From Rugosibacter aromaticivorans (GTDB lineage Bacteria; Pseudomonadota; Gammaproteobacteria; Burkholderiales; Rhodocyclaceae): a DNA stretch of 64,000 nucleotides. Positions 1-64,000 of this stretch are shown in pieces. Each line of letters begins with the position of its first letter. Position 1 is the stretch's first letter. The stretch spans positions 1,798,001 to 1,862,000 of the forward strand of contig NZ_CP010554.1 in the NCBI RefSeq assembly GCF_000934545.1. The letters run 5' to 3'. The position numbers and the translations under genes were made by a program. The notes under the pieces were generated by a model, which saw only the letters and a program-made list of their open reading frames with translations, did no database searches and was not told where the DNA came from.

Positions 1-343
1 TCAATGGAAGGATTGCCGGCATCAGTGGCATCGTCGGCGGGCTGTTTCGGTCTGCGCCAGGGGACATCGGATGGCGCATGGCCTTCCTCTTGGGTTTGCT
101 GGCCGCTCCGCTAGTCTATGTTCTTGCTGCGCCACTGCCCGCGGTGCGCATCGGCTGATATTGCCGCACTCATCGTCGCGGGCCTTCTGGTTGGTGTCGG
201 CACCCGCTATGGTTCGGGATGCACCAGTGGTCATGGGGTAAGTGGCCTCTCCCGTCTTTCTCCGCGCTCGATGGTCGGCTACGGCTTCGTTCATGCTGGC
301 CGGCTTTGTGACCGTATTTATCGTTCGTCACCTGATCGCTTGA
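1..343 (+). pseudogene. YeeE/YedE family transporter, first half, frameshifted
   Basis: Partial at the window edge. The YeeE/YedE (DUF395) family are membrane proteins linked to thiosulfate/sulfur-compound uptake; in many genomes they come as two half-size genes in tandem, as here. Family-like sequence is found in three successive frames: a membrane segment ending in a stop at 156-158, then the signature [10 protein letters not shown] and [10 protein letters not shown] in the frame of 157-270, then a final hydrophobic segment with VTVFIVRH ending at 341-343. Two frameshifts are therefore needed, near 141-157 and near 270-280. Either the gene is dead or the assembly has indels here. The next gene, also frameshifted, argues for real decay. 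Confidence 0.7.
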
Positions 344-365
344 ACGGCATTCCAAGGAGAGCATC

Positions 366-784
366 ATGCAAGTGTTGATGGCACTGATCGCCGGTCTGAT
401 CTTCGGGCTTGGCCTGATCATTTCGGGCATGTCCGATCCCGTCAAAGTGATCGGCTTTCTCGACCTCGCCGGCAAATGGGATCCGTCGCTCGCCTTTGTC
501 ATGGGTGGCGCGGTTCTGGTTGGCTTGTTTGTCTTCCGGTTCGCCGCGACGCGCTCCAGTGCAATCCTGGGAGGGCCCATGCGCCTGCCCACTGCACGGC
601 AGATTGACCGCCGGCTGATCCTTGGAGGATCAACCTTTGGTGCCGGCTGGGGTCTGACCGGGTATTGTCCCGGCTCTGCCGTGGTAGCAAGTCGTTGATT
701 TTCACAATAGCCATGCTGGCGGGGATGGTGGTTTTTGAAATTCAAGAGCGACGCACTCGGTCCTCTGCAAAGGAACCGGAATAA
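366..784 (+). pseudogene. YeeE/YedE family transporter, second half, frameshifted
   Basis: Second half-size YeeE/YedE gene, with a good Shine-Dalgarno (AAGGAGAG) upstream of ATG 366. The start is typical (GLGLIISGMSDPVKVIGFLDL) and the central GWGLTGYCPG motif is present. The open frame stops at 696-698, but family sequence (GSKSLIFTIAMLAGM) continues in another frame to a stop at 782-784. Several residues expected between the CPG motif and GSKSL are missing, so a small deletion with frameshift near 685-690 is the simplest explanation. It follows the first half by 22 bases. Membrane protein with several hydrophobic stretches; probably non-functional in this strain. Confidence 0.7.
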
Positions 785-874
785 CGGCCCTTCGTCGCGG
801 TTCTTTTGCATGGCGAATTCGAAAATATCCTGTGCATGCCGTAGGGGACGGCACGACGATGAATCAAGGGGACT

Positions 875-1630
875 ATGGTGTCAGTTAGTGTCGGACTTGG
901 TTTGATTATGGGTGTCATTCTCGCGCTGACCGGTGCTGGCGGCGGGATACAGGCCGTTCCGTTGCTGATTTTCGGGGTGGGGCTAAGTGTCGCCCAGGAG
1001 GGTCCCATTGGCTTGCTGGCCGTGGAGTTGGCAGCCGCGCTTGGCGCTGGGTTGGGGTTGAAAGCTGGCACGGTGCGCTACAAAGCCGCTTTGTTGGTGA
1101 CTGGGACAGGTGTGCTGTTATCACCATTCGGTGTTTGGCTGGCCAACAGGATGGATAACCGCTGGCTCAGCCCGCTTTTTGCCATCGTCCTGCTCTTCGT
1201 TGCCTATCGGACGTTTCGGCAAGTCCAAGATCAACCGACTGGTGATGGACAACAGGGTCGCCGCTCGCCGCCTTGCGTTCGAGACAATGGCAACGGCCGG
1301 TTCATCTGGACTACCCGCTGCACACGTGCCCTGGCGTTGACTGGCACCGTTGCCGACCTGCTGGGTGTCGGCGACGGTTTTTTTGTAATGGTTCCGGCCT
1401 TGCAACACTATACGGACCTGGCGATGCAATCCATCGTCGCGACCTCATTGGCGGTCATCGCACTGGTGTCAATGAGAAGCATAGCGCCCAGCGCGCTTGC
1501 TGGCACCCTCGCGGGAATAATGGGCAGCCGTCTGATTGCATCGCGGCTGGCAGGGCCGCACCTGCAAAAAGGTTTTGCAGCTGTTTCAGCATTGGTGGCT
1601 ATCGGCATGATTGGCAAATCCTTCCTGTAG
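875..1630 (+). CDS. TauE/SafE family sulfite/anion exporter-like permease
   Basis: 251-residue, highly hydrophobic protein of the TauE/SafE (DUF81) family, inner-membrane permeases often linked to export of sulfite or other sulfur compounds. The glycine-rich N-terminal motif (ALTGAGGGI) and the second-half repeat (LLGVGDGFFVMVPAL, then MQSIVATSLAVIALVS) are visible. Start ATG 875 has GGGG a few bases upstream. Two places look shorter than usual: the loop before LLGVGDGFF, and the segment between SIAPSALAG and AGIMGSRLIASRL, each apparently lacking several residues. The gene may thus be impaired like the two frameshifted sulfur transporters before it. Neighbouring sulfite dehydrogenase genes support a role in sulfite handling (inference). 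Confidence 0.7.
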   Translation: MVSVSVGLGLIMGVILALTGAGGGIQAVPLLIFGVGLSVAQEGPIGLLAVELAAALGAGLGLKAGTVRYKAALLVTGTGVLLSPFGVWLANRMDNRWLSPLFAIVLLFVAYRTFRQVQDQPTGDGQQGRRSPPCVRDNGNGRFIWTTRCTRALALTGTVADLLGVGDGFFVMVPALQHYTDLAMQSIVATSLAVIALVSMRSIAPSALAGTLAGIMGSRLIASRLAGPHLQKGFAAVSALVAIGMIGKSFL

Positions 1631-1705
1631 CAGCACTCAGGCGAATAGATTGCGCAGTAACTACGCGCCTGCTGCCATTTGCAAGGAAGGACCAAATTTA
1701 CCTGC

Positions 1706-2347
1706 TCATTGCGACAGCACGTAACGAGCCAGGGTTTGCGCATCCACCTCCTTGAGTTGATCGTACGGGGGCATCGGGACGTTGCCCCATTTCCCCGCCC
1801 CGCCTGCCCGAATGTTGCGCGAGACCTGATCAACTGCATCGGCCTTGCCGGTATACCTCGCTGAAATTTCCTTGAATGCCGGCCCAACGACCCGTTTATC
1901 AAGCACATGACACGCCGAGCAATTGTTTGCCTTCAAGAGCGTCTGCGCATCGCGCAGCGTTGTGGCAACCGCCGACGCTGCAAGCTTGGCGACTGGTAAT
2001 TGCGCGACGCTCGACGCCGCTGTGCGTTCGGCACCATAGGTCTTGACCAGATAATCCGCCATGGCCGGCACATCTTCGTCGGCGAACTCCGCACCAAACG
2101 GCTTTTTCATTTTTTTGACGGTCGCCTCCCAGTAAGCACGCGGCGAACCCGGTGGTTGCGTGGCGACATACTGCGCTGAATGACAGGTCATGCAATTGCG
2201 CTGGACTAGCTGATAGCCGGGCAAATCGCTCGCACGGTAGGTGGCGGTTTCAGGCGGCATCGCGACATCCAAAGCAAGTGCCGTATTTCCCGACAGCAAT
2301 ACGGCACTTGCAATCAGCGCTGCACCGAGGTTGGTGGTTTTCATCAT
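1706..2347 (-). CDS. diheme cytochrome c, partner of sulfite dehydrogenase
   Basis: 213-residue periplasmic cytochrome c. Signal peptide at residues 1-26, then two heme-binding motifs, CMTCH (52-56) and CSACH (143-147). The second domain resembles class I c551/c552 cytochromes, with the VVGPAF and NVPMPP segments (likely Met ligand). It probably accepts electrons from the molybdenum subunit encoded just upstream; the two genes are 10 bases apart on the minus strand, so they form one operon. SorB of the classical sulfite dehydrogenase is a monoheme protein; here it seems joined to a second heme domain. Start 2347 is the first of two adjacent ATGs, with GGGGAT upstream. An earlier in-frame start would overlap the upstream gene. 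Confidence 0.85.
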   Translation of the reverse strand: MMKTTNLGAALIASAVLLSGNTALALDVAMPPETATYRASDLPGYQLVQRNCMTCHSAQYVATQPPGSPRAYWEATVKKMKKPFGAEFADEDVPAMADYLVKTYGAERTAASSVAQLPVAKLAASAVATTLRDAQTLLKANNCSACHVLDKRVVGPAFKEISARYTGKADAVDQVSRNIRAGGAGKWGNVPMPPYDQLKEVDAQTLARYVLSQ

Positions 2348-2357
2348 CGCTATCCCC

Positions 2358-3608
2358 TTATACGGCAACGACGCGCGTGGTTTCGACCACGTTGCGCATG
2401 TACCCCATCGGATTCCACAGCGCCGTCAGCGGCTGGCTCTGCCCGATGCGGTTGACTGCGCGCACTTTCAACTCATAAGCACCCGTGCGTGGTGGCTTGA
2501 ACGCTACGGTCCACTCTCGGAACGAATATCTGCCGAGGTCCTTGCCCAAACGGGCCCCATGCCAGGTCTGACCGCTGTCAGCAGAGAAGGCCACCTCGGT
2601 GATGCCGTATCCGCTGTCGAAAGCAATTCCACGCACAATGGTTTCGCGGCCCGCGCGTACCTGCGCGCCATCGGCGAGGCTGGTGATGAAAGAGCGCACA
2701 TTGAAGCGATTGATCGGCGTGGTTTTCGCAGGGGCCGTGCCGGGTTCCACGCAGGCGCAATTGTTGTCGGGAATACGGTAGGCCGTGCTCATCCAGAAGC
2801 CGTCGAACACCTTGTCGACCACCTGGATGTCGGACACATGCTTGACCCAGTACGTGCCGTAATAGCCGGGCACAATCAGACGCACCGGATAACCGTTCAG
2901 AAACGGCAGATCGGCGCCGTTCATTTGCCACGCCAGCATCACCTCCCCATCCAGCGCGTGGTCGATGTTGAGCGCCTTGACGAAATCCGGGCCGTCGCCC
3001 ACCGGCGGCTGCTCGAGGCCGTTGAACGACACCTGAACCGCACCGGCCTTGACGCCGGCTTTTTCCAGCACTTTCTTCAGCGGCACGCCGGTCCAGCGCG
3101 CATTGCCCATCGCACCGTTCGACAATTGGCCGCCGTTGGCGCGCGGTATGAAATGGCCGCGACTGTTGCCTGAGCACTGGTTGACCGCAACCAGATCGAC
3201 CGGATCGGCCAACTGCTTCAATGCGTCGAGTGACAATTCGAGCGGTGTGTTGACGCTGCCCCCGACGCGCAGCCGATACGTGGCCGGGTCGATCGAGGTG
3301 GGAATACCGCTCCAGTGATAGCGCACGAAAAACGCATCGTTTGGCGTCAACACGCCTTCATTGAAAACGGCGAACGGCGTTTCCAGCTGTGGCGGCCGGC
3401 TGGTCAGTAAAATCATTGGCCGCTTCTGCGGGAATGCGACCAGTTCACGCTCACCATTGTCGAACGGGAGCGTCACGCGCAAGACGTCAGCCGCCAGTGC
3501 CGCAAGCGCGTGACTTCCCATTGCCGAGGCGACGCCGAGTGTGCCGGTATGCCGCAAGAATGCACGCCGTTTTTGCACTGCCATCGAAAATTCCTGTTTT
3601 GTTTTCAT
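2358..3608 (-). CDS. sorA: sulfite dehydrogenase, molybdenum subunit (SorA-like)
   Basis: 416-residue member of the sulfite oxidase family: an N-terminal Tat-type region (RR at 14-15, then AFLRHTG), an oxidoreductase Mo-pterin domain with the conserved Mo-ligating cysteine in NQCSGNSRG (Cys145), and a C-terminal Mo-cofactor dimerisation domain (about 300-410). It should oxidise sulfite to sulfate in the periplasm and pass electrons to the cytochrome c encoded next. The start was placed at 3608 because AGGAGA lies 8 bases upstream; the longer ORF start at 3647 has no such site. SoxC is an alternative relative, but no other sox genes are present, so the SorAB assignment is preferred. Confidence 0.85.
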   Translation of the reverse strand: MKTKQEFSMAVQKRRAFLRHTGTLGVASAMGSHALAALAADVLRVTLPFDNGERELVAFPQKRPMILLTSRPPQLETPFAVFNEGVLTPNDAFFVRYHWSGIPTSIDPATYRLRVGGSVNTPLELSLDALKQLADPVDLVAVNQCSGNSRGHFIPRANGGQLSNGAMGNARWTGVPLKKVLEKAGVKAGAVQVSFNGLEQPPVGDGPDFVKALNIDHALDGEVMLAWQMNGADLPFLNGYPVRLIVPGYYGTYWVKHVSDIQVVDKVFDGFWMSTAYRIPDNNCACVEPGTAPAKTTPINRFNVRSFITSLADGAQVRAGRETIVRGIAFDSGYGITEVAFSADSGQTWHGARLGKDLGRYSFREWTVAFKPPRTGAYELKVRAVNRIGQSQPLTALWNPMGYMRNVVETTRVVAV

Positions 3609-3737
3609 TACCCCTGTCTCCTGGTTGTTTTTAAATACCTTCATCAAGTAATGATAAATACTATCGAGTTACACGAGATATTCCAGAAGGCCATGCTGAT
3701 CCACATGGATATCAAATATGGCATGTCCGCTTAAAAA

Positions 3738-5132
3738 TCACGCTCCGCTGACCAACACCGCCTTTGCGCTATCAGCAGGCGCTTCCCCTTCCATCACAAT
3801 GATCTTGCTCGGTCCCGCATCCTTGGCCGAAAGCGTATTCACCACTTCGCGCAAAGGGCCGATCGCCGTACCGTTGGCCATCCCCATCGGGTTGGTCTTG
3901 AAGCTGGCGACCGGGGTCTTCTGGCCGCTCACGTACACGCTGTAGACAGTTTGCGGCTTGAGCTTGAAGAGCGATACCTCCAGCGAATCGATCACCCCCA
4001 GGTTGCGTGCGACGACGAAACCTTTACCTGCGCCAGATACGGGCTTCAATGCAATATTGATGGGCTCGCTATTGACGCGCGGAACCAAGTTGGCGGTGCC
4101 TTCTCCTGCCGGCACGGCGTGCGACACGTACACCAGCGCCTGCGGCGCCTGACCGACTGGCACGCGCGCAATGACCTTGTTGCTGGCAGTATCGATCACA
4201 TCGACAGCGTCGCCGTTTTCCAGTCCGACATACATCCGGCTACCGTCATCGGACGCCCAGATGCCGTGCGGCAGCGCGCCGACTGGTATCGTCGCCACCA
4301 GCTTGGGCACATTGTCCATGGTAAATACCTTGACCGCGTTCTCGCCACCGATGGTGATGTAGGCGAAGGTGCCGCCGTCCGTTTTGGCAAAGCCCAGGTG
4401 ATTGGTGATCATCCCGGTGTCAAACACGCCTTTGACTTCAAGCTTCCCGGTATCGATGCGCGTGACCTTGCCGACGTCCTTGTGGGTCATCCAAACTTCC
4501 TTGAAGTCGGGCGTGAATTGCAGGAATGGCGAGAACGGGCTGACGACCTTGATTTGCTTGACGACCTTGTGCGACTTCACGTCGATGATCTCGACCACCG
4601 GATTGAAGCTGGAGACGACAAATGCCTGCTTGCCATTGGGATGGAACAGCACCATGCCGGGACCAGCGGTCGTGTTAATGCGTCCGGTTTCCTTGTACGT
4701 GTTCGGATCGATTACCGATATGTAGTTTTCACCGCGCACCACCGCCCACACTTCGCGGCCGTCAGCGGTAAAAAAGCCTTCATGCGGCGAGCGGCCGATA
4801 TAGGTCGTGCCCTTGACCTTGTTGGTGGCGGTATCGATGAAGGTGACCGAATTGGAGCCATTGGAAACCGCGATCAGGGTTTGGTGATCTGGTGAAAATC
4901 CGAGGCCGTGCACATTGATCTCGCCCTTGTACAGTGGCGACAGCACATCGGGACGCTGATTGCCCAGCTTGATCTGGCCTAGCAGCATGTTAGTGGACGG
5001 ATTGATGACCGAGACGGTGTTGCTGTTCTGGTCGGCGGTGTAGACGCGGTCTTGTGCAGCAGGCACCGCCCATGCCAGGTTGACGATCAAGGCGCCGGCA
5101 GCGGTGACGGAAAGCAGGGGAAAAGTTTTCAT
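3738..5132 (-). CDS. secreted YVTN/NHL-type beta-propeller protein
   Basis: 464 residues with a signal peptide (1-22, ending in AWA). The middle consists of repeated blades of YncE/YVTN type (for example VYTADQNSNTVSVINPSTN and repeats of VIDTASNKV), followed by a C-terminal domain of about 120 residues with no obvious match. Such proteins are periplasmic beta-propellers; some bind metals or cytochromes, but the function is generally unknown. It lies between the sulfite dehydrogenase genes and a DUF305 gene, all on the minus strand, suggesting a co-regulated periplasmic set. The start ATG is preceded by AGAAAGAG. Confidence 0.75.
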   Translation of the reverse strand: MKTFPLLSVTAAGALIVNLAWAVPAAQDRVYTADQNSNTVSVINPSTNMLLGQIKLGNQRPDVLSPLYKGEINVHGLGFSPDHQTLIAVSNGSNSVTFIDTATNKVKGTTYIGRSPHEGFFTADGREVWAVVRGENYISVIDPNTYKETGRINTTAGPGMVLFHPNGKQAFVVSSFNPVVEIIDVKSHKVVKQIKVVSPFSPFLQFTPDFKEVWMTHKDVGKVTRIDTGKLEVKGVFDTGMITNHLGFAKTDGGTFAYITIGGENAVKVFTMDNVPKLVATIPVGALPHGIWASDDGSRMYVGLENGDAVDVIDTASNKVIARVPVGQAPQALVYVSHAVPAGEGTANLVPRVNSEPINIALKPVSGAGKGFVVARNLGVIDSLEVSLFKLKPQTVYSVYVSGQKTPVASFKTNPMGMANGTAIGPLREVVNTLSAKDAGPSKIIVMEGEAPADSAKAVLVSGA

Positions 5133-5166
5133 GGTTTACTCTTTCTGTATTGGGAATCGGGTTAGT

Positions 5167-5619
5167 TCATTTGGAAGGTTGTAAGGCGGGTCTTAAGTCA
5201 CTGGATTGTTGTGCCTGATAGCGCTGCAACCACGCCTGCATGACGCGAATTTCGTTTTGCTGTTCGGTAATGATGCCCTGCGCCAGATTTTTCAGTTCCG
5301 GGTCTTTTGTGTAAAGCAGCAGCGCTTTTGCCATGTCGATTGCCCCCTGATGATGGGGCATCATCATCGTGACGAAATCGTGTTCTACCACGCCGTTCAT
5401 CGGCGCGTGTTTCATGCCGTCATCCATCACGGCCATCGCATCGTCCATCAGGGCAGCAAAAGGCTTGGCGGTGCTGGCGACGAATGATGCAGGTGGTGTG
5501 CCAGCAGAGGAACCATGATGCTGATGCGTCTGTTGGGCACCCGCAGGCGCGGCGGCAATTATGAACACGCCGGCAGCGGCAATTCGAAAAATTAAAGCGA
5601 TTTTTGCAATGTTACGCAC
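5167..5619 (-). CDS. DUF305 family periplasmic protein
   Basis: 150 residues: a signal peptide (1-28, ending GAQ), a His-rich stretch (THQHH) and one DUF305 domain with the typical MMMPHHQGAIDMAKALL block (HH at 89-90) and a C-terminal helix. DUF305 proteins are helical ferritin-like periplasmic proteins, several of which are tied to copper or other metal handling. The start is GTG 5619, with GGGAT 7 bases upstream. It is 34 bases before the beta-propeller gene in the same direction and may share its transcript. Substrate unknown. Confidence 0.75.
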   Translation of the reverse strand: MRNIAKIALIFRIAAAGVFIIAAAPAGAQQTHQHHGSSAGTPPASFVASTAKPFAALMDDAMAVMDDGMKHAPMNGVVEHDFVTMMMPHHQGAIDMAKALLLYTKDPELKNLAQGIITEQQNEIRVMQAWLQRYQAQQSSDLRPALQPSK

Positions 5620-5634
5620 AAAGTATCCCGTTCA

Positions 5635-5924
5635 TCATGGTTTCTCAAGCTGCTCGCAGACGACATTGGCGACACGAGCCAGTTCGCTTTCATTGATGCC
5701 GGCTGACAATACGCAGCCGAACTTGCCGTCGATCCAGTGAAACACGTTGGCCGGCCCTTCTTGCGCAAAACGGAAGCCGATATCCTTATTTTGCGCTTGC
5801 TCAGTGGAGACATGCAAGATCAGGCACTGACCGGTAGCATCGTGATACGTGTTGCAAGTGCTTTTTCCGCCTTCCGCCACATCATTGTCAAATAAAGGGT
5901 TGTGGCAATAACGAGATGTTTCAT
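5635..5924 (-). pseudogene. remnant resembling an anti-sigma factor C-terminal domain
   Basis: The reading frame covering 5635-5880 encodes a short domain with ANVFHWIDGKFGCVLSAG and a C-terminal helix ELARVANVV, reminiscent of the membrane-anchored anti-sigma factor tail (HW...A...L.A.EL). A likely original start, ATG 5924 with GGAG upstream and the hydrophobic sequence MKHLVIATTLYLT, is in a different frame, so one frameshift near 5880-5900 would be needed to join them. No matching sigma factor is nearby. The family assignment is tentative. Confidence 0.35.
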
Positions 5925-6091
5925 GGTTAAGCTCCGTTGGTTAGTTAAAGAGTCGTTCTATTCGGTTTGGTCAGCGAGCTTGAATTGCCTACATCTGCGG
6001 ATACGAGAGAGCTGGCCAAACTATTCCATCCATTTCAAAATATTTTTTTCTTTGGTGCTATTTGCCAGGCACCATCCTGAATGGTCGGGCG

Positions 6092-7219
6092 TCAGCCAAA
6101 TAAGGCCATGACAAAGCAATTGATTGCAACACCGCCGATTACGAGCCACGCAAAGAGCAGCATAGCCAGCAGCAATGGCTTGATCCCGGCCCGGCGAATC
6201 GCTGACAAATGGGTGGTCAGCCCAAGCGCCGCCATTGCCATCGCCAGCAGCCAGGTATCGAGACTAATCGCGTCTGCCACCAAATCACGCGGCAACAGTG
6301 CTGCCGAATTCAATCCGACCATTGCAATGAAAACAAAGGCGAACCACGGAATTGCCAGACGACCGCCAGCTTTGCCACTGTGCTGCGTGGCGGCCACGAG
6401 ATTTCGAAAACCAGATTTCTTTTCTCGCGCAAGATAGGCAGAAAGAATGATCAGAAACGGCGCCAGCATCATGACGCGCACCATCTTCGCGATGACCGCC
6501 GTATTGGCTGCCTCTTGATTGACTGAACGTGCCGCTGCCACCACTTGTGCTACTTCGTGGATGGTCGATCCGGCATAGATGCCAAACGCCGATGGCGACG
6601 TGTCGAATAGGTGCCATTGCAGATTAAATCGATACAGCAGCGGGTAAAGAAAGATAGCCAGCGTGCCGAATACAACAACGGTCGATACTGCGACGGTAAC
6701 CTGTTCAGCGCGGCTGCGTACTACCGGCTCGGTGGCCATCACGGCCGCAGCGCCGCAAATCGAGCTGCCGGCACCGATCAGGATCGCGGTATGACGATCC
6801 AGCTTGAACACTTTGGTGCCCAGCAGCATCGCCAGCGCAAAGGTTGACGTCAGCATGAGTGCGTCGATCGTAACACCGGCCATGCCAACCTGGCCGATAT
6901 CCTGAAAGGTAAGCCGGAATGCATACAGAACGATGCCGAGTCGCAGCAGATTTTGCTTGGAAAAGGCGACCCCCGCGCCGCAATGCGAAGCCATCCGAGC
7001 AAATACTGTGTTGCCGAGCGCAATGCCGAGCATGATGGCAATCGTTAACGCGCTCAAGCCGTGTGACGCGAGCCACGCCACTTTGCCTAGCTCAATTGAA
7101 ACGCCAGCGACGAGACCGCTTAGCGCCAAACCGGGCCATAGCGGCGCGACGTACTGTACAAAGAGGCTTCTGATGGTAAGCCACGATTCAGAAACGGTGA
7201 CAGGGATCGGCGCATGCAT
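6092..7219 (-). CDS. yeiH: YeiH/UPF0324 family membrane permease (putative sulfate exporter)
   Basis: 375 residues with about ten hydrophobic segments. The central family blocks are clear: [39 protein letters not shown] and the C-terminal [21 protein letters not shown]. Members are called putative sulfate exporters; YeiH is tied to sulfur-compound export in some bacteria. Start 7219 was chosen because GGAG sits 8 bases upstream; the longer ORF begins at 7234 without such a site. The gene is divergent from a LysR regulator, the classical YeiH/YeiE-type arrangement, and its position after sulfite dehydrogenase genes suggests removal of the sulfate or sulfite produced (inference). Confidence 0.85.
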
Positions 7220-7340
7220 TTTTATTCTCCACATAACAGGCGGATCAAGTCCGTATGCTGCGCAGTGTAGGTGCCGGCAAATAACTAGTAAAACGACTTA
7301 TTTATGTATAATTAAGCTATTAAATCGGTTAATTAATGCG
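7220..7340. promoter_or_regulatory. divergent promoter/operator region between yeiH and LysR gene
   Basis: An AT-rich 121-base interval separates the two divergent starts. It carries the partly symmetrical stretch TTATTTATGTATAATTAAG (about 7298-7316) and further TTAATT repeats at 7320-7335, as expected of a LysR operator with overlapping promoters. TATAAT occurs in the plus direction at about 7306-7311, a possible -10 box for the LysR gene. No binding experiment is implied; this is a prediction from position and composition. Confidence 0.4.
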
Positions 7341-8240
7341 ATGCGACTGACATTGAGGCAGCTGCAAATATTCCTGGCCATATCCCGGACAGGCAGCACA
7401 ACGGCTGCGGCCGACATGATTGCGTTGTCACAGTCGGCGACCAGCGCCGCGCTCAATGAGCTGGAAGCCGTTTTAAACGTTAAGTTGTTCGACCGGATCG
7501 GCAAGCGGCTTATTCTCAACGACAACGGTCGTTTGCTGTTGCCCCAGGCCAGGCAGATGCTGGACGCTGGGGCAACCATCGAGCAACAATTCACCACGGC
7601 CGATACATCCACGGGAATCGGTTTGCATATTGGCGCCAGCACGACCATCGGCAATTATCTTCTGCCGGCGATACTGGGTGCCTACGCCGCCCATGGGTCC
7701 GATATGTATCCCCGCGTCATGATTGCCAATACGGCGGATATTGCACAAGCGGTCGCGAATTTCGAAGTCGACATCGGCCTGATCGAAGGGCCGTGCCATG
7801 AACCGGACATGCACGTAGAACCCTGGCTTCAAGATGAGCTTATTATTGTGTGTGCCGCCGACCATCCAATGATAAAGGACAAGAAGAGCAACAGGGTTTC
7901 TGTCAAGACGTTGCGCGCGGCGGGCTGGCTCTTGCGAGAACCAGGTTCGGGCACGCGTGAGGCGGTGGAACACGCGTTGGTGCCGCATTTGCACTACTTG
8001 CGCCCTGTCGGTGAATTCAGCAACGCGGAGGCGATCAAGCGTGCAGCGGCAGCGGGACTGGGCATTGCTTGCCTGTCACGTTATGTGGCTGACGACTTGA
8101 TCGCATTGGGTCAACTGGTAGAGGTCAGGACGACGCTTCTTACACTCAACCGTCATTTTTACCTGATTTACAGTCAACACAAAATTCTTTCGGCACGGCT
8201 GAGCTATTTCCTGCAGTTCTGTCGCGGATGGACAAAGTAG
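7341..8240 (+). CDS. LysR family transcriptional regulator (YeiE-like)
   Basis: 299 residues. N-terminal winged HTH (MRLTLRQLQIFLAISRTGST, residues 1-60, with SQSATSAALNELEAVLNVKLFDR) and a C-terminal substrate-binding domain (about 90-295, with VDIGLIEGP and AGWLLREPGSGTRE). The start ATG 7341 gives the canonical LysR N-terminus; longer in-frame extensions overlap the divergent yeiH gene and are not credible. Divergent placement suggests it controls yeiH. CysB/Cbl/YeiE-type regulators commonly sense sulfur metabolites; the ligand cannot be read from the sequence. Confidence 0.88.
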   Translation: MRLTLRQLQIFLAISRTGSTTAAADMIALSQSATSAALNELEAVLNVKLFDRIGKRLILNDNGRLLLPQARQMLDAGATIEQQFTTADTSTGIGLHIGASTTIGNYLLPAILGAYAAHGSDMYPRVMIANTADIAQAVANFEVDIGLIEGPCHEPDMHVEPWLQDELIIVCAADHPMIKDKKSNRVSVKTLRAAGWLLREPGSGTREAVEHALVPHLHYLRPVGEFSNAEAIKRAAAAGLGIACLSRYVADDLIALGQLVEVRTTLLTLNRHFYLIYSQHKILSARLSYFLQFCRGWTK

Positions 8241-8372
8241 TTTTCAGCATCACAGTGTGTTTATCGGGCAAGAATGGCGATAGCATTGTTAGCGGCAGAC
8301 ACGGCCAATCGCAGTCGTTGATTGCAGCCGGCGCCGTTAATGCGTCGAGCCCGTTGATCTTGGAAAACCCGG

Positions 8373-8640
8373 TCACAGATGTTCTTGCATTGATGCAATG
8401 AGGGGACATTTCACATCCCGGTTAACAGCGCAGTAGCGGACGAAAAGCTCGGTCAATACGCACTCAATGTGCTGGAGATCACAAGGTTTTTGATGGACAT
8501 CCTTGAGTTTGCGGTCAGCAAGCGCACGCGCTTCGTGGCAGCGTGCTCAGTCCTCCAGTCTCAGCAGTTCCGCGATCTCATCCAGACTGAAATCCAACCG
8601 CTGATCTGAGGTTTTTTGTCGCCTGCGCTTTCGACGGCTG
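8373..8640 (-). pseudogene. merR: decayed mercury regulator merR
   Basis: Reading the minus strand, this stretch matches the C-terminal two thirds of MerR: RLDFSLDEIAELLRLED, an in-frame TGA, then HEARALADRKLKDV, ECVLTELFVRYC and VKCPLIASMQ, ending at 8373. The three mercury-binding cysteines can be placed in the RCHEAR, RYC and KCPL segments. The N-terminal DNA-binding helix region is missing and the upstream sequence is unrelated, so the gene is truncated at its 5' end and interrupted by a stop at the position of the usual LEDG. It is divergent from a merA fragment, as in mer operons. Confidence 0.75.
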
Positions 8641-8707
8641 CGAATGCGCACTGAACTGCGGTTAACGATGCTGTTCGTCGTTGCAGACACGATAGAGGAA
8701 GCTTTAC

Positions 8708-9072
8708 ATGATTCAATTGCGAATGACAGGAATGACCTGCGACTCATGCGCTGCGCACGTCAGGGAAGCCTTGAAGCAAATCCCGGGCGTACACTCGGCA
8801 GTCGTGTCCTATCCGAAAGGAATCGTACAACTCGCCACCACCCCCGGCACGCCGTTAGCGACGCTCATTGCAGCCGTGGCTGGTCTCGGCTATCGGGCCA
8901 CGCCATGCTTCGCAAGCTGAGGCACGAAAGGGCCTACTCGACCAGATGGGGGGCTGACGGCACTAAAACAAGGCCAGCGGCAGTGCGGGTGGCCTGTATA
9001 TCGCCTTCATCGGCAGCGGAGGTGCCGCCATGGCCGCAGCGCTGAAGGTCGTCGAAAACATCCTCTCACCAC
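8708..9072 (+). pseudogene. merA: decayed mercuric reductase merA (N-terminal part)
   Basis: Starts with a complete heavy-metal-associated domain (MTGMTCDSCAAHVREALKQI, then VVSYPKG and AAVAGLGYRATP) of the type that opens MerA, with a good ribosome site (GAGGAAG). The first frame stops at 8918-8920. Family sequence resumes in another frame, GLLDQMGG at about 8932 and IGSGGAAMAAALKVVE at about 9020-9065, the FAD-binding start of MerA, with two stops in between. All sequence beyond is lost. An intact small HMA protein of 70 residues could still be made from 8708-8920, which is why an annotator might call it merP; the downstream match shows it was MerA. Confidence 0.75.
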
Positions 9073-9233
9073 GCTGTATCTGGGTGATGAATCCTGAGCT
9101 CTCTCCCCTCTCCATTCAGTGGTGCTAAAGAAAAACTTAATACCTTGCGATCGTATTAAAGAATGCTTTCACATCATCGCAACATATTAAACAAGGGAGA
9201 TCCCCTCTGTTTTGCCTCTTCAGCCCATCTGCA

Positions 9234-9335
9234 TCATGCCGTCAATTCTTTCTCATGCCGAGTGCTGACCCACGTATCCAGGAATTTTTCTGGCGAGACG
9301 TAGCCGAGCGTAGAATGCGTGGCGTTTCCAGTTGT
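9234..9335 (-). mobile_element. 3' tail of an IS3-family transposase (orfB)
   Basis: The minus-strand frame encodes HSTLGYVSPEKFLDTWVSTR followed by HEKELTA and a stop at 9234-9236, the standard C-terminus of IS3-family OrfB integrases (catalytic core absent). It overlaps, in a different frame, the end of the fic ORF, showing that the fic gene's 3' end has been joined to IS debris. No complete terminal inverted repeat could be assigned. Confidence 0.65.
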
Positions 9336-10428
9336 CCCCTTGGGAGACGCCGTCGCTTTTTTAGGCTGTCATTCTCCATCCTGAACCGTACGTTCTCGGC
9401 GCGAACTCGTGATAGTTCCATCCGAAATTGCGGAAGAAGCTCGTTCAGCTCGTAGCTGGTGCTGCGCCCACCGGCCGCAGACTTGCGCAACACGCCATAC
9501 GCCACGAGTTCATTGATATCGCGCAGTGCCGTGTCCGGCGAACACTTGGCAATCGCCGCCCACTTGCTGCTGGGGAGCTTGCCGTCGAAGCCGTCAAGCA
9601 ACCGATTGATCAGTTTCACCTGTCGCTCGTTCATCGGCGTGCCGGCAACGTGCTGCCAGAACCGCGCCCTGGCCAGCACGGCATCGAAGGCATGCTGCGC
9701 CTGATCAACGGCGCGATGCAAGGTAGCAAGGAACCAGGTGAGCCACTCGGTGACGCCAAGCGACCCTTTCTGGGTGCGCTCCAGGATGTCGTAGTAGGCC
9801 TTGCGCTCGCGCTGGATCTGCGCCGACAGACTGTAGAAGCGCTGCGGGCTGCCGTCGGCGCGCGCCAGCAGCAGGTCGCCAATGGCACGGGCAATACGGC
9901 CGTTACCATCGTCGAAGGGATGCAAGGTGATGCACCACAAATGCGCGAGTCCCGCCTTGATGAGCGGCGGCTCATTCGACTCGCCATTGACCCAGCCGAG
10001 AAAGTAGCCCATTTCGTTTTCCAAACGATCCGCCGGAGGGGCTTCGAAGTGCACCCGCTGATGGCCGATGGGGCCGGATACCACCTGCATCGATCCGCTG
10101 GCATCGTCGCGCCAGCCACCGACGTTGATCTTGGAGAGACCGGAATAGCCAGTAGGAAAGAGCGCGGCGTGCCAACCAAACAGGCGCTCCCGAGTGACGG
10201 GGGCTTTGCAGTTGGCGGTGGCGTCGAGCACCATCTCGACCACGCCTTCGACGTGTCGATCGACGGGGGCCAACGCACCGATATCCACACCGAGCCGGCG
10301 GGCGATGGACGAACGTACGGATTCGACGCTGAGGTGCTCTCCCTCGATCTCGCTGGTCTTGACCACGTCCTCGGTGAGCGCACAGACTGGCTTGGTCGCG
10401 CAAGGCCATGCCGACGTCGGCCAGGCGC
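9242..10428 (-). pseudogene. Fic family protein, truncated and frameshifted
   Basis: The long frame (9242-10390) encodes most of a Fic protein: TEDVVKTSEIEGE (an inhibitory-helix-like motif, S/T-x-x-x-E/G), the catalytic HPFDDGNGRIAR motif (AMPylation site) and a C-terminal winged-helix domain. Upstream, the family segment LADVGMALRDQASLCA is in another frame, so a frameshift lies near 10385. The first 60-70 residues usual in these proteins are replaced by the opposite-strand hipA fragment. At the 3' end the sequence runs into an IS3 transposase tail. Full-length relatives are about 370-390 residues. Probably dead. Confidence 0.7.
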
Positions 10429-10964
10429 CCGAAATGAAATACCAGAACGAAGGTGGCCCGGATCTCGCGCAGTGTTTCGCGCTGGTACGCCGTGTCACAC
10501 GCCCGAGTGCCCCGCAGGTGCTGCGATTGCTCGACTATGTGATCTTCAACGCACTGATCGGCAACCACGATGCGCATGCCAAGAATTTCTCATTACTGTA
10601 TTCGAGCAAGATCCCTGTCTTAGCGCCGCTCTACGACGCCCTCTCGACAGCGGTGTATCCGACACTCATGCCCAAGATGGCCATGAAGATCGGTAGCAAG
10701 TACAAGTTCAGCGAAGTCCAAGTGCAGCACTGGGATCGATTTGCAGAGGGGACTGGCCTCGCCAAGACACAGGCTCGCAAGCGCATTCTGGCACTGGCGA
10801 AGTCTCTGCCGTTTACCGCTCGCAAACTCCAGACCGATCCACACAGCGGATTTGCTCGTCACCCCTTGGTCGAGCAGATCACCACGCTGATTGATCGGCG
10901 CTGTGCGCTGACGATTCAGCGACTCACTGACTCTGTTGCTGGCATTGGAACATCCGATGAATAG
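10425..10964 (+). pseudogene. HipA-family kinase, C-terminal fragment
   Basis: The frame from about 10425 encodes the C-terminal kinase lobe of a HipA-type toxin: EMKYQNEGGP, then LLDYVIFNALIGNHDAHAKN (catalytic loop with Asp and the NHD/H.KN pattern), LAPLYDALST (metal-binding Asp) and MAMKIG, ending at 10964. The N-terminal half, the phosphate loop and any HipB antitoxin gene are missing. The 5' break coincides with the 5' break of the opposite-strand fic gene, so one rearrangement beheaded both. A short protein could start at ATG 10434, but would lack the ATP-binding half. Confidence 0.7.
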
Positions 10965-11086
10965 CCGCAAACAACATCGGCGGACACGGGTTCAATTTTG
11001 CATTTGGGAATCAAATGGGCCGTAGTGAGTATGAAAGGTTGGGCAACCCAACCCGCAGCGCTTCGCTTGCGCACTTTCAATGGTAG

Positions 11087-11200
11087 TGAGATGCCGGTAA
11101 GCCAACGTGTTATCGGTTGTTGGTTCAACAGTTTTTGACGCTCTGCCTGCGAAATCTGGCTGCCGTGCCAAACGACTAGCGAGAAGTCTTTTTCGTTCAT
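11087..11200 (-). pseudogene. APS kinase (cysC) 5' fragment
   Basis: The first 38 codons match the start of adenylylsulfate kinase: VVWHGSQISQAERQKLL and PITRWLTGIS, ending exactly where the P-loop (G-SGSGKST) should begin. The frame continues into unrelated sequence (LPLKVRKRSAAG...) to 10916. It is a different cysC lineage from the two copies at 38.4 and 41.7 kb, which share a WHHATVTR start. A truncation remnant next to other gene debris. Confidence 0.55.
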
Positions 11201-11209
11201 TTTATCTAC

Positions 11210-12097
11210 TCATGTGGGCAAATCTTCAGCAGAAAGCTGAAATGGCCGGGGCGAAAAATTCAGATCGCGCGCCGCATCCGAATGCTCGAACACCAGATCC
11301 CGGTTCATTCGTTCAGCCATAGCCGCCGACCAGTGCTGATAACGGGGCAGCCACCGCAAGCAGCCGATAACCAATCGAAAAACACTCAGCGGAATCGTCA
11401 CCAGTCTGGCACGACGATTCATCGCCGCAAAAATCCGCTCAACCATTTCACGATAGGCGAGCGTTTCACCACCGGAAAGGTTATATGCGCTGTTGCCGGC
11501 CACAGGTGACAGTAATGCCGCCACACACGCAGCGGCCACATCATCCGCATGGACTGGCTGACGCAAACCCAGGGCCTTGCCCAGCAATGGAAAGAAACCA
11601 AACCGGCGAACCCAGCGGGCAATTTCGGCGATATTTTTGTCTCGCCCATAACCATAGATCAGCGTAGGGCGGAGGATCACCCACTCAATGCCACGGCTTG
11701 CCGCCCATTCGCGCACACTTGCTTCACCATCGATCAACCTCACCGCGATGGCATTTTCCGCCGTATCGCCAGAGCCGACTTTTGTAAAGCGGCTAGTAGA
11801 AGATAAAACCGCAATACGCCGTGCGCCAGCGGCCTCGATCAGCGAAAAATAGTTTGGCAATACCCAAATGGGCGCGACACATATCCAGTGTGACGTAACG
11901 CCCTCGCCCCTTTGGGGAGAGGGCTGGGGTGAAGGGGATTCAGCCAATGGCAACTGCCGCCACTCAACTCCATCGACGCCATGGCCGGGCGCGCCCCGCG
12001 AATAAGCCACCACCTGCCAATCCGCATCGGCAAGCAAAGGCAGCAGACACTCCCCAACAAGACTGGAAGCTCCCAGCACTCCCACGCGCCATTGCAA
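11210..12097 (-). CDS. NAD(P)-dependent epimerase/dehydratase (extended SDR)
   Basis: 295 residues. N-terminal nucleotide-binding motif GVLGASSLVGE (residues 6-16) and later VILRPTLIYGYGRD and HADDVAAACVAAL, typical of extended SDR enzymes that act on nucleotide sugars or related substrates. Residues about 53-66 (PSPQPSPQRGEG) are encoded by a dispersed repeat inserted in frame and are not part of the fold. A second short repeat (core of the CCAGCGCCGACTTTT family) lies at 11769-11785. It starts 3 bases after the stop of the glycosyltransferase at 12100, so the two are co-transcribed. Substrate not identifiable. Confidence 0.75.
   Translation of the reverse strand: MQWRVGVLGASSLVGECLLPLLADADWQVVAYSRGAPGHGVDGVEWRQLPLAESPSPQPSPQRGEGVTSHWICVAPIWVLPNYFSLIEAAGARRIAVLSSTSRFTKVGSGDTAENAIAVRLIDGEASVREWAASRGIEWVILRPTLIYGYGRDKNIAEIARWVRRFGFFPLLGKALGLRQPVHADDVAAACVAALLSPVAGNSAYNLSGGETLAYREMVERIFAAMNRRARLVTIPLSVFRLVIGCLRWLPRYQHWSAAMAERMNRDLVFEHSDAARDLNFSPRPFQLSAEDLPT
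11759..11799 (+). repeat. CCAGCGCCGACTTTT element, copy 1 (inside the epimerase gene)
   Basis: GCCGTATCGCCAGAGCCGAC then TTTTGTAAAGCGGC; one mismatch in the core (AGAG for AGCG). In frame in the epimerase, encoding FTKVGSGDTA. It shares its right flank (TTTTGTAAAGCGGC) with copy 2. Confidence 0.55.
11897..11940. repeat. in-frame dispersed palindromic repeat in the epimerase gene
   Basis: GC-rich block GCCCCTTTGGGGAGAGGGC followed by TGGGGTGAAGGGG. Read on the coding strand it gives PSPQPSPQRGEG, a peptide seen in many unrelated proteobacterial ORFs where this type of repeat has inserted without breaking the frame. It is partly self-complementary (GCCCC/GGGG). Confidence 0.6.
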
Positions 12098-12099
12098 CG

Positions 12100-12996
12100 T
12101 TAGCCCCTAACCCTGGCCAGCAAACGCTTTGCCGCCTGATAGCACGCCACTATCCCGAAGCGCAGCCACACACCCATCACCACCAACCACATCAGGACAC
12201 CGGGGTACTGATGTCGGAAAAACTTGCGATAAAAGCGGACCATGCCACGGTGCTTGTGCCACTCAACAAAGAAAGGGCGACTTTTGCTGCACACACCCAG
12301 TGCATGGGTAATCTTGGCTGAGGGAACAAAAAGCACCTTCCAGCCACCCAGCCGTATCCGCATGCACCAATCCAAATCTTCGCAATGCAAGAAATATGCT
12401 TCATCCCAATGCCCTACCTGAACAAGCACTTCACGCTTCACCAACATGCAGGCGCCGGAAATCGCTTCAACTTCAATCGAGCCATCCGGCAAGGGCTGCC
12501 TATGCAAATGAAAATCAAAAAACAGCTTCGGCCAGCGGTGAGAAAATTTGGATAACCCGAACGCCCGCACAAAAGACCGCCACGGCGTGGGCACGGCACG
12601 CCGCCCCCCGCCCTGCTCAGTGCCATCCGGATTCACCAGCAGACCACCGGCCATACCGGCTTTGGGATCTGCTCGCAAATGCAACAAAAGCTCCGCCAAG
12701 GTTCCGGGAACAAATGTGCAATCGGGGTTCAGAAAAAGCAGATTATCGGCTTTGGCAACCTCAATACCCTGATTACAGGCGGCGGCAAAACCACGATTCT
12801 GTGTGTTGCTGATCACCTGCACACAAGGCAGATTCTGCACGGCACTCAGGCTGCCATCTTTTGATGCGTTATCGATGACGATCACTTCCACCTCCATCGG
12901 GCAATGCAGCAGAGAATCGACACATGAACGCAACAATGCACCCGCGTTGTAATTAACAACGATGGCGGAAAGTTGAGGTGTTATTGTTGATGTCAT
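12100..12996 (-). CDS. family 2 glycosyltransferase, rhamnosyltransferase-like (WbbL type)
   Basis: 298 residues from ATG 12996, which has GAGGA upstream; the longer frame to 13053 has no clear start site. GT-A fold signatures: SAIVVNYNAG near the start, VIDNASKDGS, NRGFAAACNQG, LFLNPDC (the DXD-like site) and the acceptor-side CEDLDWCMRIRLGGW. C-terminal hydrophobic helix VLMWLVVMGVWLRF. It likely transfers a sugar to a lipid-linked O-antigen intermediate in the cytoplasm. Downstream epimerase in the same operon. Upstream lies a remnant of another glycosyltransferase tail. Confidence 0.85.
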   Translation of the reverse strand: MTSTITPQLSAIVVNYNAGALLRSCVDSLLHCPMEVEVIVIDNASKDGSLSAVQNLPCVQVISNTQNRGFAAACNQGIEVAKADNLLFLNPDCTFVPGTLAELLLHLRADPKAGMAGGLLVNPDGTEQGGGRRAVPTPWRSFVRAFGLSKFSHRWPKLFFDFHLHRQPLPDGSIEVEAISGACMLVKREVLVQVGHWDEAYFLHCEDLDWCMRIRLGGWKVLFVPSAKITHALGVCSKSRPFFVEWHKHRGMVRFYRKFFRHQYPGVLMWLVVMGVWLRFGIVACYQAAKRLLARVRG

Positions 12997-13029
12997 TTTT
13001 TCCAAAAAATCCTCTATCGAATCAATCGG

Positions 13030-13110
13030 GGCAGTTACCGCCGCCCTGGCCACAACCGCTTATCCAGCATCCGCCAGATTTCAGCCATCGTAGCCTTGCG
13101 TTTAGCTGGA
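13030..13110 (-). pseudogene. glycosyltransferase C-terminal fragment (copy A)
   Basis: Minus-strand frame reads AKRKATMAEIWRMLDKRLW then a stop, nearly the same as the end of the fragment at 19434-19685 (AKRKARVADIWRVLDKRLL). The two stretches are in the same orientation and flank the toxin-antitoxin island, so they look like the ends of duplicated glycosyltransferase genes. Confidence 0.5.
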
Positions 13111-13115
13111 ATAGG

Positions 13116-13140
13116 GTAACCGGGGTCTGACCCCGAGGTT
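13116..13140. repeat. CCGGGGTCTG-type palindrome, copy 1
   Basis: GTAACCGGGGTCTGACCCCG, a near-perfect palindrome; one of at least six related copies between 13.1 and 18.5 kb, all between genes. Confidence 0.7.
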
Positions 13141-13198
13141 TCCCAAGAATAACACTTCCATATCAGTGAATTAGCGAAGAGTGTTTGCGTAGGGTTAA

Positions 13199-13226
13199 CC
13201 GAACCAGGGACAGACCCCGATTTTTC
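13199..13226. repeat. CCGGGGTCTG-type palindrome, copy 2 (diverged)
   Basis: ACCAGGGACAGACCCCGATT, a diverged inverted copy of the same element, just downstream of the ParE toxin gene. Confidence 0.55.
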
Positions 13227-13247
13227 GATTTTTCAATTTTGTGTTAT

Positions 13248-13556
13248 CTACTTAAGGATGGACAGAATGTCCTGTCGCTCGCCGAGCAGCCTCGCCACGT
13301 CGACAAAATCGTCGCGCTCGAAATAGAACCACACTAGCGGGAAACCCGTGAACCGCCAGTTTTTCAGTTTGGGAATGCTCAGCGATTCGCCGATGCGCGA
13401 CGAACCGATGCCGGGATTGCGCTCGATCTGGTCAAGCACCTTTCTGCTGGCCGCGACCATGCCTTCTGCGGTAGCAGTGCTAGCCTGCCTGCGGTAATAG
13501 CGCACTTCTTCCTGTAGGTCGGCCAAGGCTTGCGGCCTCAGACGTACTGGCTTCAA
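13248..13556 (-). CDS. parE: ParE/RelE-superfamily toxin
   Basis: 102 residues with the ParE pattern: PQALADLQEEVRYY at the start, IGSSRIGESL, and the closing block WRFTGFPLVWFYFERDD...ARLLGERQDIL. ParE toxins inhibit DNA gyrase, but RelE-fold relatives can cleave mRNA, so the target is not certain. Its start overlaps the antitoxin stop by four bases (ATGA at 13553-13556), the usual antitoxin-first operon. Confidence 0.85.
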   Translation of the reverse strand: MKPVRLRPQALADLQEEVRYYRRQASTATAEGMVAASRKVLDQIERNPGIGSSRIGESLSIPKLKNWRFTGFPLVWFYFERDDFVDVARLLGERQDILSILK

Positions 13557-13804
13557 TCAATCTCGCCGCGCGCAATAGCGAGCAGTTCGCTTTCATCCGC
13601 CTGTGTGAACGGCCGAGGTTGGCCGGACCTCAATCCTTCCTCAATCAACGCGCACAGTCGATTTTTGGCTTCTTCGGCCTGATCCTTGCGGATCAAGTCA
13701 CGGATGTATTCGCTGGTGTTGCCGTAATGACCAGAAGCCACGCGAACATCGATGTAAGCGCGGAGGGATTCGGGCAGGGCAAAGCTCAGTGTATTGCGGC
13801 TCAT
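13553..13804 (-). CDS. parD: ParD-type antitoxin
   Basis: 83 residues. An N-terminal ribbon-helix-helix region (NTLSFALPESLRAYIDVRV, then GNTSEYIRDLIRKDQ) that would bind its own promoter, and a C-terminal toxin-wrapping tail. Typical ParD length. No Shine-Dalgarno precedes ATG 13804; instead a near-consensus promoter ends seven bases upstream, so the message may be leaderless. Confidence 0.88.
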   Translation of the reverse strand: MSRNTLSFALPESLRAYIDVRVASGHYGNTSEYIRDLIRKDQAEEAKNRLCALIEEGLRSGQPRPFTQADESELLAIARGEID

Positions 13805-13810
13805 GAATGA

Positions 13811-13839
13811 ATCGTAGAACGATTAACAATAGTTGTCAA
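13811..13839 (-). promoter_or_regulatory. sigma70-type promoter of parDE
   Basis: Minus strand: TTGACA (13839-13834), a 17-base spacer, then TACGAT (13816-13811). Six bases later comes the parD ATG, so the predicted +1 falls on or next to the A of the start codon. The perfect -35 box and ideal spacing make this a confident prediction. Confidence 0.65.
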
Positions 13840-14295
13840 TGCGGGTGCATATCCCGTGAAACGCAACTCAGTCACCCCCATTAAAACCGTAAAACCAGAA
13901 AAACCGAAAAAACCCGGGAACGGATCATGGGTTTAATAGTCGTAAATCAACCATGCAACAGTTGATTTACATCCGAACACCATGTCCACTATGCAACAAA
14001 AACCCAAGATGCATAGCTTTCAACACCATCTCACCATCCGCCACGACGAGGACACCTGCCCGCGAAGCGGAATCTAACCAAAGAAAATACAAAGCCCAGA
14101 TCTGCAAAGCTGAGCATTTTTTACTCGACCGTCTTGTAACAACGCACGCCGTGTCGCCAGCGCCGACTTTTTGTAAAGCGGCGGATAGCGGATATAGCTA
14201 CACGACGCACGATGATGCGGGGCAATGCCTAGCAAGTAAACCTAGGGGGAAGAACATTGTTTACCTTATCAATATATTCCAGCACGTTCAACTCA
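13840..14295. other. gene-free stretch with a dispersed repeat copy
   Basis: No credible gene. It holds A-rich sequence with repeated AACCG motifs (13880-13915) and one copy of the CCAGCGCCGACTTTT element (14157-14171). The 148-codon open frame across it has no recognisable domain and an odd composition. Confidence 0.5.
14147..14185 (+). repeat. CCAGCGCCGACTTTT element, copy 2
   Basis: GCCGTGTCGCCAGCGCCGAC followed by TTTTTGTAAAGCGGCGG. Intergenic copy; shares the GCCGT-N-TYRCCAGCGCCGAC core with the other copies. Confidence 0.6.
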
Positions 14296-15459
14296 TCATG
14301 CAAAAAACAGCTCATTCGCCAAATCATAAAGCGAAACAGCCTCAATATCTGCAGCTAAGCGATAACGCTCGACACCCGGGTACACCACAAACTTTTTAAC
14401 CGGCGCCAAATCAGCGCAAGCCGCATGAAAACCCCGCTCTACCTTGGGGCTCAAACTGCGCTTGATCTCGATTGCCCAAAGACGCCCATCAGGCCATGAC
14501 AGCAATAAATCTATTTCCGCACCGCCGCTGGTGCGATAAAAGTAGGCCTGCGCTTTATCGGCAGCACACGCCAACAGATTTTCAATCACAAAACACTCCC
14601 AACTCTGCCCAACCACCGGGTGGGCGAGCAGTGTTTCTTTATCCGCAATACTCAGCAGCGCATGCACAAGGCCGCTGTCGCGCACATACACCTTGGGTGA
14701 TTTAACCAACCGCTTGCCGAGGTTTGCGTGCCAGGGCAACAAACGGCGGACCAACATCAAATCGACCAACAGAGCCAGATAACTCCCTGCGGTTTTCACA
14801 TCCACGCCCAAATTGCGTGCAAACTGAGCCGTATTCAACACCCCGCCCTGATGATGCGCCAGCATGCCCCAGAAGCGCCGCAAAGTCTCCGCTGCAATGC
14901 GCGGGCCAAATTGCGGAATATCGCGCTCCAGATACGTGCGAATAAAATCCTGCCGCCAGCGTAAGCTCAGCGCCGCCGTAGGTGCAAGCAAACTTTCCGG
15001 AAAACCACCGCGAACCCACAAATCGTCGGCAGGGATTCGCTTCGTTTCCAGAATGTTGAAGGGTGAAAGCTCCAGATACGCAATACGCCCCGCCAACGTT
15101 TCGCCTGATTGCTTAAGCAGATCAAGCGAAGCCGAACCCAGCAGCAGATATTGCCCGGCTTTTTTTCCTGTCCTGCGCGCCTGATCAATCAACCCGCGCA
15201 GGACCGGAAAAAGCCCCGGCGCACGATGAACCTCGTCCAGAATGATCAGCTTATCTTGATGATCCGCAAGATATAACGCCGGTTGCGCCAGCTTGGCAAG
15301 GTCTTGTTCAGATTCAAGATCAAGATACAGCGCCTGATAGCGCTGACCAACAGCCAAAGCCAGCGTTGTTTTGCCCACCTGACGCGGCCCGAATAACGCA
15401 ACCGCAGGAGAATGGGCAATTGCATCAGAAAGCAGCGGGGAAAGTAATCTTTCAATCAT
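14296..15459 (-). CDS. AAA ATPase with DUF4143 domain
   Basis: 387 residues from ATG 15459. AAA_14-type P-loop GPRQVGKT (residues 24-31), Walker B KLIILDEVHR (about 71-80), sensor LLLGSASLDLL, and the DUF4143 half with GGFPES, TYLERDIPQF and a C-terminal AEIDLLLSW...WAIEIKRS block that resembles a PD-(D/E)XK nuclease-like fold (ID...EIK). Such proteins are widespread, often plasmid or island borne, and of unknown role; some are suspected in defence. A second, diverged one lies at 16487-17620. Flanked by palindromic repeats. The start at the internal ATG is chosen because family members begin I-R/ER-L. Confidence 0.8.
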   Translation of the reverse strand: MIERLLSPLLSDAIAHSPAVALFGPRQVGKTTLALAVGQRYQALYLDLESEQDLAKLAQPALYLADHQDKLIILDEVHRAPGLFPVLRGLIDQARRTGKKAGQYLLLGSASLDLLKQSGETLAGRIAYLELSPFNILETKRIPADDLWVRGGFPESLLAPTAALSLRWRQDFIRTYLERDIPQFGPRIAAETLRRFWGMLAHHQGGVLNTAQFARNLGVDVKTAGSYLALLVDLMLVRRLLPWHANLGKRLVKSPKVYVRDSGLVHALLSIADKETLLAHPVVGQSWECFVIENLLACAADKAQAYFYRTSGGAEIDLLLSWPDGRLWAIEIKRSLSPKVERGFHAACADLAPVKKFVVYPGVERYRLAADIEAVSLYDLANELFFA

Positions 15460-15576
15460 GTACGCAATTATGGATAATAATTCCATCTTTTACAAGGATA
15501 ATTAACACAACAATCGCCCTGAGATAATCTATCCTAAACAGCGAAACAGACCCCGGTTTAAGCGGAATCGCTTATC

Positions 15577-15603
15577 AAAACCGGGGTCTGTCCCCGGTTT
15601 TAA
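15577..15603. repeat. CCGGGGTCTGTCCCCGG palindrome, copy 3 (full)
   Basis: Perfect inverted repeat with core ACCGGGGTCTGTCCCCGGT, flanked by A and T runs. A half copy (CAGACCCCGGTTTA) precedes it at 15547-15561. It lies between the DUF4143 gene and the DUF1778/GNAT pair and could act as a bidirectional terminator. Confidence 0.75.
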
Positions 15604-15668
15604 AATTTAGCTTGTCAGGACATCATCCGGACGTTATTATGGCGCATTGTCAGAATCTGGAGGTCGCC

Positions 15669-15947
15669 ATGAGCACCTTGAACTCATCAAAAAGCGAACG
15701 GATTGATGTCCGTGCCAGCAGCTCTGTCAAGCAACTGCTGCAAGAAGCTGCGCGTGCCTGCCACAAGAATGTCAGCGAGTTTTTGCTTGACGCGGGCGTG
15801 ACAGCAGCCAACCAAGCGCTCGCTGACCGTCGCCAGTTTGTACTCAACGACGATCAGTGGCAAGCGTTTCAGGAGGCGCTGAACCGCCCTGTTCAGGCTA
15901 AGCCCCGCCTGAAGAAGCTGCTCGGTGAACCTGGTGTGCTTGGTTGA
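15669..15947 (+). CDS. DUF1778 antitoxin (TacA-like)
   Basis: 92 residues from ATG 15669, with a strong Shine-Dalgarno (GGAGGT). Ribbon-helix-helix antitoxin: RIDVRASSSVKQLLQEAARA, then NVSEFLLDAGV and the ALADRRQFVLND...WQAFQEALNRP tail that embraces a GNAT toxin. The toxin gene begins at its stop codon (TTGA overlap at 15944-15947). Confidence 0.88.
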   Translation: MSTLNSSKSERIDVRASSSVKQLLQEAARACHKNVSEFLLDAGVTAANQALADRRQFVLNDDQWQAFQEALNRPVQAKPRLKKLLGEPGVLG

Positions 15948-16450
15948 GCACAGCGTATGAGCCGATCCGCAAACTCTCGGTTGCGGATCACGTCGAGCAG
16001 TTTGACTGTGGGCAACCGGGACTGAACCAGTTCCTGCAGCGTTACGCCTTCGTCAACCAGAAAGCCAACAGTGCGCAAACTTACGTCTGCTGCGATGGCG
16101 GTGGCGTGGTGGGGTTCTACAGTCTGGTGGTTGGCAGCGTCGATCTGGAAGATGCGCCGGTACGGGTCGCGAAGAGCTTGGCCCGTCATCCGGTGCCTGT
16201 GATGATTCTGGCTCGACTCGCTGTTGATCGTGATCACCAGGGTAAAGGACTTGGCAAGGCATTGCTCAAAGACGCATTGCTGCGTACAGTGCAAGCCGCC
16301 GATATCGCAGGCGTACGTTGCTTGCTGGTCCATGCCAAGGATGATGCTGCGCGGCAATCGTACGCGTCTTGGGAGTTCACGCCAAGTCCGACCGATCCCT
16401 ACCACTTGTTCTTGATGCTCAAAGACCTCAAGGCATTGTTAACCGGTTAA
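15944..16450 (+). CDS. GNAT acetyltransferase toxin (TacT-like)
   Basis: 168 residues starting at TTG 15944, which overlaps the antitoxin stop. GCN5-type acetyltransferase: FDCGQPGLNQFLQRYA near the N-terminus (family signature), GVVGFYSLVVGSV, and the acetyl-CoA loop RLAVDRDHQGKGLGKALLKD, then the C-terminal SPTDPYHLFLMLKDL. TacT/AtaT toxins acetylate the amino group of charged tRNAs and stop translation. Follows the DUF1778 gene as is standard; ends just before a palindromic repeat. Confidence 0.88.
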   Translation: MSTAYEPIRKLSVADHVEQFDCGQPGLNQFLQRYAFVNQKANSAQTYVCCDGGGVVGFYSLVVGSVDLEDAPVRVAKSLARHPVPVMILARLAVDRDHQGKGLGKALLKDALLRTVQAADIAGVRCLLVHAKDDAARQSYASWEFTPSPTDPYHLFLMLKDLKALLTG

Positions 16451-16455
16451 AACAA

Positions 16456-16484
16456 AGCAAAACCGGGGTCTGTCCCCGGTTTTA
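16456..16484. repeat. CCGGGGTCTGTCCCCGG palindrome, copy 4 (full)
   Basis: Second perfect copy (core ACCGGGGTCTGTCCCCGGT), three bases before the stop of the minus-strand DUF4143 gene and just after the GNAT toxin stop, i.e. exactly between two convergent genes. Confidence 0.75.
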
Positions 16485-16486
16485 CA

Positions 16487-17620
16487 TCAAGCAGACAAAC
16501 CCATAAGCCAATTAGCGGCATCCGTAATTCTGATTCCATTGCGCAACTCTTCTTGACGTAATCCGTAAACTATCTGCACAGCCTGCGTATCAGAAAACTG
16601 TTCAGCAAATCGTAACAGGCCACGATGCGGCTTATTGTCGCCCAACTTGCACTCAATCATTTGCGTCAGCGCTCCTTCCTCGCTGAGCGCGAAATCGACT
16701 TCCGTACCATCCTTGGTGCGAATGTAATGCAGACCAGCCGCTCTTCCCGCGCTATCCTGTAAAAAATGTACATGCTTTTGCAGCATTCCCGCTACCGCAT
16801 TTTCCAGGCGTACGCCCTGATCACCTCGAACCAATCCCGTATCAAAAAAATACACTTTAGGGCTTTGCAAAATAGCGCGGGCAATATTGTGATGCCAGGG
16901 CTGAACGGTAAAAACAATAAACAATGCCTGCAGAATATCCAGATAGCGCTTCAATGTCGCGGGTGCAACCGCCAGATCGCGCGCCATGGAGGCCAACGAA
17001 AGGGGTGACCCCACACGTTCGCGCAACAACTCCACAAACAGACGCATCGTATTGATCTCGTGCAGGCGTGAAAACTCCAGCACATCTTCACGAATCAGAT
17101 CGTTGAAATACTGTGCACGCCAGCGATCCGCCTGCACTGAGTCACTCGCCAGGCACGGTTCGGGGAAGCCACCTCTTTCCAGCAAATGATCCAAAGCATC
17201 GGCGGGCGCCACATGCTGCTGTTCACACCACTCGCGCACCGAAAACGGATGCAAGCGGAAAGCAAAATAACGACCCGCCAGTGAATCGCCCCCTTGCCGA
17301 AATGTTTCCATGCGCGCACTACCCGTCACCAACAGTGCCTGCTCGGGCGAACGCCCGTCCACCACCCCCTTCAACCAGCCCTTCCAATCGTGCATCTTGT
17401 GAATCTCATCCATGACGAGTAGCTTAGCGCGTGGATTCCATGACTGGCGCTGCAACACCCTCCGATCCGGCAACACATCCCAGTTGAGGTATTGAGCATT
17501 CCGGAATAACTGCATCCACTGACGCGCAAGGGTCGTTTTTCCCACCTGCCGTGGGCCAGTCAACACCACCATCTTGGTGGTTAAATCTTTCAATACCCAT
17601 TCGTCGAGGTAGCGCTTCAT
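16487..17620 (-). CDS. AAA ATPase with DUF4143 domain (second copy)
   Basis: 377 residues: P-loop TGPRQVGKTT (21-30), Walker B LLVMDEIHK (about 67-75), sensor LLVTGSARMETF, then the DUF4143 half with GGFPEPCLA, LIREDVLEF and a C-terminal GTEVDFALSEEG...MIECKLGD block (nuclease-like D...EcK). Low similarity to the protein at 14296-15459, so the two were acquired separately rather than duplicated here. Unknown cellular role. The start codon is followed by KRYLDEWVL, a usual family N-terminus. Confidence 0.8.
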   Translation of the reverse strand: MKRYLDEWVLKDLTTKMVVLTGPRQVGKTTLARQWMQLFRNAQYLNWDVLPDRRVLQRQSWNPRAKLLVMDEIHKMHDWKGWLKGVVDGRSPEQALLVTGSARMETFRQGGDSLAGRYFAFRLHPFSVREWCEQQHVAPADALDHLLERGGFPEPCLASDSVQADRWRAQYFNDLIREDVLEFSRLHEINTMRLFVELLRERVGSPLSLASMARDLAVAPATLKRYLDILQALFIVFTVQPWHHNIARAILQSPKVYFFDTGLVRGDQGVRLENAVAGMLQKHVHFLQDSAGRAAGLHYIRTKDGTEVDFALSEEGALTQMIECKLGDNKPHRGLLRFAEQFSDTQAVQIVYGLRQEELRNGIRITDAANWLMGLSA

Positions 17621-17925
17621 GGACTAAGTGTACAATAAATGCAATAAAGTCGCGACTTTATTACTTAATGGTATAAAAAAGTCGACTAATAAAACCGCCC
17701 CACGCCAGATCATCTTAATCCTGAGTCCATGTTCGAAAAGGGTAAAACTTCTGCTACTAGCTCGCGGAAAACCGGGGACAGACCCCGGTTTTTGACCACT
17801 ACTTTTAACTGCCGCTAATTTCCGGAGTTAAACCGGTCTATTCCCGGTTTAACTCCGGTTTAACTTTTTAAATTTCGTATCTCATTCTTTATATTTAGAC
17901 CATTTTGCATAAAATAGGAAACACT
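17621..17925. other. gene-free stretch with palindromic repeats and a probable promoter
   Basis: No gene seen. It holds palindrome copy 5 (17765-17795), a diverged array of CCGGTTTA/AACCGG units at 17830-17866, and AT-rich sequence (TTTATATTTAGACC...TAAAAT) directly before the XRE gene that probably carries its promoter. Confidence 0.5.
17765..17795. repeat. CCGGGGACAGACCCCGG palindrome, copy 5
   Basis: AAACCGGGGACAGACCCCGG, the inverted version of the same element, intergenic. A diverged relative follows at 17836-17866. Confidence 0.7.
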
Positions 17926-18207
17926 GTGCCAGCACGTACGCCTATCAACGCAAGCACGGCCGCCGACAAGCTCATCGCACTGGGCAAGCAGATTCGTGCG
18001 CATCGCAAGGCGCTGCGCATCAGCGCTACCGCAGCAGCGGAGGCGGCAGGCGTGTCGCGCGTGACTTTGTACCGGATAGAGAGCGACGAACCCTCGGTCA
18101 CCATGGGTGCATACCTCAACGCCATGGAGGCTCAAGGCATGGACTTCGGCATCATCAAGCCAACTGGCTTAGCTGCTGATGCACCCAATGAGAACCGAAA
18201 GGGCTAG
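17926..18207 (+). CDS. XRE-family HTH regulator, cut by an amber codon
   Basis: 93 residues from GTG 17926 (AGGAAA 5 bases upstream). HTH_XRE domain at about 20-75 (LGKQIRAHRKALRISATAAAEAAGVSRVTLYRIESDE). The frame ends at TAG 18205-18207, but family-like sequence continues in the same frame to TGA 18433-18435 (IPARIRLADYPQLKQLAWQV, ELTPVEALSIYERNWRHVD). In relatives the stop position is a tryptophan-type residue (G-W/x-IPARI), so TGG to TAG is the simplest change. Either a truncated regulator or, less likely, a read-through gene. Related regulators sit beside nucleotidyltransferase toxins; none is present here. Confidence 0.6.
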   Translation: MPARTPINASTAADKLIALGKQIRAHRKALRISATAAAEAAGVSRVTLYRIESDEPSVTMGAYLNAMEAQGMDFGIIKPTGLAADAPNENRKG

Positions 18208-18435
18208 ATCCCGGCGCGTATCCGTCTGGCTGACTACCCGCAACTCAAGCAACTTGCTTGGCAAGTGCATGGCATCGATGAATTGACGCCTGTGGAAGCA
18301 CTGAGCATCTACGAGCGCAACTGGCGCCATGTAGACGTGCAGAACCTGGATCCTCGTGAGCGAGACCTGATCGATTCGCTGCGTTTGGGACTGAGTGAGG
18401 AAAACCGAAAACCGGGAACAGACCCCGGTTTTTGA
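18208..18435 (+). pseudogene. C-terminal part of the XRE regulator beyond the amber codon
   Basis: In-frame continuation of the XRE gene: 75 codons without a stop, with conserved-looking IPARIRLADYPQLKQLAWQV and YERNWRHVDVQNLDPRERDL. The last residues (ENRKPGTDPGF) come from palindrome copy 6, so the native C-terminus is also altered. No start codon or ribosome site of its own. Confidence 0.55.
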
Positions 18436-18436
18436 C
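18405..18436. repeat. CCGGGAACAGACCCCGG palindrome, copy 6
   Basis: AAACCGGGAACAGACCCCGG; imperfect copy that forms the tail and stop codon of the XRE read-through frame. Confidence 0.65.
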
Positions 18437-18475
18437 CAAGCCAAAATTCTTACGATTCGCACCCCATAGAACCGT

Positions 18476-18504
18476 TTGTATTTTTAGACTCATATGGGTA
18501 TAAT
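18476..18504 (+). promoter_or_regulatory. sigma70-type promoter of the HigBA-like operon
   Basis: TTGTAT (18476-18481), 17-base spacer, perfect TATAAT (18499-18504). The predicted +1 is about 18511, the first base of the TTG start codon of the toxin, so the transcript should be leaderless, as for parDE. Confidence 0.6.
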
Positions 18505-18510
18505 CCAAAG

Positions 18511-18873
18511 TTGGAACAACTCCCGAAAAAGCTACTTTGGATCGCATCGACCAAGAAGGACTTGAAAGCCATGCCCGCCGAGGTGCAATCCACCTTCGGC
18601 TATGCACTGCATCAAGCGCAGATCGGGAAGAAGCACGAACAGACGAAACCGCTCAAGGGCTTCGGATCAGCGGGCATTCTTGAAGTAGTTGAAGACTCTG
18701 GTGGTGGCACGTTTCGCGCCGTCTACACAGTCAAATTCAGCGACGCGGTTTATGTCCTGCATTGCTTTCAGAAGAAATCGACGCATGGGATTGCAACTCC
18801 CAAGCCGGACATGGATGTAATTCGGGAACGATTGAAGGCGGCGGAAGCGCACTCCAAAGGAGAACGGAAATGA
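18511..18873 (+). CDS. RelE/HigB-type toxin (Gp49-like, DUF891)
   Basis: 120 residues from TTG 18511; no in-frame ATG lies upstream and the family block starts at WIASTKKDLKAMPAEVQ, close to this start. Gp49-like signatures: GYALHQAQIGKKH, KPLKGFGSAGILEVVED, TFRAVYTVKFSDAVYVLHCFQKKS, then a C-terminal RERLKAAE helix. Members are ribosome-dependent mRNA interferases. Toxin-first order with the XRE antitoxin overlapping by ATGA (18870-18873) is typical of HigBA-like modules. No Shine-Dalgarno is visible before the start. Confidence 0.85.
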   Translation: MEQLPKKLLWIASTKKDLKAMPAEVQSTFGYALHQAQIGKKHEQTKPLKGFGSAGILEVVEDSGGGTFRAVYTVKFSDAVYVLHCFQKKSTHGIATPKPDMDVIRERLKAAEAHSKGERK

Positions 18874-19193
18874 TTGAAATCGAAGAAAGCAGCGGCAACG
18901 TCTACGCCGATCTAGGCATGGCCGACGCCGACGAAATGATCGTCAAAGCACAGCTTGCAACCAAAATTGGCGAAATCATCAAAGGCAGGAAGTGGAGCCA
19001 GCAGCAAGCCGCCGATGTTCTAGGCATTCCACAGCCGAAGCTATCCAAAATGCTGCGCGGTCAGTTTCGCGGTATCAGTGAAGCGAAGATGCTTGATTGT
19101 CTGGTGCGGCTTGGTCGAAACGTGCAAATCGTCGTCGGCCCGGCTCGCCGTGCGGCTTCGTCCGGTCGCGTTGCTGTAGTGTTTGCCGTGTGA
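18870..19193 (+). CDS. XRE-family antitoxin (HigA-like)
   Basis: 107 residues. HTH_XRE region at about 25-85 (LATKIGEIIKGRKWSQQQAADVLGIPQPKLSKMLRGQFRGISEAKM), then the VRLGRNVQIVVGP block common to antitoxins paired with Gp49-like toxins. Overlaps the toxin stop by ATGA. GGAGAACGG provides the ribosome site. The stop codon is the first unit of a short tandem repeat. Confidence 0.88.
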   Translation: MIEIEESSGNVYADLGMADADEMIVKAQLATKIGEIIKGRKWSQQQAADVLGIPQPKLSKMLRGQFRGISEAKMLDCLVRLGRNVQIVVGPARRAASSGRVAVVFAV

Positions 19194-19214
19194 TGAGGTG
19201 ATGAGGTGATGAGG
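19191..19214. repeat. TGATGAGG tandem repeat, three units
   Basis: TGATGAGG occurs three times head to tail, beginning at the antitoxin stop codon, so every unit supplies extra TGA stops. Probably slippage derived. Confidence 0.7.
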
Positions 19215-19433
19215 CTTGCGCGTCGCGCAAACCAGGCTGTCAGGATGGAGTATACCCATGCTTGGCGTCAGGCAAGGCCAAGAAACACGTCAGAATAGAC
19301 TCGATTTTTCAATTTCCTGACAGTTTGCCAGCCGGTTCTATCAGCCTAACCAGACACATTTCAGCTTAACGTACTTTAATTTCCGTTTCGTCAAGCGCCC
19401 CCTAATTGACAATGATGGTGGAAATCGTGTGAC

Positions 19434-19685
19434 TCATGTTTTTCTTCTTATCGAAAGCAAACGCTTATCCAGCACCCGCCAAATATCAGCAACCCTCGCT
19501 TTGCGTTTCGCTTGAATCTCCCGCCGCTTGCGCCACATGTTGGGCAGCCCTTTAATCGCATCGCGCTTGGCGCGCAGAATCAATTTGCCTTGGCCGCGAA
19601 GAGAAAAATGAATAACAGTCACCACATTCAACAGCACATGCAGCGGCAATAGCAGCCAGAACAAGATGCCGGGCATATCCTTCAC
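19434..19685 (-). pseudogene. glycosyltransferase C-terminal fragment (copy B)
   Basis: 83 codons: a hydrophobic helix (ILFWLLLPLHVLLNVVTVIHF) then a basic tail (GLPNMWRKRREIQAKRKARV, ADIWRVLDKRL), the usual end of WbbL-type family 2 glycosyltransferases. No catalytic domain upstream; a repeat element and gene-free sequence take its place. Its end matches the fragment at 13030-13110. Confidence 0.55.
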
Positions 19686-19741
19686 AAACGCCCTGCTGTA
19701 TAGAGGCTTTATAGTGCGTTGTGTGCTCGCCCCCCCAGAGC

Positions 19742-19785
19742 CATAACGCCGTCTTACCAGCGCCGACTTTTCGCTAAGCAGCGGG
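19742..19785 (+). repeat. CCAGCGCCGACTTTT element, copy 3
   Basis: GCCGTCTTACCAGCGCCGAC followed by TTTTCGCTAAGCAGCGGG; intergenic, between the glycosyltransferase fragment and the next gene. Core at 19757-19771. Confidence 0.6.
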
Positions 19786-19876
19786 TGGCATCACAAGTCA
19801 ACTTGCAACGAGTGTAGTTTTGGGATTTTCAACACAACACATCACATCCCATCACCCACCGTTCGACGCTCACTCA

Positions 19877-21325
19877 TTACAAAAGCCTCCTGAACCGCCG
19901 GTAAGCACGATATGCAGCTCTTGAAATCAGGCGGCGCAAGCTCAGTTGGCGTTCCATCCATAGCCCCCATTCATCCGCTTCTACCGAAAAATTGGCAGAT
20001 AAAACATGAGGTGTGGGGCTGCTGTAATCAGTGTCATTGAGAAAGCAATCAAGATGCTCACTCGAGTGAAACTGCTCAAACTGCGCACGCCCAGCCTTGC
20101 CCGCCACTTTTAGATCATCGGCAGTTACCGACGCACAGTAATTCAATAATTCCTCAGGCTCGCGCCAACTAAAGGCATCCGGATAGGCGAGATCGATGCC
20201 GCTTAAAACTCTGGAAAAAATATGCCTGTGCAAAGCAACGGGAATACCCGCCCCTAATGCCTCAATCAATGTGACCCCTCCACCGTAGGGGAAAGACGCG
20301 ATATACAAATCTACCTGGTGCTCTTGCAATGCCCTCCAAACACTGGGAACCCAAGGTATATAAACAAACCGCTGCGGTTGGATGCCGTGCCGCTTCAGTC
20401 CTCTGCGAATCCTATAAAGCGCCCAAGGCGTGAGACGGCCTATATGGATATGTTTGCCACCGGTTGCTTTCAGAATCTGTGGCACCAAGTCGAGGTAACT
20501 AACAAAATAAGGAATTTCGATTTTGTTGGAGCGCGCTGCTGTGCAAGTAGTTAACAGTCGATCTGCCAGAAACGGATTATCCGGGCGCGCACCCTTATCC
20601 TCAACCGTCAGCGGAACATAAATGCTCTCGACACCCAGTTCATCACGACAATGGTGATAGCCCATCGGATGTGGGTCGATATGCTTGAGATGAGACAAAT
20701 AAACACCAAGACACAGGTGATGATCGCCATGATGGTAGAAGTAAGCATCAAGACCCATTTCCGGCTGAATCGCAGCAACAGCAACGCTATCCTGATGGTG
20801 ATTGAACAGATAAATCCGCTTCGGCTGGATTTTCAACAGACGCCCCTGTAGCCACGTCAGCCGCTGCTGGTAATTTGCCTTAGGCGCTTGCTCAAAGACA
20901 ATGTTAGCCTGCTTGGTCAACCCTTTCGCCAGATAATCACTGTCTGATCTTCCACCCAACTCTGTCGATAAGATGACATGCTGTGCATCCGACCGTGCCT
21001 TGATAAAGTCTTCAATGACACGGGTGTGACCCCCTGATTTTTGCAGCTTGGTGACGATATAAACAAAGACCGGCAGACCCTGCTGACTGGGCATCACATC
21101 TGCAATTTCTCGCTTAACTTCTGCAAGATTGGCTTTTCCAACGCGCTGGCACAGATCATCCAGCGTTTTAGAACCAAAAATCTGTGAGGTGCATAAAGGC
21201 TCAGTAAAAATACGCTCAACAAAATCATGGATTAACTGAAGCGCTTGATCGATGTCACCTTTATCAATTAAAAGTAAAACAGCATTACTTAACGCGCGTA
21301 GGGAATCGTAGCTTGTAAAGTTCAT
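19877..21325 (-). CDS. glycosyltransferase, GT4-like C-terminal half
   Basis: 482 residues, cytoplasmic. The C-terminal half has the GT-B donor-site block YIASFPYGGGVTLIEALGAG followed by IPVALH, as in family 4 enzymes; the N-terminal half (about 1-230, with KSGGHTRVIEDFIKA) would bind the acceptor. A leading 60-70 residue helical segment resembles the extra N-terminal region of bacterial glycoprotein or O-antigen transferases. First gene of the minus-strand polysaccharide block after the island. Sugar specificity cannot be told. Confidence 0.7.
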   Translation of the reverse strand: MNFTSYDSLRALSNAVLLLIDKGDIDQALQLIHDFVERIFTEPLCTSQIFGSKTLDDLCQRVGKANLAEVKREIADVMPSQQGLPVFVYIVTKLQKSGGHTRVIEDFIKARSDAQHVILSTELGGRSDSDYLAKGLTKQANIVFEQAPKANYQQRLTWLQGRLLKIQPKRIYLFNHHQDSVAVAAIQPEMGLDAYFYHHGDHHLCLGVYLSHLKHIDPHPMGYHHCRDELGVESIYVPLTVEDKGARPDNPFLADRLLTTCTAARSNKIEIPYFVSYLDLVPQILKATGGKHIHIGRLTPWALYRIRRGLKRHGIQPQRFVYIPWVPSVWRALQEHQVDLYIASFPYGGGVTLIEALGAGIPVALHRHIFSRVLSGIDLAYPDAFSWREPEELLNYCASVTADDLKVAGKAGRAQFEQFHSSEHLDCFLNDTDYSSPTPHVLSANFSVEADEWGLWMERQLSLRRLISRAAYRAYRRFRRLL

Positions 21326-21379
21326 TCAACAAATTCCCGCATGACTGATGCTAGGCACATCTTCAAATCACCAGTTGAA

Positions 21380-22225
21380 TCATTTCCACCACCCGTAAAC
21401 TACATTCAATCCCGAAAATACTTCTTCAATTTTCTTAATTTGCCGATGTGTTAGGTTTTTTCTGAAATCAGAACTTGGCGTCTGAATCCCTCGTCCATAA
21501 CCCGCAGAGTATGTCGGATCGGTTCGATCAAAATCAAAATGCACCTTACCAAAACCCTCACGACTTACTGTAAACCCTAAATATTCCTCCAACCTTTTAA
21601 ATTCGTCTTCATCGCGTGACACGATTTTTTCATAACGAACGATGTGCACCGCTCCGCGTTTATAGAGTTGAGACTCTTGCACTCTCCAGTAATACAGAAA
21701 AAAATCTGCAATAAGCTTTCTCGTATGAAACATTTGGTTAACGAGTTCACTTGCTGTGACCCAGCTTGGTGTTTTAATCCAACCTGACCAAAGGTCTTTT
21801 TTCTTTTTGCTCTCGACTTCCAGCATGGAGGCAATCACAGCACGCGGATCTCGAACCACGCAAACCGTTTTACTGTCCTCACCAAAAAAGCATGGAATCA
21901 ACTCTATTAATTGAGTAAGTTCAGGATCTTTCAGAATCAAATAGCGATAATCAATTTCATTAAAATGTGATTGCACCGTCTTTAGCATCGAATCCACCAT
22001 CCCACGATACATTCCAACAAGCGTTGGTTTGTCAATCGCATAAGCAGCGAAGCGCTGAGGGTCGGAATAGTGCAATAAGTTATGGAAGTGTTGAATAATT
22101 TGCGTGATGTAAGTGCATTCTGGCAGCATCGGTGAAGCTTGTTTATCGACTGATAGCAGCCCAGCCAACAAGGTCGTGCCACTACGGGGAGCTCCAATTA
22201 CCAGTACTTTAATTTTTTCTTTCAC
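21380..22225 (-). CDS. PAPS-dependent sulfotransferase
   Basis: 281 residues. 5'-phosphosulfate loop GAPRSGTTLL (11-20), 3'-phosphate motif VCVVRDPRAVIASMLE (about 120-136) and a late RYEKIVSRDEDEFKRLEEYLGF, all typical of the sulfotransferase_3 family. It would move a sulfuryl group from PAPS to a sugar or lipid, probably decorating the surface glycan. The donor could be supplied by the APS kinase gene at 38394-39062 in the same cluster. Short gap (54 bases) to the glycosyltransferase downstream suggests one transcript. Confidence 0.85.
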   Translation of the reverse strand: MKEKIKVLVIGAPRSGTTLLAGLLSVDKQASPMLPECTYITQIIQHFHNLLHYSDPQRFAAYAIDKPTLVGMYRGMVDSMLKTVQSHFNEIDYRYLILKDPELTQLIELIPCFFGEDSKTVCVVRDPRAVIASMLEVESKKKKDLWSGWIKTPSWVTASELVNQMFHTRKLIADFFLYYWRVQESQLYKRGAVHIVRYEKIVSRDEDEFKRLEEYLGFTVSREGFGKVHFDFDRTDPTYSAGYGRGIQTPSSDFRKNLTHRQIKKIEEVFSGLNVVYGWWK

Positions 22226-22529
22226 GATAATCTTTCTTCAGCGCAAGTCACAATCACACTAAGCACGAACTCAATCTCCTCTGTAATTACCAACGACATC
22301 GCCAAAAAGTCGGCGCTGGCGAGACGGCACAATTGGCTGGTTTTAGTGAGCAATCAAGCTTGCACCGTTCGCCTCAACAAATCCAAGAGCCCGATCAAGA
22401 TCATAACGAGACTTGGCGGACTTGAAATAGCTCGTACGCGAATAAGCCAAACAATGAGCAGAACTTCTCCACCTAAAAGCCCCATTGATGCCTTTGAAAA
22501 AACAATGACCACACGACACCCAAAAACTT
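22226..22529. other. intergenic stretch with dispersed repeat copy 4
   Basis: Separates the sulfotransferase from the GtrB-like gene. It contains the inverted CCAGCGCCGACTTTT element (22305-22319). A minus-strand open frame overlapping its right part (to 22558) encodes YFKSAKSRYDLDRALGFVEA but overlaps the glycosyltransferase end, and I could not place it in a family. Confidence 0.45.
22300..22332 (-). repeat. CCAGCGCCGACTTTT element, copy 4
   Basis: Minus strand: GCCGTCTCGCCAGCGCCGAC then TTTTTGGCG. Intergenic copy in reverse orientation. Confidence 0.6.
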
Positions 22530-23468
22530 TCAGTTAAAGTTAACCCGCTCAGCCTCAATAACTAACGGCATATTTCTAACCTGCGTATGTATTGAGGCGA
22601 TATATTCACCCAGCAGCCCAATAAAAAACATCTGTACCGCTCCAAAAAAGAAGATGCCAATCAGAATGGGCGATATCCCCAGTTGGAAATAATCCCAAAA
22701 TACCAGCTTGGCAACTAGAAAGCCAAATGCGGCTAACAAGCTGAGAATAGAAAGCAAAAAACCGCCCATCGCCATAAGCCGCAATGGCACTTTTGAGTGA
22801 TTCGTGATGCCCAGCATTGCAATGTCGTAAAGCGTGTAAAAATTATTCTTGGTAATACCCCGCTGCCTGCGCGGCTGCTTGAAGGGCACGGTTGCAATGG
22901 GGAAGCCTATCTCACACAACAGCCCGCGGAAATAAGGGTAGGAATCGTCAATATTGCGCAGGATGTCAACAATCACCCGGTCAAACAAACCAGCGCCAGT
23001 CGCATTCTGCACCAATGGCACTTCGGAAATGCGGGTGATGAAGCGGTAGTAGGCCTTCCTCAACGCGAACATGATTGAGGATTCTTCACTTTCTGGCTTC
23101 ACAGCCAGCACTGTCTTATAACCCTGCTCCCATTTATGGATGAAGTCAGTAATCATTTCCGGTGGGTCCTGCAAATCGGATGCGATCAAAATGCAGGCAT
23201 CGCCGCGTGACTGAAGAATACCGTAGTACGGTGATTTGATATGCCCGAAATTACGTGCATTGACGATCAGCTTGACGCGCTTATCGTTGGCAGCGATTTC
23301 CTTGATTTTCCTGACCGTTCCGTCGGTTGATGCATTGTCGATGCAGATGTGCTCGTAGTCATAGGGCAATGTCGCCATGACTGCGACAATGCGCTGATAC
23401 AACTCATCGATATTTTCCTCCTCGTTATAACAAGGGGTTACGATACTTATCAGTTTTTTTTCCGACAT
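22530..23468 (-). CDS. polyprenyl-phosphate glycosyltransferase (GtrB/DPM-like)
   Basis: 312 residues from ATG 23468. GT2 domain 1-220: ISIVTPCYNEEENIDELY, CIDNASTDGTVRKI, ASDLQDPPEMI (DXD-like) and the PFKQPRRQRGITK segment, followed by two C-terminal membrane helices (about 230-300). Such enzymes load a sugar onto bactoprenyl phosphate on the inner leaflet. The GtrA-type flippase gene lies five bases upstream, the classical GtrA/GtrB pair used for O-antigen side-branch glucosylation or lipid modification. Confidence 0.88.
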   Translation of the reverse strand: MSEKKLISIVTPCYNEEENIDELYQRIVAVMATLPYDYEHICIDNASTDGTVRKIKEIAANDKRVKLIVNARNFGHIKSPYYGILQSRGDACILIASDLQDPPEMITDFIHKWEQGYKTVLAVKPESEESSIMFALRKAYYRFITRISEVPLVQNATGAGLFDRVIVDILRNIDDSYPYFRGLLCEIGFPIATVPFKQPRRQRGITKNNFYTLYDIAMLGITNHSKVPLRLMAMGGFLLSILSLLAAFGFLVAKLVFWDYFQLGISPILIGIFFFGAVQMFFIGLLGEYIASIHTQVRNMPLVIEAERVNFN

Positions 23469-23475
23469 CAAATCA

Positions 23476-23874
23476 TCAATCCTTTTTGTAAACCCAGTAA
23501 TTCATCAATACCCAGCTGAGAAGAATGCTTAGCGGGATACATATCAGCTGCCCCACATAGGGACTCAAAAGAAAATCTCTCGTCAAGGTTCTGAGCAAAA
23601 CAGCATTGGCGCCATAGATTAATGCGTAGGCGACAACAAATTTTCCGAAAACAAACCAGCCGCCATGGCCATGAAAAACCATGCGGCCGAAACTAAAATA
23701 ATTAAAAACAACCCCAGCAACGGTCGCCACGAACAGCGCAACGAGATAGGGTACTTTAATAAAGAGCAAGACAGCATAAACAGAGTACCCGAAGACCGTA
23801 TTTAGAACGCCAGCGCTTAGAAACTTGATGATTTTCGGATCAAAGAATCTCCTGTGGAAGAATCGATACTTCAT
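23476..23874 (-). CDS. GtrA family flippase
   Basis: 132 residues with four hydrophobic segments; typical GtrA start (IIKFLSAGVLNTVFGYSVYAVL) and end (LSWVLMNYWVYKKD). It likely flips polyprenyl-phosphate sugar made by the neighbouring GtrB-like enzyme to the periplasmic side. Its ATG overlaps the stop of the epimerase upstream (ATGA at 23871-23874), so expression is coupled. Confidence 0.88.
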   Translation of the reverse strand: MKYRFFHRRFFDPKIIKFLSAGVLNTVFGYSVYAVLLFIKVPYLVALFVATVAGVVFNYFSFGRMVFHGHGGWFVFGKFVVAYALIYGANAVLLRTLTRDFLLSPYVGQLICIPLSILLSWVLMNYWVYKKD

Positions 23875-24821
23875 CCCCGACCAGAGGCTCTAGCCGCCCC
23901 TTGCAAAATCATTTGCATCTCTTTCACAATCCCCTCCAAAGAAGTCAACGTGGGCTGATATCCGAAATCCGCAGCTTGGGTATTGCGTGAGTAGTAATGC
24001 GGTTTGTTACCTGTGGCATTCACGCCGACGCTGGCTTGCGTAATTTCATACTGCAAGCCAAACTGTTCCTGCATGGCTGCCAGCAAGTTTTTTTTATCAA
24101 TCGGTGCGCGGCTATAACAATCGACAACCGCATTCGCAGCAGGCGCGGAGATCAGCGCACTGACCAATTGATGGAAATCTGATGGATGCAGGTAGTCACG
24201 CACGATGTCGTCGGGTGAGGTCTTCAACACGGCCTTGTCACGAATTGCACGAAGAATATCCGTCATCAAAAAACGCGCTGCAATATCCTGTGTGTGGCTG
24301 AAATAGTTAAACACCCGAATATCAATAATCGGCAGGTGCGGCAGCGAGCGGTGGCGGCATTCGGCATGCAGTTTGGCAACGGCGTACCAGTCTTGCGGCT
24401 GAAGGTTATTGATTGCAACCACCGCCTTGGTGTTTTCATCCACTGGCGCGTCAAAACTTGCGCCGTAGGCGGCACCGCTGCTCAAAAAAATGTAGCGACA
24501 ACCGGGATGCTGCCGCACATAGTCCAGCGCCATCTCATCGTACCGCAGCGTCACATCAAAAATCGACGCGCCCATCACCGCCGCCTGAGCCGGATTGCCT
24601 ACACCGACAAAGTTAAGAATAACGTCAAAATGCTCGTCAGCGCTGAAGGCTGCGAAGTCTTCAAACTCATATCGATCCGACAAGCCCACGCGTTCCAGCC
24701 ACTGCTCCATGACCTCTGGACGACGGGCGTAAAGCACCAGCTCATGGCTGCTTTGCGCGGAGAACGATAACACCAGGTCTTTGGCGATCTGGCTGGTAGC
24801 GCCGAGGATGGCTATGCGCAT
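23871..24821 (-). CDS. NAD-dependent epimerase/dehydratase (SDR)
   Basis: 316 residues. Rossmann motif ILGATSQIAKDL (4-15), a middle SSGAAYGASFDAP, active-site YAVAKLHAE (YxxxK), and VRDYLHPSDFHQLV. Lies in a tight run RfbH - transketolase N - transketolase C - SDR - GtrA - GtrB, each gap or overlap under five bases except where noted. It may reduce or epimerise the CDP-linked sugar made by RfbFGH and extended by the transketolase pair (inference from order only). Confidence 0.8.
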   Translation of the reverse strand: MRIAILGATSQIAKDLVLSFSAQSSHELVLYARRPEVMEQWLERVGLSDRYEFEDFAAFSADEHFDVILNFVGVGNPAQAAVMGASIFDVTLRYDEMALDYVRQHPGCRYIFLSSGAAYGASFDAPVDENTKAVVAINNLQPQDWYAVAKLHAECRHRSLPHLPIIDIRVFNYFSHTQDIAARFLMTDILRAIRDKAVLKTSPDDIVRDYLHPSDFHQLVSALISAPAANAVVDCYSRAPIDKKNLLAAMQEQFGLQYEITQASVGVNATGNKPHYYSRNTQAADFGYQPTLTSLEGIVKEMQMILQGAARASGRG

Positions 24822-24824
24822 GGC

Positions 24825-25742
24825 TTAGTTCGCGGTGAGGAAGCCACGAATTTGCTGCTCAATTGCTGGGCGATCCAAGCCGTGCTCTTTCAGCAAATAC
24901 TCATAAGTGCCGCAATAATGCGAGAAACGGTCACGCACGCCAACTCTCAATATGCGTACCGGCGCAAACTCCGATGCGATCTCAGTAATGACAGAACCAA
25001 GACCACCCAACACGGAGTGCTCTTCAAGGACAACAACGATCCGACTCTGCGCACAGATAGCAGTCACTTGTTCGCTATCCATCGGTTTGATGAAAGGGGC
25101 ACTCCAAACAGCAGCATCGGAGTAAGACTCTGCTGCAATATCTATGGCCGTGCGTACGAGAGATCCGGTAGCAATGAAGGCGATATCGCCAGTTTTTCCC
25201 GGCTTCGCCTCCAGCAAACTACCAGCCCTCACACGGGGCACAGCTGCATGCACATCCCCACGGTCGGATTTGCCCATGCGCAAATAGACTGGTGCCCTCG
25301 ATTGGTAGGCCATGTCCATGCAGGCGGTTAGTTCAAAACGATCTGCTGGTGAATAGACCGATAAATTGGGAATTGCTCGGGTGCAGGCAATGTCTTCCGT
25401 CGATTGGTGGCTAGTACCAAGGTGGCTATAGACAAATCCGGCACCATCACCAACTAAAACCACGGGTAGCTTGTCATGAGCGACATCAAGTTTTATCTGC
25501 TCGACCACGCGTACAGGGATGAAAGCACTTAAGCCATAAACGAATGGTCTGAAGCCAGCACGCGCCAAGCCTGCCGCCATCCCCACCATGTTTTGTTCAG
25601 CAATACCCGCATTGAGGTATTGCGCGGGACATTCTTTGCGGAAGTCATCAAACAAGGCGTAGCCGTGATCGCCTGTCAACAGCAGCACATTGAGGTCGGC
25701 CTTTGCCAAGCGAACTAGCGCCTCAGAAAAGGCGGCTCTCAT
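24825..25742 (-). CDS. transketolase-like enzyme, C-terminal subunit
   Basis: 305 residues covering the pyrimidine-binding and C-terminal domains of transketolase: NAGIAEQNMVGMAAGLARAG holds the catalytic Glu, followed by HLGTSHQSTEDIACTRAIPN and VVVLEEHSVLGGLGSVI. With the N-terminal subunit encoded upstream (ATGA overlap at 25739-25742) it forms a split, TPP-dependent enzyme. A housekeeping transketolase is normally one 660-residue chain, and split versions in polysaccharide clusters are thought to act on special sugars. Confidence 0.88.
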   Translation of the reverse strand: MRAAFSEALVRLAKADLNVLLLTGDHGYALFDDFRKECPAQYLNAGIAEQNMVGMAAGLARAGFRPFVYGLSAFIPVRVVEQIKLDVAHDKLPVVLVGDGAGFVYSHLGTSHQSTEDIACTRAIPNLSVYSPADRFELTACMDMAYQSRAPVYLRMGKSDRGDVHAAVPRVRAGSLLEAKPGKTGDIAFIATGSLVRTAIDIAAESYSDAAVWSAPFIKPMDSEQVTAICAQSRIVVVLEEHSVLGGLGSVITEIASEFAPVRILRVGVRDRFSHYCGTYEYLLKEHGLDRPAIEQQIRGFLTAN

Positions 25743-26560
25743 GGCGCGCGCCCGTCCACTGCGGACAATGCTCGTGCGTAAGTTACGGGATCAAGCCGCG
25801 TATAGTGCCAGATATTATTATTTTCCATGAAGGGCACGCCCTTGCCTTTAACGGTTTTGGCGATAAGGGCTTTCGGAGATGCTGAATTACTTGCCCAGAG
25901 CTGCATGATGGCGCAGTCAATGGCCACCTCATCATGACCATCAATGGTGATCGCTTCAAAACCAAAGCTTTCAAATTTGGCTTGTATGGAACCGAGCTTG
26001 AGCACTTCTTGTGTGCGTCCCATAGCCTGAAAACCGTTCTCATCCACGATCACCATGAAATTCTTGAGCTCATGATGTGCTGCGAAAAGGGCGCCCTCCC
26101 AGATGGGGCCTTCATTGACTTCGCCATCACCCACTAGAGCAAAAGTTTTCTGATCGGTACCGCGTAACTTGGCACCCATCGCTAAGCCAACGCCGACCGA
26201 GAAGCCGTGACCCAGGGAGCCGGAAGTCACTTCCAAGCCGGGAATGCGCGAATCAGATAGGCCCTTCAGCTCGCTGCCATCCGCAAAATAAGCCGAGAAC
26301 GCCTCATCTTTAAGCCAACCTAACTCCCGCATGCACGCATACTGTGCCATGACCCCATGTCCTTTGCTGAGTACCAAGTAGTCACGTCCTGTAGCATGTG
26401 GATCATTTCCTGGATAGCGCAAGTGTTTGCGGTACAACACCGCCAGCAATTCTATGATTGAGAACGCGCACCCGATATGAACGGTGGAACCGGCATAGGC
26501 CATGTCCAACACCGTTTCGCGAAGCGCTTTGGCATCAAAGGATTGGGTCTGGGAACTCAT
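25739..26560 (-). CDS. transketolase-like enzyme, N-terminal subunit
   Basis: 273 residues from ATG 26560. TPP-binding domain: SKGHGVMAQYA, GSLGHGFSVGVGLAMGAKL, and the TPP/Mg motif GDGEVNEGPIWEGALFAAHH...IVDENGFQAMG. Partners with the next gene. It starts 12 bases after the RfbH stop, so the two belong to one translation unit. Position suggests addition of a two-carbon unit to a CDP-deoxyhexose (inference). Confidence 0.88.
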   Translation of the reverse strand: MSSQTQSFDAKALRETVLDMAYAGSTVHIGCAFSIIELLAVLYRKHLRYPGNDPHATGRDYLVLSKGHGVMAQYACMRELGWLKDEAFSAYFADGSELKGLSDSRIPGLEVTSGSLGHGFSVGVGLAMGAKLRGTDQKTFALVGDGEVNEGPIWEGALFAAHHELKNFMVIVDENGFQAMGRTQEVLKLGSIQAKFESFGFEAITIDGHDEVAIDCAIMQLWASNSASPKALIAKTVKGKGVPFMENNNIWHYTRLDPVTYARALSAVDGRAP

Positions 26561-26572
26561 CGCACGCACCAC

Positions 26573-28189
26573 TCAGAAATTCACGCCAAGATAATTCTCG
26601 ATCTTGCTCGCCGAAAACTCCAGCATCTCTCTCGTCAGCGAGGGTTGTACGCCAATCCAGAAGGTGTTGTTCATCACGTTATCAGTGTTGGTCAGCTCGC
26701 CACTGACGCGATAGTTGCGCCCGACCATGTAAGGCTGGCGCGTCAGATTGCCGGCAAACAGCAAGCGAGTGCCGATTTTGTTCTGATCCAGGTAGGTCAG
26801 CAGTTCCAGCCGAGTGACTGGGCAATTTTCTTTCAAGGTAATCGGAAAGCCGAACCACGAGGGGTCGGTGTGCTCGGTTGCCTCAGGCAGGCTGATAAAT
26901 TCTTCGCAGTCCTTCAGACGTGCTTTCAGGAAGGCAAAGTTGTCTTTGCGGGCCTGGATAAACTGTGGCGCCTTGTCCAGTTGCGCCAAACCACAGGCGG
27001 CTTGCATGTCGGTGATTTTGAGGTTGTAGCCCAGGTGGCTGTAGGTGTATTTGTGGTCGTAACCTTCGGGCAGACCGCCCAGTTTCCAGCCAAACCGTTT
27101 GCCACAGGTGTTGTCTTTGCCGGGTGGGCAATAGCAGTCACGACCCCAGTCCCTAAAGCTTTCTGCAATCAATTTAAGCTTGGGATTATTAGTGAATACA
27201 GCACCGCCCTCGCCCATGGTGATGTGGTGCGCCGGATAAAAGCTCAAGGTGGCAATGTCGCCAAACGTGCCCACCATCTGGCCGCGATAAGTGCTGCCCA
27301 GTGCGTCGCAACAGTCTTCTATCAGCCATAGATTGTGTTTTTTGCACAGGGCGGTGACGACATCCAGGTTGAACGGGTTGCCCAAGCTGTGCGCCAGCAT
27401 GATGGCTTTGGTTTTCGGGCTAATGGCGGCTTCAATCTTGCTGGCGTCGATGTTGTGGGTGAGGCGATCCACATCCACAAACACCGGCACCGCGCCAAAC
27501 TGCAGGATGGGGTTGACGGTAGTAGGAAAGCCCGCCGCTACGCCGATGACTTCATCGCCCGGCTTGATGGCCCGCTCGCCCAGCTTAGGGGAAGTGAGTG
27601 TGCTGAATGCGACCAGATTAGCCGATGAGCCGGAGTTAACCGTGATCAAATACTTGACGCCGATGAAGGCGGCGAGCTTTTGCTCGAACTCGGTGTTGAA
27701 GCGGCCCGTGGTGAGCCAACCGTCAAGCGACGCTTCAACCATGTTCTTGAGCTCTTCGGCACCGATGACCTTACCGGAAGGCGGGACTGGGGTGCTGCCC
27801 GGAATGAAAACCTTTGGCTGATTGACCGATGTATAAAACTGGCCAACCTGATAGGCCACGATCATGCGCTGGGTTTTTTCCAGGGCTTTGGCGCTAATCG
27901 TGCCAATCTCCCCGCAAAAAAAACGTGGAGAAAAAACCATCTGTTTACTGACAGGGAATACGGTCGGTTTGTCGAGTTGCCCTTTCTGCAGATCATCCGG
28001 GTTGATCACGATCTGATCCTGTTCATCCCATTGCTCGATTTTTGAACTACCCGGGATGCCCATCACGTCGCCCTTGCTGTTGGGTCCGGAGGTAATCAAT
28101 ACAGGACGCGGCTTGGCTCCCTGGGCATCAACAAAAGGGACTTTGTAAACGTGGATTGTTCCTGGTTGGCACAGATTAGCTGCGGACAT
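26573..28189 (-). CDS. rfbH: fusion: MazF/PemK-like domain + RfbH (CDP-4-keto-6-deoxyglucose 3-dehydrase)
   Basis: 538 residues from ATG 28189 (GGGGAAAAT upstream). Residues about 9-125 form a PemK/MazF-like domain: [35 protein letters not shown], then ARYQ-like tail MIVAYQVGQ. From about 130 a complete RfbH follows: [25 protein letters not shown], and [17 protein letters not shown], where histidine replaces the usual PLP lysine, plus the [2Fe-2S] cysteine run [16 protein letters not shown]. RfbH removes the C3 hydroxyl on the way to CDP-3,6-dideoxyhexoses. Normal RfbH is about 435 residues, so the extra part is foreign. An antitoxin-like gene precedes it. The RfbH reductase partner (RfbI/DdhD) is not in the window. 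Confidence 0.85.
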
Positions 28190-28403
28190 ATTTTCCCCAT
28201 AAGGCATCCTCTTCCGGATCGTTTTCAGTAACCGCTGAATAGGCAGCCACCATAAATGCTTCATCGGCGTTCAATATTTGGCCTGCCGGTGGGCGTACCG
28301 GAAAAACGATGACTTCAACCTGATCACCCATGTCTTGCGGCAATACCACATGGATGGTGTGATTGGCATCGGCGCGTAATGTCTGACGAAGTACGCTACT
28401 CAT
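28176..28403 (-). CDS. small antitoxin-like protein upstream of the MazF-RfbH fusion
   Basis: 75 residues with an N-terminal half of beta strands ([29 protein letters not shown]) and an acidic C-terminal helix ([13 protein letters not shown]). Size, charge and position (antitoxin first, 14-base overlap with the toxin-like domain) fit a type II antitoxin, though I cannot name the family. AAAGGAGC gives a strong ribosome site. Its ATG overlaps the rfbG stop (ATGA), so the pair is wedged inside the rfbFGH operon without breaking coupling. Confidence 0.7.
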
Positions 28404-29476
28404 TGGTGTGCTCCTTTACTGTAAATGGAAATTTGTTCTAGCGTGATAGTACGCATGTCTTGCTTGGCATTAAACGCCTTGTGCCACTCGACCACTTTAC
28501 CCAAACTGTAAGTAAGATTCCAAAGCGGCTCCCAGCCAAGCCTGGCGCGCACTTTGGATATATCCAGTTTAAGGTAGTTGGCTTCGTGCGGATGGGTATC
28601 ACCATCTTGCTGCCAAGCCGCACCCCCTCTCCAAAGGCTGGCCAAGTGTTCAACAATCCATTGCACCGGGCGAGCATCGTCCTCTTTTGGGCCAAAGTTC
28701 CAGCCTTCGGCAAACGCTGGGCCATCGGTGTAAAGACGCTCAGCCAGGGTCAGGTATCCCGAAAGGGGTTCCAGCACATGCTGCCAGGGGCGGGTAGCGT
28801 AAGGGTTGCGAATGATGGCGGGCTGGTTGGCCTCAAAAGCCCGCAAAATATCCGGGATCAGACGATCTGCCGCCCAGTCACCGCCGCCGATGACATTGCC
28901 AGCGCGGGCGGATGCCAGGGCCACGCCCTTGTTTTGTAAGAAGGAGCGGCGGTAAGCGCTGGTGACCAGCTCGGCGCAGCCTTTGCTGTTGCTGTAGGGG
29001 TCGTGGCCGCCCATGGGCTCGTCTTCACGGTAACCCCAGACCCATTCTTTGTTTTCATAGCACTTGTCGGTGGTGACATTAACCACCGCCTTGACGCTTG
29101 GCGTGTTGCGCACCGCTTCGAGCACATGCACCGTGCCCATAACATTGGTGGCGTAGGTCTCGACGGGGTTTTGATAGGAATAACGCACCAAGGGTTGCGC
29201 GGCCATGTGAATGACAATTTCAGGATTGTGCTCGGTAAAGACGGCCTGCAATTGGGCTAAATCACGGATGTCACCGATGATGCTGGTCATGCCTTTCTCG
29301 ACGTTAGCCACTTCGAACAGGCTGGGATGGGTCGGCGGTGCCAGCGCATAACCCACCACTTGCGCCCCCATGGATTGCAGCCAGAGCGACAGCCAACTGC
29401 CTTTGAAGCCCGTATGGCCGGTCAGCAAGACGCGCTTGCCCTTCCAGAATGCCGGATTCAAGACCACACCTTCCAC
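28400..29476 (-). CDS. rfbG: CDP-glucose 4,6-dehydratase
   Basis: 358 residues from GTG 29476 (another GTG at 29467 is possible). Family start [22 protein letters not shown], then [13 protein letters not shown] and [10 protein letters not shown] (YxxxK), [10 protein letters not shown]. It converts CDP-D-glucose to CDP-4-keto-6-deoxyglucose, the RfbH substrate. The start overlaps the end of rfbF by 19 bases or fewer; longer upstream extensions would run far into rfbF and do not match the family. Confidence 0.9.
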
Positions 29477-30231
29477 GGCGCTTTGCCGGATTGCCACAAT
29501 TCCTCCAGATGCACCTTGTCGCGCAAGGTATCCATCGGCTGCCAAAAGCCATGGTGAGGAAAAGCCGCTAAGTCACCCTCTTTGGCCAAGCGCTCCAGAG
29601 GTTCGCGCTCCCAGATCGTCTGGTCATCGGTAATGTAGTCGAGGACCTGTGGCGACAGCACAAAGAAACCACCGTTGATCATGGCCCCATCGCCCTTGGG
29701 CTTTTCCATGAAACTGTTGACCTTGTTGCCCACCAAGTCCAGCGCGCCGAAACGGCCAGGAGGAATGGTTGCAGTCAATGTGGCTTTGACGTTTTGCGCC
29801 TTGTGGAAAGCAAGTAGCTCGGTGATGTTGACGTCGCTCACGCCATCGCCATAGGTCAGGCAAAAAAGTTCCTCATCCTTGACGAAATCGGCTACCCGTT
29901 TCAAGCGGCCGCCGGTCATGGTGTCTTCGCCAGTATCCACCAAGGTCACTTTCCAGGGCTCGGCATTTTGCTGGTGCACTTTCATGCTGTTTTTGCTCAT
30001 ATCGAAGGTCACATCCGACATGTGCAGAAAGTAGTTGGCGAAATATTCCTTAATCACGTAACCCTTGTAGCCGCAACAAATCACGAACTCATTGATGCCG
30101 TGAGCCGAGTAGATTTTCATGATGTGCCACAGCATCGGCTTGCCGCCGATTTCTATCATCGGCTTCGGACGTGTATAGGTATCTTCGCTGATCCGGGTAC
30201 CCAGGCCGCCGGCGAGAAGGACTGCTTTCAT
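29458..30231 (-). CDS. rfbF: glucose-1-phosphate cytidylyltransferase
   Basis: 257 residues, the standard length. Nucleotidyltransferase start [20 protein letters not shown], then [29 protein letters not shown] (metal site) and [12 protein letters not shown]. Makes CDP-glucose, first step of the CDP-deoxyhexose branch. Overlaps the upstream membrane glycosyltransferase stop by four bases. Confidence 0.92.
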
Positions 30232-31565
30232 CGTTTATATCCAGATTTAAACGTAAAGTAGTGAGCAGAAACAACGATCAACATGGTTATTCCAGCAATT
30301 TTTGGAAAGTAAAAATACCTAACTTCAAAATGAGCAAACGTAAAAATTATCATGTACGCAGACAATAATGAAGCATTGAGCCAAATCAAGACCGGCCATG
30401 AAACATGGAACCGTACCTTGCGCGTAAACAACAATGCGGCAGTAGCAATCACGGCGAGAAGTAAAAGAGCGTTCCCAATATCATCCATAAATGTTGGCTG
30501 AGCACTTATTGCAGTCCAATTTTTAGTCGAAGAAAACCAGTACTTACCTATCACTTCTGATTTTAAGTGGTACCACTCTACCGGGTGTGATGCAAATGTC
30601 CTGAAAAATGATTCTTTGGCCCTAGTTCTCCCACCACAAGTACTTGGATCGATTCTGCAGACCAGATTGCCACCTCCTGCAACGACCCAGTCACCTCCAA
30701 TGCTTTCAAGATATTCAGTGGACATGATGGAGTTTTCAAATACCACAGCAGATGTGAAAACCCAAGCCGGATGGTCTTGATTTACCCAATGATAGACTCG
30801 CCAAGGAAGCATCACTGCATGTGCGACCAAAAGTGTGATGGCTATCGTTTTTAATGAATATCGAAATGAACTAAGTACAACAAAGCTCCGTAGCCAAGTT
30901 ATCCGGGAAAGTACCGCAAGTAGAATTCCCCAGCCCGTCAGCCCCATCAGTATGATTTCAAACTGCGAACGGAAGTAAGCGGATAGCGCCAGAAACAGGC
31001 CTGCATAAACAGCATATCGGATCGTTTTATCGATGACCGAACGAATGGCCAGCAATGAAAAAAGCAAGAAGAATCCAACCGAAAAACTCTCGCCCAAGGT
31101 GATGCCGGTTGGCTCAAGCAAGAACACACGCGAAACAGGAAATGCAAAAATCAGAAGCGGCAGACTGGCAGCCAACTTGGCATGTATCGTGCTTTTCAAT
31201 AGTGTGTAAAACTGAGTCAGTACAACGGCAAACAGCAATGCAGCCAATATCTGCAAGACCAGTATGCCCTGCACATCAGTACCAAATATTTTCAGAATGG
31301 CCGCTTCAAGCAAAATGAATCCCGGGGGCCATAGATTAAAAATCCAATCATTACCACTACTTATCCAGCCATTCTCAGCAATATCTATTGCAGCTGTGGC
31401 AAAACTTGCGGGATCGCCCATCAAGCTCGTTTTAATGAGCTGCTGGAACGTTATAGCAAATACATTTGGTTGATTCGGAATATCACGCACCCATAGCGCG
31501 ATGCCTAGCAAAATTAGAAAATAGATAACACCAACGCACAATGATTCATATTTGCGCAATTTCAT
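30228..31565 (-). CDS. polytopic membrane glycosyltransferase-like protein (GT-C fold)
   Basis: 445 residues with roughly ten hydrophobic segments and a large periplasmic loop after the first helix (about 30-75), plus a C-terminal [17 protein letters not shown] motif, common in dolichyl-phosphate-mannose/ArnT-like GT-C enzymes. Such proteins use a polyprenyl-phosphate sugar on the periplasmic side; the GtrA/GtrB pair downstream could supply that donor. Specific family not certain. Four-base overlaps with both neighbours place it firmly in the operon. Confidence 0.7.
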
Positions 31566-32671
31566 TGATGTGTTTCCAAAGGAAACACCGTCATAACCAA
31601 GTCAGCAACTCTTTCGACTTCCTGGGCAGTTATTGCAGGCGACATCGGCAAGCTCAACACCTCCCCCGCCAACGTTTCCGCAATAGGCAAGTTATGCCTC
31701 CTAAAGTTCTGATAACAACCTTGCCGGTGCGGTGGAATGGGGTAGTGAATGACTGTTGACACCCCTTGCTGTTCCAAATGCGCCTTTAACGCATCCCGTT
31801 GTTTGCTGCGAATGACGTAAAGATGCCACACAGGTTCAGCGTATTCAGGTACAAGAGGCAGGCCAAGGTCTGCCCCCGCCAGCAGTACTGAATACCGAAT
31901 TGCGATTTCTCTGCGGCGCGTGTTCCATTCATCCAGCACCGCCAATTTCACCCGCAGAAACGCCGCCTGCATTTCGTCTAGTCGGCTGTTGTAGCCAGCA
32001 AGGTCATGCTGATACTTTACCTTTGACCCATAGTTGCGTAGATGCTTGACCTTTTCAGCAATCGCATCATCGTTGGTTAGCACAGCACCACCGTCACCCA
32101 GTGCGCCCAGATTTTTACCGGGGTAAAAGCTCGTAGCTGCAGCGTGGCCTAATGAACCTGTGCGACGGCCTTTATAGCGAGCGCCTTGCGCCTGGGCAGC
32201 ATCTTCGATAACGACAAGGCCATGTTTGGCAGCGATTTCATTGATCGGGTCCATGTCGGCAGGCTGGCCGTAAAGGTGCACGGGCATGATGGCCCGGGTA
32301 CGGCTGGTGATAGCTGCACTAATGCGCGCTGGGTCAATATTGTGGGTATTGACGTCTGGTTCTACCGGCACCGGCGTAGCGCCACATTGAGACACCGCGA
32401 GCCAGGTGGCGATGAAGGTGTTAGAGGGAACGATCACTTCGTCGCCAGGGCCAATGCCATAAGCTCGCAACAGCAGATGAAGCGCTTCCAAACCATTGCC
32501 GACACCAATGCAGTGTTTCACTTCGCAATACTGAGCAAATTCGGCCTCGAAGGCCTCCAACTCGGGGCCCATGATGAACCAGCCTGAGTCCATGACTCGG
32601 TGGTAGGCGGCGTCAAGCGGTTCTCGAATCGACTGGTGCAGTCGACCAAGGTCAAGAAATGGAACTTGCAT
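31562..32671 (-). CDS. fdtB: dTDP-3-amino-3,6-dideoxyhexose transaminase (DegT/DnrJ family, FdtB-like)
   Basis: 369 residues. PLP fold type [41 protein letters not shown] and the active-site lysine in [15 protein letters not shown] (Lys186). Closest in style to FdtB/QdtB, which transaminate dTDP-3-keto-6-deoxyhexoses using glutamate. The isomerase gene fdtA lies directly upstream (shared base at 32671), and an acyltransferase gene precedes that: the dTDP-Fuc3NAc or Qui3NAc set. Confidence 0.85.
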
Positions 32672-33087
32672 TAGGGGGATACCTTTTGTGCATCTCGTAT
32701 GAATTCATTGTATTCGCGGTAGTAGTCCAGCTCATCGTAATAGTCCGAGGCCAGCACCATGCAGACGGCGCCTGATGAGAAGTTATCGATTTCCCGCCAG
32801 ATCATTGGGCAAACATAAAGACCGTAGTAGCTGCGGTTCATATGGATGGTTTTTTTTGCATACCCGTCGTCAAGATGAATATCAAACGAACCGGACATCG
32901 CTATGATCAGTTGATGCAATGCTTTGTGAGCATGGCCGCCACGCTCTGCACCGCCGGGCACGTCATAGAGGTAATAAACACGACGAATATCGAATGGTAT
33001 GTGGCGATTGGCTTCGACAAAGGTCAGGTTGCCTCTCGGGTCGTTAATGCGTGGCAGATCGACGGTTTGGCATTTGTTTAGATTCAT
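32671..33087 (-). CDS. fdtA: dTDP-4-keto-6-deoxyglucose 3,4-ketoisomerase (FdtA/WxcM cupin)
   Basis: 138 residues, single cupin domain: [45 protein letters not shown] (metal-free active-site His pair), and a C-terminal [18 protein letters not shown] signature. Produces dTDP-3-keto-6-deoxyhexose for FdtB, using dTDP-4-keto-6-deoxyglucose from rfbA/rfbB at 45-48 kb. FdtA (galacto) and QdtA (gluco) cannot be told apart by eye. Overlaps the acyltransferase stop by four bases. Confidence 0.88.
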
Positions 33088-33763
33088 CGTTGTTCTCCAT
33101 TATCTGATCCCCAATGTTCCGTTATTGAAGACGGATAGCCGCGTATAAAGTGTTGCGTCCATGGGTAGGCGGGCTTACCCGAACCATCACGTAGCTTGAT
33201 AGAGCTTGCTTTGCCAATAACACGTGCTGGAACCCCCGCAACAACCATATGCGGGGGAACATTCTTGGTAACACACGCTTGTGCTGCTACCAAGGAATGA
33301 TGTCCAACTGTTACCCCTGGGAGCACAACGGATGCGGCAGCAATACTTGCATAGTCTTCTATCGTGCAGCCTATCAATACGTTACTTGGGGGGATCGGAT
33401 CATTGGTAAGGACAACATAAGGTAGTATCCAAACAAAGTTGCCAATGGTAGTTTTTTTTCCGACAAAAATATTTGATTGAAACCGAACATAGTCGCCAAT
33501 AGAACAATCCCCTTGGATTTCGCTTGAGGTACCGATCTGAAAACCAACACCAGCGATTGTTTTTTCTCTAACGGTCACGCGATGTCCAGTAGTCAAGCCA
33601 GCCCCAAATGTGGAGGACTCATAAAAAACTGAATGGGATCGAATTAGAGAATCATCACCTATGATTAACGGTGTGCCATCACCAAGTGGCGTCGCCATCC
33701 CTAATTCGCAGTACGAACCGATTTTTACCCTATCGCCCAGCACAACGTTTTCATTAATAATAG

Positions 33764-33772
33764 AAAATGCAC
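33764..33772. repeat. target site duplication, left copy (AAAATGCAC)
   Basis: AAAATGCAC directly before the left IS end; the same nine bases follow the right end at 35098-35106. The perfect match indicates a recent insertion. Confidence 0.85.
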
Positions 33773-35097
33773 CACTAGTGTCCGGTTAAATTGAGACGTA
33801 CCGACGGCAACGCCAACAATGATAAGGGTTTCAAGCGATTCATGGGTGTCCACGATTTGAATTTCATCTTGCGCATTTGCGATCATTCCGGGTTTGGAGA
33901 GCTTGGGGTGACGTATGAACGTGGGCAAGACGCTGTTTGCGCAAGTCATGGAGTATGTGCCGTGGAAGACCTTCGGGCGCATCATCGACCGTCATGGCGG
34001 CGATGCGGGTGTGCGCACTTTGGGTTGCGCCGACCTGTTTCGCGTGATGGCATTCTCGCAATTGACGTGGCGCGAGTCTTTGCGCGACATCGAGGTCTGC
34101 CTGGCATCCAATCAATCCAAGCTGTTTCACATGGGTTTGAGCAGCATACCCGCACGATCGACTCTCTCGGATGCGCTGAATCAGCGGGACTGGCACATTT
34201 ATCACGCGCTTGCGATGCGCTTGATCGTGCGAGCCAGGAACCTCTACGCCGCAGAACCAACGGGACTGGAACTCGATGCGACGGTCTACGCGCTGGACTC
34301 GACCACCATCGACTTGTGTTTGAGCCTGTTCGATTGGGCTCCGTTTCGCAGCACCAAGGCGGCGGTGAAGATGCACACGCTGCTGGACTTGCGCGGGGCG
34401 ATCCCGGCCTTCATCCACATCAGCGATGGCAAGATGGGCGATGTCAAAGTGCTCGACATCTTGCCCATCGAAGCGGGTGCGTTTTACGTGATGGATCGGG
34501 GTTACGTGGACTTCGACCGGCTCTTCAAGATACATCAGGCCGGCGCGTTCTTTGTGACCCGCGCCAAACGCGGCATGGATGCCCATCGGGTTTACTCGAC
34601 CAAGACCGACCGAAGCACCGGTGTGATCTGCGATCAGGCGATTCGGCTCAACGGGTTTTACGTGTCCAAGGACTACCCAGAGCATTTGCGGCGCATCCGA
34701 TTCAAAGACCCCGATTCGGGCAAAACGTTGGTGTTTCTGACCAACAACACAACGTTGCCGCCGTTGACCATTGCCGCGCTGTACAAGAGCCGCTGGCAGG
34801 TAGAGCTGTTCTTCAAATGGATCAAGCAACACCTGCGCATCAAGCGCTTTCTGGGAACCAGCGAGAACGCGGTGAAGACGCAAATCTGGTGCGCCGTTTC
34901 CACCTACGTGCTGATCGCTATCGTCAAGAAAGAGCTCCATCTCAATGCCTCGCTCTACACTTTGTTACAGATATTGTCGGTCTCGATTTTCGAGAAAACC
35001 CATATTTCATGCGCCTTGCAGCCAGACACTACTGGAGTCATTGCGCCATTACCCAATAACCAAATGATTCTATTTGATTTTTAACCGGACACTAGTG
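33773..35097 (+). mobile_element. complete IS4-family insertion sequence
   Basis: 1325 bases with perfect 18-base terminal inverted repeats (CACTAGTGTCCGGTTAAA at the left, its complement at the right) and a nine-base target duplication. One transposase gene, whose stop overlaps the right inverted repeat. Everything needed for transposition looks intact. Confidence 0.9.
33915..35084 (+). CDS. IS4-family transposase (DDE)
   Basis: 389 residues. N-terminal DUF4372-like region (FRVMAFSQLTWRESLRDIE, SSIPARSTLSDALNQRDW), then the catalytic core: first Asp in YALDSTTIDLCLSL, second in YVMDRGYVDFDRL, and the IS4 Y-R-E-K signature YKSRWQVELFFKWIKQHL. The terminal part IAPLPNNQMILFDF is common in this group. 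Start ATG 33915 gives a family-like N-terminus; a longer frame upstream is out of frame. Confidence 0.9.
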   Translation: MNVGKTLFAQVMEYVPWKTFGRIIDRHGGDAGVRTLGCADLFRVMAFSQLTWRESLRDIEVCLASNQSKLFHMGLSSIPARSTLSDALNQRDWHIYHALAMRLIVRARNLYAAEPTGLELDATVYALDSTTIDLCLSLFDWAPFRSTKAAVKMHTLLDLRGAIPAFIHISDGKMGDVKVLDILPIEAGAFYVMDRGYVDFDRLFKIHQAGAFFVTRAKRGMDAHRVYSTKTDRSTGVICDQAIRLNGFYVSKDYPEHLRRIRFKDPDSGKTLVFLTNNTTLPPLTIAALYKSRWQVELFFKWIKQHLRIKRFLGTSENAVKTQIWCAVSTYVLIAIVKKELHLNASLYTLLQILSVSIFEKTHISCALQPDTTGVIAPLPNNQMILFDF

Positions 35098-35106
35098 AAA
35101 ATGCAC
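35098..35106. repeat. target site duplication, right copy (AAAATGCAC)
   Basis: Same nine bases as at 33764-33772, directly after the right inverted repeat. Confidence 0.85.
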
Positions 35107-35169
35107 CTACTTCAACGCTGTCGCCGAGTTTAGCGCCTGGCGATACAAAAGAAGAAGGATGTATCAATG

Positions 35170-36747
35170 TCATTTTGACTTCCATGACTTTATTAGCTCG
35201 TCAATATTTTTGACGTCAACGGAAAAATCCGCATGAATTCCGAGGTGATGGTTTTCTATTATGTTTCCGAGCACGTAAGAAACATTGATCTGCACCGGAG
35301 CCAGCATATTTAGCCAATATCTATAAATCATATTTTCATGCCTCGCCATGATAATCGTTATACGCGTACCTGGCTTGGAGAAAATAGCATTAGATAAGGC
35401 TGCCCCTGTAGGGGAAACAATTTCTTTGGCGGCTCTGAAAAGCTGCACCTGTTGCAAAAACGTAAGCTTTTCAGGTTCAACGACGACGTAACCCTTGGAA
35501 ACCAATAGCGCTTCCAACTCTGCCACATTCGTCACTTTTCTCGCGCCCGAGTTGCGGCGCAGATATATCTTTTCTGGCCAGCCCTGCTCTGCTAGTTCTT
35601 CTACAAAAGAAGAAACTTGCTTGCGGATTAACTCGAAGGCGGCTGGGCTGAATATGCCATGCGAATGGCCTGAGCGTTTGTTGTTTCGCCGCTCGAACGG
35701 AACGTAGCCTGCGACTGATGGGAGGTAAAGCGAATCGACCAGAAGCGCTCTGCCGATGGGTAGCGTAATAATTTCCCGTTCTGGCCCCGCCATCAGGCAC
35801 AACGATTCCATGATATTTTTATGGAGCCCTTCGTTGACTACGATTGGAATGTTCTTGAATTGCTCTTCAGCACAAAACACTGCGATGCGAGGCAGCACTT
35901 CTGTCAGCCAGTGGGCATAGTTGGATGCGCAAGCATCAACAAAAGCCGCAGCGGCCGGAATGCGTTCCGGCACTTCATCATGCAACAGCCAGCGAATGCG
36001 GTGTTTTCTGGCGTCAATCAGATTACGCCCATGGAGCTCTTCGCTAGTGTAGTCACGCTCGAAGTCGTACAAGTCGTGGCAGATGACTCCGTCTTTTGTC
36101 AACGTAAGATTGGTTCCGCCGTAAATCATTCCGTCGCTGATCGTAGCGACATAGATAGGCGGAAAGTTATAGCTGTCGTGTGACGACGACAAGTACGCTT
36201 GATCGTGAGCAGGAAAAACCTTGGGCGGTGGTGTTTCAACCAGCGCGGTATCCGTCACCTTAGTCGTCGGGATACCCTTTGTTTTTGCATACTCGCTTAG
36301 TTTGATCAGTGGACGCCAGCGCCTGGCATTTTTGTTACGAAAATGAGGTGCAATGTGATTTACATACAAAGGATAACCATTGCGCCAACTCCAGATGATC
36401 AGCTCTCGCACAAAGGGAATCTGCTTGAGATGTTCAAGGTAAAACTGGCCTACCGCTGTTGCTTTTAGCCGGGCAACAATATCCTGCGATTTGCCCTGCG
36501 GCTTTTCAACCTGACGGATAGTCAGACGGCTGAAATCGGTCACGCCCTCCTTAGGTGGCCAAACCGGCAAAAATGACGCTGGCTCCTGCGCCTTGCTGTG
36601 GCGTAACAGTTCAGATTGCTGGAGAATAGCCATGATCTGCTCCAACAATTGTTCGTGACGTGCTGCATCAGCGCGCAACGTGCGAATAATATCGAGCACG
36701 TTGGACGATGTAACTTCGGCGGAGGGTGGGGTAATGTTGTTATTCAT
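35170..36747 (-). CDS. family 61 glycosyltransferase (DUF563)
   Basis: 525 residues from ATG 36747, which overlaps the wzt stop by eight bases. An N-terminal 100-150 residue region with a coiled-coil-like start (DIIRTLRADAARHEQLLEQI), then the GT61 domain: ACASNYAHWLTEVLPRI, KIYLRRNSGARKVTNVAELE and IVSPTGAALSNAIFSKPGTR. Likely a cytoplasmic transferase of the surface glycan. Its stop overlaps the start of the IS-split acyltransferase gene (ATGA), so the IS also separates it from fdtA/fdtB. Confidence 0.8.
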   Translation of the reverse strand: MNNNITPPSAEVTSSNVLDIIRTLRADAARHEQLLEQIMAILQQSELLRHSKAQEPASFLPVWPPKEGVTDFSRLTIRQVEKPQGKSQDIVARLKATAVGQFYLEHLKQIPFVRELIIWSWRNGYPLYVNHIAPHFRNKNARRWRPLIKLSEYAKTKGIPTTKVTDTALVETPPPKVFPAHDQAYLSSSHDSYNFPPIYVATISDGMIYGGTNLTLTKDGVICHDLYDFERDYTSEELHGRNLIDARKHRIRWLLHDEVPERIPAAAAFVDACASNYAHWLTEVLPRIAVFCAEEQFKNIPIVVNEGLHKNIMESLCLMAGPEREIITLPIGRALLVDSLYLPSVAGYVPFERRNNKRSGHSHGIFSPAAFELIRKQVSSFVEELAEQGWPEKIYLRRNSGARKVTNVAELEALLVSKGYVVVEPEKLTFLQQVQLFRAAKEIVSPTGAALSNAIFSKPGTRITIIMARHENMIYRYWLNMLAPVQINVSYVLGNIIENHHLGIHADFSVDVKNIDELIKSWKSK

Positions 36748-37483
36748 TTTTTCTGCCCGCCAGATAACGCTCGACGATTTCGTCCGGGGATCCATCGGCC
36801 ACCAGCTTGCCGTGATCCAGCCAGATGACACGGTTGCAGAGCGACTTGATTAACAGCGGGTCGTGTGAAACCATGATCATGATGTTGGCCTTATTAATCA
36901 AGGCCTGCATTCTGGCCTTGGCCTTGCTCATGAAGGTGGCATCGCCTCCGGCGAAGATCTCATCTAGCACCAGGATGTCGGGATGCATGGCTGTCGCAAG
37001 AGAGAATGCCAGCCGCATGTACATGCCTGTGGAGTAATACTTGACGGGAGTATCGATGAATTCTTCTAATTCGGCGAAGGCAATGACTTCTGGTTCGATT
37101 TCTTTCAGTTGCTGCTTGCTATAGCCAAGAATGGAGCCGTTCAGGTAAATATTTTCACGTCCAGTGAACTCCGGGTGAAAGCCGGCACCAATTTCCAGCA
37201 ACGGCGCGATGCGCCCATTAACTGAAATTTTTCCATCGGATGATTCATAAACTCGGCACAAAGCCTTGAGTAAGGTGCTTTTACCTGCGCCGTTGTGGCC
37301 AATAATGCCAAGCCGATCACCCGCTTTAATTTCAAAAGAAACATCCTTAACCGCCCAAAAGTCAGAATAGGCAGTTTGCCCATTTCGCTTGAAAAAATTA
37401 GCAAAATAGTCTTTTAATGATGGCGACCGGTCATGGTAGATACGGAACTTGATTGACAGGTTTTCAACGCGGATGCTTGACAT
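36740..37483 (-). CDS. wzt: polysaccharide ABC transporter, ATP-binding subunit (Wzt-like)
   Basis: 247 residues. Walker A GHNGAGKST (62-70), signature YSTGMYMRLAFSLA, Walker B DILVLDEIFAGGD, H-loop IMVSHDP. N-terminal YHDRSPSLKDYF is typical of O-antigen/teichoic-type exporters. No C-terminal carbohydrate-binding extension, so export should not depend on a capped chain end. It is six bases from the permease gene. Confidence 0.9.
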   Translation of the reverse strand: MSSIRVENLSIKFRIYHDRSPSLKDYFANFFKRNGQTAYSDFWAVKDVSFEIKAGDRLGIIGHNGAGKSTLLKALCRVYESSDGKISVNGRIAPLLEIGAGFHPEFTGRENIYLNGSILGYSKQQLKEIEPEVIAFAELEEFIDTPVKYYSTGMYMRLAFSLATAMHPDILVLDEIFAGGDATFMSKAKARMQALINKANIMIMVSHDPLLIKSLCNRVIWLDHGKLVADGSPDEIVERYLAGRKNE

Positions 37484-37489
37484 GTCTGC

Positions 37490-38284
37490 TCACAGTCTGA
37501 AAACGATTTTTTTCTGTTGGCGGAGAAAAACAAATAAGCCAATTGCCATAGCAGAAAAGGAAATCACGGTCGCTTGCAAAATGATGCCAATGCCCGGCAA
37601 GACGGCTTGAGAAAGCGGCGCTCGAAAGAGCTCAATAAACGGTACGACCGGGTTCAAGCCAACCAGCCAGCCGACTTTACCCGCTAACGCATTATGCTTG
37701 TACAGGATGGGTGTTAAAAAGAACAGGCCTTGCATAGCGATGAGGATAACGTGCTGAAGATCACGGAAGAAGACTGTGGCGATGGACATGATCAAACCTA
37801 TCCCCAAAGCGAAAAAAAACAATAGCAGAAAGGCTACAGGTATGAATAATACCGCCCAGGACAGCGAGCCACCGATGGTGAGAATGATGACAAATAGCGC
37901 CAGAAATGAAAGCCCACTGTCTATCAACAGCGCAAAAGCAATGCTGAGTGGGAAAATCGCCTTGGGCAGGTAGATTTTCTTGATCAGCCCTTCGTTATTA
38001 ATGAAGGATGTGCCGGATTGGGTGACCACCGAACTAAAAAAATTCCAGGGGATCATCCCGGCGAAAAGAAAAACTGCAAAGGTTTTCAAGTCCGCCTTGA
38101 ATAACGTGGCAAACACCAAGGCCATGACAGACATCATCAACAATGGGTTGATAAGTGTCCATAAGTAGCCTAGAGCAGTACGCCGGTAACGCAATATCAA
38201 TTGCTGGGAAACCAGTTGCGACAGCACATTGCGGCTGCCATATAACTCAAATAGAAATGTGCTGACTTTGGTATTCGTATTCAT
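37490..38284 (-). CDS. wzm: polysaccharide ABC transporter, permease (Wzm-like)
   Basis: 264 residues with six hydrophobic segments, ABC-2 family. LVSQQLILRYRRTALGYLWTLINPLLMM near the N-terminus and GLNPVVPFIELFRAPL near the end are characteristic. The likely start is ATG 38284 (MNTNTKVSTF); an ATG-containing extension to 38308 is possible. Pairs with Wzt to move undecaprenyl-linked glycan across the inner membrane. Confidence 0.88.
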   Translation of the reverse strand: MNTNTKVSTFLFELYGSRNVLSQLVSQQLILRYRRTALGYLWTLINPLLMMSVMALVFATLFKADLKTFAVFLFAGMIPWNFFSSVVTQSGTSFINNEGLIKKIYLPKAIFPLSIAFALLIDSGLSFLALFVIILTIGGSLSWAVLFIPVAFLLLFFFALGIGLIMSIATVFFRDLQHVILIAMQGLFFLTPILYKHNALAGKVGWLVGLNPVVPFIELFRAPLSQAVLPGIGIILQATVISFSAMAIGLFVFLRQQKKIVFRL

Positions 38285-38393
38285 TACAGCACATTTAATT
38301 GACAGCAATTAACGCTCAAAAAAGAAACCATGCTCATTATCAAACACTTTGGGTCAATGACGAAAACTTCGCAAATATTAGTGGGAATGCACT

Positions 38394-39062
38394 TCATTGG
38401 CTTATTAGCGTTGAATTAATAGTTAGTAGTGGATGTACAGGAGTGAGAATATCGCGCTGTATGAGCTCACCAATCACCTGCTGCACGCAAGCATCCAATT
38501 TTTCTGTACCACTATTTACGATGATCTCGGGGGTTTCTGGTGCTTCGTAAGGTGCGGAGACGCCAGTAAACTCGGCAATCTCACCAGCACGGGCTTTTTT
38601 GTAGAGCCCTTTTATATCACGTGTTTCGCAAATCTCGATGGGAGTATTGCAATAGATTTCGATGAAGTCGCCCGTTTTAACCATGCCGCGCACGCGCTCG
38701 CGGTCGGCACGGCAGGGCGAGATAAAGGCGGTGAGCACAATTACCCCTGTTTCCATAAAGAGCTTGGCCATTTCGCCGATGCGTCGAATGTTTTCTTGCC
38801 GGTCTTGCGCTGAAAAACCCAAGTCACCACACAAGCCGTGGCGCACGTTGTCTCCATCCAGCACAAAAGTTCTGCAACCGCACTGGTGCAGCGATTCTTC
38901 TACCGCATGGGCTAGCGTTGATTTGCCCGACCCGGATAACCCCGTAAACCAGATGATCGCCCCGCGGTGCCCGTTTTGCGCCTCACGCCGCGCACGGGTG
39001 ACGGTGGCGTGGTGCCAAACGATGTTGGTGGCGACGGGTTGGGGCTTTAGATCAGGGGGCAT
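38394..39062 (-). CDS. cysC: adenylylsulfate (APS) kinase
   Basis: 222 residues. P-loop GLSGSGKST (41-49), [18 protein letters not shown] (APS-binding), [14 protein letters not shown], and the C-terminal [14 protein letters not shown] and [12 protein letters not shown]. Phosphorylates APS to PAPS. In this place, inside a glycan cluster with a sulfotransferase gene at 21.4 kb, its job is most likely PAPS for sugar sulfation. ATP sulfurylase (cysD/cysN) is not in the window. A shortened close copy lies at 41739-42248. Confidence 0.9.
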
Positions 39063-39179
39063 AGTGGAGAGATGGCTCGCAGGGGTATTCGAACTGCTTT
39101 AGTCGATCTCGCGGGGCGTCGTAAATTTGGTGGCACTTGCTGAGGTTTTAAGGCTGATGGCGAATTGTAATATCGCTGC

Positions 39180-39647
39180 TCATGCTGGTTTAACGCCATA
39201 GGTATCGGCACAGAAAGTGAGTAAGCGTTGGTAATGGTCAAATAATTCAGGCGTCGCTCGAAGCATTTCCAAAAAGAATTTTGCGAGCCGCTCGGCGTCT
39301 TCTTCGTATTCGTGATTAATGGCGTTTCTGATTTCGCGGATGAGTTTCCAGCGTTCGGCTGTTTCGATTATCCCCAGTTTTTCCATGAAAGCGAGAACAG
39401 CACCGAAGCGTTCCGCTTCAATTTCTTCTTCAATGGCAATCGCTCGCATTGTTTTACCCAAGTGCTCTTGAAATTCGCTGAAGCGAACACGGAAGGCTGC
39501 AAGGATTTCGTGTTGCTCGGGACTTAAATCCTGCCAGTTTGTGCTTGGCAAAATCTGGCGAGCTCGTTGTGCCGAGTATTCCAGGTATTTGTGCATTTGT
39601 TGCAAATGCGTCAGTTGTTTTGCCAGCAGGCGCAAATGCTCTGTCAT
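39180..39647 (-). CDS. HEPN-domain toxin-like protein
   Basis: 155 residues, all helical. HEPN signature R-x4-H in IREIRNAINHEYEEDAE (Arg-Asn-Ala-Ile-Asn-His). HEPN proteins paired with MNT nucleotidyltransferases act as RNases silenced by AMPylation. The MNT gene overlaps upstream by four bases. The same order is seen at 42245-43074 with diverged sequence. Confidence 0.75.
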   Translation of the reverse strand: MTEHLRLLAKQLTHLQQMHKYLEYSAQRARQILPSTNWQDLSPEQHEILAAFRVRFSEFQEHLGKTMRAIAIEEEIEAERFGAVLAFMEKLGIIETAERWKLIREIRNAINHEYEEDAERLAKFFLEMLRATPELFDHYQRLLTFCADTYGVKPA

Positions 39648-39931
39648 AACCTAACCCCCTGCGTTTTTGCCAGGTTGTAAATGGGTTTGTCTTTGCCAGG
39701 TTCTTTTACGACCAGATCGACGGATAAATCCAGACTGTCTTCAAGCGCGATTTTGCAACGCAATTCAGTCATTAACGTCGCTGGGTGTGTGGCTTCGATA
39801 TACAGGTCGACATCGCCACCGCGCTTTGCATCATCCACGCGTGATCCAAAAAGCCAAACCAAGGCATTTTCACCAAAACTTTGGCTAGTCGCTTTGCGGA
39901 TTGTGTCTATTTGGGCTTTGGTTAGTCGCAT
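39644..39931 (-). CDS. MNT nucleotidyltransferase antitoxin
   Basis: 95 residues. Minimal nucleotidyltransferase fold with WLFGSRVDDAKRGGDVDLYIE (GSR...DxD), about 28-48, and a third acidic residue in LSVDLVV. Likely AMPylates and silences the HEPN partner. ATG-containing overlap with the HEPN gene. Its start lies inside the end of a truncated YhcG-like frame. Confidence 0.8.
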   Translation of the reverse strand: MRLTKAQIDTIRKATSQSFGENALVWLFGSRVDDAKRGGDVDLYIEATHPATLMTELRCKIALEDSLDLSVDLVVKEPGKDKPIYNLAKTQGVRL

Positions 39932-40281
39932 TGGTTTAATTTTAGCGGGCTTGGGTGATGAGTGGGGAGTTCATTGTCTAAATGCAAAATGTTGCGGTAG
40001 TGGGTCCAGCTCAATTCGGTACGCACTGCGTTCCAAATCGGAAAGCCCTGAAAAAATGCCCTCATGTGACGCTGATTTCTCTCGTCAAAACTTTTGCCAC
40101 ATTCGGCCGTTAGCGATTGCCAGCTTGGGGGGGGTAGGATAGTGCCATACGTGGCTCTATCTTTGCCTTGCTGCTCAAATTCCACAATATGCCGGCCAAT
40201 TTCCCAGCAGGTGCGGACTTGTATGGCATCCACGGCCCGCAGCGCTTGTTTGCGGGCGGATTCAGGCATTTTAGGAGGCAT
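39922..40281 (-). pseudogene. DUF1016 (YhcG-type nuclease) N-terminal fragment, copy 1
   Basis: 119-codon frame with DUF1016_N features: RTCWEIGRHIVEFEQQGKDR, AECGKSFDERNQRHMRAFFQ and VRTELSWTHYRNIL. Full proteins are over 330 residues with a C-terminal PD-(D/E)XK nuclease domain; here everything past ELSWTHY is lost. Comparable fragment at 43085-43425. Confidence 0.65.
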
Positions 40282-40283
40282 GG

Positions 40284-40907
40284 TTATTTGTCAATCTTTT
40301 GTACTTGCCAGTGGCCGCCTTTGTTCGGACCAACTCTAATCAGCCACCCTTCGCGTTTAAGCTTAGCGATTTGCTTTTCAATAGCGCGTGGCGTCACCCC
40401 AAACAGTTGAGCCAGTTCTTTTGCCGTCACATGCGGCTTGCGGGCTATCAGGTCAAGAATTTCTACCGAACTTTCTACCGAACTTTCTACCGAACTTTCT
40501 ATCGAACTTTCTACCGAACTTTCTATCGCAACTGCTGCCAATCCGCCTTTTTGTTGCGGCTCGCCATGGCTGCCAATCTGCTTGAAAGTTAGGTCTACGC
40601 CAGCACCTATTTCCCTGATTTCCAGGCTTACCTCTGGGTAGTCTCGCAGCGCTTTACGTATACGAATGAAGCCGCTGCCATATTTTTCGATATTGTTGGT
40701 CAGGTAAAAGGCTTCGGCTATCAATTTGTTGCGCAGGCTTGATTTGTAGTTATCGGTTTGAATGTCGGCTACGCTGATGCCGCCGTAAAAGATGCCGGGG
40801 CTAAAGACGGTAATGCTATCGTCAAAAATCTTGATCTGGATATCGTTGGGGTTGGTGTAACTGCGATGAACCACGGCATTGAGCAGTGCTTCGCGCAGGG
40901 CAGGCAA
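40284..40907 (-). pseudogene. ATP-binding RecG/AlbA_2-type regulator, C-terminal part
   Basis: 207 codons: LREALLNAVVHRSYTNPNDIQI and NIEKYGSGFIRIRKAL are the HATPase_c_4 half of Schlafen-AlbA_2-type proteins; a winged-helix end follows (HVTAKELAQLFGVTPRAIEKQIAKLKREGW). The N-terminal AlbA_2 DNA-binding half is missing and the frame abuts a MazF-type fragment. A Ser/Glu/Val repeat linker (six units of 12 bases) lies in the middle. It could still be translated from TTG 40907. Confidence 0.65.
40461..40532. repeat. 12-base tandem repeat (six units) in the AlbA_2-type gene
   Basis: Six head-to-tail copies of TTCTACCGAACT with C/T variants at one position, last unit degenerate. On the coding strand it spells E-S-S-V or E-S-S-I, a flexible linker. 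The unit is a multiple of three, so copy number changes keep the frame. Confidence 0.85.
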
Positions 40908-40916
40908 TGGCTAACC

Positions 40917-41045
40917 CACATCAACATGCTCAGTTAAGACTGCCTGCACAGATTTAACATCTGGGGGTGATAAATGTCCGATAGCCTTCAAAACCAGGTT
41001 TTTAGTTGGGGGGCTGAGCCGAAACCAATCTCCAATGTTGTTTGA
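40917..41045 (-). pseudogene. MazF/PemK-type toxin C-terminal fragment
   Basis: Minus-strand frame encodes PPTKNLVLKAIGHLSPPDVK followed by SVQAVLTEHVDVG and a stop, closely like the end of the MazF-type protein at 44894 (DNHLILKTVGHLLPQDVQ, SVQAVLTEYLDV). No start or N-terminal domain. Confidence 0.6.
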
Positions 41046-41066
41046 TCATGAGGCGGCGCATAATGC

Positions 41067-41483
41067 TTACCTTCCTGAAATCAATTGCGCGCTGATCCGT
41101 TCGAAAAGCGCGGCATAACCGGGAAGACGCGCAAGGATGTTGTTAAACGTTTCTGTATCGTAAATATGGCTGAGGCGATTTCTGTCGTCCACTGCCGCAA
41201 GTAGCAGCAAGTAATCGTCCTCCGACGCATATCCCGCCAGGTAGTATGCTTTGATAATCTTTTTTGGGGATGCTTCATCCATCCCTTCTTTTTCTTTGAG
41301 GAAGAATTTGATCGCCTTCCAGCACAATTCAGTGGTGTATTCAAACTTTTGCGCGCGACCATTTTGCATGCCATCCACGAGTCGCTCGTCCCCAAGTTTT
41401 TGTTTGAGCTCTGCCAACCCCAGTCGTGCGAGAAATGTAAAAGTATTCGTTGCCTCTTGAAATGTTTTGATTCTTATATCCAT
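41067..41483 (-). CDS. HI0074-family HEPN protein (nucleotidyltransferase substrate-binding type)
   Basis: 138 residues, helical: FEYTTELCWKAIKFFLKEKEG and the HEPN motif DDRNRLSHIYDTETF (R-x4-H). Pairs with the MNT gene upstream (ten-base overlap), like the HI0073/HI0074 complex, a HEPN/MNT toxin-antitoxin. Confidence 0.85.
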   Translation of the reverse strand: MDIRIKTFQEATNTFTFLARLGLAELKQKLGDERLVDGMQNGRAQKFEYTTELCWKAIKFFLKEKEGMDEASPKKIIKAYYLAGYASEDDYLLLLAAVDDRNRLSHIYDTETFNNILARLPGYAALFERISAQLISGR

Positions 41484-41770
41484 GGCATTGCCTCCTGTTT
41501 CACACGTTCGGTAAAATGACCCATCATCTGTTGTGTGGTAATAATATCCACTTTGAAAGGAACAAAAGATTCGTCAAGCTGATCGGTCATTTCGGCAATC
41601 ACTTTAGGGGGAATATCGCCATCAATCCATAAGTCGTAGTCTGAGTTCCATCGGTTATCACGGCGTGAACGCGACCCATAAAGATATACCCGGGACTGCG
41701 ACGGTAAACGCTCTTTGAGCAGCTTGCGGATATATGCTTCAGATTGATTGATGAGTTCTTGTCGGTTCAT
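41474..41770 (-). CDS. MNT nucleotidyltransferase (HI0073-like)
   Basis: 98 residues from ATG 41770. [24 protein letters not shown] carries the GSR and DxD metal-site motifs, and [10 protein letters not shown] a third acidic residue. Antitoxin partner of the HI0074-type gene. A start at 41791 is also possible; that end overlaps the last codons of the truncated cysC frame. Confidence 0.82.
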
Positions 41771-42248
41771 GGTAATCACACGGTGGTTCATATTTTTCGT
41801 TTTTTATTGGCAGATGCACGGTTTGTTGTTTCTCCGATGACCTGCTGCGCACGCGTTCACGGTAGGCGCGGTAAGGTGAGAAGAAGGCGGTGAACACGAT
41901 CACCCCCGCCTCCATGAAAAGTTTAGCCACTTCGCCGATGCGCCGTATGTTTTCCCGGCGGTCTTTAGCTGAAAAACCCAGGTCGCCACAGAGTCCGTGG
42001 CGCACATTGTCGCCATCCAGGACAGAAGTTGTACAGCCGCGCTGACGTAGAGATTCTTCAACAGCATGCGCCAGCGTAGATTTGCCAGATCCGGACAATC
42101 CGGTAAGCCAGATGATTGCACCGCGGTGGCCGTTTTGCGCTTCACGCCGCATACGGGTAACGGTGGCGTGGTGCCAGACGACGTTGGTTGATGTCGGTGG
42201 GAGTAAAGAGAGCGAAGCGAGGAACCGGTGATGGGTCTTGTCGCTCAT
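41739..42248 (-). pseudogene. truncated second APS kinase copy
   Basis: 169-codon frame. Residues about 20-135 are nearly the same as the intact cysC at 38394 ([64 protein letters not shown]), but from there on the sequence is unrelated and the last third ([18 protein letters not shown]) is missing. It lacks the part that closes the active site and is probably inactive. Part of a duplicated cassette. Confidence 0.8.
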
Positions 42249-42778
42249 TTTGAGGCCTGTTCTGGCAGAGTCAGCTCCTCAGGCAAGCTTTCTTTTTTAT
42301 GTCCCATTCGTATCATTGCATCCTGGCGCACACGATTGAATGTTTCCATCAGCATCAAGCTGTATTCTTTTGCCAGCGCCAAATCCTCGGCAAATTTCGC
42401 AGGGTCGCTCATGTATTCATGCACCAGGCGGTTGCGCAGATTGCGCATTTCAAGCCAACGCTCGGTGCTGGCAAGCACGCCTAACCGCTCAGCGCGATTG
42501 AGTGTTTCGATTTGACTGCCGGGCACTTCAGCGAGCGCAAGCAGCCAGCGTGGAAATAATTTATCCGCCATCGTATCTTGCATTCTGCCAAATCGGGACA
42601 CGAAGGCTTCCAGCTGCTCGGCACAGCCAGGGTTTTGATCCAGTCTGGTTATCCACTTGACATCAATCGTTTGTCTGAACAGGCTGCCCCAACTATAGGA
42701 CAGATGCTTTGCTTCTTTCGCAACAATCTCTAATGTCTGCAGAAAACGTGCTGCTGGCAAACTCAAGGTCGGATTCAT
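42245..42778 (-). CDS. HEPN-domain toxin-like protein (second cassette)
   Basis: 177 residues. [21 protein letters not shown] and the HEPN motif [19 protein letters not shown] (R-x4-H). Same layout as the protein at 39180 (F..RF...Q, then R..RN...HEY), but overall similarity is low. Overlaps MNT by four bases and cysC' by four bases. Confidence 0.75.
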
Positions 42779-43074
42779 AATCTTATTCCAGTCAGGGATG
42801 CTTGCTCGTGTATCGATTGCCGGGGGGTTGAAGGGTCAAGCACCAGCACATCAATAGGCTGGTCGCCGATGCGTAATTGAAGCCTGGCGATCAGTTGCAT
42901 CGTTTTACGTTCAACCTCTGCCGTGATAGACGGCAGCTCAACGAGCAGATCAATATCGCCGCCCCGTGCGGCATCGTTCACCCTTGATCCGAAAAGTTTT
43001 ACCTCGGCATCGACACCAAAAATCTCTTGGACAGTATCCCGGATAATTTGCTGTGTTTTTTGAGAGAGTCGCAT
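42775..43074 (-). CDS. MNT nucleotidyltransferase antitoxin (second cassette)
   Basis: 99 residues: VKLFGSRVNDAARGGDIDLLVE (GSR...DxD) and QPIDVLVLDP. Paralogue-like to the MNT at 39644, sharing the MRL start and the GSRV-D-A-RGGD-DL block. Antitoxin partner of the HEPN gene. Confidence 0.82.
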   Translation of the reverse strand: MRLSQKTQQIIRDTVQEIFGVDAEVKLFGSRVNDAARGGDIDLLVELPSITAEVERKTMQLIARLQLRIGDQPIDVLVLDPSTPRQSIHEQASLTGIRL

Positions 43075-43084
43075 CGTTTAGTTA

Positions 43085-43425
43085 TTCGCCAAGCGAAGAT
43101 CGCACTGTGCAATGTCCGCAAGGGTGTCTTGTCCAGTTAAAGCAACAAACTGCTTGAGCCGGTCGCGCGGTGCATTGTCGCGGTGCATTGTAATGGGTCC
43201 AACTCAATTCGTGACGCAGCACGTCACGAATTGGAAACACCAGGTAAAAAAAGTCGCATACAGCGCAAGTTGGAGGCATCAAACCCCCGTCCGAACTCGG
43301 CAGTTAGCGGCCAACGGGGATAAATTGGGCACCATACGCAGCCCTATTCTGGCCTTGCTGCTCGAATTCCACAATATGTGCCGTCTGATTTCCCAGTAAG
43401 TGGGCACCTGTATGGAATCCACTGG
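43085..43425 (-). pseudogene. DUF1016 (YhcG-type) N-terminal fragment, copy 2
   Basis: Broken frame with the same landmarks as copy 1: VPTYWEIRRHIVEFEQQGQN, then after a frame change FYLVFPIRDVLRHELSWTHY. At least one frameshift (about 43300) and a lost C-terminal nuclease domain. A tandem CGCGGTGCATTGT duplication lies just past the break (about 43163-43190). Confidence 0.6.
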
Positions 43426-43434
43426 AGAGTGGGT

Positions 43435-44313
43435 TTAGAGGACATCGGCAAACCCTTTTCTGGTTTTTTGAAACCAGGCGTAGCCTGCCCAGGCAATGGT
43501 GGCGGCAGCCAAGGTGTAGATTCCCAATCCGATCCAGTTCGGCAAATGCCCCCAGATCAAGACTTCTCTCGCTTGCTCGATGATGAAGGTCAGCGGGTTG
43601 GCCATGATGAACGGGCGGAATCTTTCCGGCACGGCGGTTACCGGGTAAAAGACGGGGGAAAGGAACGTCAATACGGTGGTAATGATCCCGATGGTTTGTC
43701 CAACGTCGCGCATAAATACGCCTAGAGATGCCAGCATCCAGGCAAGACCCATGGTGAGGATGACGAGCGGCAGCAGTACCAAGGGGGTAAAAACCGCAGT
43801 CCAGTGCAAATAGCCGTTAAAGAGGGCAAAGGCAGCCAGCAGTACGCCAAGGCTGACAAGGCTGTGGAAGAGCGCTGCCCCCATGGCAATGACGGGCAGT
43901 ATTTCAAGCGGAAACACCACTTTTTTGACGTAATTGATGTTGGAAAGAATCAGGCTGGGGGCGCGGTTGAGCACCTCGCTAAACAGGCTCAGCACGATCA
44001 TGCCGACAAACAGCACCACGGCGAATTGTGTTTTGCTGTCGTCACCACCCACGCCACCCCAACGGGATTTGAATATCTCGGAAAAGACAAAGGTATACAC
44101 CACCAGCATGAATACTGGGTTGAGGAAAGACCAGGCCAGCCCCATGCTTGAGCCTTTGTAGCGGCCGACCACTTCGCGCTTGGTCATTTGCACGATGAGC
44201 TGGCGGTTGCGCCAGAGGCTTTTGCCCAGTGCCGCGAGGGATATGGGCTGGGCAGCGTGGGGGTTGGTTCCGGCCTGGTTAGTGGTTAGCGGAGAATGGG
44301 AAGTGGAGGTCAT
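43435..44313 (-). CDS. polysaccharide ABC transporter permease (second Wzm-like), without an adjacent ATPase
   Basis: 292 residues from ATG 44313, overlapping the rfbC stop (ATGA). ABC-2 family, six hydrophobic segments: VQMTKREVVGRYKGSSMGLAWSFLNPVFMLVVYTFVF and ANPLTFIIEQAREVLIWG. The N-terminal 25 residues (TSTSHSPLTTNQAG) come from a G-rich repeat. Normally the matching ATP-binding gene follows; here the next sequence is YhcG debris and TA modules, so the ATPase was lost or moved. Wzt at 36740 could serve both (inference). Confidence 0.85.
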   Translation of the reverse strand: MTSTSHSPLTTNQAGTNPHAAQPISLAALGKSLWRNRQLIVQMTKREVVGRYKGSSMGLAWSFLNPVFMLVVYTFVFSEIFKSRWGGVGGDDSKTQFAVVLFVGMIVLSLFSEVLNRAPSLILSNINYVKKVVFPLEILPVIAMGAALFHSLVSLGVLLAAFALFNGYLHWTAVFTPLVLLPLVILTMGLAWMLASLGVFMRDVGQTIGIITTVLTFLSPVFYPVTAVPERFRPFIMANPLTFIIEQAREVLIWGHLPNWIGLGIYTLAAATIAWAGYAWFQKTRKGFADVL

Positions 44314-44855
44314 GCGAAGTGCTCTGCTTCTGCCAATGGTTTGGCTTGTTGATCTTTTGCGGACAGGATGGGTGCGCCCAGGAGTGGCCATTGGATATTG
44401 ATCGCCGGGTCGTTCCAGATGATGCTGCGCTCGAATTCCGGCGCCCAGTAGTCGGTGGTTTTGTAGAGAAACTCTGCGGTTTCCGATAGCACCACAAAAC
44501 CATGGGCAAAGCCTTCCGGCACCCAAAACATGCGTTTGTTTTCGGCGGAAAGTTCCATACCAACGTGCTGCCCGAAGGTGGGGGAGGATTTGCGTATATC
44601 CACGGCTACATCAAAGACAGCGCCCTGCACTACGCGCATCAGCTTGCCTTGGGGTTGTTGAATTTGGTAGTGCAAGCCACGCAACACATTTTTGACTGAG
44701 CGGCTGTGGTTGTCTTGCACGAAATCGACGTCGCGCCCGGTAATCTCGGCGAATTGGCGGCGGTTGAAACTTTCAAAAAAGAAGCCGCGATCATCACCAA
44801 ACACTTTGGGTTCGATGAGGAGGACTTCGGGGATAGTGGTGGGGGTGCAGTGCAT
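44310..44855 (-). CDS. rfbC: dTDP-4-dehydrorhamnose 3,5-epimerase
   Basis: 181 residues, standard length. Cupin: PEVLLIEPKVFGDDRGFFFESFN, VQDNHSRSVKNVLRGLHYQIQ (catalytic His in RGLHYQ), PEGFAHGFVVLSETAEFLYK (Tyr/Asp region). Third step of dTDP-L-rhamnose synthesis. Confidence 0.93.
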   Translation of the reverse strand: MHCTPTTIPEVLLIEPKVFGDDRGFFFESFNRRQFAEITGRDVDFVQDNHSRSVKNVLRGLHYQIQQPQGKLMRVVQGAVFDVAVDIRKSSPTFGQHVGMELSAENKRMFWVPEGFAHGFVVLSETAEFLYKTTDYWAPEFERSIIWNDPAINIQWPLLGAPILSAKDQQAKPLAEAEHFA

Positions 44856-44857
44856 TG

Positions 44858-44893
44858 AGGGAGGTGGTAAGTGGTGAGTGGGGGAATTGCTGA
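44858..44893. repeat. G-rich GTGGTAAGTGGTGAGTGGGG repeat
   Basis: Intergenic copy of the AGTGG-rich repeat family seen also at 44283-44313, 46409-46438 and within rfbB (47779-47845). Confidence 0.5.
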
Positions 44894-45241
44894 CTAAATG
44901 GTGCTGGCAACATCAAGGTATTCAGTTAAGACGGCCTGCACTGACTGTACATCTTGAGGTAATAAATGTCCTACAGTTTTCAAAATCAGGTGGTTATCTA
45001 AAGTAAACAGTTTTAACCGAACACGGCATGGCACTTTAAGTCCGGCTTCTTGCCAGTGGTTTATTACAACATCACTAGGCCAAACCGTTTTAGTGGCAGT
45101 GGTGATCATGGCTAATACCATATGATCGTGATTTAGATTAAAACGGTCATTCGATATTACCAAGGCCGGGCGTCGCTTGGATGCTTCACGATCAGTGAAT
45201 GGAAAAGGAACGGCAACGACATCAAATGCATTAAAGGTCAC
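44894..45241 (-). CDS. mazF: MazF/PemK-type toxin
   Basis: 115 residues from GTG 45241, with AGGAAG 9 bases upstream and a short overlap with the antitoxin; an ATG at 45256 is an alternative. VTFNAFDVVAVPFPFTD, KRRPALVISND, MITTATKTVWPSD and the C-terminal TVGHLLPQDVQ are MazF-type. mRNA interferase. The frame to 45325 is only an open-frame extension. Confidence 0.85.
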   Translation of the reverse strand: MTFNAFDVVAVPFPFTDREASKRRPALVISNDRFNLNHDHMVLAMITTATKTVWPSDVVINHWQEAGLKVPCRVRLKLFTLDNHLILKTVGHLLPQDVQSVQAVLTEYLDVASTI

Positions 45242-45458
45242 GCCAGGCTTCCTCATCCTGAGGGGAATTCCATTCCGACAGTGTTTCTTGCAGTGCAGCC
45301 AGCTCGGTATCAACGCTTGACTCAATACGCTTGATGGTGATCCGGTTGTTGCTATCTAATTCAAAAGCCAGCATATCGCCTTCCCTAATGTGTGCCGCTT
45401 CTCTGATTCTTCTGGGGATGGTTGCCTGGCCTTTAGCTGTCACGCGGGCAAATTCCAT
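45231..45458 (-). CDS. AbrB/SpoVT-type antitoxin
   Basis: 75 residues from ATG 45458 (GGAGA 5 bases upstream). MEFARVTAKGQATIPRRIREAAHIREGDMLAFELD is the swapped-hairpin DNA-binding domain; the acidic tail would bind the toxin. Autoregulator of the pair. The module sits between rfbC and rfbA, splitting the rhamnose genes. Confidence 0.88.
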   Translation of the reverse strand: MEFARVTAKGQATIPRRIREAAHIREGDMLAFELDSNNRITIKRIESSVDTELAALQETLSEWNSPQDEEAWRDL

Positions 45459-45528
45459 AGCATTCTCCATTAATGACTACAAGTAGGAATTTACTACTTT
45501 ACTACTATTGGAAAGTGATATGCACAAA

Positions 45529-46443
45529 TTAAGGCTGAAACCCCTCTTTGAGCAACCGGTAGAGGTATTGCCCATAGCCGTTTTTGGCGAGTGGCTGCGC
45601 CAGTTTTTCGAGTTGTTCGGTAGTGATGAAGCCGTTACGCCAGGCGATTTCTTCCGGGCAGGCCACTTTCAAGCCTTGCCGGTGTTCGATGGTCTCGATG
45701 AAATTGCTGGCTTCGATCAGGCTCTCATGCGTGCCAGTGTCAAGCCAGGCGTAGCCCCGGCCCATGATTTCCACATCGAGCTGGCCGCGCTCAAGGTAAA
45801 TGCGGTTCAGGTCGGTAATTTCCAGTTCGCCCCGCGCCGATGGCTTGAGCCTTGCGGCAATATCGGCGACTTGATTGTCATAAAAATACAGACCGGTAAC
45901 GGCATAGTTGCTCCTGGGGTTGACGGGCTTTTCTTCCAGGCTGGTGGCGCGACCTTGGGCGTCAAAGGTGACCACGCCGTAACGCTCGGGGTCTTGCACG
46001 TGATAGGCGAAGACGGTAGCACCTTGGCTGCGCCGCATGGCTTGTTCAAGCTGGGTGTGCAGGTCGTGGCCATAGAAGATGTTGTCGCCCAGCACCAGGG
46101 CACTTGGGGCGTTGCCGATGAAGTCTTTGCCGATGATAAAGGCTTGCGCCAGACCACCCGGGTTGGGTTGTACGGCGTATTGCAGGTTGAGACCCCACTC
46201 GCTGCCATCGCCAAGCAGTTGCTCAAAACGCGGGGTGTCTTGCGGGGTTGAGATAATGAGAATGTCGCGTATCCCCGCCAGCATGAGCGTGCTGAGCGGG
46301 TAGTAGATCATTGGCTTGTCGTAAATAGGCAGCAATTGCTTGGAGATGGCTTTGGTCAACGGGTAGAGCCGTGTGCCGGAGCCACCGGCCAGGATGAGGC
46401 CTTTTCTAGTGAGTGGGGAGTGGGGAGTGGGGAGTGGGTTCAT
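45529..46443 (-). CDS. rfbA: glucose-1-phosphate thymidylyltransferase
   Basis: 304 residues. Nucleotide loop [17 protein letters not shown] (14-30), [43 protein letters not shown] and [10 protein letters not shown], as in RmlA. First step of dTDP-sugar synthesis; feeds both rhamnose and Fuc3N branches. The first 12 residues ([12 protein letters not shown]) derive from a G-rich tandem repeat at 46409-46438, replacing the usual short N-terminus. Confidence 0.93.
46409..46438. repeat. GAGTGGG tandem repeat at the rfbA start
   Basis: GTGAGTGGGGAGTGGGGAG continuing to 46438: about four AGTGGGG units. It encodes the extra N-terminal residues of RfbA and overlaps its ribosome-site region on the minus strand. 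Confidence 0.7.
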
Positions 46444-46632
46444 GGGGTGTTCAACCTTTTGTGCAATCCTGTTGGTAACTTGCCGACGCGGTCTGCTCGT
46501 TCAAATGCTGCGCGGTCGGCGACAATAAAACCTGGCATAACCACCAGTTGCAGTTGGGTTTCCAGTTCTGCCAGTGCGCCGCGTGCGATACCGATGAAGT
46601 ACAGATATTCTTTTGCGCCATGTCTGCCCGCG
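46440..46632 (-). pseudogene. four-helix-bundle (S23-like) protein, C-terminal fragment
   Basis: Frame reads [44 protein letters not shown], ending in TGA 46440-46442. This is the end of the four-helix-bundle family (TIGR02436) often found as strays in polysaccharide clusters. The N-terminal half and start are missing; the frame begins at the rfbD stop. Confidence 0.6.
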
Positions 46633-46634
46633 CC

Positions 46635-47543
46635 CTACACCCACTCACTACGCACCAGAATCTCCGACAACATGCGGGTGATGCCGCTTTGCCAGTGTGG
46701 TAGATGCAGGCCGAAGGCGTGTTGCAGTTTGCGGGTGTCCAGGCGCGAGTTTTTTGGGCGCAGGGCGGGCAAAGGAAACGCGCTGGTTAGCACGGGCTGG
46801 ATGGCCTCTGGCGCAACCTTGATGTCGAGTCCGGCTTGGCGGGCAAAATCAATGACGAAGCTGGCGTAGCCGTGCCAGGAGGTCTCGCCCCCTGCTACCA
46901 GGTGATACAGGCCGCTGACATCAGGATTTTGTAAAGCCGCGCGAATAGCATGAGCGGTTACGTCCGCCAGCAAATCGGCACCGGTGGGCGCACCGATTTG
47001 GTCATTGATGACGGTGAGGCGATCTCGTTCCTGGGCCAGCCGCAGCATGGTTTTGGCAAAGTTGCCGCCACGCGTGGCATAAACCCAACTGGTGCGAAAA
47101 ATGAAATGCGGGCAGCCCGTGGCACGGATGGCTTCTTCGCCTGCGAGCTTGGTGCGGCCATAAACACTCAAGGGGCCAGCGGGGTCGGTTTCCCGCCAGG
47201 GCGTGTTGCCCCTGCCCTCAAAGACATAATCGGTTGAGTAATGCACCAGCCAGATACCCAAGCGCTTTGCTTCTTGGGCCAGAACGCCGGGGGCCAGTGC
47301 ATTGATGGTGTGCGCGAGTTCCGGCTCACTTTCGGCTTTATCAACAGCGGTATGCGCTGCGGCATTGACGATGATGTCCGGGGTAACCGTACGAACAGTT
47401 TGGGCAATGCCTTCCAGATTGGTAAAGTCGCCACATAGCTCCTGGCTGGCAGCATCCAGTGCCACCAACTCGCCCAGCGGGGCAAGGCTGCGTTGCAACT
47501 CCCAACCGACCTGGCCATTTTTGCCGAACAGGAGAATTTTCAT
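46635..47543 (-). CDS. rfbD: dTDP-4-dehydrorhamnose reductase
   Basis: 302 residues. [20 protein letters not shown] (3-22), [40 protein letters not shown] (YxxxK) and [13 protein letters not shown]. Last step of dTDP-L-rhamnose synthesis. Overlaps rfbB by four bases. Confidence 0.93.
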
Positions 47544-48667
47544 GCAGTGGTTTTTTCAGCGGGGCCGCTGTAGTTTTTTTCTACCCATTCACGGTAGGCG
47601 CCGGATTGAACATTGGCTACCCATTGGGGGTTTTCCAGATACCACTGAACGGTTTTGCGGATGCCGGTAGCAAAGGTTTCGGCGGGCTTCCAGCCCAGCT
47701 CACGGGCGATCTTGCTGGCGTCGATGGCGTAGCGGCGATCGTGGCCGGGGCGGTCTTTCACGAAGGTGATTAGAGCGCGGTAAGTGGGGGGTGGGGTCAT
47801 GTCTTTCCCACTGTCTACCCGCCACTCCCTGCTTACCAGTTTCAAGGGACGCAGCTCGTCGAGGATGTCGCAAACGGTGTGGACGATGTCAATGTTGGGC
47901 TTTTCGTTCCAGCCGCCGATGTTGTACACCTCGCCTACCCTGCCCGCTTCGAGCACGCGGCGGATGGCGCTGCAATGATCTTTGACGTAGAGCCAGTCGC
48001 GAATTTGCTGGCCATCGCCATACACGGGCAGCGGCTTGCCCGCGAGCGCATTGACGATCACCAGCGGGATGAGCTTTTCCGGGAAGTGATACGGGCCGTA
48101 ATTGTTGGAGCAATTGGTGGTGAGCACGGGCAGCCCGTAGGTGTGGTGGTAGGCACGCACCAAATGATCGCCAGCGGCTTTGCTGGCTGAATAGGGGCTG
48201 TTGGGCTCGTAGCGATGGGCTTCGGTAAAGGCAGGGGCATCCTTGGCAAGCGAGCCATACACTTCGTCGGTCGAGACATGCAGCAAGCGGAAATCAGCTT
48301 TAGCCTCCCCTTCCAGACTGTTCCAGTAGGTACGCGCTGCGTCCAGCAAGCGGAAGGTGCCCACAATGTTGGTCTGGATAAACGCTTCCGGGCCATGAAT
48401 GCTGCGGTCCACATGGCTTTCAGCGGCGAAATGGACGATGGCGCGGGGGCGGTAGCGCGTGAGCAGCTGGCTCACGCGATCCGTATCGCTGATGTCGCCT
48501 TGAATAAAAATATGGCGTTCATCTCCGGCAAGGGATGCCAAGGTTTCGCGATTGCCAGCGTAGGTGAGTTTGTCGAGGTTGATGACCGGCTCATCGATAG
48601 CGCCGAGCCAGTCCAAAACGAAGTTGCCGCCAATAAATCCAGCACCACCAGTGACAAAAATACTCAA
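47540..48667 (-). CDS. rfbB: dTDP-glucose 4,6-dehydratase
   Basis: 375 residues. [66 protein letters not shown] and [17 protein letters not shown], then [18 protein letters not shown]. An insertion of about 20 residues ([17 protein letters not shown], near 280-300) is unlike RmlB relatives and comes from the AGTGG-rich repeat family. Makes dTDP-4-keto-6-deoxyglucose. First gene of the rhamnose operon. Confidence 0.92.
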
Positions 48668-48893
48668 AAATCCATCTCCATGAAAAAACCCGACAACGCA
48701 CTAGTCGGCTGTTTGCTTGGCTAGGCTGCAGGGGCTAAGCCAGCTAAGCAGCGACTTAACCCTACACTTATTGCAGTGTATCGCAGTAATCATAACAGTC
48801 GAGAACGTGTTTGTTTAATGTCCGCCAAGGCAAGCGTCGGGGCAATCATCTGAAACAGTTAATGGATAGCTTGGCACAATTACACAATGCAAG
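48668..48893. promoter_or_regulatory. leader region upstream of the rfbB operon
   Basis: 226 bases without a gene, between rfbB and the convergent-facing PAP2 gene end. Minus-strand TATGAT (about 48796-48791) with TTAAAC 18 bases upstream is a possible promoter; imperfect inverted repeats (GCTTGGCTA / TAGCTGGCTTAGC) lie downstream of it. No clear JUMPstart/ops element. Confidence 0.3.
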
Positions 48894-49541
48894 TCACGTG
48901 GCGGGTCGCATCAACTCATGGCGGGTATAGGGTTTGTCATGTCTTGATAAAAACAGCGCCAACCGGGTTTCGTAGTAGTGCGTCGGGAGGTAGGTCGCAG
49001 TGGTCGTGTCAAAGACAAACATCAGCACAGCCAGGGCCATTAGTGCAAACCGGGGAGGTTTAAGTCGCTCATGAAGCGCATGCACCGCTACACCACTGAC
49101 CACCAGGCCGACCAACCAACCAGAGACGACCTCGCTCTGGCTGTGCGCCCCGAGAACAACGCGCGAAACACCGACAGCCACTGCGAGCAGAAGACCCAAG
49201 CCAGCGCCGGCAAATCGGAAGCGCAAAGGCCGCCATGTGATCAGCCAGTGGAACAGCACCGGCAGAACAGCCGTTGCAAATAAAGTGTGCCCGCTGATGC
49301 CCGTAAAGTTAAGCGATGCGATACCGAGCCCCCACCCGATAAATGCAATCTTCGTAGCAAGGCAGATCAGGATCGCCAAGGTCAGTGCCAATAACCAAAG
49401 ACCGACAGCCGCCTTCTGCTGGCACTGCCACAGTCCCGCTACTGTAATAATCACTGTGGGGATCAGCAGACTCGCCGAACCCAAATGGGTAACGATCTGC
49501 CAGGCGTTAGTTGTTTGCTGAAGCGCTTCAGGCATGTTCAT
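48894..49541 (-). CDS. PAP2-family phosphatase (membrane)
   Basis: 215 residues from ATG 49541. Several hydrophobic segments with phosphatase motifs SGHTLFATAV and SRVVLGAHSQSEVVSGWLVG (catalytic His). Likely a periplasm-facing lipid phosphatase, perhaps for undecaprenyl pyrophosphate recycling. The first motif (KxxxxxxRP) is not evident in the visible N-terminus. Extended open frame to 49592 lacks a family-like start. Confidence 0.75.
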   Translation of the reverse strand: MNMPEALQQTTNAWQIVTHLGSASLLIPTVIITVAGLWQCQQKAAVGLWLLALTLAILICLATKIAFIGWGLGIASLNFTGISGHTLFATAVLPVLFHWLITWRPLRFRFAGAGLGLLLAVAVGVSRVVLGAHSQSEVVSGWLVGLVVSGVAVHALHERLKPPRFALMALAVLMFVFDTTTATYLPTHYYETRLALFLSRHDKPYTRHELMRPAT

Positions 49542-49665
49542 AACAAAATAAGTAACGGGAATACCACATAAACGCCACTGACAATGCAACATTGTAAGCC
49601 ACCCCCTGACACCACGCTTTACATTTCCTTATAGGCGGCCAGAGCGAATCGACTAGAATTCTTCA

Positions 49666-51060
49666 ATGAAAACGCTCACTCGTTTCTCCCGTCCGCGCCT
49701 CATCGCGCTTGCCCTGATCATCCTCGCTGCCATCACTTATGCCGCCTGGCATTTTTTTGCTGCTGGCGGCGAGGCGCTGAAATTCAAGCAGGCCAGGGTT
49801 GAAGCAGGGCCGATCACGTCCGCTGTGTCGGCTACAGGCACGCTTAACCCGGTGGTCTCGGTGCAGGTTGGCTCGCAGGTTTCCGGTCAGATAAAAGAAA
49901 TTCTGGTGGATTTCAATTCGCCGGTGAAGGCTGGCCAGTTGATCGCCCGTCTCGATCCGGAAACCTATCGCCAGCGAGTGATTCAGGCTCAGGCGGACAC
50001 AGAAGCTGCACGGGCTAACCTGGCCATGCAGCAGGCGGATGTCCTCCGCGTGCAGGCGAATCTGACCGATGCCCAACGCGATTACGCGCGCAAAAAGTTG
50101 CTGGTGGAAAAGAAATTCATTTCGCCAGCCGATCTTGACAAGGCGCAAACCACGTTCGATGCGGCGGTGGCGGCGCTGCGGGTTGCCCAAGCCCAGGCGC
50201 TCAGCGGCGCAGCGCAAGTGCGTCAGCGTCAGGCTTTGCTGGCCCAGGCGCAGGTTGATCTCGGTCGCACCGAAATTCGCTCGCCGGTGGATGGCGTAGT
50301 GGTCAAACGCAGTGTGGACACGGGGCAAACTGTTGCCGCCAGCCTTCAGGCGCCGGAGCTTTTCATCATTGCCAAAAGTCTGACCGACATGCAGGTGGAA
50401 ACTTCCGTTGATGAGGCGGACGTTGGCCGCATTCAGCCAGGCCAGAGCGTGAGCTTTACCGTCGACGCGTTTCCCGGGCAGCATTTTGCGGGACAGGTTA
50501 CGCAAGTGCGCAAGGCAGCGTCCATTGTCTCCAATGTCGTGAGCTACACCGTCGTTGTTTCCGCCGCTAATCCCGATCTTATTTTGCTGCCTGGCATGAC
50601 AGCCAATGTACGCATTATCACGGCACACAAGGATAACGTGCTCAAAGTGCCCAATGCCGCGCTACGCTTCCGCCCGCCTACGACGGGTGATGAAAAGGGC
50701 GAAGAAAAGAGCATCCCCGCCGCCCGTGGTGACTCGTCTCGCACCGTCCCCCAAGGGGACTTGCCACGTGGCGTGTCACCAGCGCCGACTTTTCGTCGAG
50801 GGGAAGACAGCAGCAATGGCAGCCGCCCGACAGCGGACTCAAGTCCGAAAGCGGATTCAAATCTATGGGTGCTGGATAAAGACGGCAAGCCCAGTGCCGT
50901 CGCAGTGCGCCTCGGCCTCACCGAGGGCAGCATGACGGAAATTATTGTCAGTCCTCCTGCGGATAATGGGAGGATCAAGGCAGGCAGCGAAGTCATCATC
51001 GGGCTGCAAAACGCGTCACGCGGCAAATCCGCAGGCGCGCCCGGCCCGCGCATGTTTTAA
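49666..51060 (+). CDS. macA: MacA-like periplasmic adaptor (membrane fusion protein)
   Basis: 464 residues: N-terminal membrane anchor (ALIILAAITYAAWHFF, 16-31), biotinyl-lipoyl halves (VQVGSQVSGQIKEILVDFNSPV and RSPVDGVVVKRSVDTGQTV), a coiled-coil hairpin between (about 100-190) and a beta-barrel region. A linker of about 65 residues (about 345-405, GDSSRTVPQGDLPRGVSPAP) is not part of the family; it includes a copy of the CCAGCGCCGACTTTT element at 50779-50793. Works with the MacB-type ATPase and permease genes that follow, coupling to an outer-membrane channel. Confidence 0.88.
   Translation: MKTLTRFSRPRLIALALIILAAITYAAWHFFAAGGEALKFKQARVEAGPITSAVSATGTLNPVVSVQVGSQVSGQIKEILVDFNSPVKAGQLIARLDPETYRQRVIQAQADTEAARANLAMQQADVLRVQANLTDAQRDYARKKLLVEKKFISPADLDKAQTTFDAAVAALRVAQAQALSGAAQVRQRQALLAQAQVDLGRTEIRSPVDGVVVKRSVDTGQTVAASLQAPELFIIAKSLTDMQVETSVDEADVGRIQPGQSVSFTVDAFPGQHFAGQVTQVRKAASIVSNVVSYTVVVSAANPDLILLPGMTANVRIITAHKDNVLKVPNAALRFRPPTTGDEKGEEKSIPAARGDSSRTVPQGDLPRGVSPAPTFRRGEDSSNGSRPTADSSPKADSNLWVLDKDGKPSAVAVRLGLTEGSMTEIIVSPPADNGRIKAGSEVIIGLQNASRGKSAGAPGPRMF
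50740..50800 (+). repeat. CCAGCGCCGACTTTT element, copy 5 (inside macA)
   Basis: GGGACTTGCCACGTGGCGTG, then TCACCAGCGCCGACTTTTCG. In frame with macA, encoding PRGVSPAPTFRRG. Shares about 45 bases with copy 6 in parC. Confidence 0.7.
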
Positions 51061-51069
51061 TCTCGCGAC

Positions 51070-51813
51070 ATGGCGGCACTGATTCAGGTTGACGGACTGG
51101 CCAAGGACTACCAGATGGGCAGCACCCTCGTGCAAGCCTTGCGTGGTGTGACCCTGAATATTGCCGTCGGCGAATTTGTCGCGGTCATGGGGCCGTCCGG
51201 TTCGGGCAAATCCACGTTCATGAATCTGCTCGGCTGTCTTGACCAGCCCAGCCGTGGCCGCTATCGGCTGGGGACACGGGAAGTCTCGCAACTCTCCAGC
51301 GATGAACTCGCAAAGGTGCGCAATCGGCAAATTGGCTTTGTCTTCCAGCACTTCAACTTGTTGGCCCGCACCTCGGCGCTCGACAATGCCGCCCTGCCCC
51401 TGCTCTATAGCCAGCTACCCGTTGCCGAGCGCTCCGCCCGCGCCAAACAACGGCTGGCGCAGGTGGGGCTGGCCGAGCATATGGATCACCATCCCGCGCA
51501 GCTTTCCGGCGGCCAGCAGCAGCGCGTGGCCATTGCCCGCGCGCTGGTCTGCAACCCGCAACTGGTGCTGGCGGACGAGCCCACCGGCGCGCTCGATAGC
51601 CGCACCAGCACCGAGATCATGGCGTTGTTGCAGCAACTCAACCGCGAAGGCATCACTATCGTGCTGGTGACGCATGAACACGATATTGCGCTTTTCGCCA
51701 GCCGCATCATCAGCTTCCGTGATGGTCTGGTCATTGAAGATAAAGCCAACACACCCAACGATGCGGCCGCGTTGCTGACCATGGCTTCCATAGCTAACCA
51801 AGGCACCGCATGA
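51070..51813 (+). CDS. MacB-type ABC transporter, ATP-binding protein
   Basis: 247 residues. Walker A GPSGSGKST (41-49), Q-loop GFVFQHFNLL, signature LSGGQQQRVAIARAL, Walker B LVLADEPTGALD, H-loop VTHEHD. LolD/MacB-N type. Nine bases after macA and overlapping the permease start by four bases. In E. coli the ATPase and permease of MacB are one chain; here they are split. Confidence 0.9.
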   Translation: MAALIQVDGLAKDYQMGSTLVQALRGVTLNIAVGEFVAVMGPSGSGKSTFMNLLGCLDQPSRGRYRLGTREVSQLSSDELAKVRNRQIGFVFQHFNLLARTSALDNAALPLLYSQLPVAERSARAKQRLAQVGLAEHMDHHPAQLSGGQQQRVAIARALVCNPQLVLADEPTGALDSRTSTEIMALLQQLNREGITIVLVTHEHDIALFASRIISFRDGLVIEDKANTPNDAAALLTMASIANQGTA

Positions 51814-53042
51814 ACTTTGCCGCCACCCTGCGTGTCGCTCTGCTCGCCCTGCGTATCAACAAGATGCGCTCGGCGCTGACCATGCTCGGCATCATCATCG
51901 GTGTGGCGGCAGTGATTGTGATGATTGCCGTCGGCAACGGGGCACAGTCGCGGGTGGAAGAGCAGATCAGGAGCCTCGGCTCGAATATCATCATGGTGTT
52001 GTCCGGCTCGGTGACATCGGGCGGCGCACGTGGCGGCTCCGGCTCGCAGCCGACGATTTTTGAAGATGATGCTACCGCCATGATGCGCGAGATTGACGAT
52101 ATTCAGGCCGCCGCGCCCACGCTGCGCGGCGCAGGCCAGGTGATCGCTGGTAATGCCAATTGGTCGACGGTTTTCTACGGCATCACGCCAGAATACCTTG
52201 AAGTGCGCGAATGGCCTATCGCCGAAGGGCGGAGCTTTGAACCCGCGGAAATGAATGGCAGCAGCAAGGTTGTCCTGATCGGGCAAACCGTGGCGGAAAA
52301 CCTGTTTGGCGCTGCCAGCCCGCTCGACCAGGTGATTCGCGTGCGCAAGGTACCGCTCACCGTGATCGGCGTGCTGGAACGCAAAGGCCAAAACATGATG
52401 GGCCAGGATCAGGACGATACCTTGCTGATGCCGATCAGCACAGCCAGAACCCGCGTGATCGGCGTGACACAAGCCAAATCGCGTAGCGTTAACTCGATCA
52501 TGGTCAAGGTCAAAGACGAGGCAGACATGTCGCAAGCCGAAGCGCGCATGAGGGAATTGCTGCGCCAGCGTCATCGCCTGCAACCCGGCCAGGATGACGA
52601 CTTTTACGTGCGCAACCTGTCGGAAATTCTGCAAGCGCAAGAAGCGTCGTCAAAAATCATGGCGCTGCTGCTGGCTGCCGTGGCTTCTGTCTCGCTGCTG
52701 GTCGGCGGCATTGGCATCATGAACATCATGCTGGTCTCGGTCACCGAGCGCACGCGTGAAATTGGTTTACGCATGGCTGTCGGTGCGCGTGGCCGCGACA
52801 TCCTGACGCAATTTCTGGTCGAAGCCGTCACCCTTTCGGTGATAGGCGGGCTCATCGGCATTGTGCTCGGCATCAGCACCGCCCTATTGATTGCCACACT
52901 GGCTGGCTGGCCCACGGCATTGTCGGCCACCGCCATTATTCTGGCCGCCGGTTTCGCCGCAGTCATCGGTGTTTTCTTCGGCTACTATCCGGCGCGCAAA
53001 GCCTCGCGTCTACTGCCGATTGATGCCTTGCACTACGAATAG
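51810..53042 (+). CDS. MacB-type ABC transporter permease (FtsX-like)
   Basis: 410 residues. First membrane helix (IGVAAVIVMIAVGNGAQSRVEE), periplasmic MacB_PCD domain (50-275), then the FtsX domain with three helices: VGGIGIMNIMLVSVTERTREIGLRMAVGARG and IGVFFGYYPARKASRLLPIDAL at the end. Exports peptides, macrolide-like or lipid substrates with MacA; substrate unknown. Confidence 0.9.
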   Translation: MNFAATLRVALLALRINKMRSALTMLGIIIGVAAVIVMIAVGNGAQSRVEEQIRSLGSNIIMVLSGSVTSGGARGGSGSQPTIFEDDATAMMREIDDIQAAAPTLRGAGQVIAGNANWSTVFYGITPEYLEVREWPIAEGRSFEPAEMNGSSKVVLIGQTVAENLFGAASPLDQVIRVRKVPLTVIGVLERKGQNMMGQDQDDTLLMPISTARTRVIGVTQAKSRSVNSIMVKVKDEADMSQAEARMRELLRQRHRLQPGQDDDFYVRNLSEILQAQEASSKIMALLLAAVASVSLLVGGIGIMNIMLVSVTERTREIGLRMAVGARGRDILTQFLVEAVTLSVIGGLIGIVLGISTALLIATLAGWPTALSATAIILAAGFAAVIGVFFGYYPARKASRLLPIDALHYE

Positions 53043-53086
53043 GCGCACTCCGCGGCGCAGGACGCAACAGCAATATCGGCACAATA

Positions 53087-54352
53087 TCAGCCATACCAGT
53101 TGGTAATGCCGAAAGCCAGCGTCGCCAGCGCCATGACAGCCGTCGCCAGCCAGCCCATCCAGCGCAAGCGCGGCGAACCGACAAAGCGGCCCATCATTTT
53201 CTCGCGTCCGGACATGTGCATCATTACCGCCATCAACGGCACCGCGACAACACCGTTGATCATCGCGCTCCACAACAGCGCCTTCATCGGGTCAAGCGAA
53301 CTGAAATCAAGCAGCACGCCAAGCAAGGTAGAGATGGCAATAATGGAATAAAAGCCCTTGGCTGCCGCAGGTTTGAGGCCAAGCCCCGTGCGCCAACGAA
53401 AAAACTCTGCCACCGCGTAGGCCGCTGATCCGGCCAGCACAGGCACCGCCAACAAGCCCGTACCGACAATGCCAGCAGCAAACAGCACAAAGGCGTAATC
53501 GCCGGCAATCGGCCGCAGCGCCGCCGCCGCTTGCGCCGAGGTTTGAATGTCATTTATGCCATGCACATGCAGCGTCACCGCCGTTGTGAGCATGATGAAG
53601 AAGGCCACCGATTGCGAAAAACCCATGCCCAGCACAGTATCCAGCCTGATGCGCGCCAACTGGCGGGTGGCATCTTCAGGACGCCTCATCAGCGCGCTGA
53701 CTCGGGGCCGCCGTCCCATTTCTTCCACTTCCTGGCCAGCCTGCCAGAAAAACATGTACGGACTGATCGTTGTGCCGAAAATGCTGACCACCAGACCCAG
53801 ATAGTCGCTCGTATGCTCGATTTTCGGCCATAGCGTATCGAGCAGCACGGTAGTCCACGGCACATGCACAAAAAACAAGGTGCCGACATAGGCGAACAGC
53901 GACAACGTCAGCCACTTGAGCACCCGCACGTAACGTTCATAGGGAATGAATATTTGCAACAGCAGACACAGCATACCGAACGCCACCGCGTACACATTGC
54001 TTGGGCCGCCCGCGACGAGATGCACAGCATCCGCCATCGCCGCGATGTCGGAGGCGATGTTGATGGTATTTGCCATCAGCAACAGCAGCACTAACGGCAG
54101 AGCAACCCAGCGTGGGTAACTGAGCCGCAGGTTGGCCGCCAGGCCACGCCCGGTGACGCGGCCAATGCGTGCGCTGACCATTTGTATGCTGACCATCAAC
54201 GGATAAGTAAATGGCAGCGTCCACAGCATGCCAAAGCCGTATTGCGCGCCGGCTTGCGAATAAGTGGCGATGCCACTGGGATCGTCGTCCGCCGCGCCCG
54301 TGATCAGGCCCGGGCCCAGAGAGCGTAACCAGAGGCGAAGGCGGGATGTCAT
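53087..54352 (-). CDS. NRAMP-family divalent metal transporter (divergent type)
   Basis: 421 residues with about eleven hydrophobic segments. LGPGLITGAADDDPSGIATYSQAGAQ opens TM1, and FGTTISPYMFFWQAGQEVEEM is TM6. In true Mn/Fe transporters these places read DPGN and MPH; here DPSG and ISPYM, so the known metal-binding Asn, Met and His are missing. It belongs to the NRAMP-related branch whose substrates are uncertain (Mg or others possible). The stop lies 45 bases from the end of the convergent permease gene. Confidence 0.8.
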   Translation of the reverse strand: MTSRLRLWLRSLGPGLITGAADDDPSGIATYSQAGAQYGFGMLWTLPFTYPLMVSIQMVSARIGRVTGRGLAANLRLSYPRWVALPLVLLLLMANTINIASDIAAMADAVHLVAGGPSNVYAVAFGMLCLLLQIFIPYERYVRVLKWLTLSLFAYVGTLFFVHVPWTTVLLDTLWPKIEHTSDYLGLVVSIFGTTISPYMFFWQAGQEVEEMGRRPRVSALMRRPEDATRQLARIRLDTVLGMGFSQSVAFFIMLTTAVTLHVHGINDIQTSAQAAAALRPIAGDYAFVLFAAGIVGTGLLAVPVLAGSAAYAVAEFFRWRTGLGLKPAAAKGFYSIIAISTLLGVLLDFSSLDPMKALLWSAMINGVVAVPLMAVMMHMSGREKMMGRFVGSPRLRWMGWLATAVMALATLAFGITNWYG

Positions 54353-54640
54353 GGTCGGATTTCGTCGATAATGGGAGATAACAGCGATGCACCCCGACAG
54401 CTCGCGCGATAACCGGCAACTCTTGGGATTAACTTCAGGAAGCGCTTATTTTAGCGGCTGCCAGAGCCTGGCGCGAAAACCATCGTGGCAAATCGTCGAT
54501 CTCTTTGTAACAAATTGTCAGACCGGTGGCCTTTCATGCCTTTCATTTTGATATCGTACGGTCCCTGTCTGCCGAATCCTCTGCGAACAGTTCTTTACCC
54601 TTATTCATTAGCGATGTAGATCGCACCCGGAAAAACCAGT

Positions 54641-57076
54641 ATGAGCACTCAAACTCCCGACCTGTTCGATCACCTGGCGGACGATAATCCGCCGCCACCC
54701 GCCGCACCACCAGCGTCGCCCAGCGACAGACTCAAGACTTTTGATGACGGTTTTGACGACGGTAATTCGCTGGCGCTGGATACTTACGCCGAGCGCGCCT
54801 ATCTCGCCTATGCGATGAGCGTGGTGCGCGGGCGCGCATTGCCACAGGTGGAGGATGGCTTGAAGCCCGTGCAGCGCCGCATCCTTCACGCAATGAATGA
54901 AATGCGTCTTGCCGCCAGCGCAAAGCACGTGAAAAGCGCGCGCGTGGTGGGGGACGTGATCGGCAAATACCATCCGCATGGCGACACCAGCATCTATGAT
55001 GCGATGGTACGCGTGGCGCAGGATTTCACGCTGCGCTATCCGCTGATCGATGGCCAGGGCAACTTCGGCTCACGCGATGGCGATGGCGCAGCGGCCATGC
55101 GCTATACCGAATGCCGCCTGACACCGATTGCCGAATTGCTGCTCGCGGAAATTGATCGCGGCACGGTGGATTTTCTGCCCAACTATGATGGTTCCACCAC
55201 CGAGCCGCAACTGCTGCCCGCCCGCCTGCCCTTCGTACTGCTCAATGGCGCTTCCGGCATCGCGGTGGGTATGGCGACGGAAATTCCGCCGCACAACCTC
55301 CGCGAAGTGGCCGAGGCCACGCGCCTGCTCATCAAAAAACCCAACGCCACGCTGGAAGAAGTGCTCGCCGTGTTGCCAGGGCCGGATTTTCCCGGTGGCG
55401 GGCAGATCATCTCGCCTGCCGCCGACATTCGCGAGATGTATGCGAACGGACGTGGCAGCGTGCGCATGCGTGCGCGCTGGCGCGTGGAAGAACTCGCCCG
55501 TGGCCAATGGCGCGTGGTGGTGTATGAGCTGCCACATGGCGTTTCTGTCGCCCAGGTGTTATCTGAAATCGAAAGCCTGACCAACCCGCAACCTCGTGCA
55601 GGCAAGAAAGATCTCGGCCAGGAGCAAAGAAATCTCAAGGCGCTGGTGCTGGGCGTGCTTGACACCGTGCGCGACGAGTCGAGCGATCAACAAGCCGTGC
55701 GCATCGTGCTGGAGCCGAAAAGTTCGCGCCTTGCCCAGGATGAATTCATGGGGATACTTTTAGCACACACCAGCCTCGAATCGAATGTTTCGGTGAATCT
55801 GACCATGATGGGGCTGTATGGCGAACACGGTGGCCGTCCGCGACAGAAAAATCTGTTGCAGATTCTCCGCGAATGGGTCGCCTATCGTTTCGCCACGGTA
55901 GAGCGCCGTACCCGCCATCGACTCGCTGAAGTTGAACGTCGCATGCATATTCTTGAAGGGCGCATGCTGGTTTTTTTACGCATTGATGAAGTCATCCGCT
56001 GCATACGCGAAGCGGACGACCCCAAGGCTGATCTCATTGCACGCTTTGGTTTGACCGAAATACAAGCCGAAGACATTCTCGACATTCGTCTGCGCCAGTT
56101 GGCGCGCCTGGAAGGTATTCGCATCGAGAAGGAGCTTAACGAGCTGCGCAAAGAACACGGACAACTGATCACCCTGCTCGAATCACGCGCGGAAACGACG
56201 CGCCTGATCCTCAAGGAAATCAGCGAAGATGCCAAGCGTTTCGGTGACGATCGCCGCACGCTGATGCAAGCCGAATCCGCCACCACGAATCGTGAAGTAT
56301 CCGCACCGGATGAACCCGTCACAGTCATCATTTCAAAAAATGGCTGGGTGCGCGTGCGCCAGGGGCATGAGATTGACCCCGCAACACTAACCTATAAAGC
56401 AGGCGATTCCGCCGGCTGGATCACCCTCTCACGCACGATTTGGCCGCTGGTCATCATTGATGACAACGGCCGCAGCTATAGTCTGAAAGTCGCTGACTTG
56501 CCCAGTGGCCGCGGCGATGGCGCACCGCTTAATACGCTGCTCGATTTTCAGGAGGGTGGCAAACTGGCGCAAGTAATCAGCGCCATGCCAGAGGATAAAT
56601 ATCTGATCGCCAGCTCAGGTGCTTATGGCTTTATCACCCGCGTTGCGGACATGATGTCGCGCAATAAAGCCGGCAAAGTATTTTTATCGCTAGAAAAAGG
56701 CGAGCGCCCTTTGTCACCTGCAAAAGTCGGCGCTGGTAATACGCCGCATAGCAAGTCTTCTGCGGGGACACGGAATCAAGCAGTGGCCGCGCTCTCTGAA
56801 AGCGGCAGACTACTGATCTTTGCACTTGCCGAGCTCAAGGAAATGGCTCGCGGTCGCGGCCTCATGCTGCTGGATTTAGCCAAGAACGATGCCCTGGCAG
56901 GTGTGGCTGTCGTGGAAGCAAAACCCTTGCGAATACAAGGCATCGGTCGTGCAGGTAAAGCGCTTGAAGCGCTGCTTGAGCCACGCGCTCAAGCCGCTTT
57001 TCACGGCAGCCGCGCGCGCCGCGGGCAGGAAATTCCGTTCAAACTCAAACCCACTGGCCTGATCGTTGATCCGTAA
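54641..57076 (+). CDS. parC: DNA topoisomerase IV subunit A
   Basis: 811 residues. [38 protein letters not shown] (quinolone-determining helix, Thr116 at the usual Ser), [12 protein letters not shown] (catalytic Tyr155), and a coiled-coil and C-terminal blades ([40 protein letters not shown]). The N-terminal 30 residues are low complexity ([14 protein letters not shown]). Residues about 694-712 ([18 protein letters not shown]) are encoded by a dispersed repeat inserted in frame in a blade of the C-terminal domain. parE is not in the window. Decatenates sister chromosomes. Confidence 0.93.
56700..56780 (-). repeat. CCAGCGCCGACTTTT element, copy 6 (inside parC)
   Basis: Minus strand: GACTTGCTATGCGGCGTATT, then ACCAGCGCCGACTTTTGCAG. 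Core at 56722-56736. It adds about 18 residues to ParC without a frameshift. Confidence 0.75.
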
Positions 57077-57155
57077 TTTTTTTGGCACAACGCCCTGTAT
57101 CCTGCACCATGTACCCCGCACCATTTATTTATCTTGTAGCGTTGTGCGCAACACA

Positions 57156-58100
57156 TCAAATGAGCGTGGTGGTTAGCTCTCCAATGTTTTCAACAGCGAT
57201 GCGCACTTTATCGCCCCGCTGGAGAAAAATTCCGCGCGGCATGCCAACGCCGGCTGGCGTGCCCGTCGCCACAATGTCGCCAGGATAGAGCGTGAAGCGT
57301 TGGGACAGAAATGACACCAGCTCGGCATAGTTAAAAATCATCTTGCTGGTGCTGGAGTCTTGCATCAGCGTGTCATTGACCCAGAGTTTCAAATCCAGAT
57401 CCATGGGGTTCGCAATGTCATCACGCGGCACGATCCAAGGGCCTGTGGGACACGAGCCATCAAAATTTTTCTGGCTGATCCAGTCATATTCAAGGGCTGA
57501 GCCCGGCGTGGCTTTGGGCCGCTTCATGAAATCGCGCGCCGATAAATCATTGATGATGGTGTAGCCAGCGACATAATCCATCGCATCGGTTTCTGTCACT
57601 TCCTTGCACTCACGGCCAATGACAACAGCCACTTCCAGCTCCCAATCCATTTTTTTTGTATAGGCAGGAATGCTTACCTGCGCCTGATGGCCCACCATGG
57701 TGTTGCGTGCTGTTCGAATAAACAACCAAGGGGGCATGCCAATATCATGCGGATCCGGCTCTGGTGGCGCGTTAAAGGCTTTGCACATTTCTGCCAGATG
57801 GTCGGTGTAATTCGCGCCGGAACAGTAAATACCATTTGGATACAGCACTGGTGGCAGATAAGTCACTGTACCCAACGAGCGGCCAGTGAATTTAGCGAGT
57901 CGGGTTGCATCCTTAGCCAGCGCAGCCAGCTCTTTTTGCGTATTTTCCCAATCATTAAGCACATCAAGCACGGTAGGGGCCCTGGGTAAAGCATCCGCCA
58001 GGTCATACACCTGACCATTCATGAACACCGCACCTACAGGCTGGGTGTCATGCGGCTGGGTGTCACGCGTATAAGTCAGCAGACGAAAAGAAGTGGTCAC
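57156..58100 (-). CDS. fumarylacetoacetate hydrolase family protein
   Basis: 314 residues. N-terminal domain to about 95, then the FAH fold: PNGIYCSGANYTDHLAEM, DWELEVAVVIGRECKEV (metal-binding acidic residues), NDLSARDFMKR, FDGSCPTGPWIVP, and LYPGDIVATGTPAGVGM. Such enzymes cleave or decarboxylate C-C bonds in aromatic breakdown products. 122 bases separate it from the Rieske oxygenase gene upstream; together with the NTF2-like gene they look like a small catabolic operon. Confidence 0.88.
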   Translation of the reverse strand: MTTSFRLLTYTRDTQPHDTQPVGAVFMNGQVYDLADALPRAPTVLDVLNDWENTQKELAALAKDATRLAKFTGRSLGTVTYLPPVLYPNGIYCSGANYTDHLAEMCKAFNAPPEPDPHDIGMPPWLFIRTARNTMVGHQAQVSIPAYTKKMDWELEVAVVIGRECKEVTETDAMDYVAGYTIINDLSARDFMKRPKATPGSALEYDWISQKNFDGSCPTGPWIVPRDDIANPMDLDLKLWVNDTLMQDSSTSKMIFNYAELVSFLSQRFTLYPGDIVATGTPAGVGMPRGIFLQRGDKVRIAVENIGELTTTLI

Positions 58101-58222
58101 TTTGGGTTTCCTCCGGGTTGTTATAGCTCAATTTTGTGATGACTCTTGTGATGACTCAATTGAATCGAATAGCCTTGTTTGCATTATCAATAGCATTTAA
58201 AAGGCAACAGGACTTACGGCCT

Positions 58223-59455
58223 CTAAGGGCTGGACGCGCCAACATCGAACCCTCCTTCAATGGCGGTCAAGTCACTATCGCGGCCAAGAGGAACCTCGCC
58301 GCGCTCGTACGCTTTGACTGCATCGACCAGGGTTTTGCGGCCCTTTACCAACGCCAGATCGACGGGTGCAAGATATTCCCGAGAACGATCTACTCGCCCC
58401 TGGCTTTCGATAACCGCCAGATCTTCTGCAAAAATATTGATCAACGTTGTTTTCTTGCCGCCAAATCCAGCAAAGCTTTCGCCCCGATCAACGGCGTCAC
58501 GTTGCTGCCCCCATCGGTTGTCAGCCGTACGTTCACCCAACTCTTCCAGAAAATTATTGAGATTGGGAATGCTCGCCAGATTTTGCATGGCAAAGCCGTC
58601 AGGCTGCAAAGGGGTATGACGGTTATAGAAAATCATCCAAAGCATCGCATGATCGTCATCAATGGGCACACTGATTTGCAATCCTTTATCAGCCTTCGCG
58701 CCGGGGCTAATCGCATGATGTTGAATAAACGGCATGATGAAATGAAAATGCGTTGTCTTGGCGGCATCATGATTCGCATAAGCAAAACCGTAATCCGTCG
58801 AATGTGCACGCATTTCGGGGTAATCAAACTCAATGCCACTATCCGTACGCCGTCCGGAACTAGAAAAATAGGCATTCCCGCGACTAGAGTTACGATTGGT
58901 TTGATTGTGCAATATCTGCGCGTGAAACACATCCCATAAGGTTTCCAGCGGATGCAGCCAATTACAGTTAACAACTGCCGTTGCGGCAATCACATGGTTA
59001 TCCGGCAAGTCAGTGAATGACAATGGGCGAAATTGCGGCGCTGTGCCCTCACCTAGCCAGGCCCAGATAATTCCCTGCCCCTCATGCACCGGATGCGCCC
59101 TGGTTTTAATCTCATGCAATGGTGCATCTGCTGGATGCGTTGGTGCATCGAGCAACGTGCCCGATGGTGCCATTTTCCAGCCGTGATAAATGCAGCGCAG
59201 GCCAGTCTCTTCATTACGCGCTAACGCTAACGATGCGCCCCGGTGCGGACAAGCTTCATCCATCACACCAGCTTCACCACTACGTAAACGGAACGCGACA
59301 TACTTGTCGCCCATCACGGTAATACGGAGTGGCGCTCCCCCTGGCTCAACTTGCGATGACCGAAGTATTGGCACCCAGTATTCCCGCATCAACCGTCCCA
59401 TCGGTGTTCCCTGCCCCGTTTCGGTAATCAGCCGGTTATTCGCTTTGCTTAGCAC
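58223..59455 (-). CDS. Rieske non-heme iron aromatic oxygenase, large subunit
   Basis: 410 residues. Rieske [2Fe-2S] site ACPHRGASL...RCIYHGWK (Cys69, His71, Cys88, His91) and the mononuclear iron site LWDVFHAQILH (Asp174, His177, His182). The phthalate-dioxygenase-like group: the domain order and the EYWVPILRSSQVEPGGAPLRI start fit. Needs a reductase that is not encoded nearby. The NTF2-like small protein 100 bases upstream may be a beta subunit or a separate enzyme. Substrate unknown. Confidence 0.9.
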   Translation of the reverse strand: MLSKANNRLITETGQGTPMGRLMREYWVPILRSSQVEPGGAPLRITVMGDKYVAFRLRSGEAGVMDEACPHRGASLALARNEETGLRCIYHGWKMAPSGTLLDAPTHPADAPLHEIKTRAHPVHEGQGIIWAWLGEGTAPQFRPLSFTDLPDNHVIAATAVVNCNWLHPLETLWDVFHAQILHNQTNRNSSRGNAYFSSSGRRTDSGIEFDYPEMRAHSTDYGFAYANHDAAKTTHFHFIMPFIQHHAISPGAKADKGLQISVPIDDDHAMLWMIFYNRHTPLQPDGFAMQNLASIPNLNNFLEELGERTADNRWGQQRDAVDRGESFAGFGGKKTTLINIFAEDLAVIESQGRVDRSREYLAPVDLALVKGRKTLVDAVKAYERGEVPLGRDSDLTAIEGGFDVGASSP

Positions 59456-59554
59456 GTACCACCCCTCTTCTTCTAAACAGGTTATCTACCGTGTTTGTTA
59501 TTACTTGCGCACTACTTTATTAACCTTACGCACGCGCGTTGGTCCTCCTGGCGA

Positions 59555-60100
59555 TCATGAATCAAGCGCTTGATAGAGATAATCTTCCATACTGTGCTTT
59601 TGCATCACAAAACCAGCGGGCAGTGCGAGCGGTGAAGTGATCTGTTCTTCCTGCATGTCACCAAGAACCAATACCCGGTGCGCAACACGCCATGCCCCAT
59701 TGCGTTCTTCAAACCGGTCAATATAGCGGGCGGTAGCAAATTTCCGTACCCCACGATTGCCCTGAACCACCCCTGGCGCTTCCTGGCTAAATCGCTGAAA
59801 CACCAAAAAGTACGATTCAACCACCGCGACGTCACGGGCCAGAAAGTCGATTAGCAAATTGGACATGAAGTGCATCGAGTGATCCTGGTGCGTATGAGCC
59901 TGGGCAACGCGCTTTAAAAACTCGTCCGCCGGGCCGTTGAAAAACCCGTGCTCATCCTGCGCGCCATCGTGATAGGTCGATAACGCAAGCTTCCAGTCTT
60001 GTCTATCTATGCCGCGAATAAACCGCTTCAACGTATCTTCAATTTCACGATGCGCGCGAAGTTCGTCCAAATAATTCTCAAAGAACTTACCAGACATCAA
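59555..60100 (-). CDS. NTF2/SnoaL-like protein (possible ring-hydroxylase beta subunit)
   Basis: 181 residues of cone-shaped alpha+beta fold: EIEDTLKRFIRGIDRQDWKLALSTYHDGAQDEHG at the start, HSMHFMSNLLIDFLARDVAVVESYFL in the middle, TARYIDRFEERNGAWRVAHRVLVLG near the end. These three blocks define the SnoaL_4 group (the beta subunits of aromatic-ring dioxygenases look like this too). Same direction as the Rieske gene, 99 bases apart. Predicted to be part of that catabolic step. Confidence 0.75.
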   Translation of the reverse strand: MMSGKFFENYLDELRAHREIEDTLKRFIRGIDRQDWKLALSTYHDGAQDEHGFFNGPADEFLKRVAQAHTHQDHSMHFMSNLLIDFLARDVAVVESYFLVFQRFSQEAPGVVQGNRGVRKFATARYIDRFEERNGAWRVAHRVLVLGDMQEEQITSPLALPAGFVMQKHSMEDYLYQALDS

Positions 60101-60424
60101 TGAACTCCTCTGTACAATTCTTTTACTATTGTCTACTTTTAAAAATTGTAACTCACTTTAAAAATTCACCCGGGCACCATGGTCCTGATTTTTTCCCAAT
60201 CACCACAGGACAGTACAGATCAGCTCGATAACGAGCCAAACCAAATTCGGTGTAAACTTGGCGACATGAGGTTTACAACCCTTGCCTGCAGACAATGAAT
60301 ACCAGGATTTTTGGCGTATATCGTATTAATATATTAGTTAGTGTATCGGCTACTTGGATATCCTGAAACGTGTCTTTCATAATTCAATAGATTTTCCCGA
60401 CCTTCATTTCGAACTGAAAACTCT
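60101..60424. other. gene-free region upstream of the catabolic genes
   Basis: AT-rich near 60110-60170 with a direct repeat of CTTTTAAAAATT/CTTTAAAAATT, a likely promoter/operator for the minus-strand NTF2-like gene; another AT-rich palindromic stretch (ATTAATATATTAGTTAG) at about 60325-60341. No gene seen. Confidence 0.4.
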
Positions 60425-60562
60425 ATGCTATTTATTCTTTACTACATTATTGCCATCACCATACTAGTAATGCACTTTACGGGTTACCTGGCACGTCACA
60501 ATTTTGAATGGGTTGTTTTACTGCTTGCAGTTACGGTGTTCCCTGCGGTGATTTACCTTTAG
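60425..60562 (+). CDS. small two-helix membrane protein (45 residues)
   Basis: ATG 60425 to TAG 60562. Two hydrophobic segments (LFILYYIIAITILVMHF and WVVLLLAVTVFPAVIYL) split by the polar turn GYLARHNFE. No family recognised. The start has no clear Shine-Dalgarno, but the sequence has coding character (few rare codons, conserved-looking hydrophobic pattern) and a strong terminator follows at 60615. Confidence 0.45.
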   Translation: MLFILYYIIAITILVMHFTGYLARHNFEWVVLLLAVTVFPAVIYL

Positions 60563-60614
60563 TTTTGCAACAGATCTGGCTTGGTTAAGTAACCCGGCCA
60601 AGCCCAATAGAAAA

Positions 60615-60658
60615 TACCCAATAAAAAAGCCGCTTTGAGCGGCTTTTTTATTGGGTAT
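60615..60658. terminator. bidirectional rho-independent terminator
   Basis: Perfect inverted repeat: the arms contain AAAAAAGCCGC and GCGGCTTTTTT around the loop TTTGA, extended on both sides by ATACCCAATA / TATTGGGTAT. Total stem about 20 bases with U-tracts in both directions. It would end the plus-strand small gene and the minus-strand HTH gene. Confidence 0.9.
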
Positions 60659-60689
60659 CTATCGAAAGTCCGGCGTCAGCATCCTGTGA

Positions 60690-60815
60690 TTGGCTCGCTT
60701 TGGGTCGCATAGCGAGCTGACTGAATCTGCTGACTCATCGTTCCAGCATGGAGCATTTTGATGTTCGCCATGATCTCCGCCGTGAGTCCGGACAGATCGA
60801 TCCTCAAAAAATCGA
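60690..60815 (-). other. unassigned minus-strand open frame (40 codons)
   Basis: The frame DLSGLTAEIMANIKMLHAGT, MSQQIQSARYATQSEPITGC ends at about 60690, directly before the terminator, so it may be the 3' end of a minus-strand gene whose upstream part is broken by a stop. Family not recognised. Confidence 0.25.
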
Positions 60816-60865
60816 TTGCCGCGAACTATGCCTGGGTGAAGCCGGAGCAGTTCGGTCTCTCCGGG

Positions 60866-61260
60866 CTACCCCAACCCTTGCCATTCAGTGCGGTTCGGGA
60901 AAGGCACCACACTACCTTCCCGTAAAACACTGCCGGTGACGGCCGACATGGCTGTATTCCTGAGTAGGTCGCCGAAGGTGCCCGAAGCCACGTCGAGGGC
61001 GGTAAGCTGTTCCCTGAGCGAATGGTCCTCGACGATTGCGCGAGCGATCGCGCTGAACCGATTCACCGGGTTCCCAAGAACACTCGCCTGCTTGGCCTCC
61101 ACTCCCTTGGCGACGAACGCAGTCACATCCTCCGGGAGAATCCGGCGCTCCCGCAGACCTCGAAGAATGGAAGCTCTCCACGATCCAGAAGCTCATGCAC
61201 CTGCTCGGGCTGGATGCGGAGCAGATCCGCCATTTTATCCGGGGTCAATATGTCAGCCAT
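60866..61260 (-). pseudogene. HTH (excisionase/MerR-like) DNA-binding protein, frameshifted
   Basis: ATG 61260 with GGAAGG upstream starts ADILTPDKMADLLRIQPEQV, then HELLDRGELPFFEV, a helix-turn-helix of the type that reads LTP-E-A-LL. The frame then breaks: the expected W-RILPEDV segment appears in the next frame (RERRILPEDVTAFVAKGVEA), followed by NRFSAIARAIVEDHSLREQL and ending at 60866. One frameshift near 61130-61150 would restore about 130 residues. Confidence 0.5.
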
Positions 61261-61634
61261 CGCCCTTCCCTTTCCATGACGCTTGTCCTTTTACTCTACC
61301 ATCACGCGAGCGCCATTTAATGAATACGATGATTCGCCGCACATTTCCTCGGCACGATTATTTGCCACCAGATTTATCGCGAAAAAATGGCGTTCTTGAT
61401 AATGATAGTTATTATGAATGCGGCATGAGATACTTGCACCATTCTTGAGGCGCTTGCCGCCGCAACAGAAGGTTACTTCACGATCTGCTTGCGTTTGAGC
61501 AAAATAATGTCGTCCTCTGCCTGGTGGTTTTGCCTGGTAGTTTTTACGCGCTGGGCGCTGACCAATAAAAAAACACGTGCTGGAATATCTTCCGATGCGG
61601 AATATCGCCATTCGGACAATCCATTGAAGTATTT
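61261..61634. other. gene-poor stretch with a Fur-box-like site
   Basis: Contains a 42-codon open frame (ATG 61320 to TGA 61448) without ribosome site or family match, and the Fur-like sequence at 61398-61416 inside it. No convincing gene. Confidence 0.4.
61398..61416. promoter_or_regulatory. Fur-box-like sequence
   Basis: GATAATGATAGTTATTATG matches 16 of 19 positions of the classic Fur box (GATAATGATAATCATTATC). It lies 220 bases before the RpoN-like/GIY-YIG gene. It could be chance in a local AT-rich stretch. Confidence 0.35.
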
Positions 61635-62864
61635 GTGGCTCACAAAAATAACAACAACCTGGATGCCGCTACCCTCGGCAAAATCGTTCTCGCCAGATTC
61701 CTGACCCTACCGCTCAAGACCTATGACCGTTGTGTAGCGAAAATCGAGTCTTCGCCGTATTTTTTGGCACTCAGTCCGTGGGTAAAACCGACCAATCTCC
61801 TCGATACCTCGGTCAGTTGCGAGACGGTTGGCAACCCGGCCTCATCGTCGCAAACGCTGGGAGAAATTCGCCTATCCGAGGGGCAGTCAACCTTTGTCTA
61901 CCACAAGCCAAGCTTTGTCCGGGAGTACCGGTTCGATGAAATCGAACTCAAGCGCCTGCGAAACTCCAACAGTCTCCCCAAGGAACTGACGGCCACACTC
62001 CACCGGCTGCGTCTCATCAACAGCCGTAACCGGCTCACCCATGGACTGATACAAGCGCTGCTCGACACCCAGGCATCCTATCTGATCTCGGGCGATCCGC
62101 TTTCGCTGGTACCGCTACCCCAGGCGCGAATGTCCAGGATGCTCACGGAGCGCAGTAATCTCCCCCTGGTCGCGGATGCAGGCCGCCTGTCTCGCCTCAT
62201 TCGCGGACTATCGTTCAAAATGACGGATGGAAGAACCCTGCCGTTGAACGTGCTGTTTCCCAACGATCGGCAACTTCATTGTCATCGAATTGATTTTCTG
62301 ATAAAAAGGGAAAAAACGCTGATCCTGGAAGGACATATAGCCCATCCGTTGTCCGACGACGCTATCGTCGCGTTTCTGTGGCAGCAATATGGGGTCTCTC
62401 TTTCGCGACGCTCGGTAGCGGCCATACGGCATCAATTGGCCATCCCATACTGGCGCCGCCGGGGCGAGCGCAAGGATTATCTGGTGGCTACCGAAGGATT
62501 CTCCCCGTTACTGCCCATGACGCCGCAGGCACTGTCCGCCTTTATGCCGCCACATCCTGGCGTGTATGAAATCCGGTCAGCGGCAAGTCTGGAAGATCGT
62601 ACCGTGGCTGACGGTCAATCGGTGTCCCCGGAGCGGACGCGTGTCGTCTACATTGGTTCGACGCGCGACCTGCGCAAGCGCCTGGGCGATCACCTGCGCG
62701 GAAGCAGTGATAACCCGCTGCTGTATCGCTGCATCGCCGAGGGCAACGCACGGGTGCGGTTTCGCCAAGTGAGCGACGGATGGCGCTGGGTAGAGCGGGA
62801 GTTGTACCGAGTGTTCTGCGAGACCTTCGGCGCGCCGCCGCCATGCAATCGGATGAGTCCATAG
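61635..62864 (+). CDS. RpoN C-terminal-like / GIY-YIG nuclease fusion protein
   Basis: 409 residues from GTG 61635. Residues about 125-275 resemble the core-to-C-terminal part of sigma-54: SRNRLTHGLIQALLDTQASYLISGDP resembles the RpoN helix before its HTH, and HPLSDDAIVAFLWQQYGVSLSRRSVAAIRHQLAIP follows the PLSD...I-RRTVAKYRE...GIP pattern of the RpoN box region. Residues 305-405 are a GIY-YIG domain: GVYEIR, VVYIGSTRDLRKRLGDHLR, the glutamate in ERELYRVF and the PPCNRMSP end. Sigma region I is absent. I know of no characterised protein with this order. A DNA-targeted nuclease that recognises -24/-12-like promoters is one reading (inference). Start codon not certain. Confidence 0.7.
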   Translation: MAHKNNNNLDAATLGKIVLARFLTLPLKTYDRCVAKIESSPYFLALSPWVKPTNLLDTSVSCETVGNPASSSQTLGEIRLSEGQSTFVYHKPSFVREYRFDEIELKRLRNSNSLPKELTATLHRLRLINSRNRLTHGLIQALLDTQASYLISGDPLSLVPLPQARMSRMLTERSNLPLVADAGRLSRLIRGLSFKMTDGRTLPLNVLFPNDRQLHCHRIDFLIKREKTLILEGHIAHPLSDDAIVAFLWQQYGVSLSRRSVAAIRHQLAIPYWRRRGERKDYLVATEGFSPLLPMTPQALSAFMPPHPGVYEIRSAASLEDRTVADGQSVSPERTRVVYIGSTRDLRKRLGDHLRGSSDNPLLYRCIAEGNARVRFRQVSDGWRWVERELYRVFCETFGAPPPCNRMSP

Positions 62865-62964
62865 AAAATGCGCAGCCTGCTGATACAATAACAAACACAC
62901 CCCGGATCCCAGTCCAATCAGACTGCCAAGAACAGACAAGAATAACAGAAGGGCGGAAAACAAG

Positions 62965-63068
<104 letters not shown>

Positions 63069-63072
<4 letters not shown>

Positions 63073-64000
63073 AGCCGATCGGTGAAGCCGTCGAGGCCAT
63101 GATGGCCGTTCTGGGACTGGATGGAACAGCGGTCGCCACACGCAAGGCGTTTCTCGGTTTTTCGGACACGGATATCGATCACCTCCGGAAACTTCACGAA
63201 GCGCTTAAAGGGCTGGGATCGCAATTCGCCCAGAGCTTCTATGACCACATGCTGCGCTTTCCGGAGACGCGCCGCTTCATCCCGGACGACCAAACGCTGG
63301 AGCGCCTGAAGCAAACCCAGGCCGAGTACTTCGACACACTGACCGCCGGTGAATACGGCCCCGACTATATCCGCCACCGATTGCGTGTCGGAATCGCTCA
63401 CCAGCGCATTGGTTTGGAGACCCAGTGGTATCTCGGTGCCTATGCCAAGTATCTCGTCGATCTGCTGCCCGAGATCTGGCAACGGGTGGAAGACGATCAT
63501 GAACGGCTGCCTGCCCTCCAGTCTCTCCTCAAGATCGTCCTGCTGGATATGGGACTGGCGATCGACACCTATATCCACGCCGACCGGCAGGCCATTCTGG
63601 CGCTCAAGGAATACGCGGAACTGGTGTTTTCGGCCATTCCCGACGGGCTGGTCGTGCTGACCTCCGATTTCATCGTCCTTTCCGCGAACCGGGCATTTCT
63701 CAGGCGTTTCGATCTGACGGAGGCCGACATGCACGGCCGGCCTCTGCTGACGCTCATTGCCGCCGAAGGCCTCGAAGCCCGATTGACCGAGGTGCGCAGT
63801 TCAGGCACAGCCCAGCATGACCTGCCGTTCGAGATGGGACTGGCCACAGGCACGCTGCGCATGCCAGTGCGCGTTACCCTCACTGGCATTCGTCTTGCGG
63901 AAGAAGAAGAAGAAGAAGAAGAAGCCCGTTTGCTCATGATCGTGGAAGACATGACCGAGCAGGCCCGGTTGCAGCAGGCGCTCAAGGAGAGCGAGGCCAC
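63069..64000 (+). CDS. globin-coupled sensor with PAS domain (partial, continues past the window)
   Basis: Start ATG 63069, GAGGG and GGGAGGA upstream. Residues about 20-165 form a sensor globin: the GCS signature HRLRVGIAHQRIGLETQWYLGAYAKYL holds the proximal heme His111. A PAS domain follows from about 170 (ELVFSAIPDGLVVLTSDFIVLSANRAFLRRF) to about 300. An unusual run of eight Glu (from GAA repeats at 63900-63926) sits in the PAS domain. The C-terminal output, commonly GGDEF or a histidine kinase, is outside the window. Likely senses O2 or another gas. Confidence 0.85.

Follow-up and report, generated by a model that had tools for sequence, protein, structure and literature searches.

The window analysed here, a 64,000-nucleotide stretch of the Rugosibacter aromaticivorans genome (NZ_CP010554.1, positions 1,798,001 to 1,862,000), carries a gene whose product joins a sigma-54-type DNA-binding region to a GIY-YIG nuclease domain, followed by a c-di-GMP signalling gene. 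The same bipartite element, TGG-N8-TTGC, lies directly before two different microsatellites, one between the two genes and one inside the second. We think that the two genes, on balance, probably form a mobile cassette in which the nuclease reads the element and changes the repeat number of its effector. The linkage of nuclease, element and arrays suggests a dedicated machine that alters repeat length to switch or tune a signalling gene.

Architecture of the nuclease

The gene and its two domains are located as follows.

61635..62864, + strand: sigma-54 reader/GIY-YIG nuclease gene, 409 amino acids, GTG start
62010..62462, + strand: Sigma54_DBD region, residues 126-276, containing the HTH and the RpoN box
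62547..62855, + strand: GIY-YIG nuclease domain, residues ~305-407, with Y311, Y339, R349, E387 and N405

The original prediction held that an RpoN C-terminal-like region is joined here to a GIY-YIG domain, and sequence, predicted structure and conservation all confirm it. Profile match and predicted fold support both halves: the N-terminal part matches sigma-54 region III (HTH and RpoN box), and the C-terminal part has the fold, the family profile and the Y/Y/R/E/N residues of GIY-YIG enzymes, whose roles we presume from UvrC and I-TevI. The two-domain chain recurs elsewhere, as a profile scan detected both families in 60/60 homologues. Across these 60 proteins Y311, Y339 and R349 are invariant and E387 and N405 are kept in at least 90%, while the homologue alignment columns of S186, R187 and L188 in the HTH and of R258, R259 and R265 in the RpoN box are invariant.

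The protein resembles sigma-54 region III in its core-binding remnant, long helix, HTH, RpoN box and invariant S-R and R-R pairs. It differs from sigma-54 in having no region I by sequence, in being fused to a nuclease and in scoring far below the cut-off of the sigma-54 equivalog model (24.5 bits versus 277.35). With the GIY-YIG nucleases (UvrC N-terminal domain, R.Eco29kI and I-TevI type) it has the fold and catalytic set in common, but differs from them in its sigma-54-derived DNA reader.

Region I had been predicted to be missing, and at the level of sequence this stands: a Pfam scan of the 60 members gave no region I match and profile comparison gave none at the N terminus, so that region I has no sequence support in this part of the protein. 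The structural alignment tempers the claim, as the VIA-align match to sigma-54 begins already at nuclease residue 8, which it pairs with residue 11 of sigma-54. Residues 8-50 may thus form a hairpin like that of region I, for which the sequence gives no support.

An element and a GCAA array follow the nuclease gene

The region behind the nuclease stop contains two adjoining features.

62966..62980, + strand: bipartite element 1, TGGAAGAAACCTTGC, TGG-N8-TTGC with GG-N10-GC spacing, overlapping the proposed leader start ATG at 62965
62981..63018, + strand: microsatellite 1, (GCAA)9.5, from the tandem-repeat scan

This is the sole GCAA array of at least 4 copies in the 2.93-Mb genome. A chance repeat was ruled out by this uniqueness together with the confinement of the element-array pair to nuclease genomes (see below). 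A further tandem repeat in the window, at 40460-40533 (unit TTTCTACCGAAC, ~5.5 copies), is unlike the arrays studied here.

We compared 43 loci, comprising that of the window (L044), two on plasmids and 40 from genomes; five of the latter (L036, L037, L040, L042 and L043) end at most ~120 bases past the match, leaving 38 usable loci. TTGC(GCAA)n lies within 420 bp of the nuclease stop in 37 of the 38. In the exception, L041, the array is 2.5 kb from the nuclease on the opposite strand, and the locus is possibly a rearranged cassette. Its inverted element and GCAA array (L041:13775-13808) have no effector directly behind them and point towards a gene that by eye is of chemotaxis type, ~0.9 kb upstream of that gene.

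The TTGC before the array is given by the search pattern itself; the columns that it leaves free are nonetheless nearly fixed, with the first G in 37/37 loci, the second G in 35/37 and the T in 33/37. The GG-N10-GC spacing is exact in 35/37; in L033 and L034 the spacer between GG and GC is longer by one base. Conservation of the GG merely as part of a start codon was ruled out, because element 2 (below) is no start codon and because L011 (GAG) and L020 (TGG), which have no NTG at element 1, and L025, which has CTG, all keep the GG.

The first array has 3-9 copies in the 37 loci. Genome G107 carries GCAA arrays of 28 and 32 copies (contigs C9 and C30; L103 and L057), the former beside a nuclease remnant and the latter beside an intact gene, which rules out the idea that the array expands once the nuclease is dead. 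In L038 the nuclease is truncated and the array is still there with 6 copies. Array length thus does not track nuclease integrity. Three loci (L028, L031 and L039) have a second element and GCAA array ~2.3 kb beyond the first, before a second effector, which we note may be read as growth of the cassette by addition of array-led genes.

The same element precedes a second microsatellite inside the effector gene

63069..64000, + strand: effector gene, protoglobin-PAS-PAS-GGDEF-EAL sensor, 860 amino acids from this ATG, running past the window end (L044:11069-13651)
63884..63898, + strand: bipartite element 2, TGGCATTCGTCTTGC, within the effector gene
63900..63924, + strand: microsatellite 2, in-frame (GAA)8.3, encoding a glutamate run within the first PAS match

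The partner gene of the nuclease is usually a c-di-GMP sensor. Domain scans of nine downstream proteins found protoglobin-PAS-GGDEF-EAL in five, including that of the window, PilJ-HAMP-PAS-GGDEF-EAL in two, and GAF-PAS-GGDEF and a PilJ-HAMP-PAS histidine kinase in one each. L012 and L024 have the nuclease, the array and the PAS-GGDEF-EAL end in common, while the part between differs.

In the protoglobin class the in-frame (GAA)n sits ~0.9 kb further on, inside the effector. Among 30 GAA arrays of at least 5 copies, one of them hidden by N, GG-N8-TTGC stands directly before the array in all 29 that are readable, with a T before the GG in 27; its background in effector regions is 0.00076 per position, true elements included. 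The leucine codon over TTGC is CTT, in frame, in 29/29 cases, and CTT makes up 10% of the leucine codons in eight effectors.

The association holds from the side of the element and from that of the repeat. TGG-N8-TTGC occurs 18 times in the window (both strands), and only elements 1 and 2 have a microsatellite behind them. When each tract was taken once and both strands were tested, the element preceded 65 of the 67 tracts of at least 4 copies inside cassettes (N runs precede the remaining two) and none of the 4 outside; under a looser tract definition the figures were 68/78 inside and 0/29 outside (706 kb), the outside control being small in both counts (4 strict, 29 loose). Ten inside tracts are exceptions in the looser count: two follow N runs, L033 contributes its GCAA tract and a short GAA tract, L034 its GCAA tract and L012 an AGA tract, and the last four consist of other units. 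Neither the L033 GAA tract nor the L012 AGA tract has an exact element.

A spacing of GG-N10-GC is that of the -24 and -12 elements in sigma-54 promoters. The bases within the cassette element differ from what we take to be the consensus of those promoters, as no CAC follows the GG and no W the TTGC, which speaks against a promoter role. The main rival to our reading starts from this geometry: the locus would be an ordinary slippage-driven contingency locus, its arrays varying without an enzyme, and the protein would be a binding factor that uses the element otherwise, for example as a repressor or sigma-54 competitor at the effector promoter. In sigma-54 the RpoN box and HTH bind the -24 and -12 elements (PMC7057263, excerpt), and phase variation through simple sequence repeats (SSRs) at the start of genes is an established phenomenon (PMC2651432, excerpt). 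A promoter role, however, leaves unexplained why a second element lies deep in coding sequence, again before a different microsatellite, and enzyme-free slippage leaves the conservation of the catalytic residues unexplained; we consider this rival unlikely. Sigma-54 DNA distortion starts just downstream of -12 (PMC7057263, excerpt), and the cassette repeats begin at the matching place. Two different repeats behind one element, beside a nuclease with a matching reader, are most simply explained if the protein acts there and destabilises the repeat.

The original prediction that a -24-promoter-like reader would make this nuclease a site-directed DNA enzyme therefore gains support from a -24/-12-spaced element beside the gene and in its partner, where the protein would bind and cleave. 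Nothing was found in favour of an anti-sigma-54 factor, which had also been suggested. Of the roles proposed, that of a regulator fits best, provided that it acts through a change in the DNA. The earlier interpretation was in part borne out, and the microsatellites, the partner gene and their linkage had no place in it.

Linkage across genomes and mobility

An element followed by a GCAA array occurs at 7 places, distributed over 6 of the 399 genomes searched from the order, each time beside the nuclease or its remnant (7/7), and these are exactly the 6 genomes with a nuclease match above 300 bits in a profile search of the 399. Some match was seen in 218/399 genomes because true RpoN genes also match the profile, at ~22-35 bits among the matches listed. 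None of the 393 nuclease-free genomes has the element with a GCAA array, and hence no orphan target was found among them. The element with (GAA)4, a pattern that misses the TTGCA form present in L010 and similar loci, was found in 4/379 genomes, each a nuclease genome. Of 158 genomes in the family of G129, 13 hold 18 element-array places, every one on the same contig as a nuclease match; 14/158 have such a match, that of G525 being a fragment only, without array.

GCAA arrays as such are not nuclease-specific, a candidate explanation that we ruled out: arrays of at least 5 copies occur in 14/399 genomes, namely 5/6 nuclease genomes and 9/393 others. One array was read in each of these nine nuclease-free genomes (G394 has a second place), and none of those read is preceded by TTGC and the element, that of G114 beginning at the contig end; none of the nine genomes matches the element-array pattern. 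Arrays of 23 and 30 copies occur in nuclease-free genomes at G143:C45 (L091), without an element before it, and at G114:C36 (L104), the array at the contig end. A looser 24-base pattern gave 45 places in 35/158 genomes of the family of G129. Eighteen are the cassette element, 3 lie in genomes that have no nuclease match (G475, G496 and G573) and close with TTGC, and 24 are without TTGC, several by eye encoding a PAS-linker peptide.

The nuclease is present in 5/101 relatives, R. aromaticivorans included, and the cassette was found on two plasmids; this patchy presence and the plasmid copies point to horizontal spread. In pairs such as L010/L021, L017/L023, L029/L026 and L002/L003 homology begins close to the nuclease start and stops where the effector gene ends, limits that indicate a two-gene cassette; other locus pairs share longer stretches. 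The loci are related, L014 and L015 for example being almost identical to L002, so that they do not count as independent cases.

The same distribution would suit a homing-type selfish element, whose nuclease cuts alleles without the cassette so that repair copies the cassette in, and GIY-YIG homing enzymes are documented (PMC1564403, excerpt). We regard this as improbable, given that 0/393 nuclease-free genomes hold an orphan target and that a homing enzyme would not be expected to have two targets, each with its own kind of repeat, in the partner gene. A defence nuclease against foreign DNA, with the signalling gene as sensor or trigger, is more doubtful still and in our judgement very improbable: GIY-YIG nucleases do occur in restriction systems, R.Eco29kI is among the fold matches and the downstream flank contains island-like genes (named by eye), yet the cassette itself contains the conserved pairs of element and array, and the nuclease had no match in viral and phage collections. 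The ORFs of that flank, past the window end at L044:14398-19553, include by eye tyrosine-integrase-like, phage-antirepressor-like and two AbiE-part-like ones.

Repeat-length variation and the leader reading frame

L002, L014 and L015 differ over 11,231 aligned columns by one SNP, one GCAA unit and the number of GAA repeats (8, 14 and 13, respectively); the GCAA array has 5 copies in L002 versus 6 in the other two, and its flanks are identical at 1500/1500 bases. L028 and L039 likewise have 5 versus 6 GCAA copies, with 1137/1141 flanking bases equal. The GCAA and GAA tracts are thus the fast-changing places of the cassette, a statement about hypervariability as such and not about its cause. Polymerase slippage alone could vary the arrays, so that length variation is no proof of a role for the nuclease.

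With the SSR contingency loci of Haemophilus and Neisseria the cassette has in common a length-polymorphic tetranucleotide tract at the 5' end of a gene, its unit being no multiple of three and its copy number differing between near-identical copies. It differs from them by its nuclease gene, its fixed recognition-like element and its second in-frame tract with that same element.

63019..63068, + strand: leader/linker from array to effector, codon-like in relatives, with an in-frame TGA here

If translation starts at the leader NTG before the array, the repeat number n sets the frame that follows. The linker of the protoglobin-EAL class looks codon-like in the effector frame, with an excess of third-position changes: in seven linkers, difference rates at codon positions 1-3 of the effector frame are 0.28, 0.30 and 0.52, with 79 synonymous and 45 non-synonymous differences. 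That frame is open for 137 codons in L008, L009 and L013, where its stop overlaps the effector ATG. Another frame looks coding in the MNLS effector class (127 synonymous, 98 non-synonymous). In the window the linker frame is shut by the TGA, and the leader switch may be degenerate there. Among 39 arrays with an NTG, n modulo 3 is 0 in 18, 1 in 4 and 2 in 17 (the L005 array runs into N). Translation from the NTG would reach the K-P-D frame in 4/39, below the share expected if the three states of a switch were freely occupied. The GCAA array may plausibly act as a frame switch.

Proposed mechanism and significance

In the mechanism that we propose, the sigma-54-derived reader of the first gene product would recognise TGG-N8-TTGC and dock on it in the second, signalling gene, where the element occurs twice with a microsatellite directly downstream each time. 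The GIY-YIG domain would then nick or cut the adjoining DNA, and repair or slippage would leave a changed repeat number. A change in GCAA number would shift the leader reading frame and so act as a switch, and a change in GAA number would alter the length of the glutamate run and PAS loop and so act as tuning, with effects on expression and c-di-GMP. The full proposal, which we hold to be evenly balanced between right and wrong, is of a self-contained, site-directed microsatellite mutator whose sigma-54 head aims the nuclease, which creates, and keeps variable, any short repeat directly downstream of TGG-N8-TTGC and diversifies a c-di-GMP sensor by frame switching and loop length. Such a mutator would play for microsatellites the part that diversity-generating retroelements play for variable residues.

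The component parts are of known kinds. DNA-level switching of a c-di-GMP enzyme has a likeness in the invertible switches of C. difficile pdcB and pdcC (PMC9286219, excerpt), which work by site-specific recombination, whereas the cassette would work through repeat length. The terms "sigma" and "RpoN" are absent from the main text of the 2006 GIY-YIG superfamily survey in a term search (PMC1564403, excerpt). Open-access PMC full texts contain, among the matches listed, no report of a sigma-54/GIY-YIG fusion, of the fixed element or of a nuclease-linked microsatellite, and within that literature the fusion, the element and the two linked microsatellites appear new.

Bacterial microsatellite switching is generally treated as passive slippage. 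If our reading is right, a dedicated enzyme with its own element at two repeats would turn repeat mutation into something directed, and could provide a compact means of controlling repeat instability at a selected site. It would also reveal a new use for the sigma-54 DNA reader and show how c-di-GMP sensing varies in the environmental proteobacteria that carry it.
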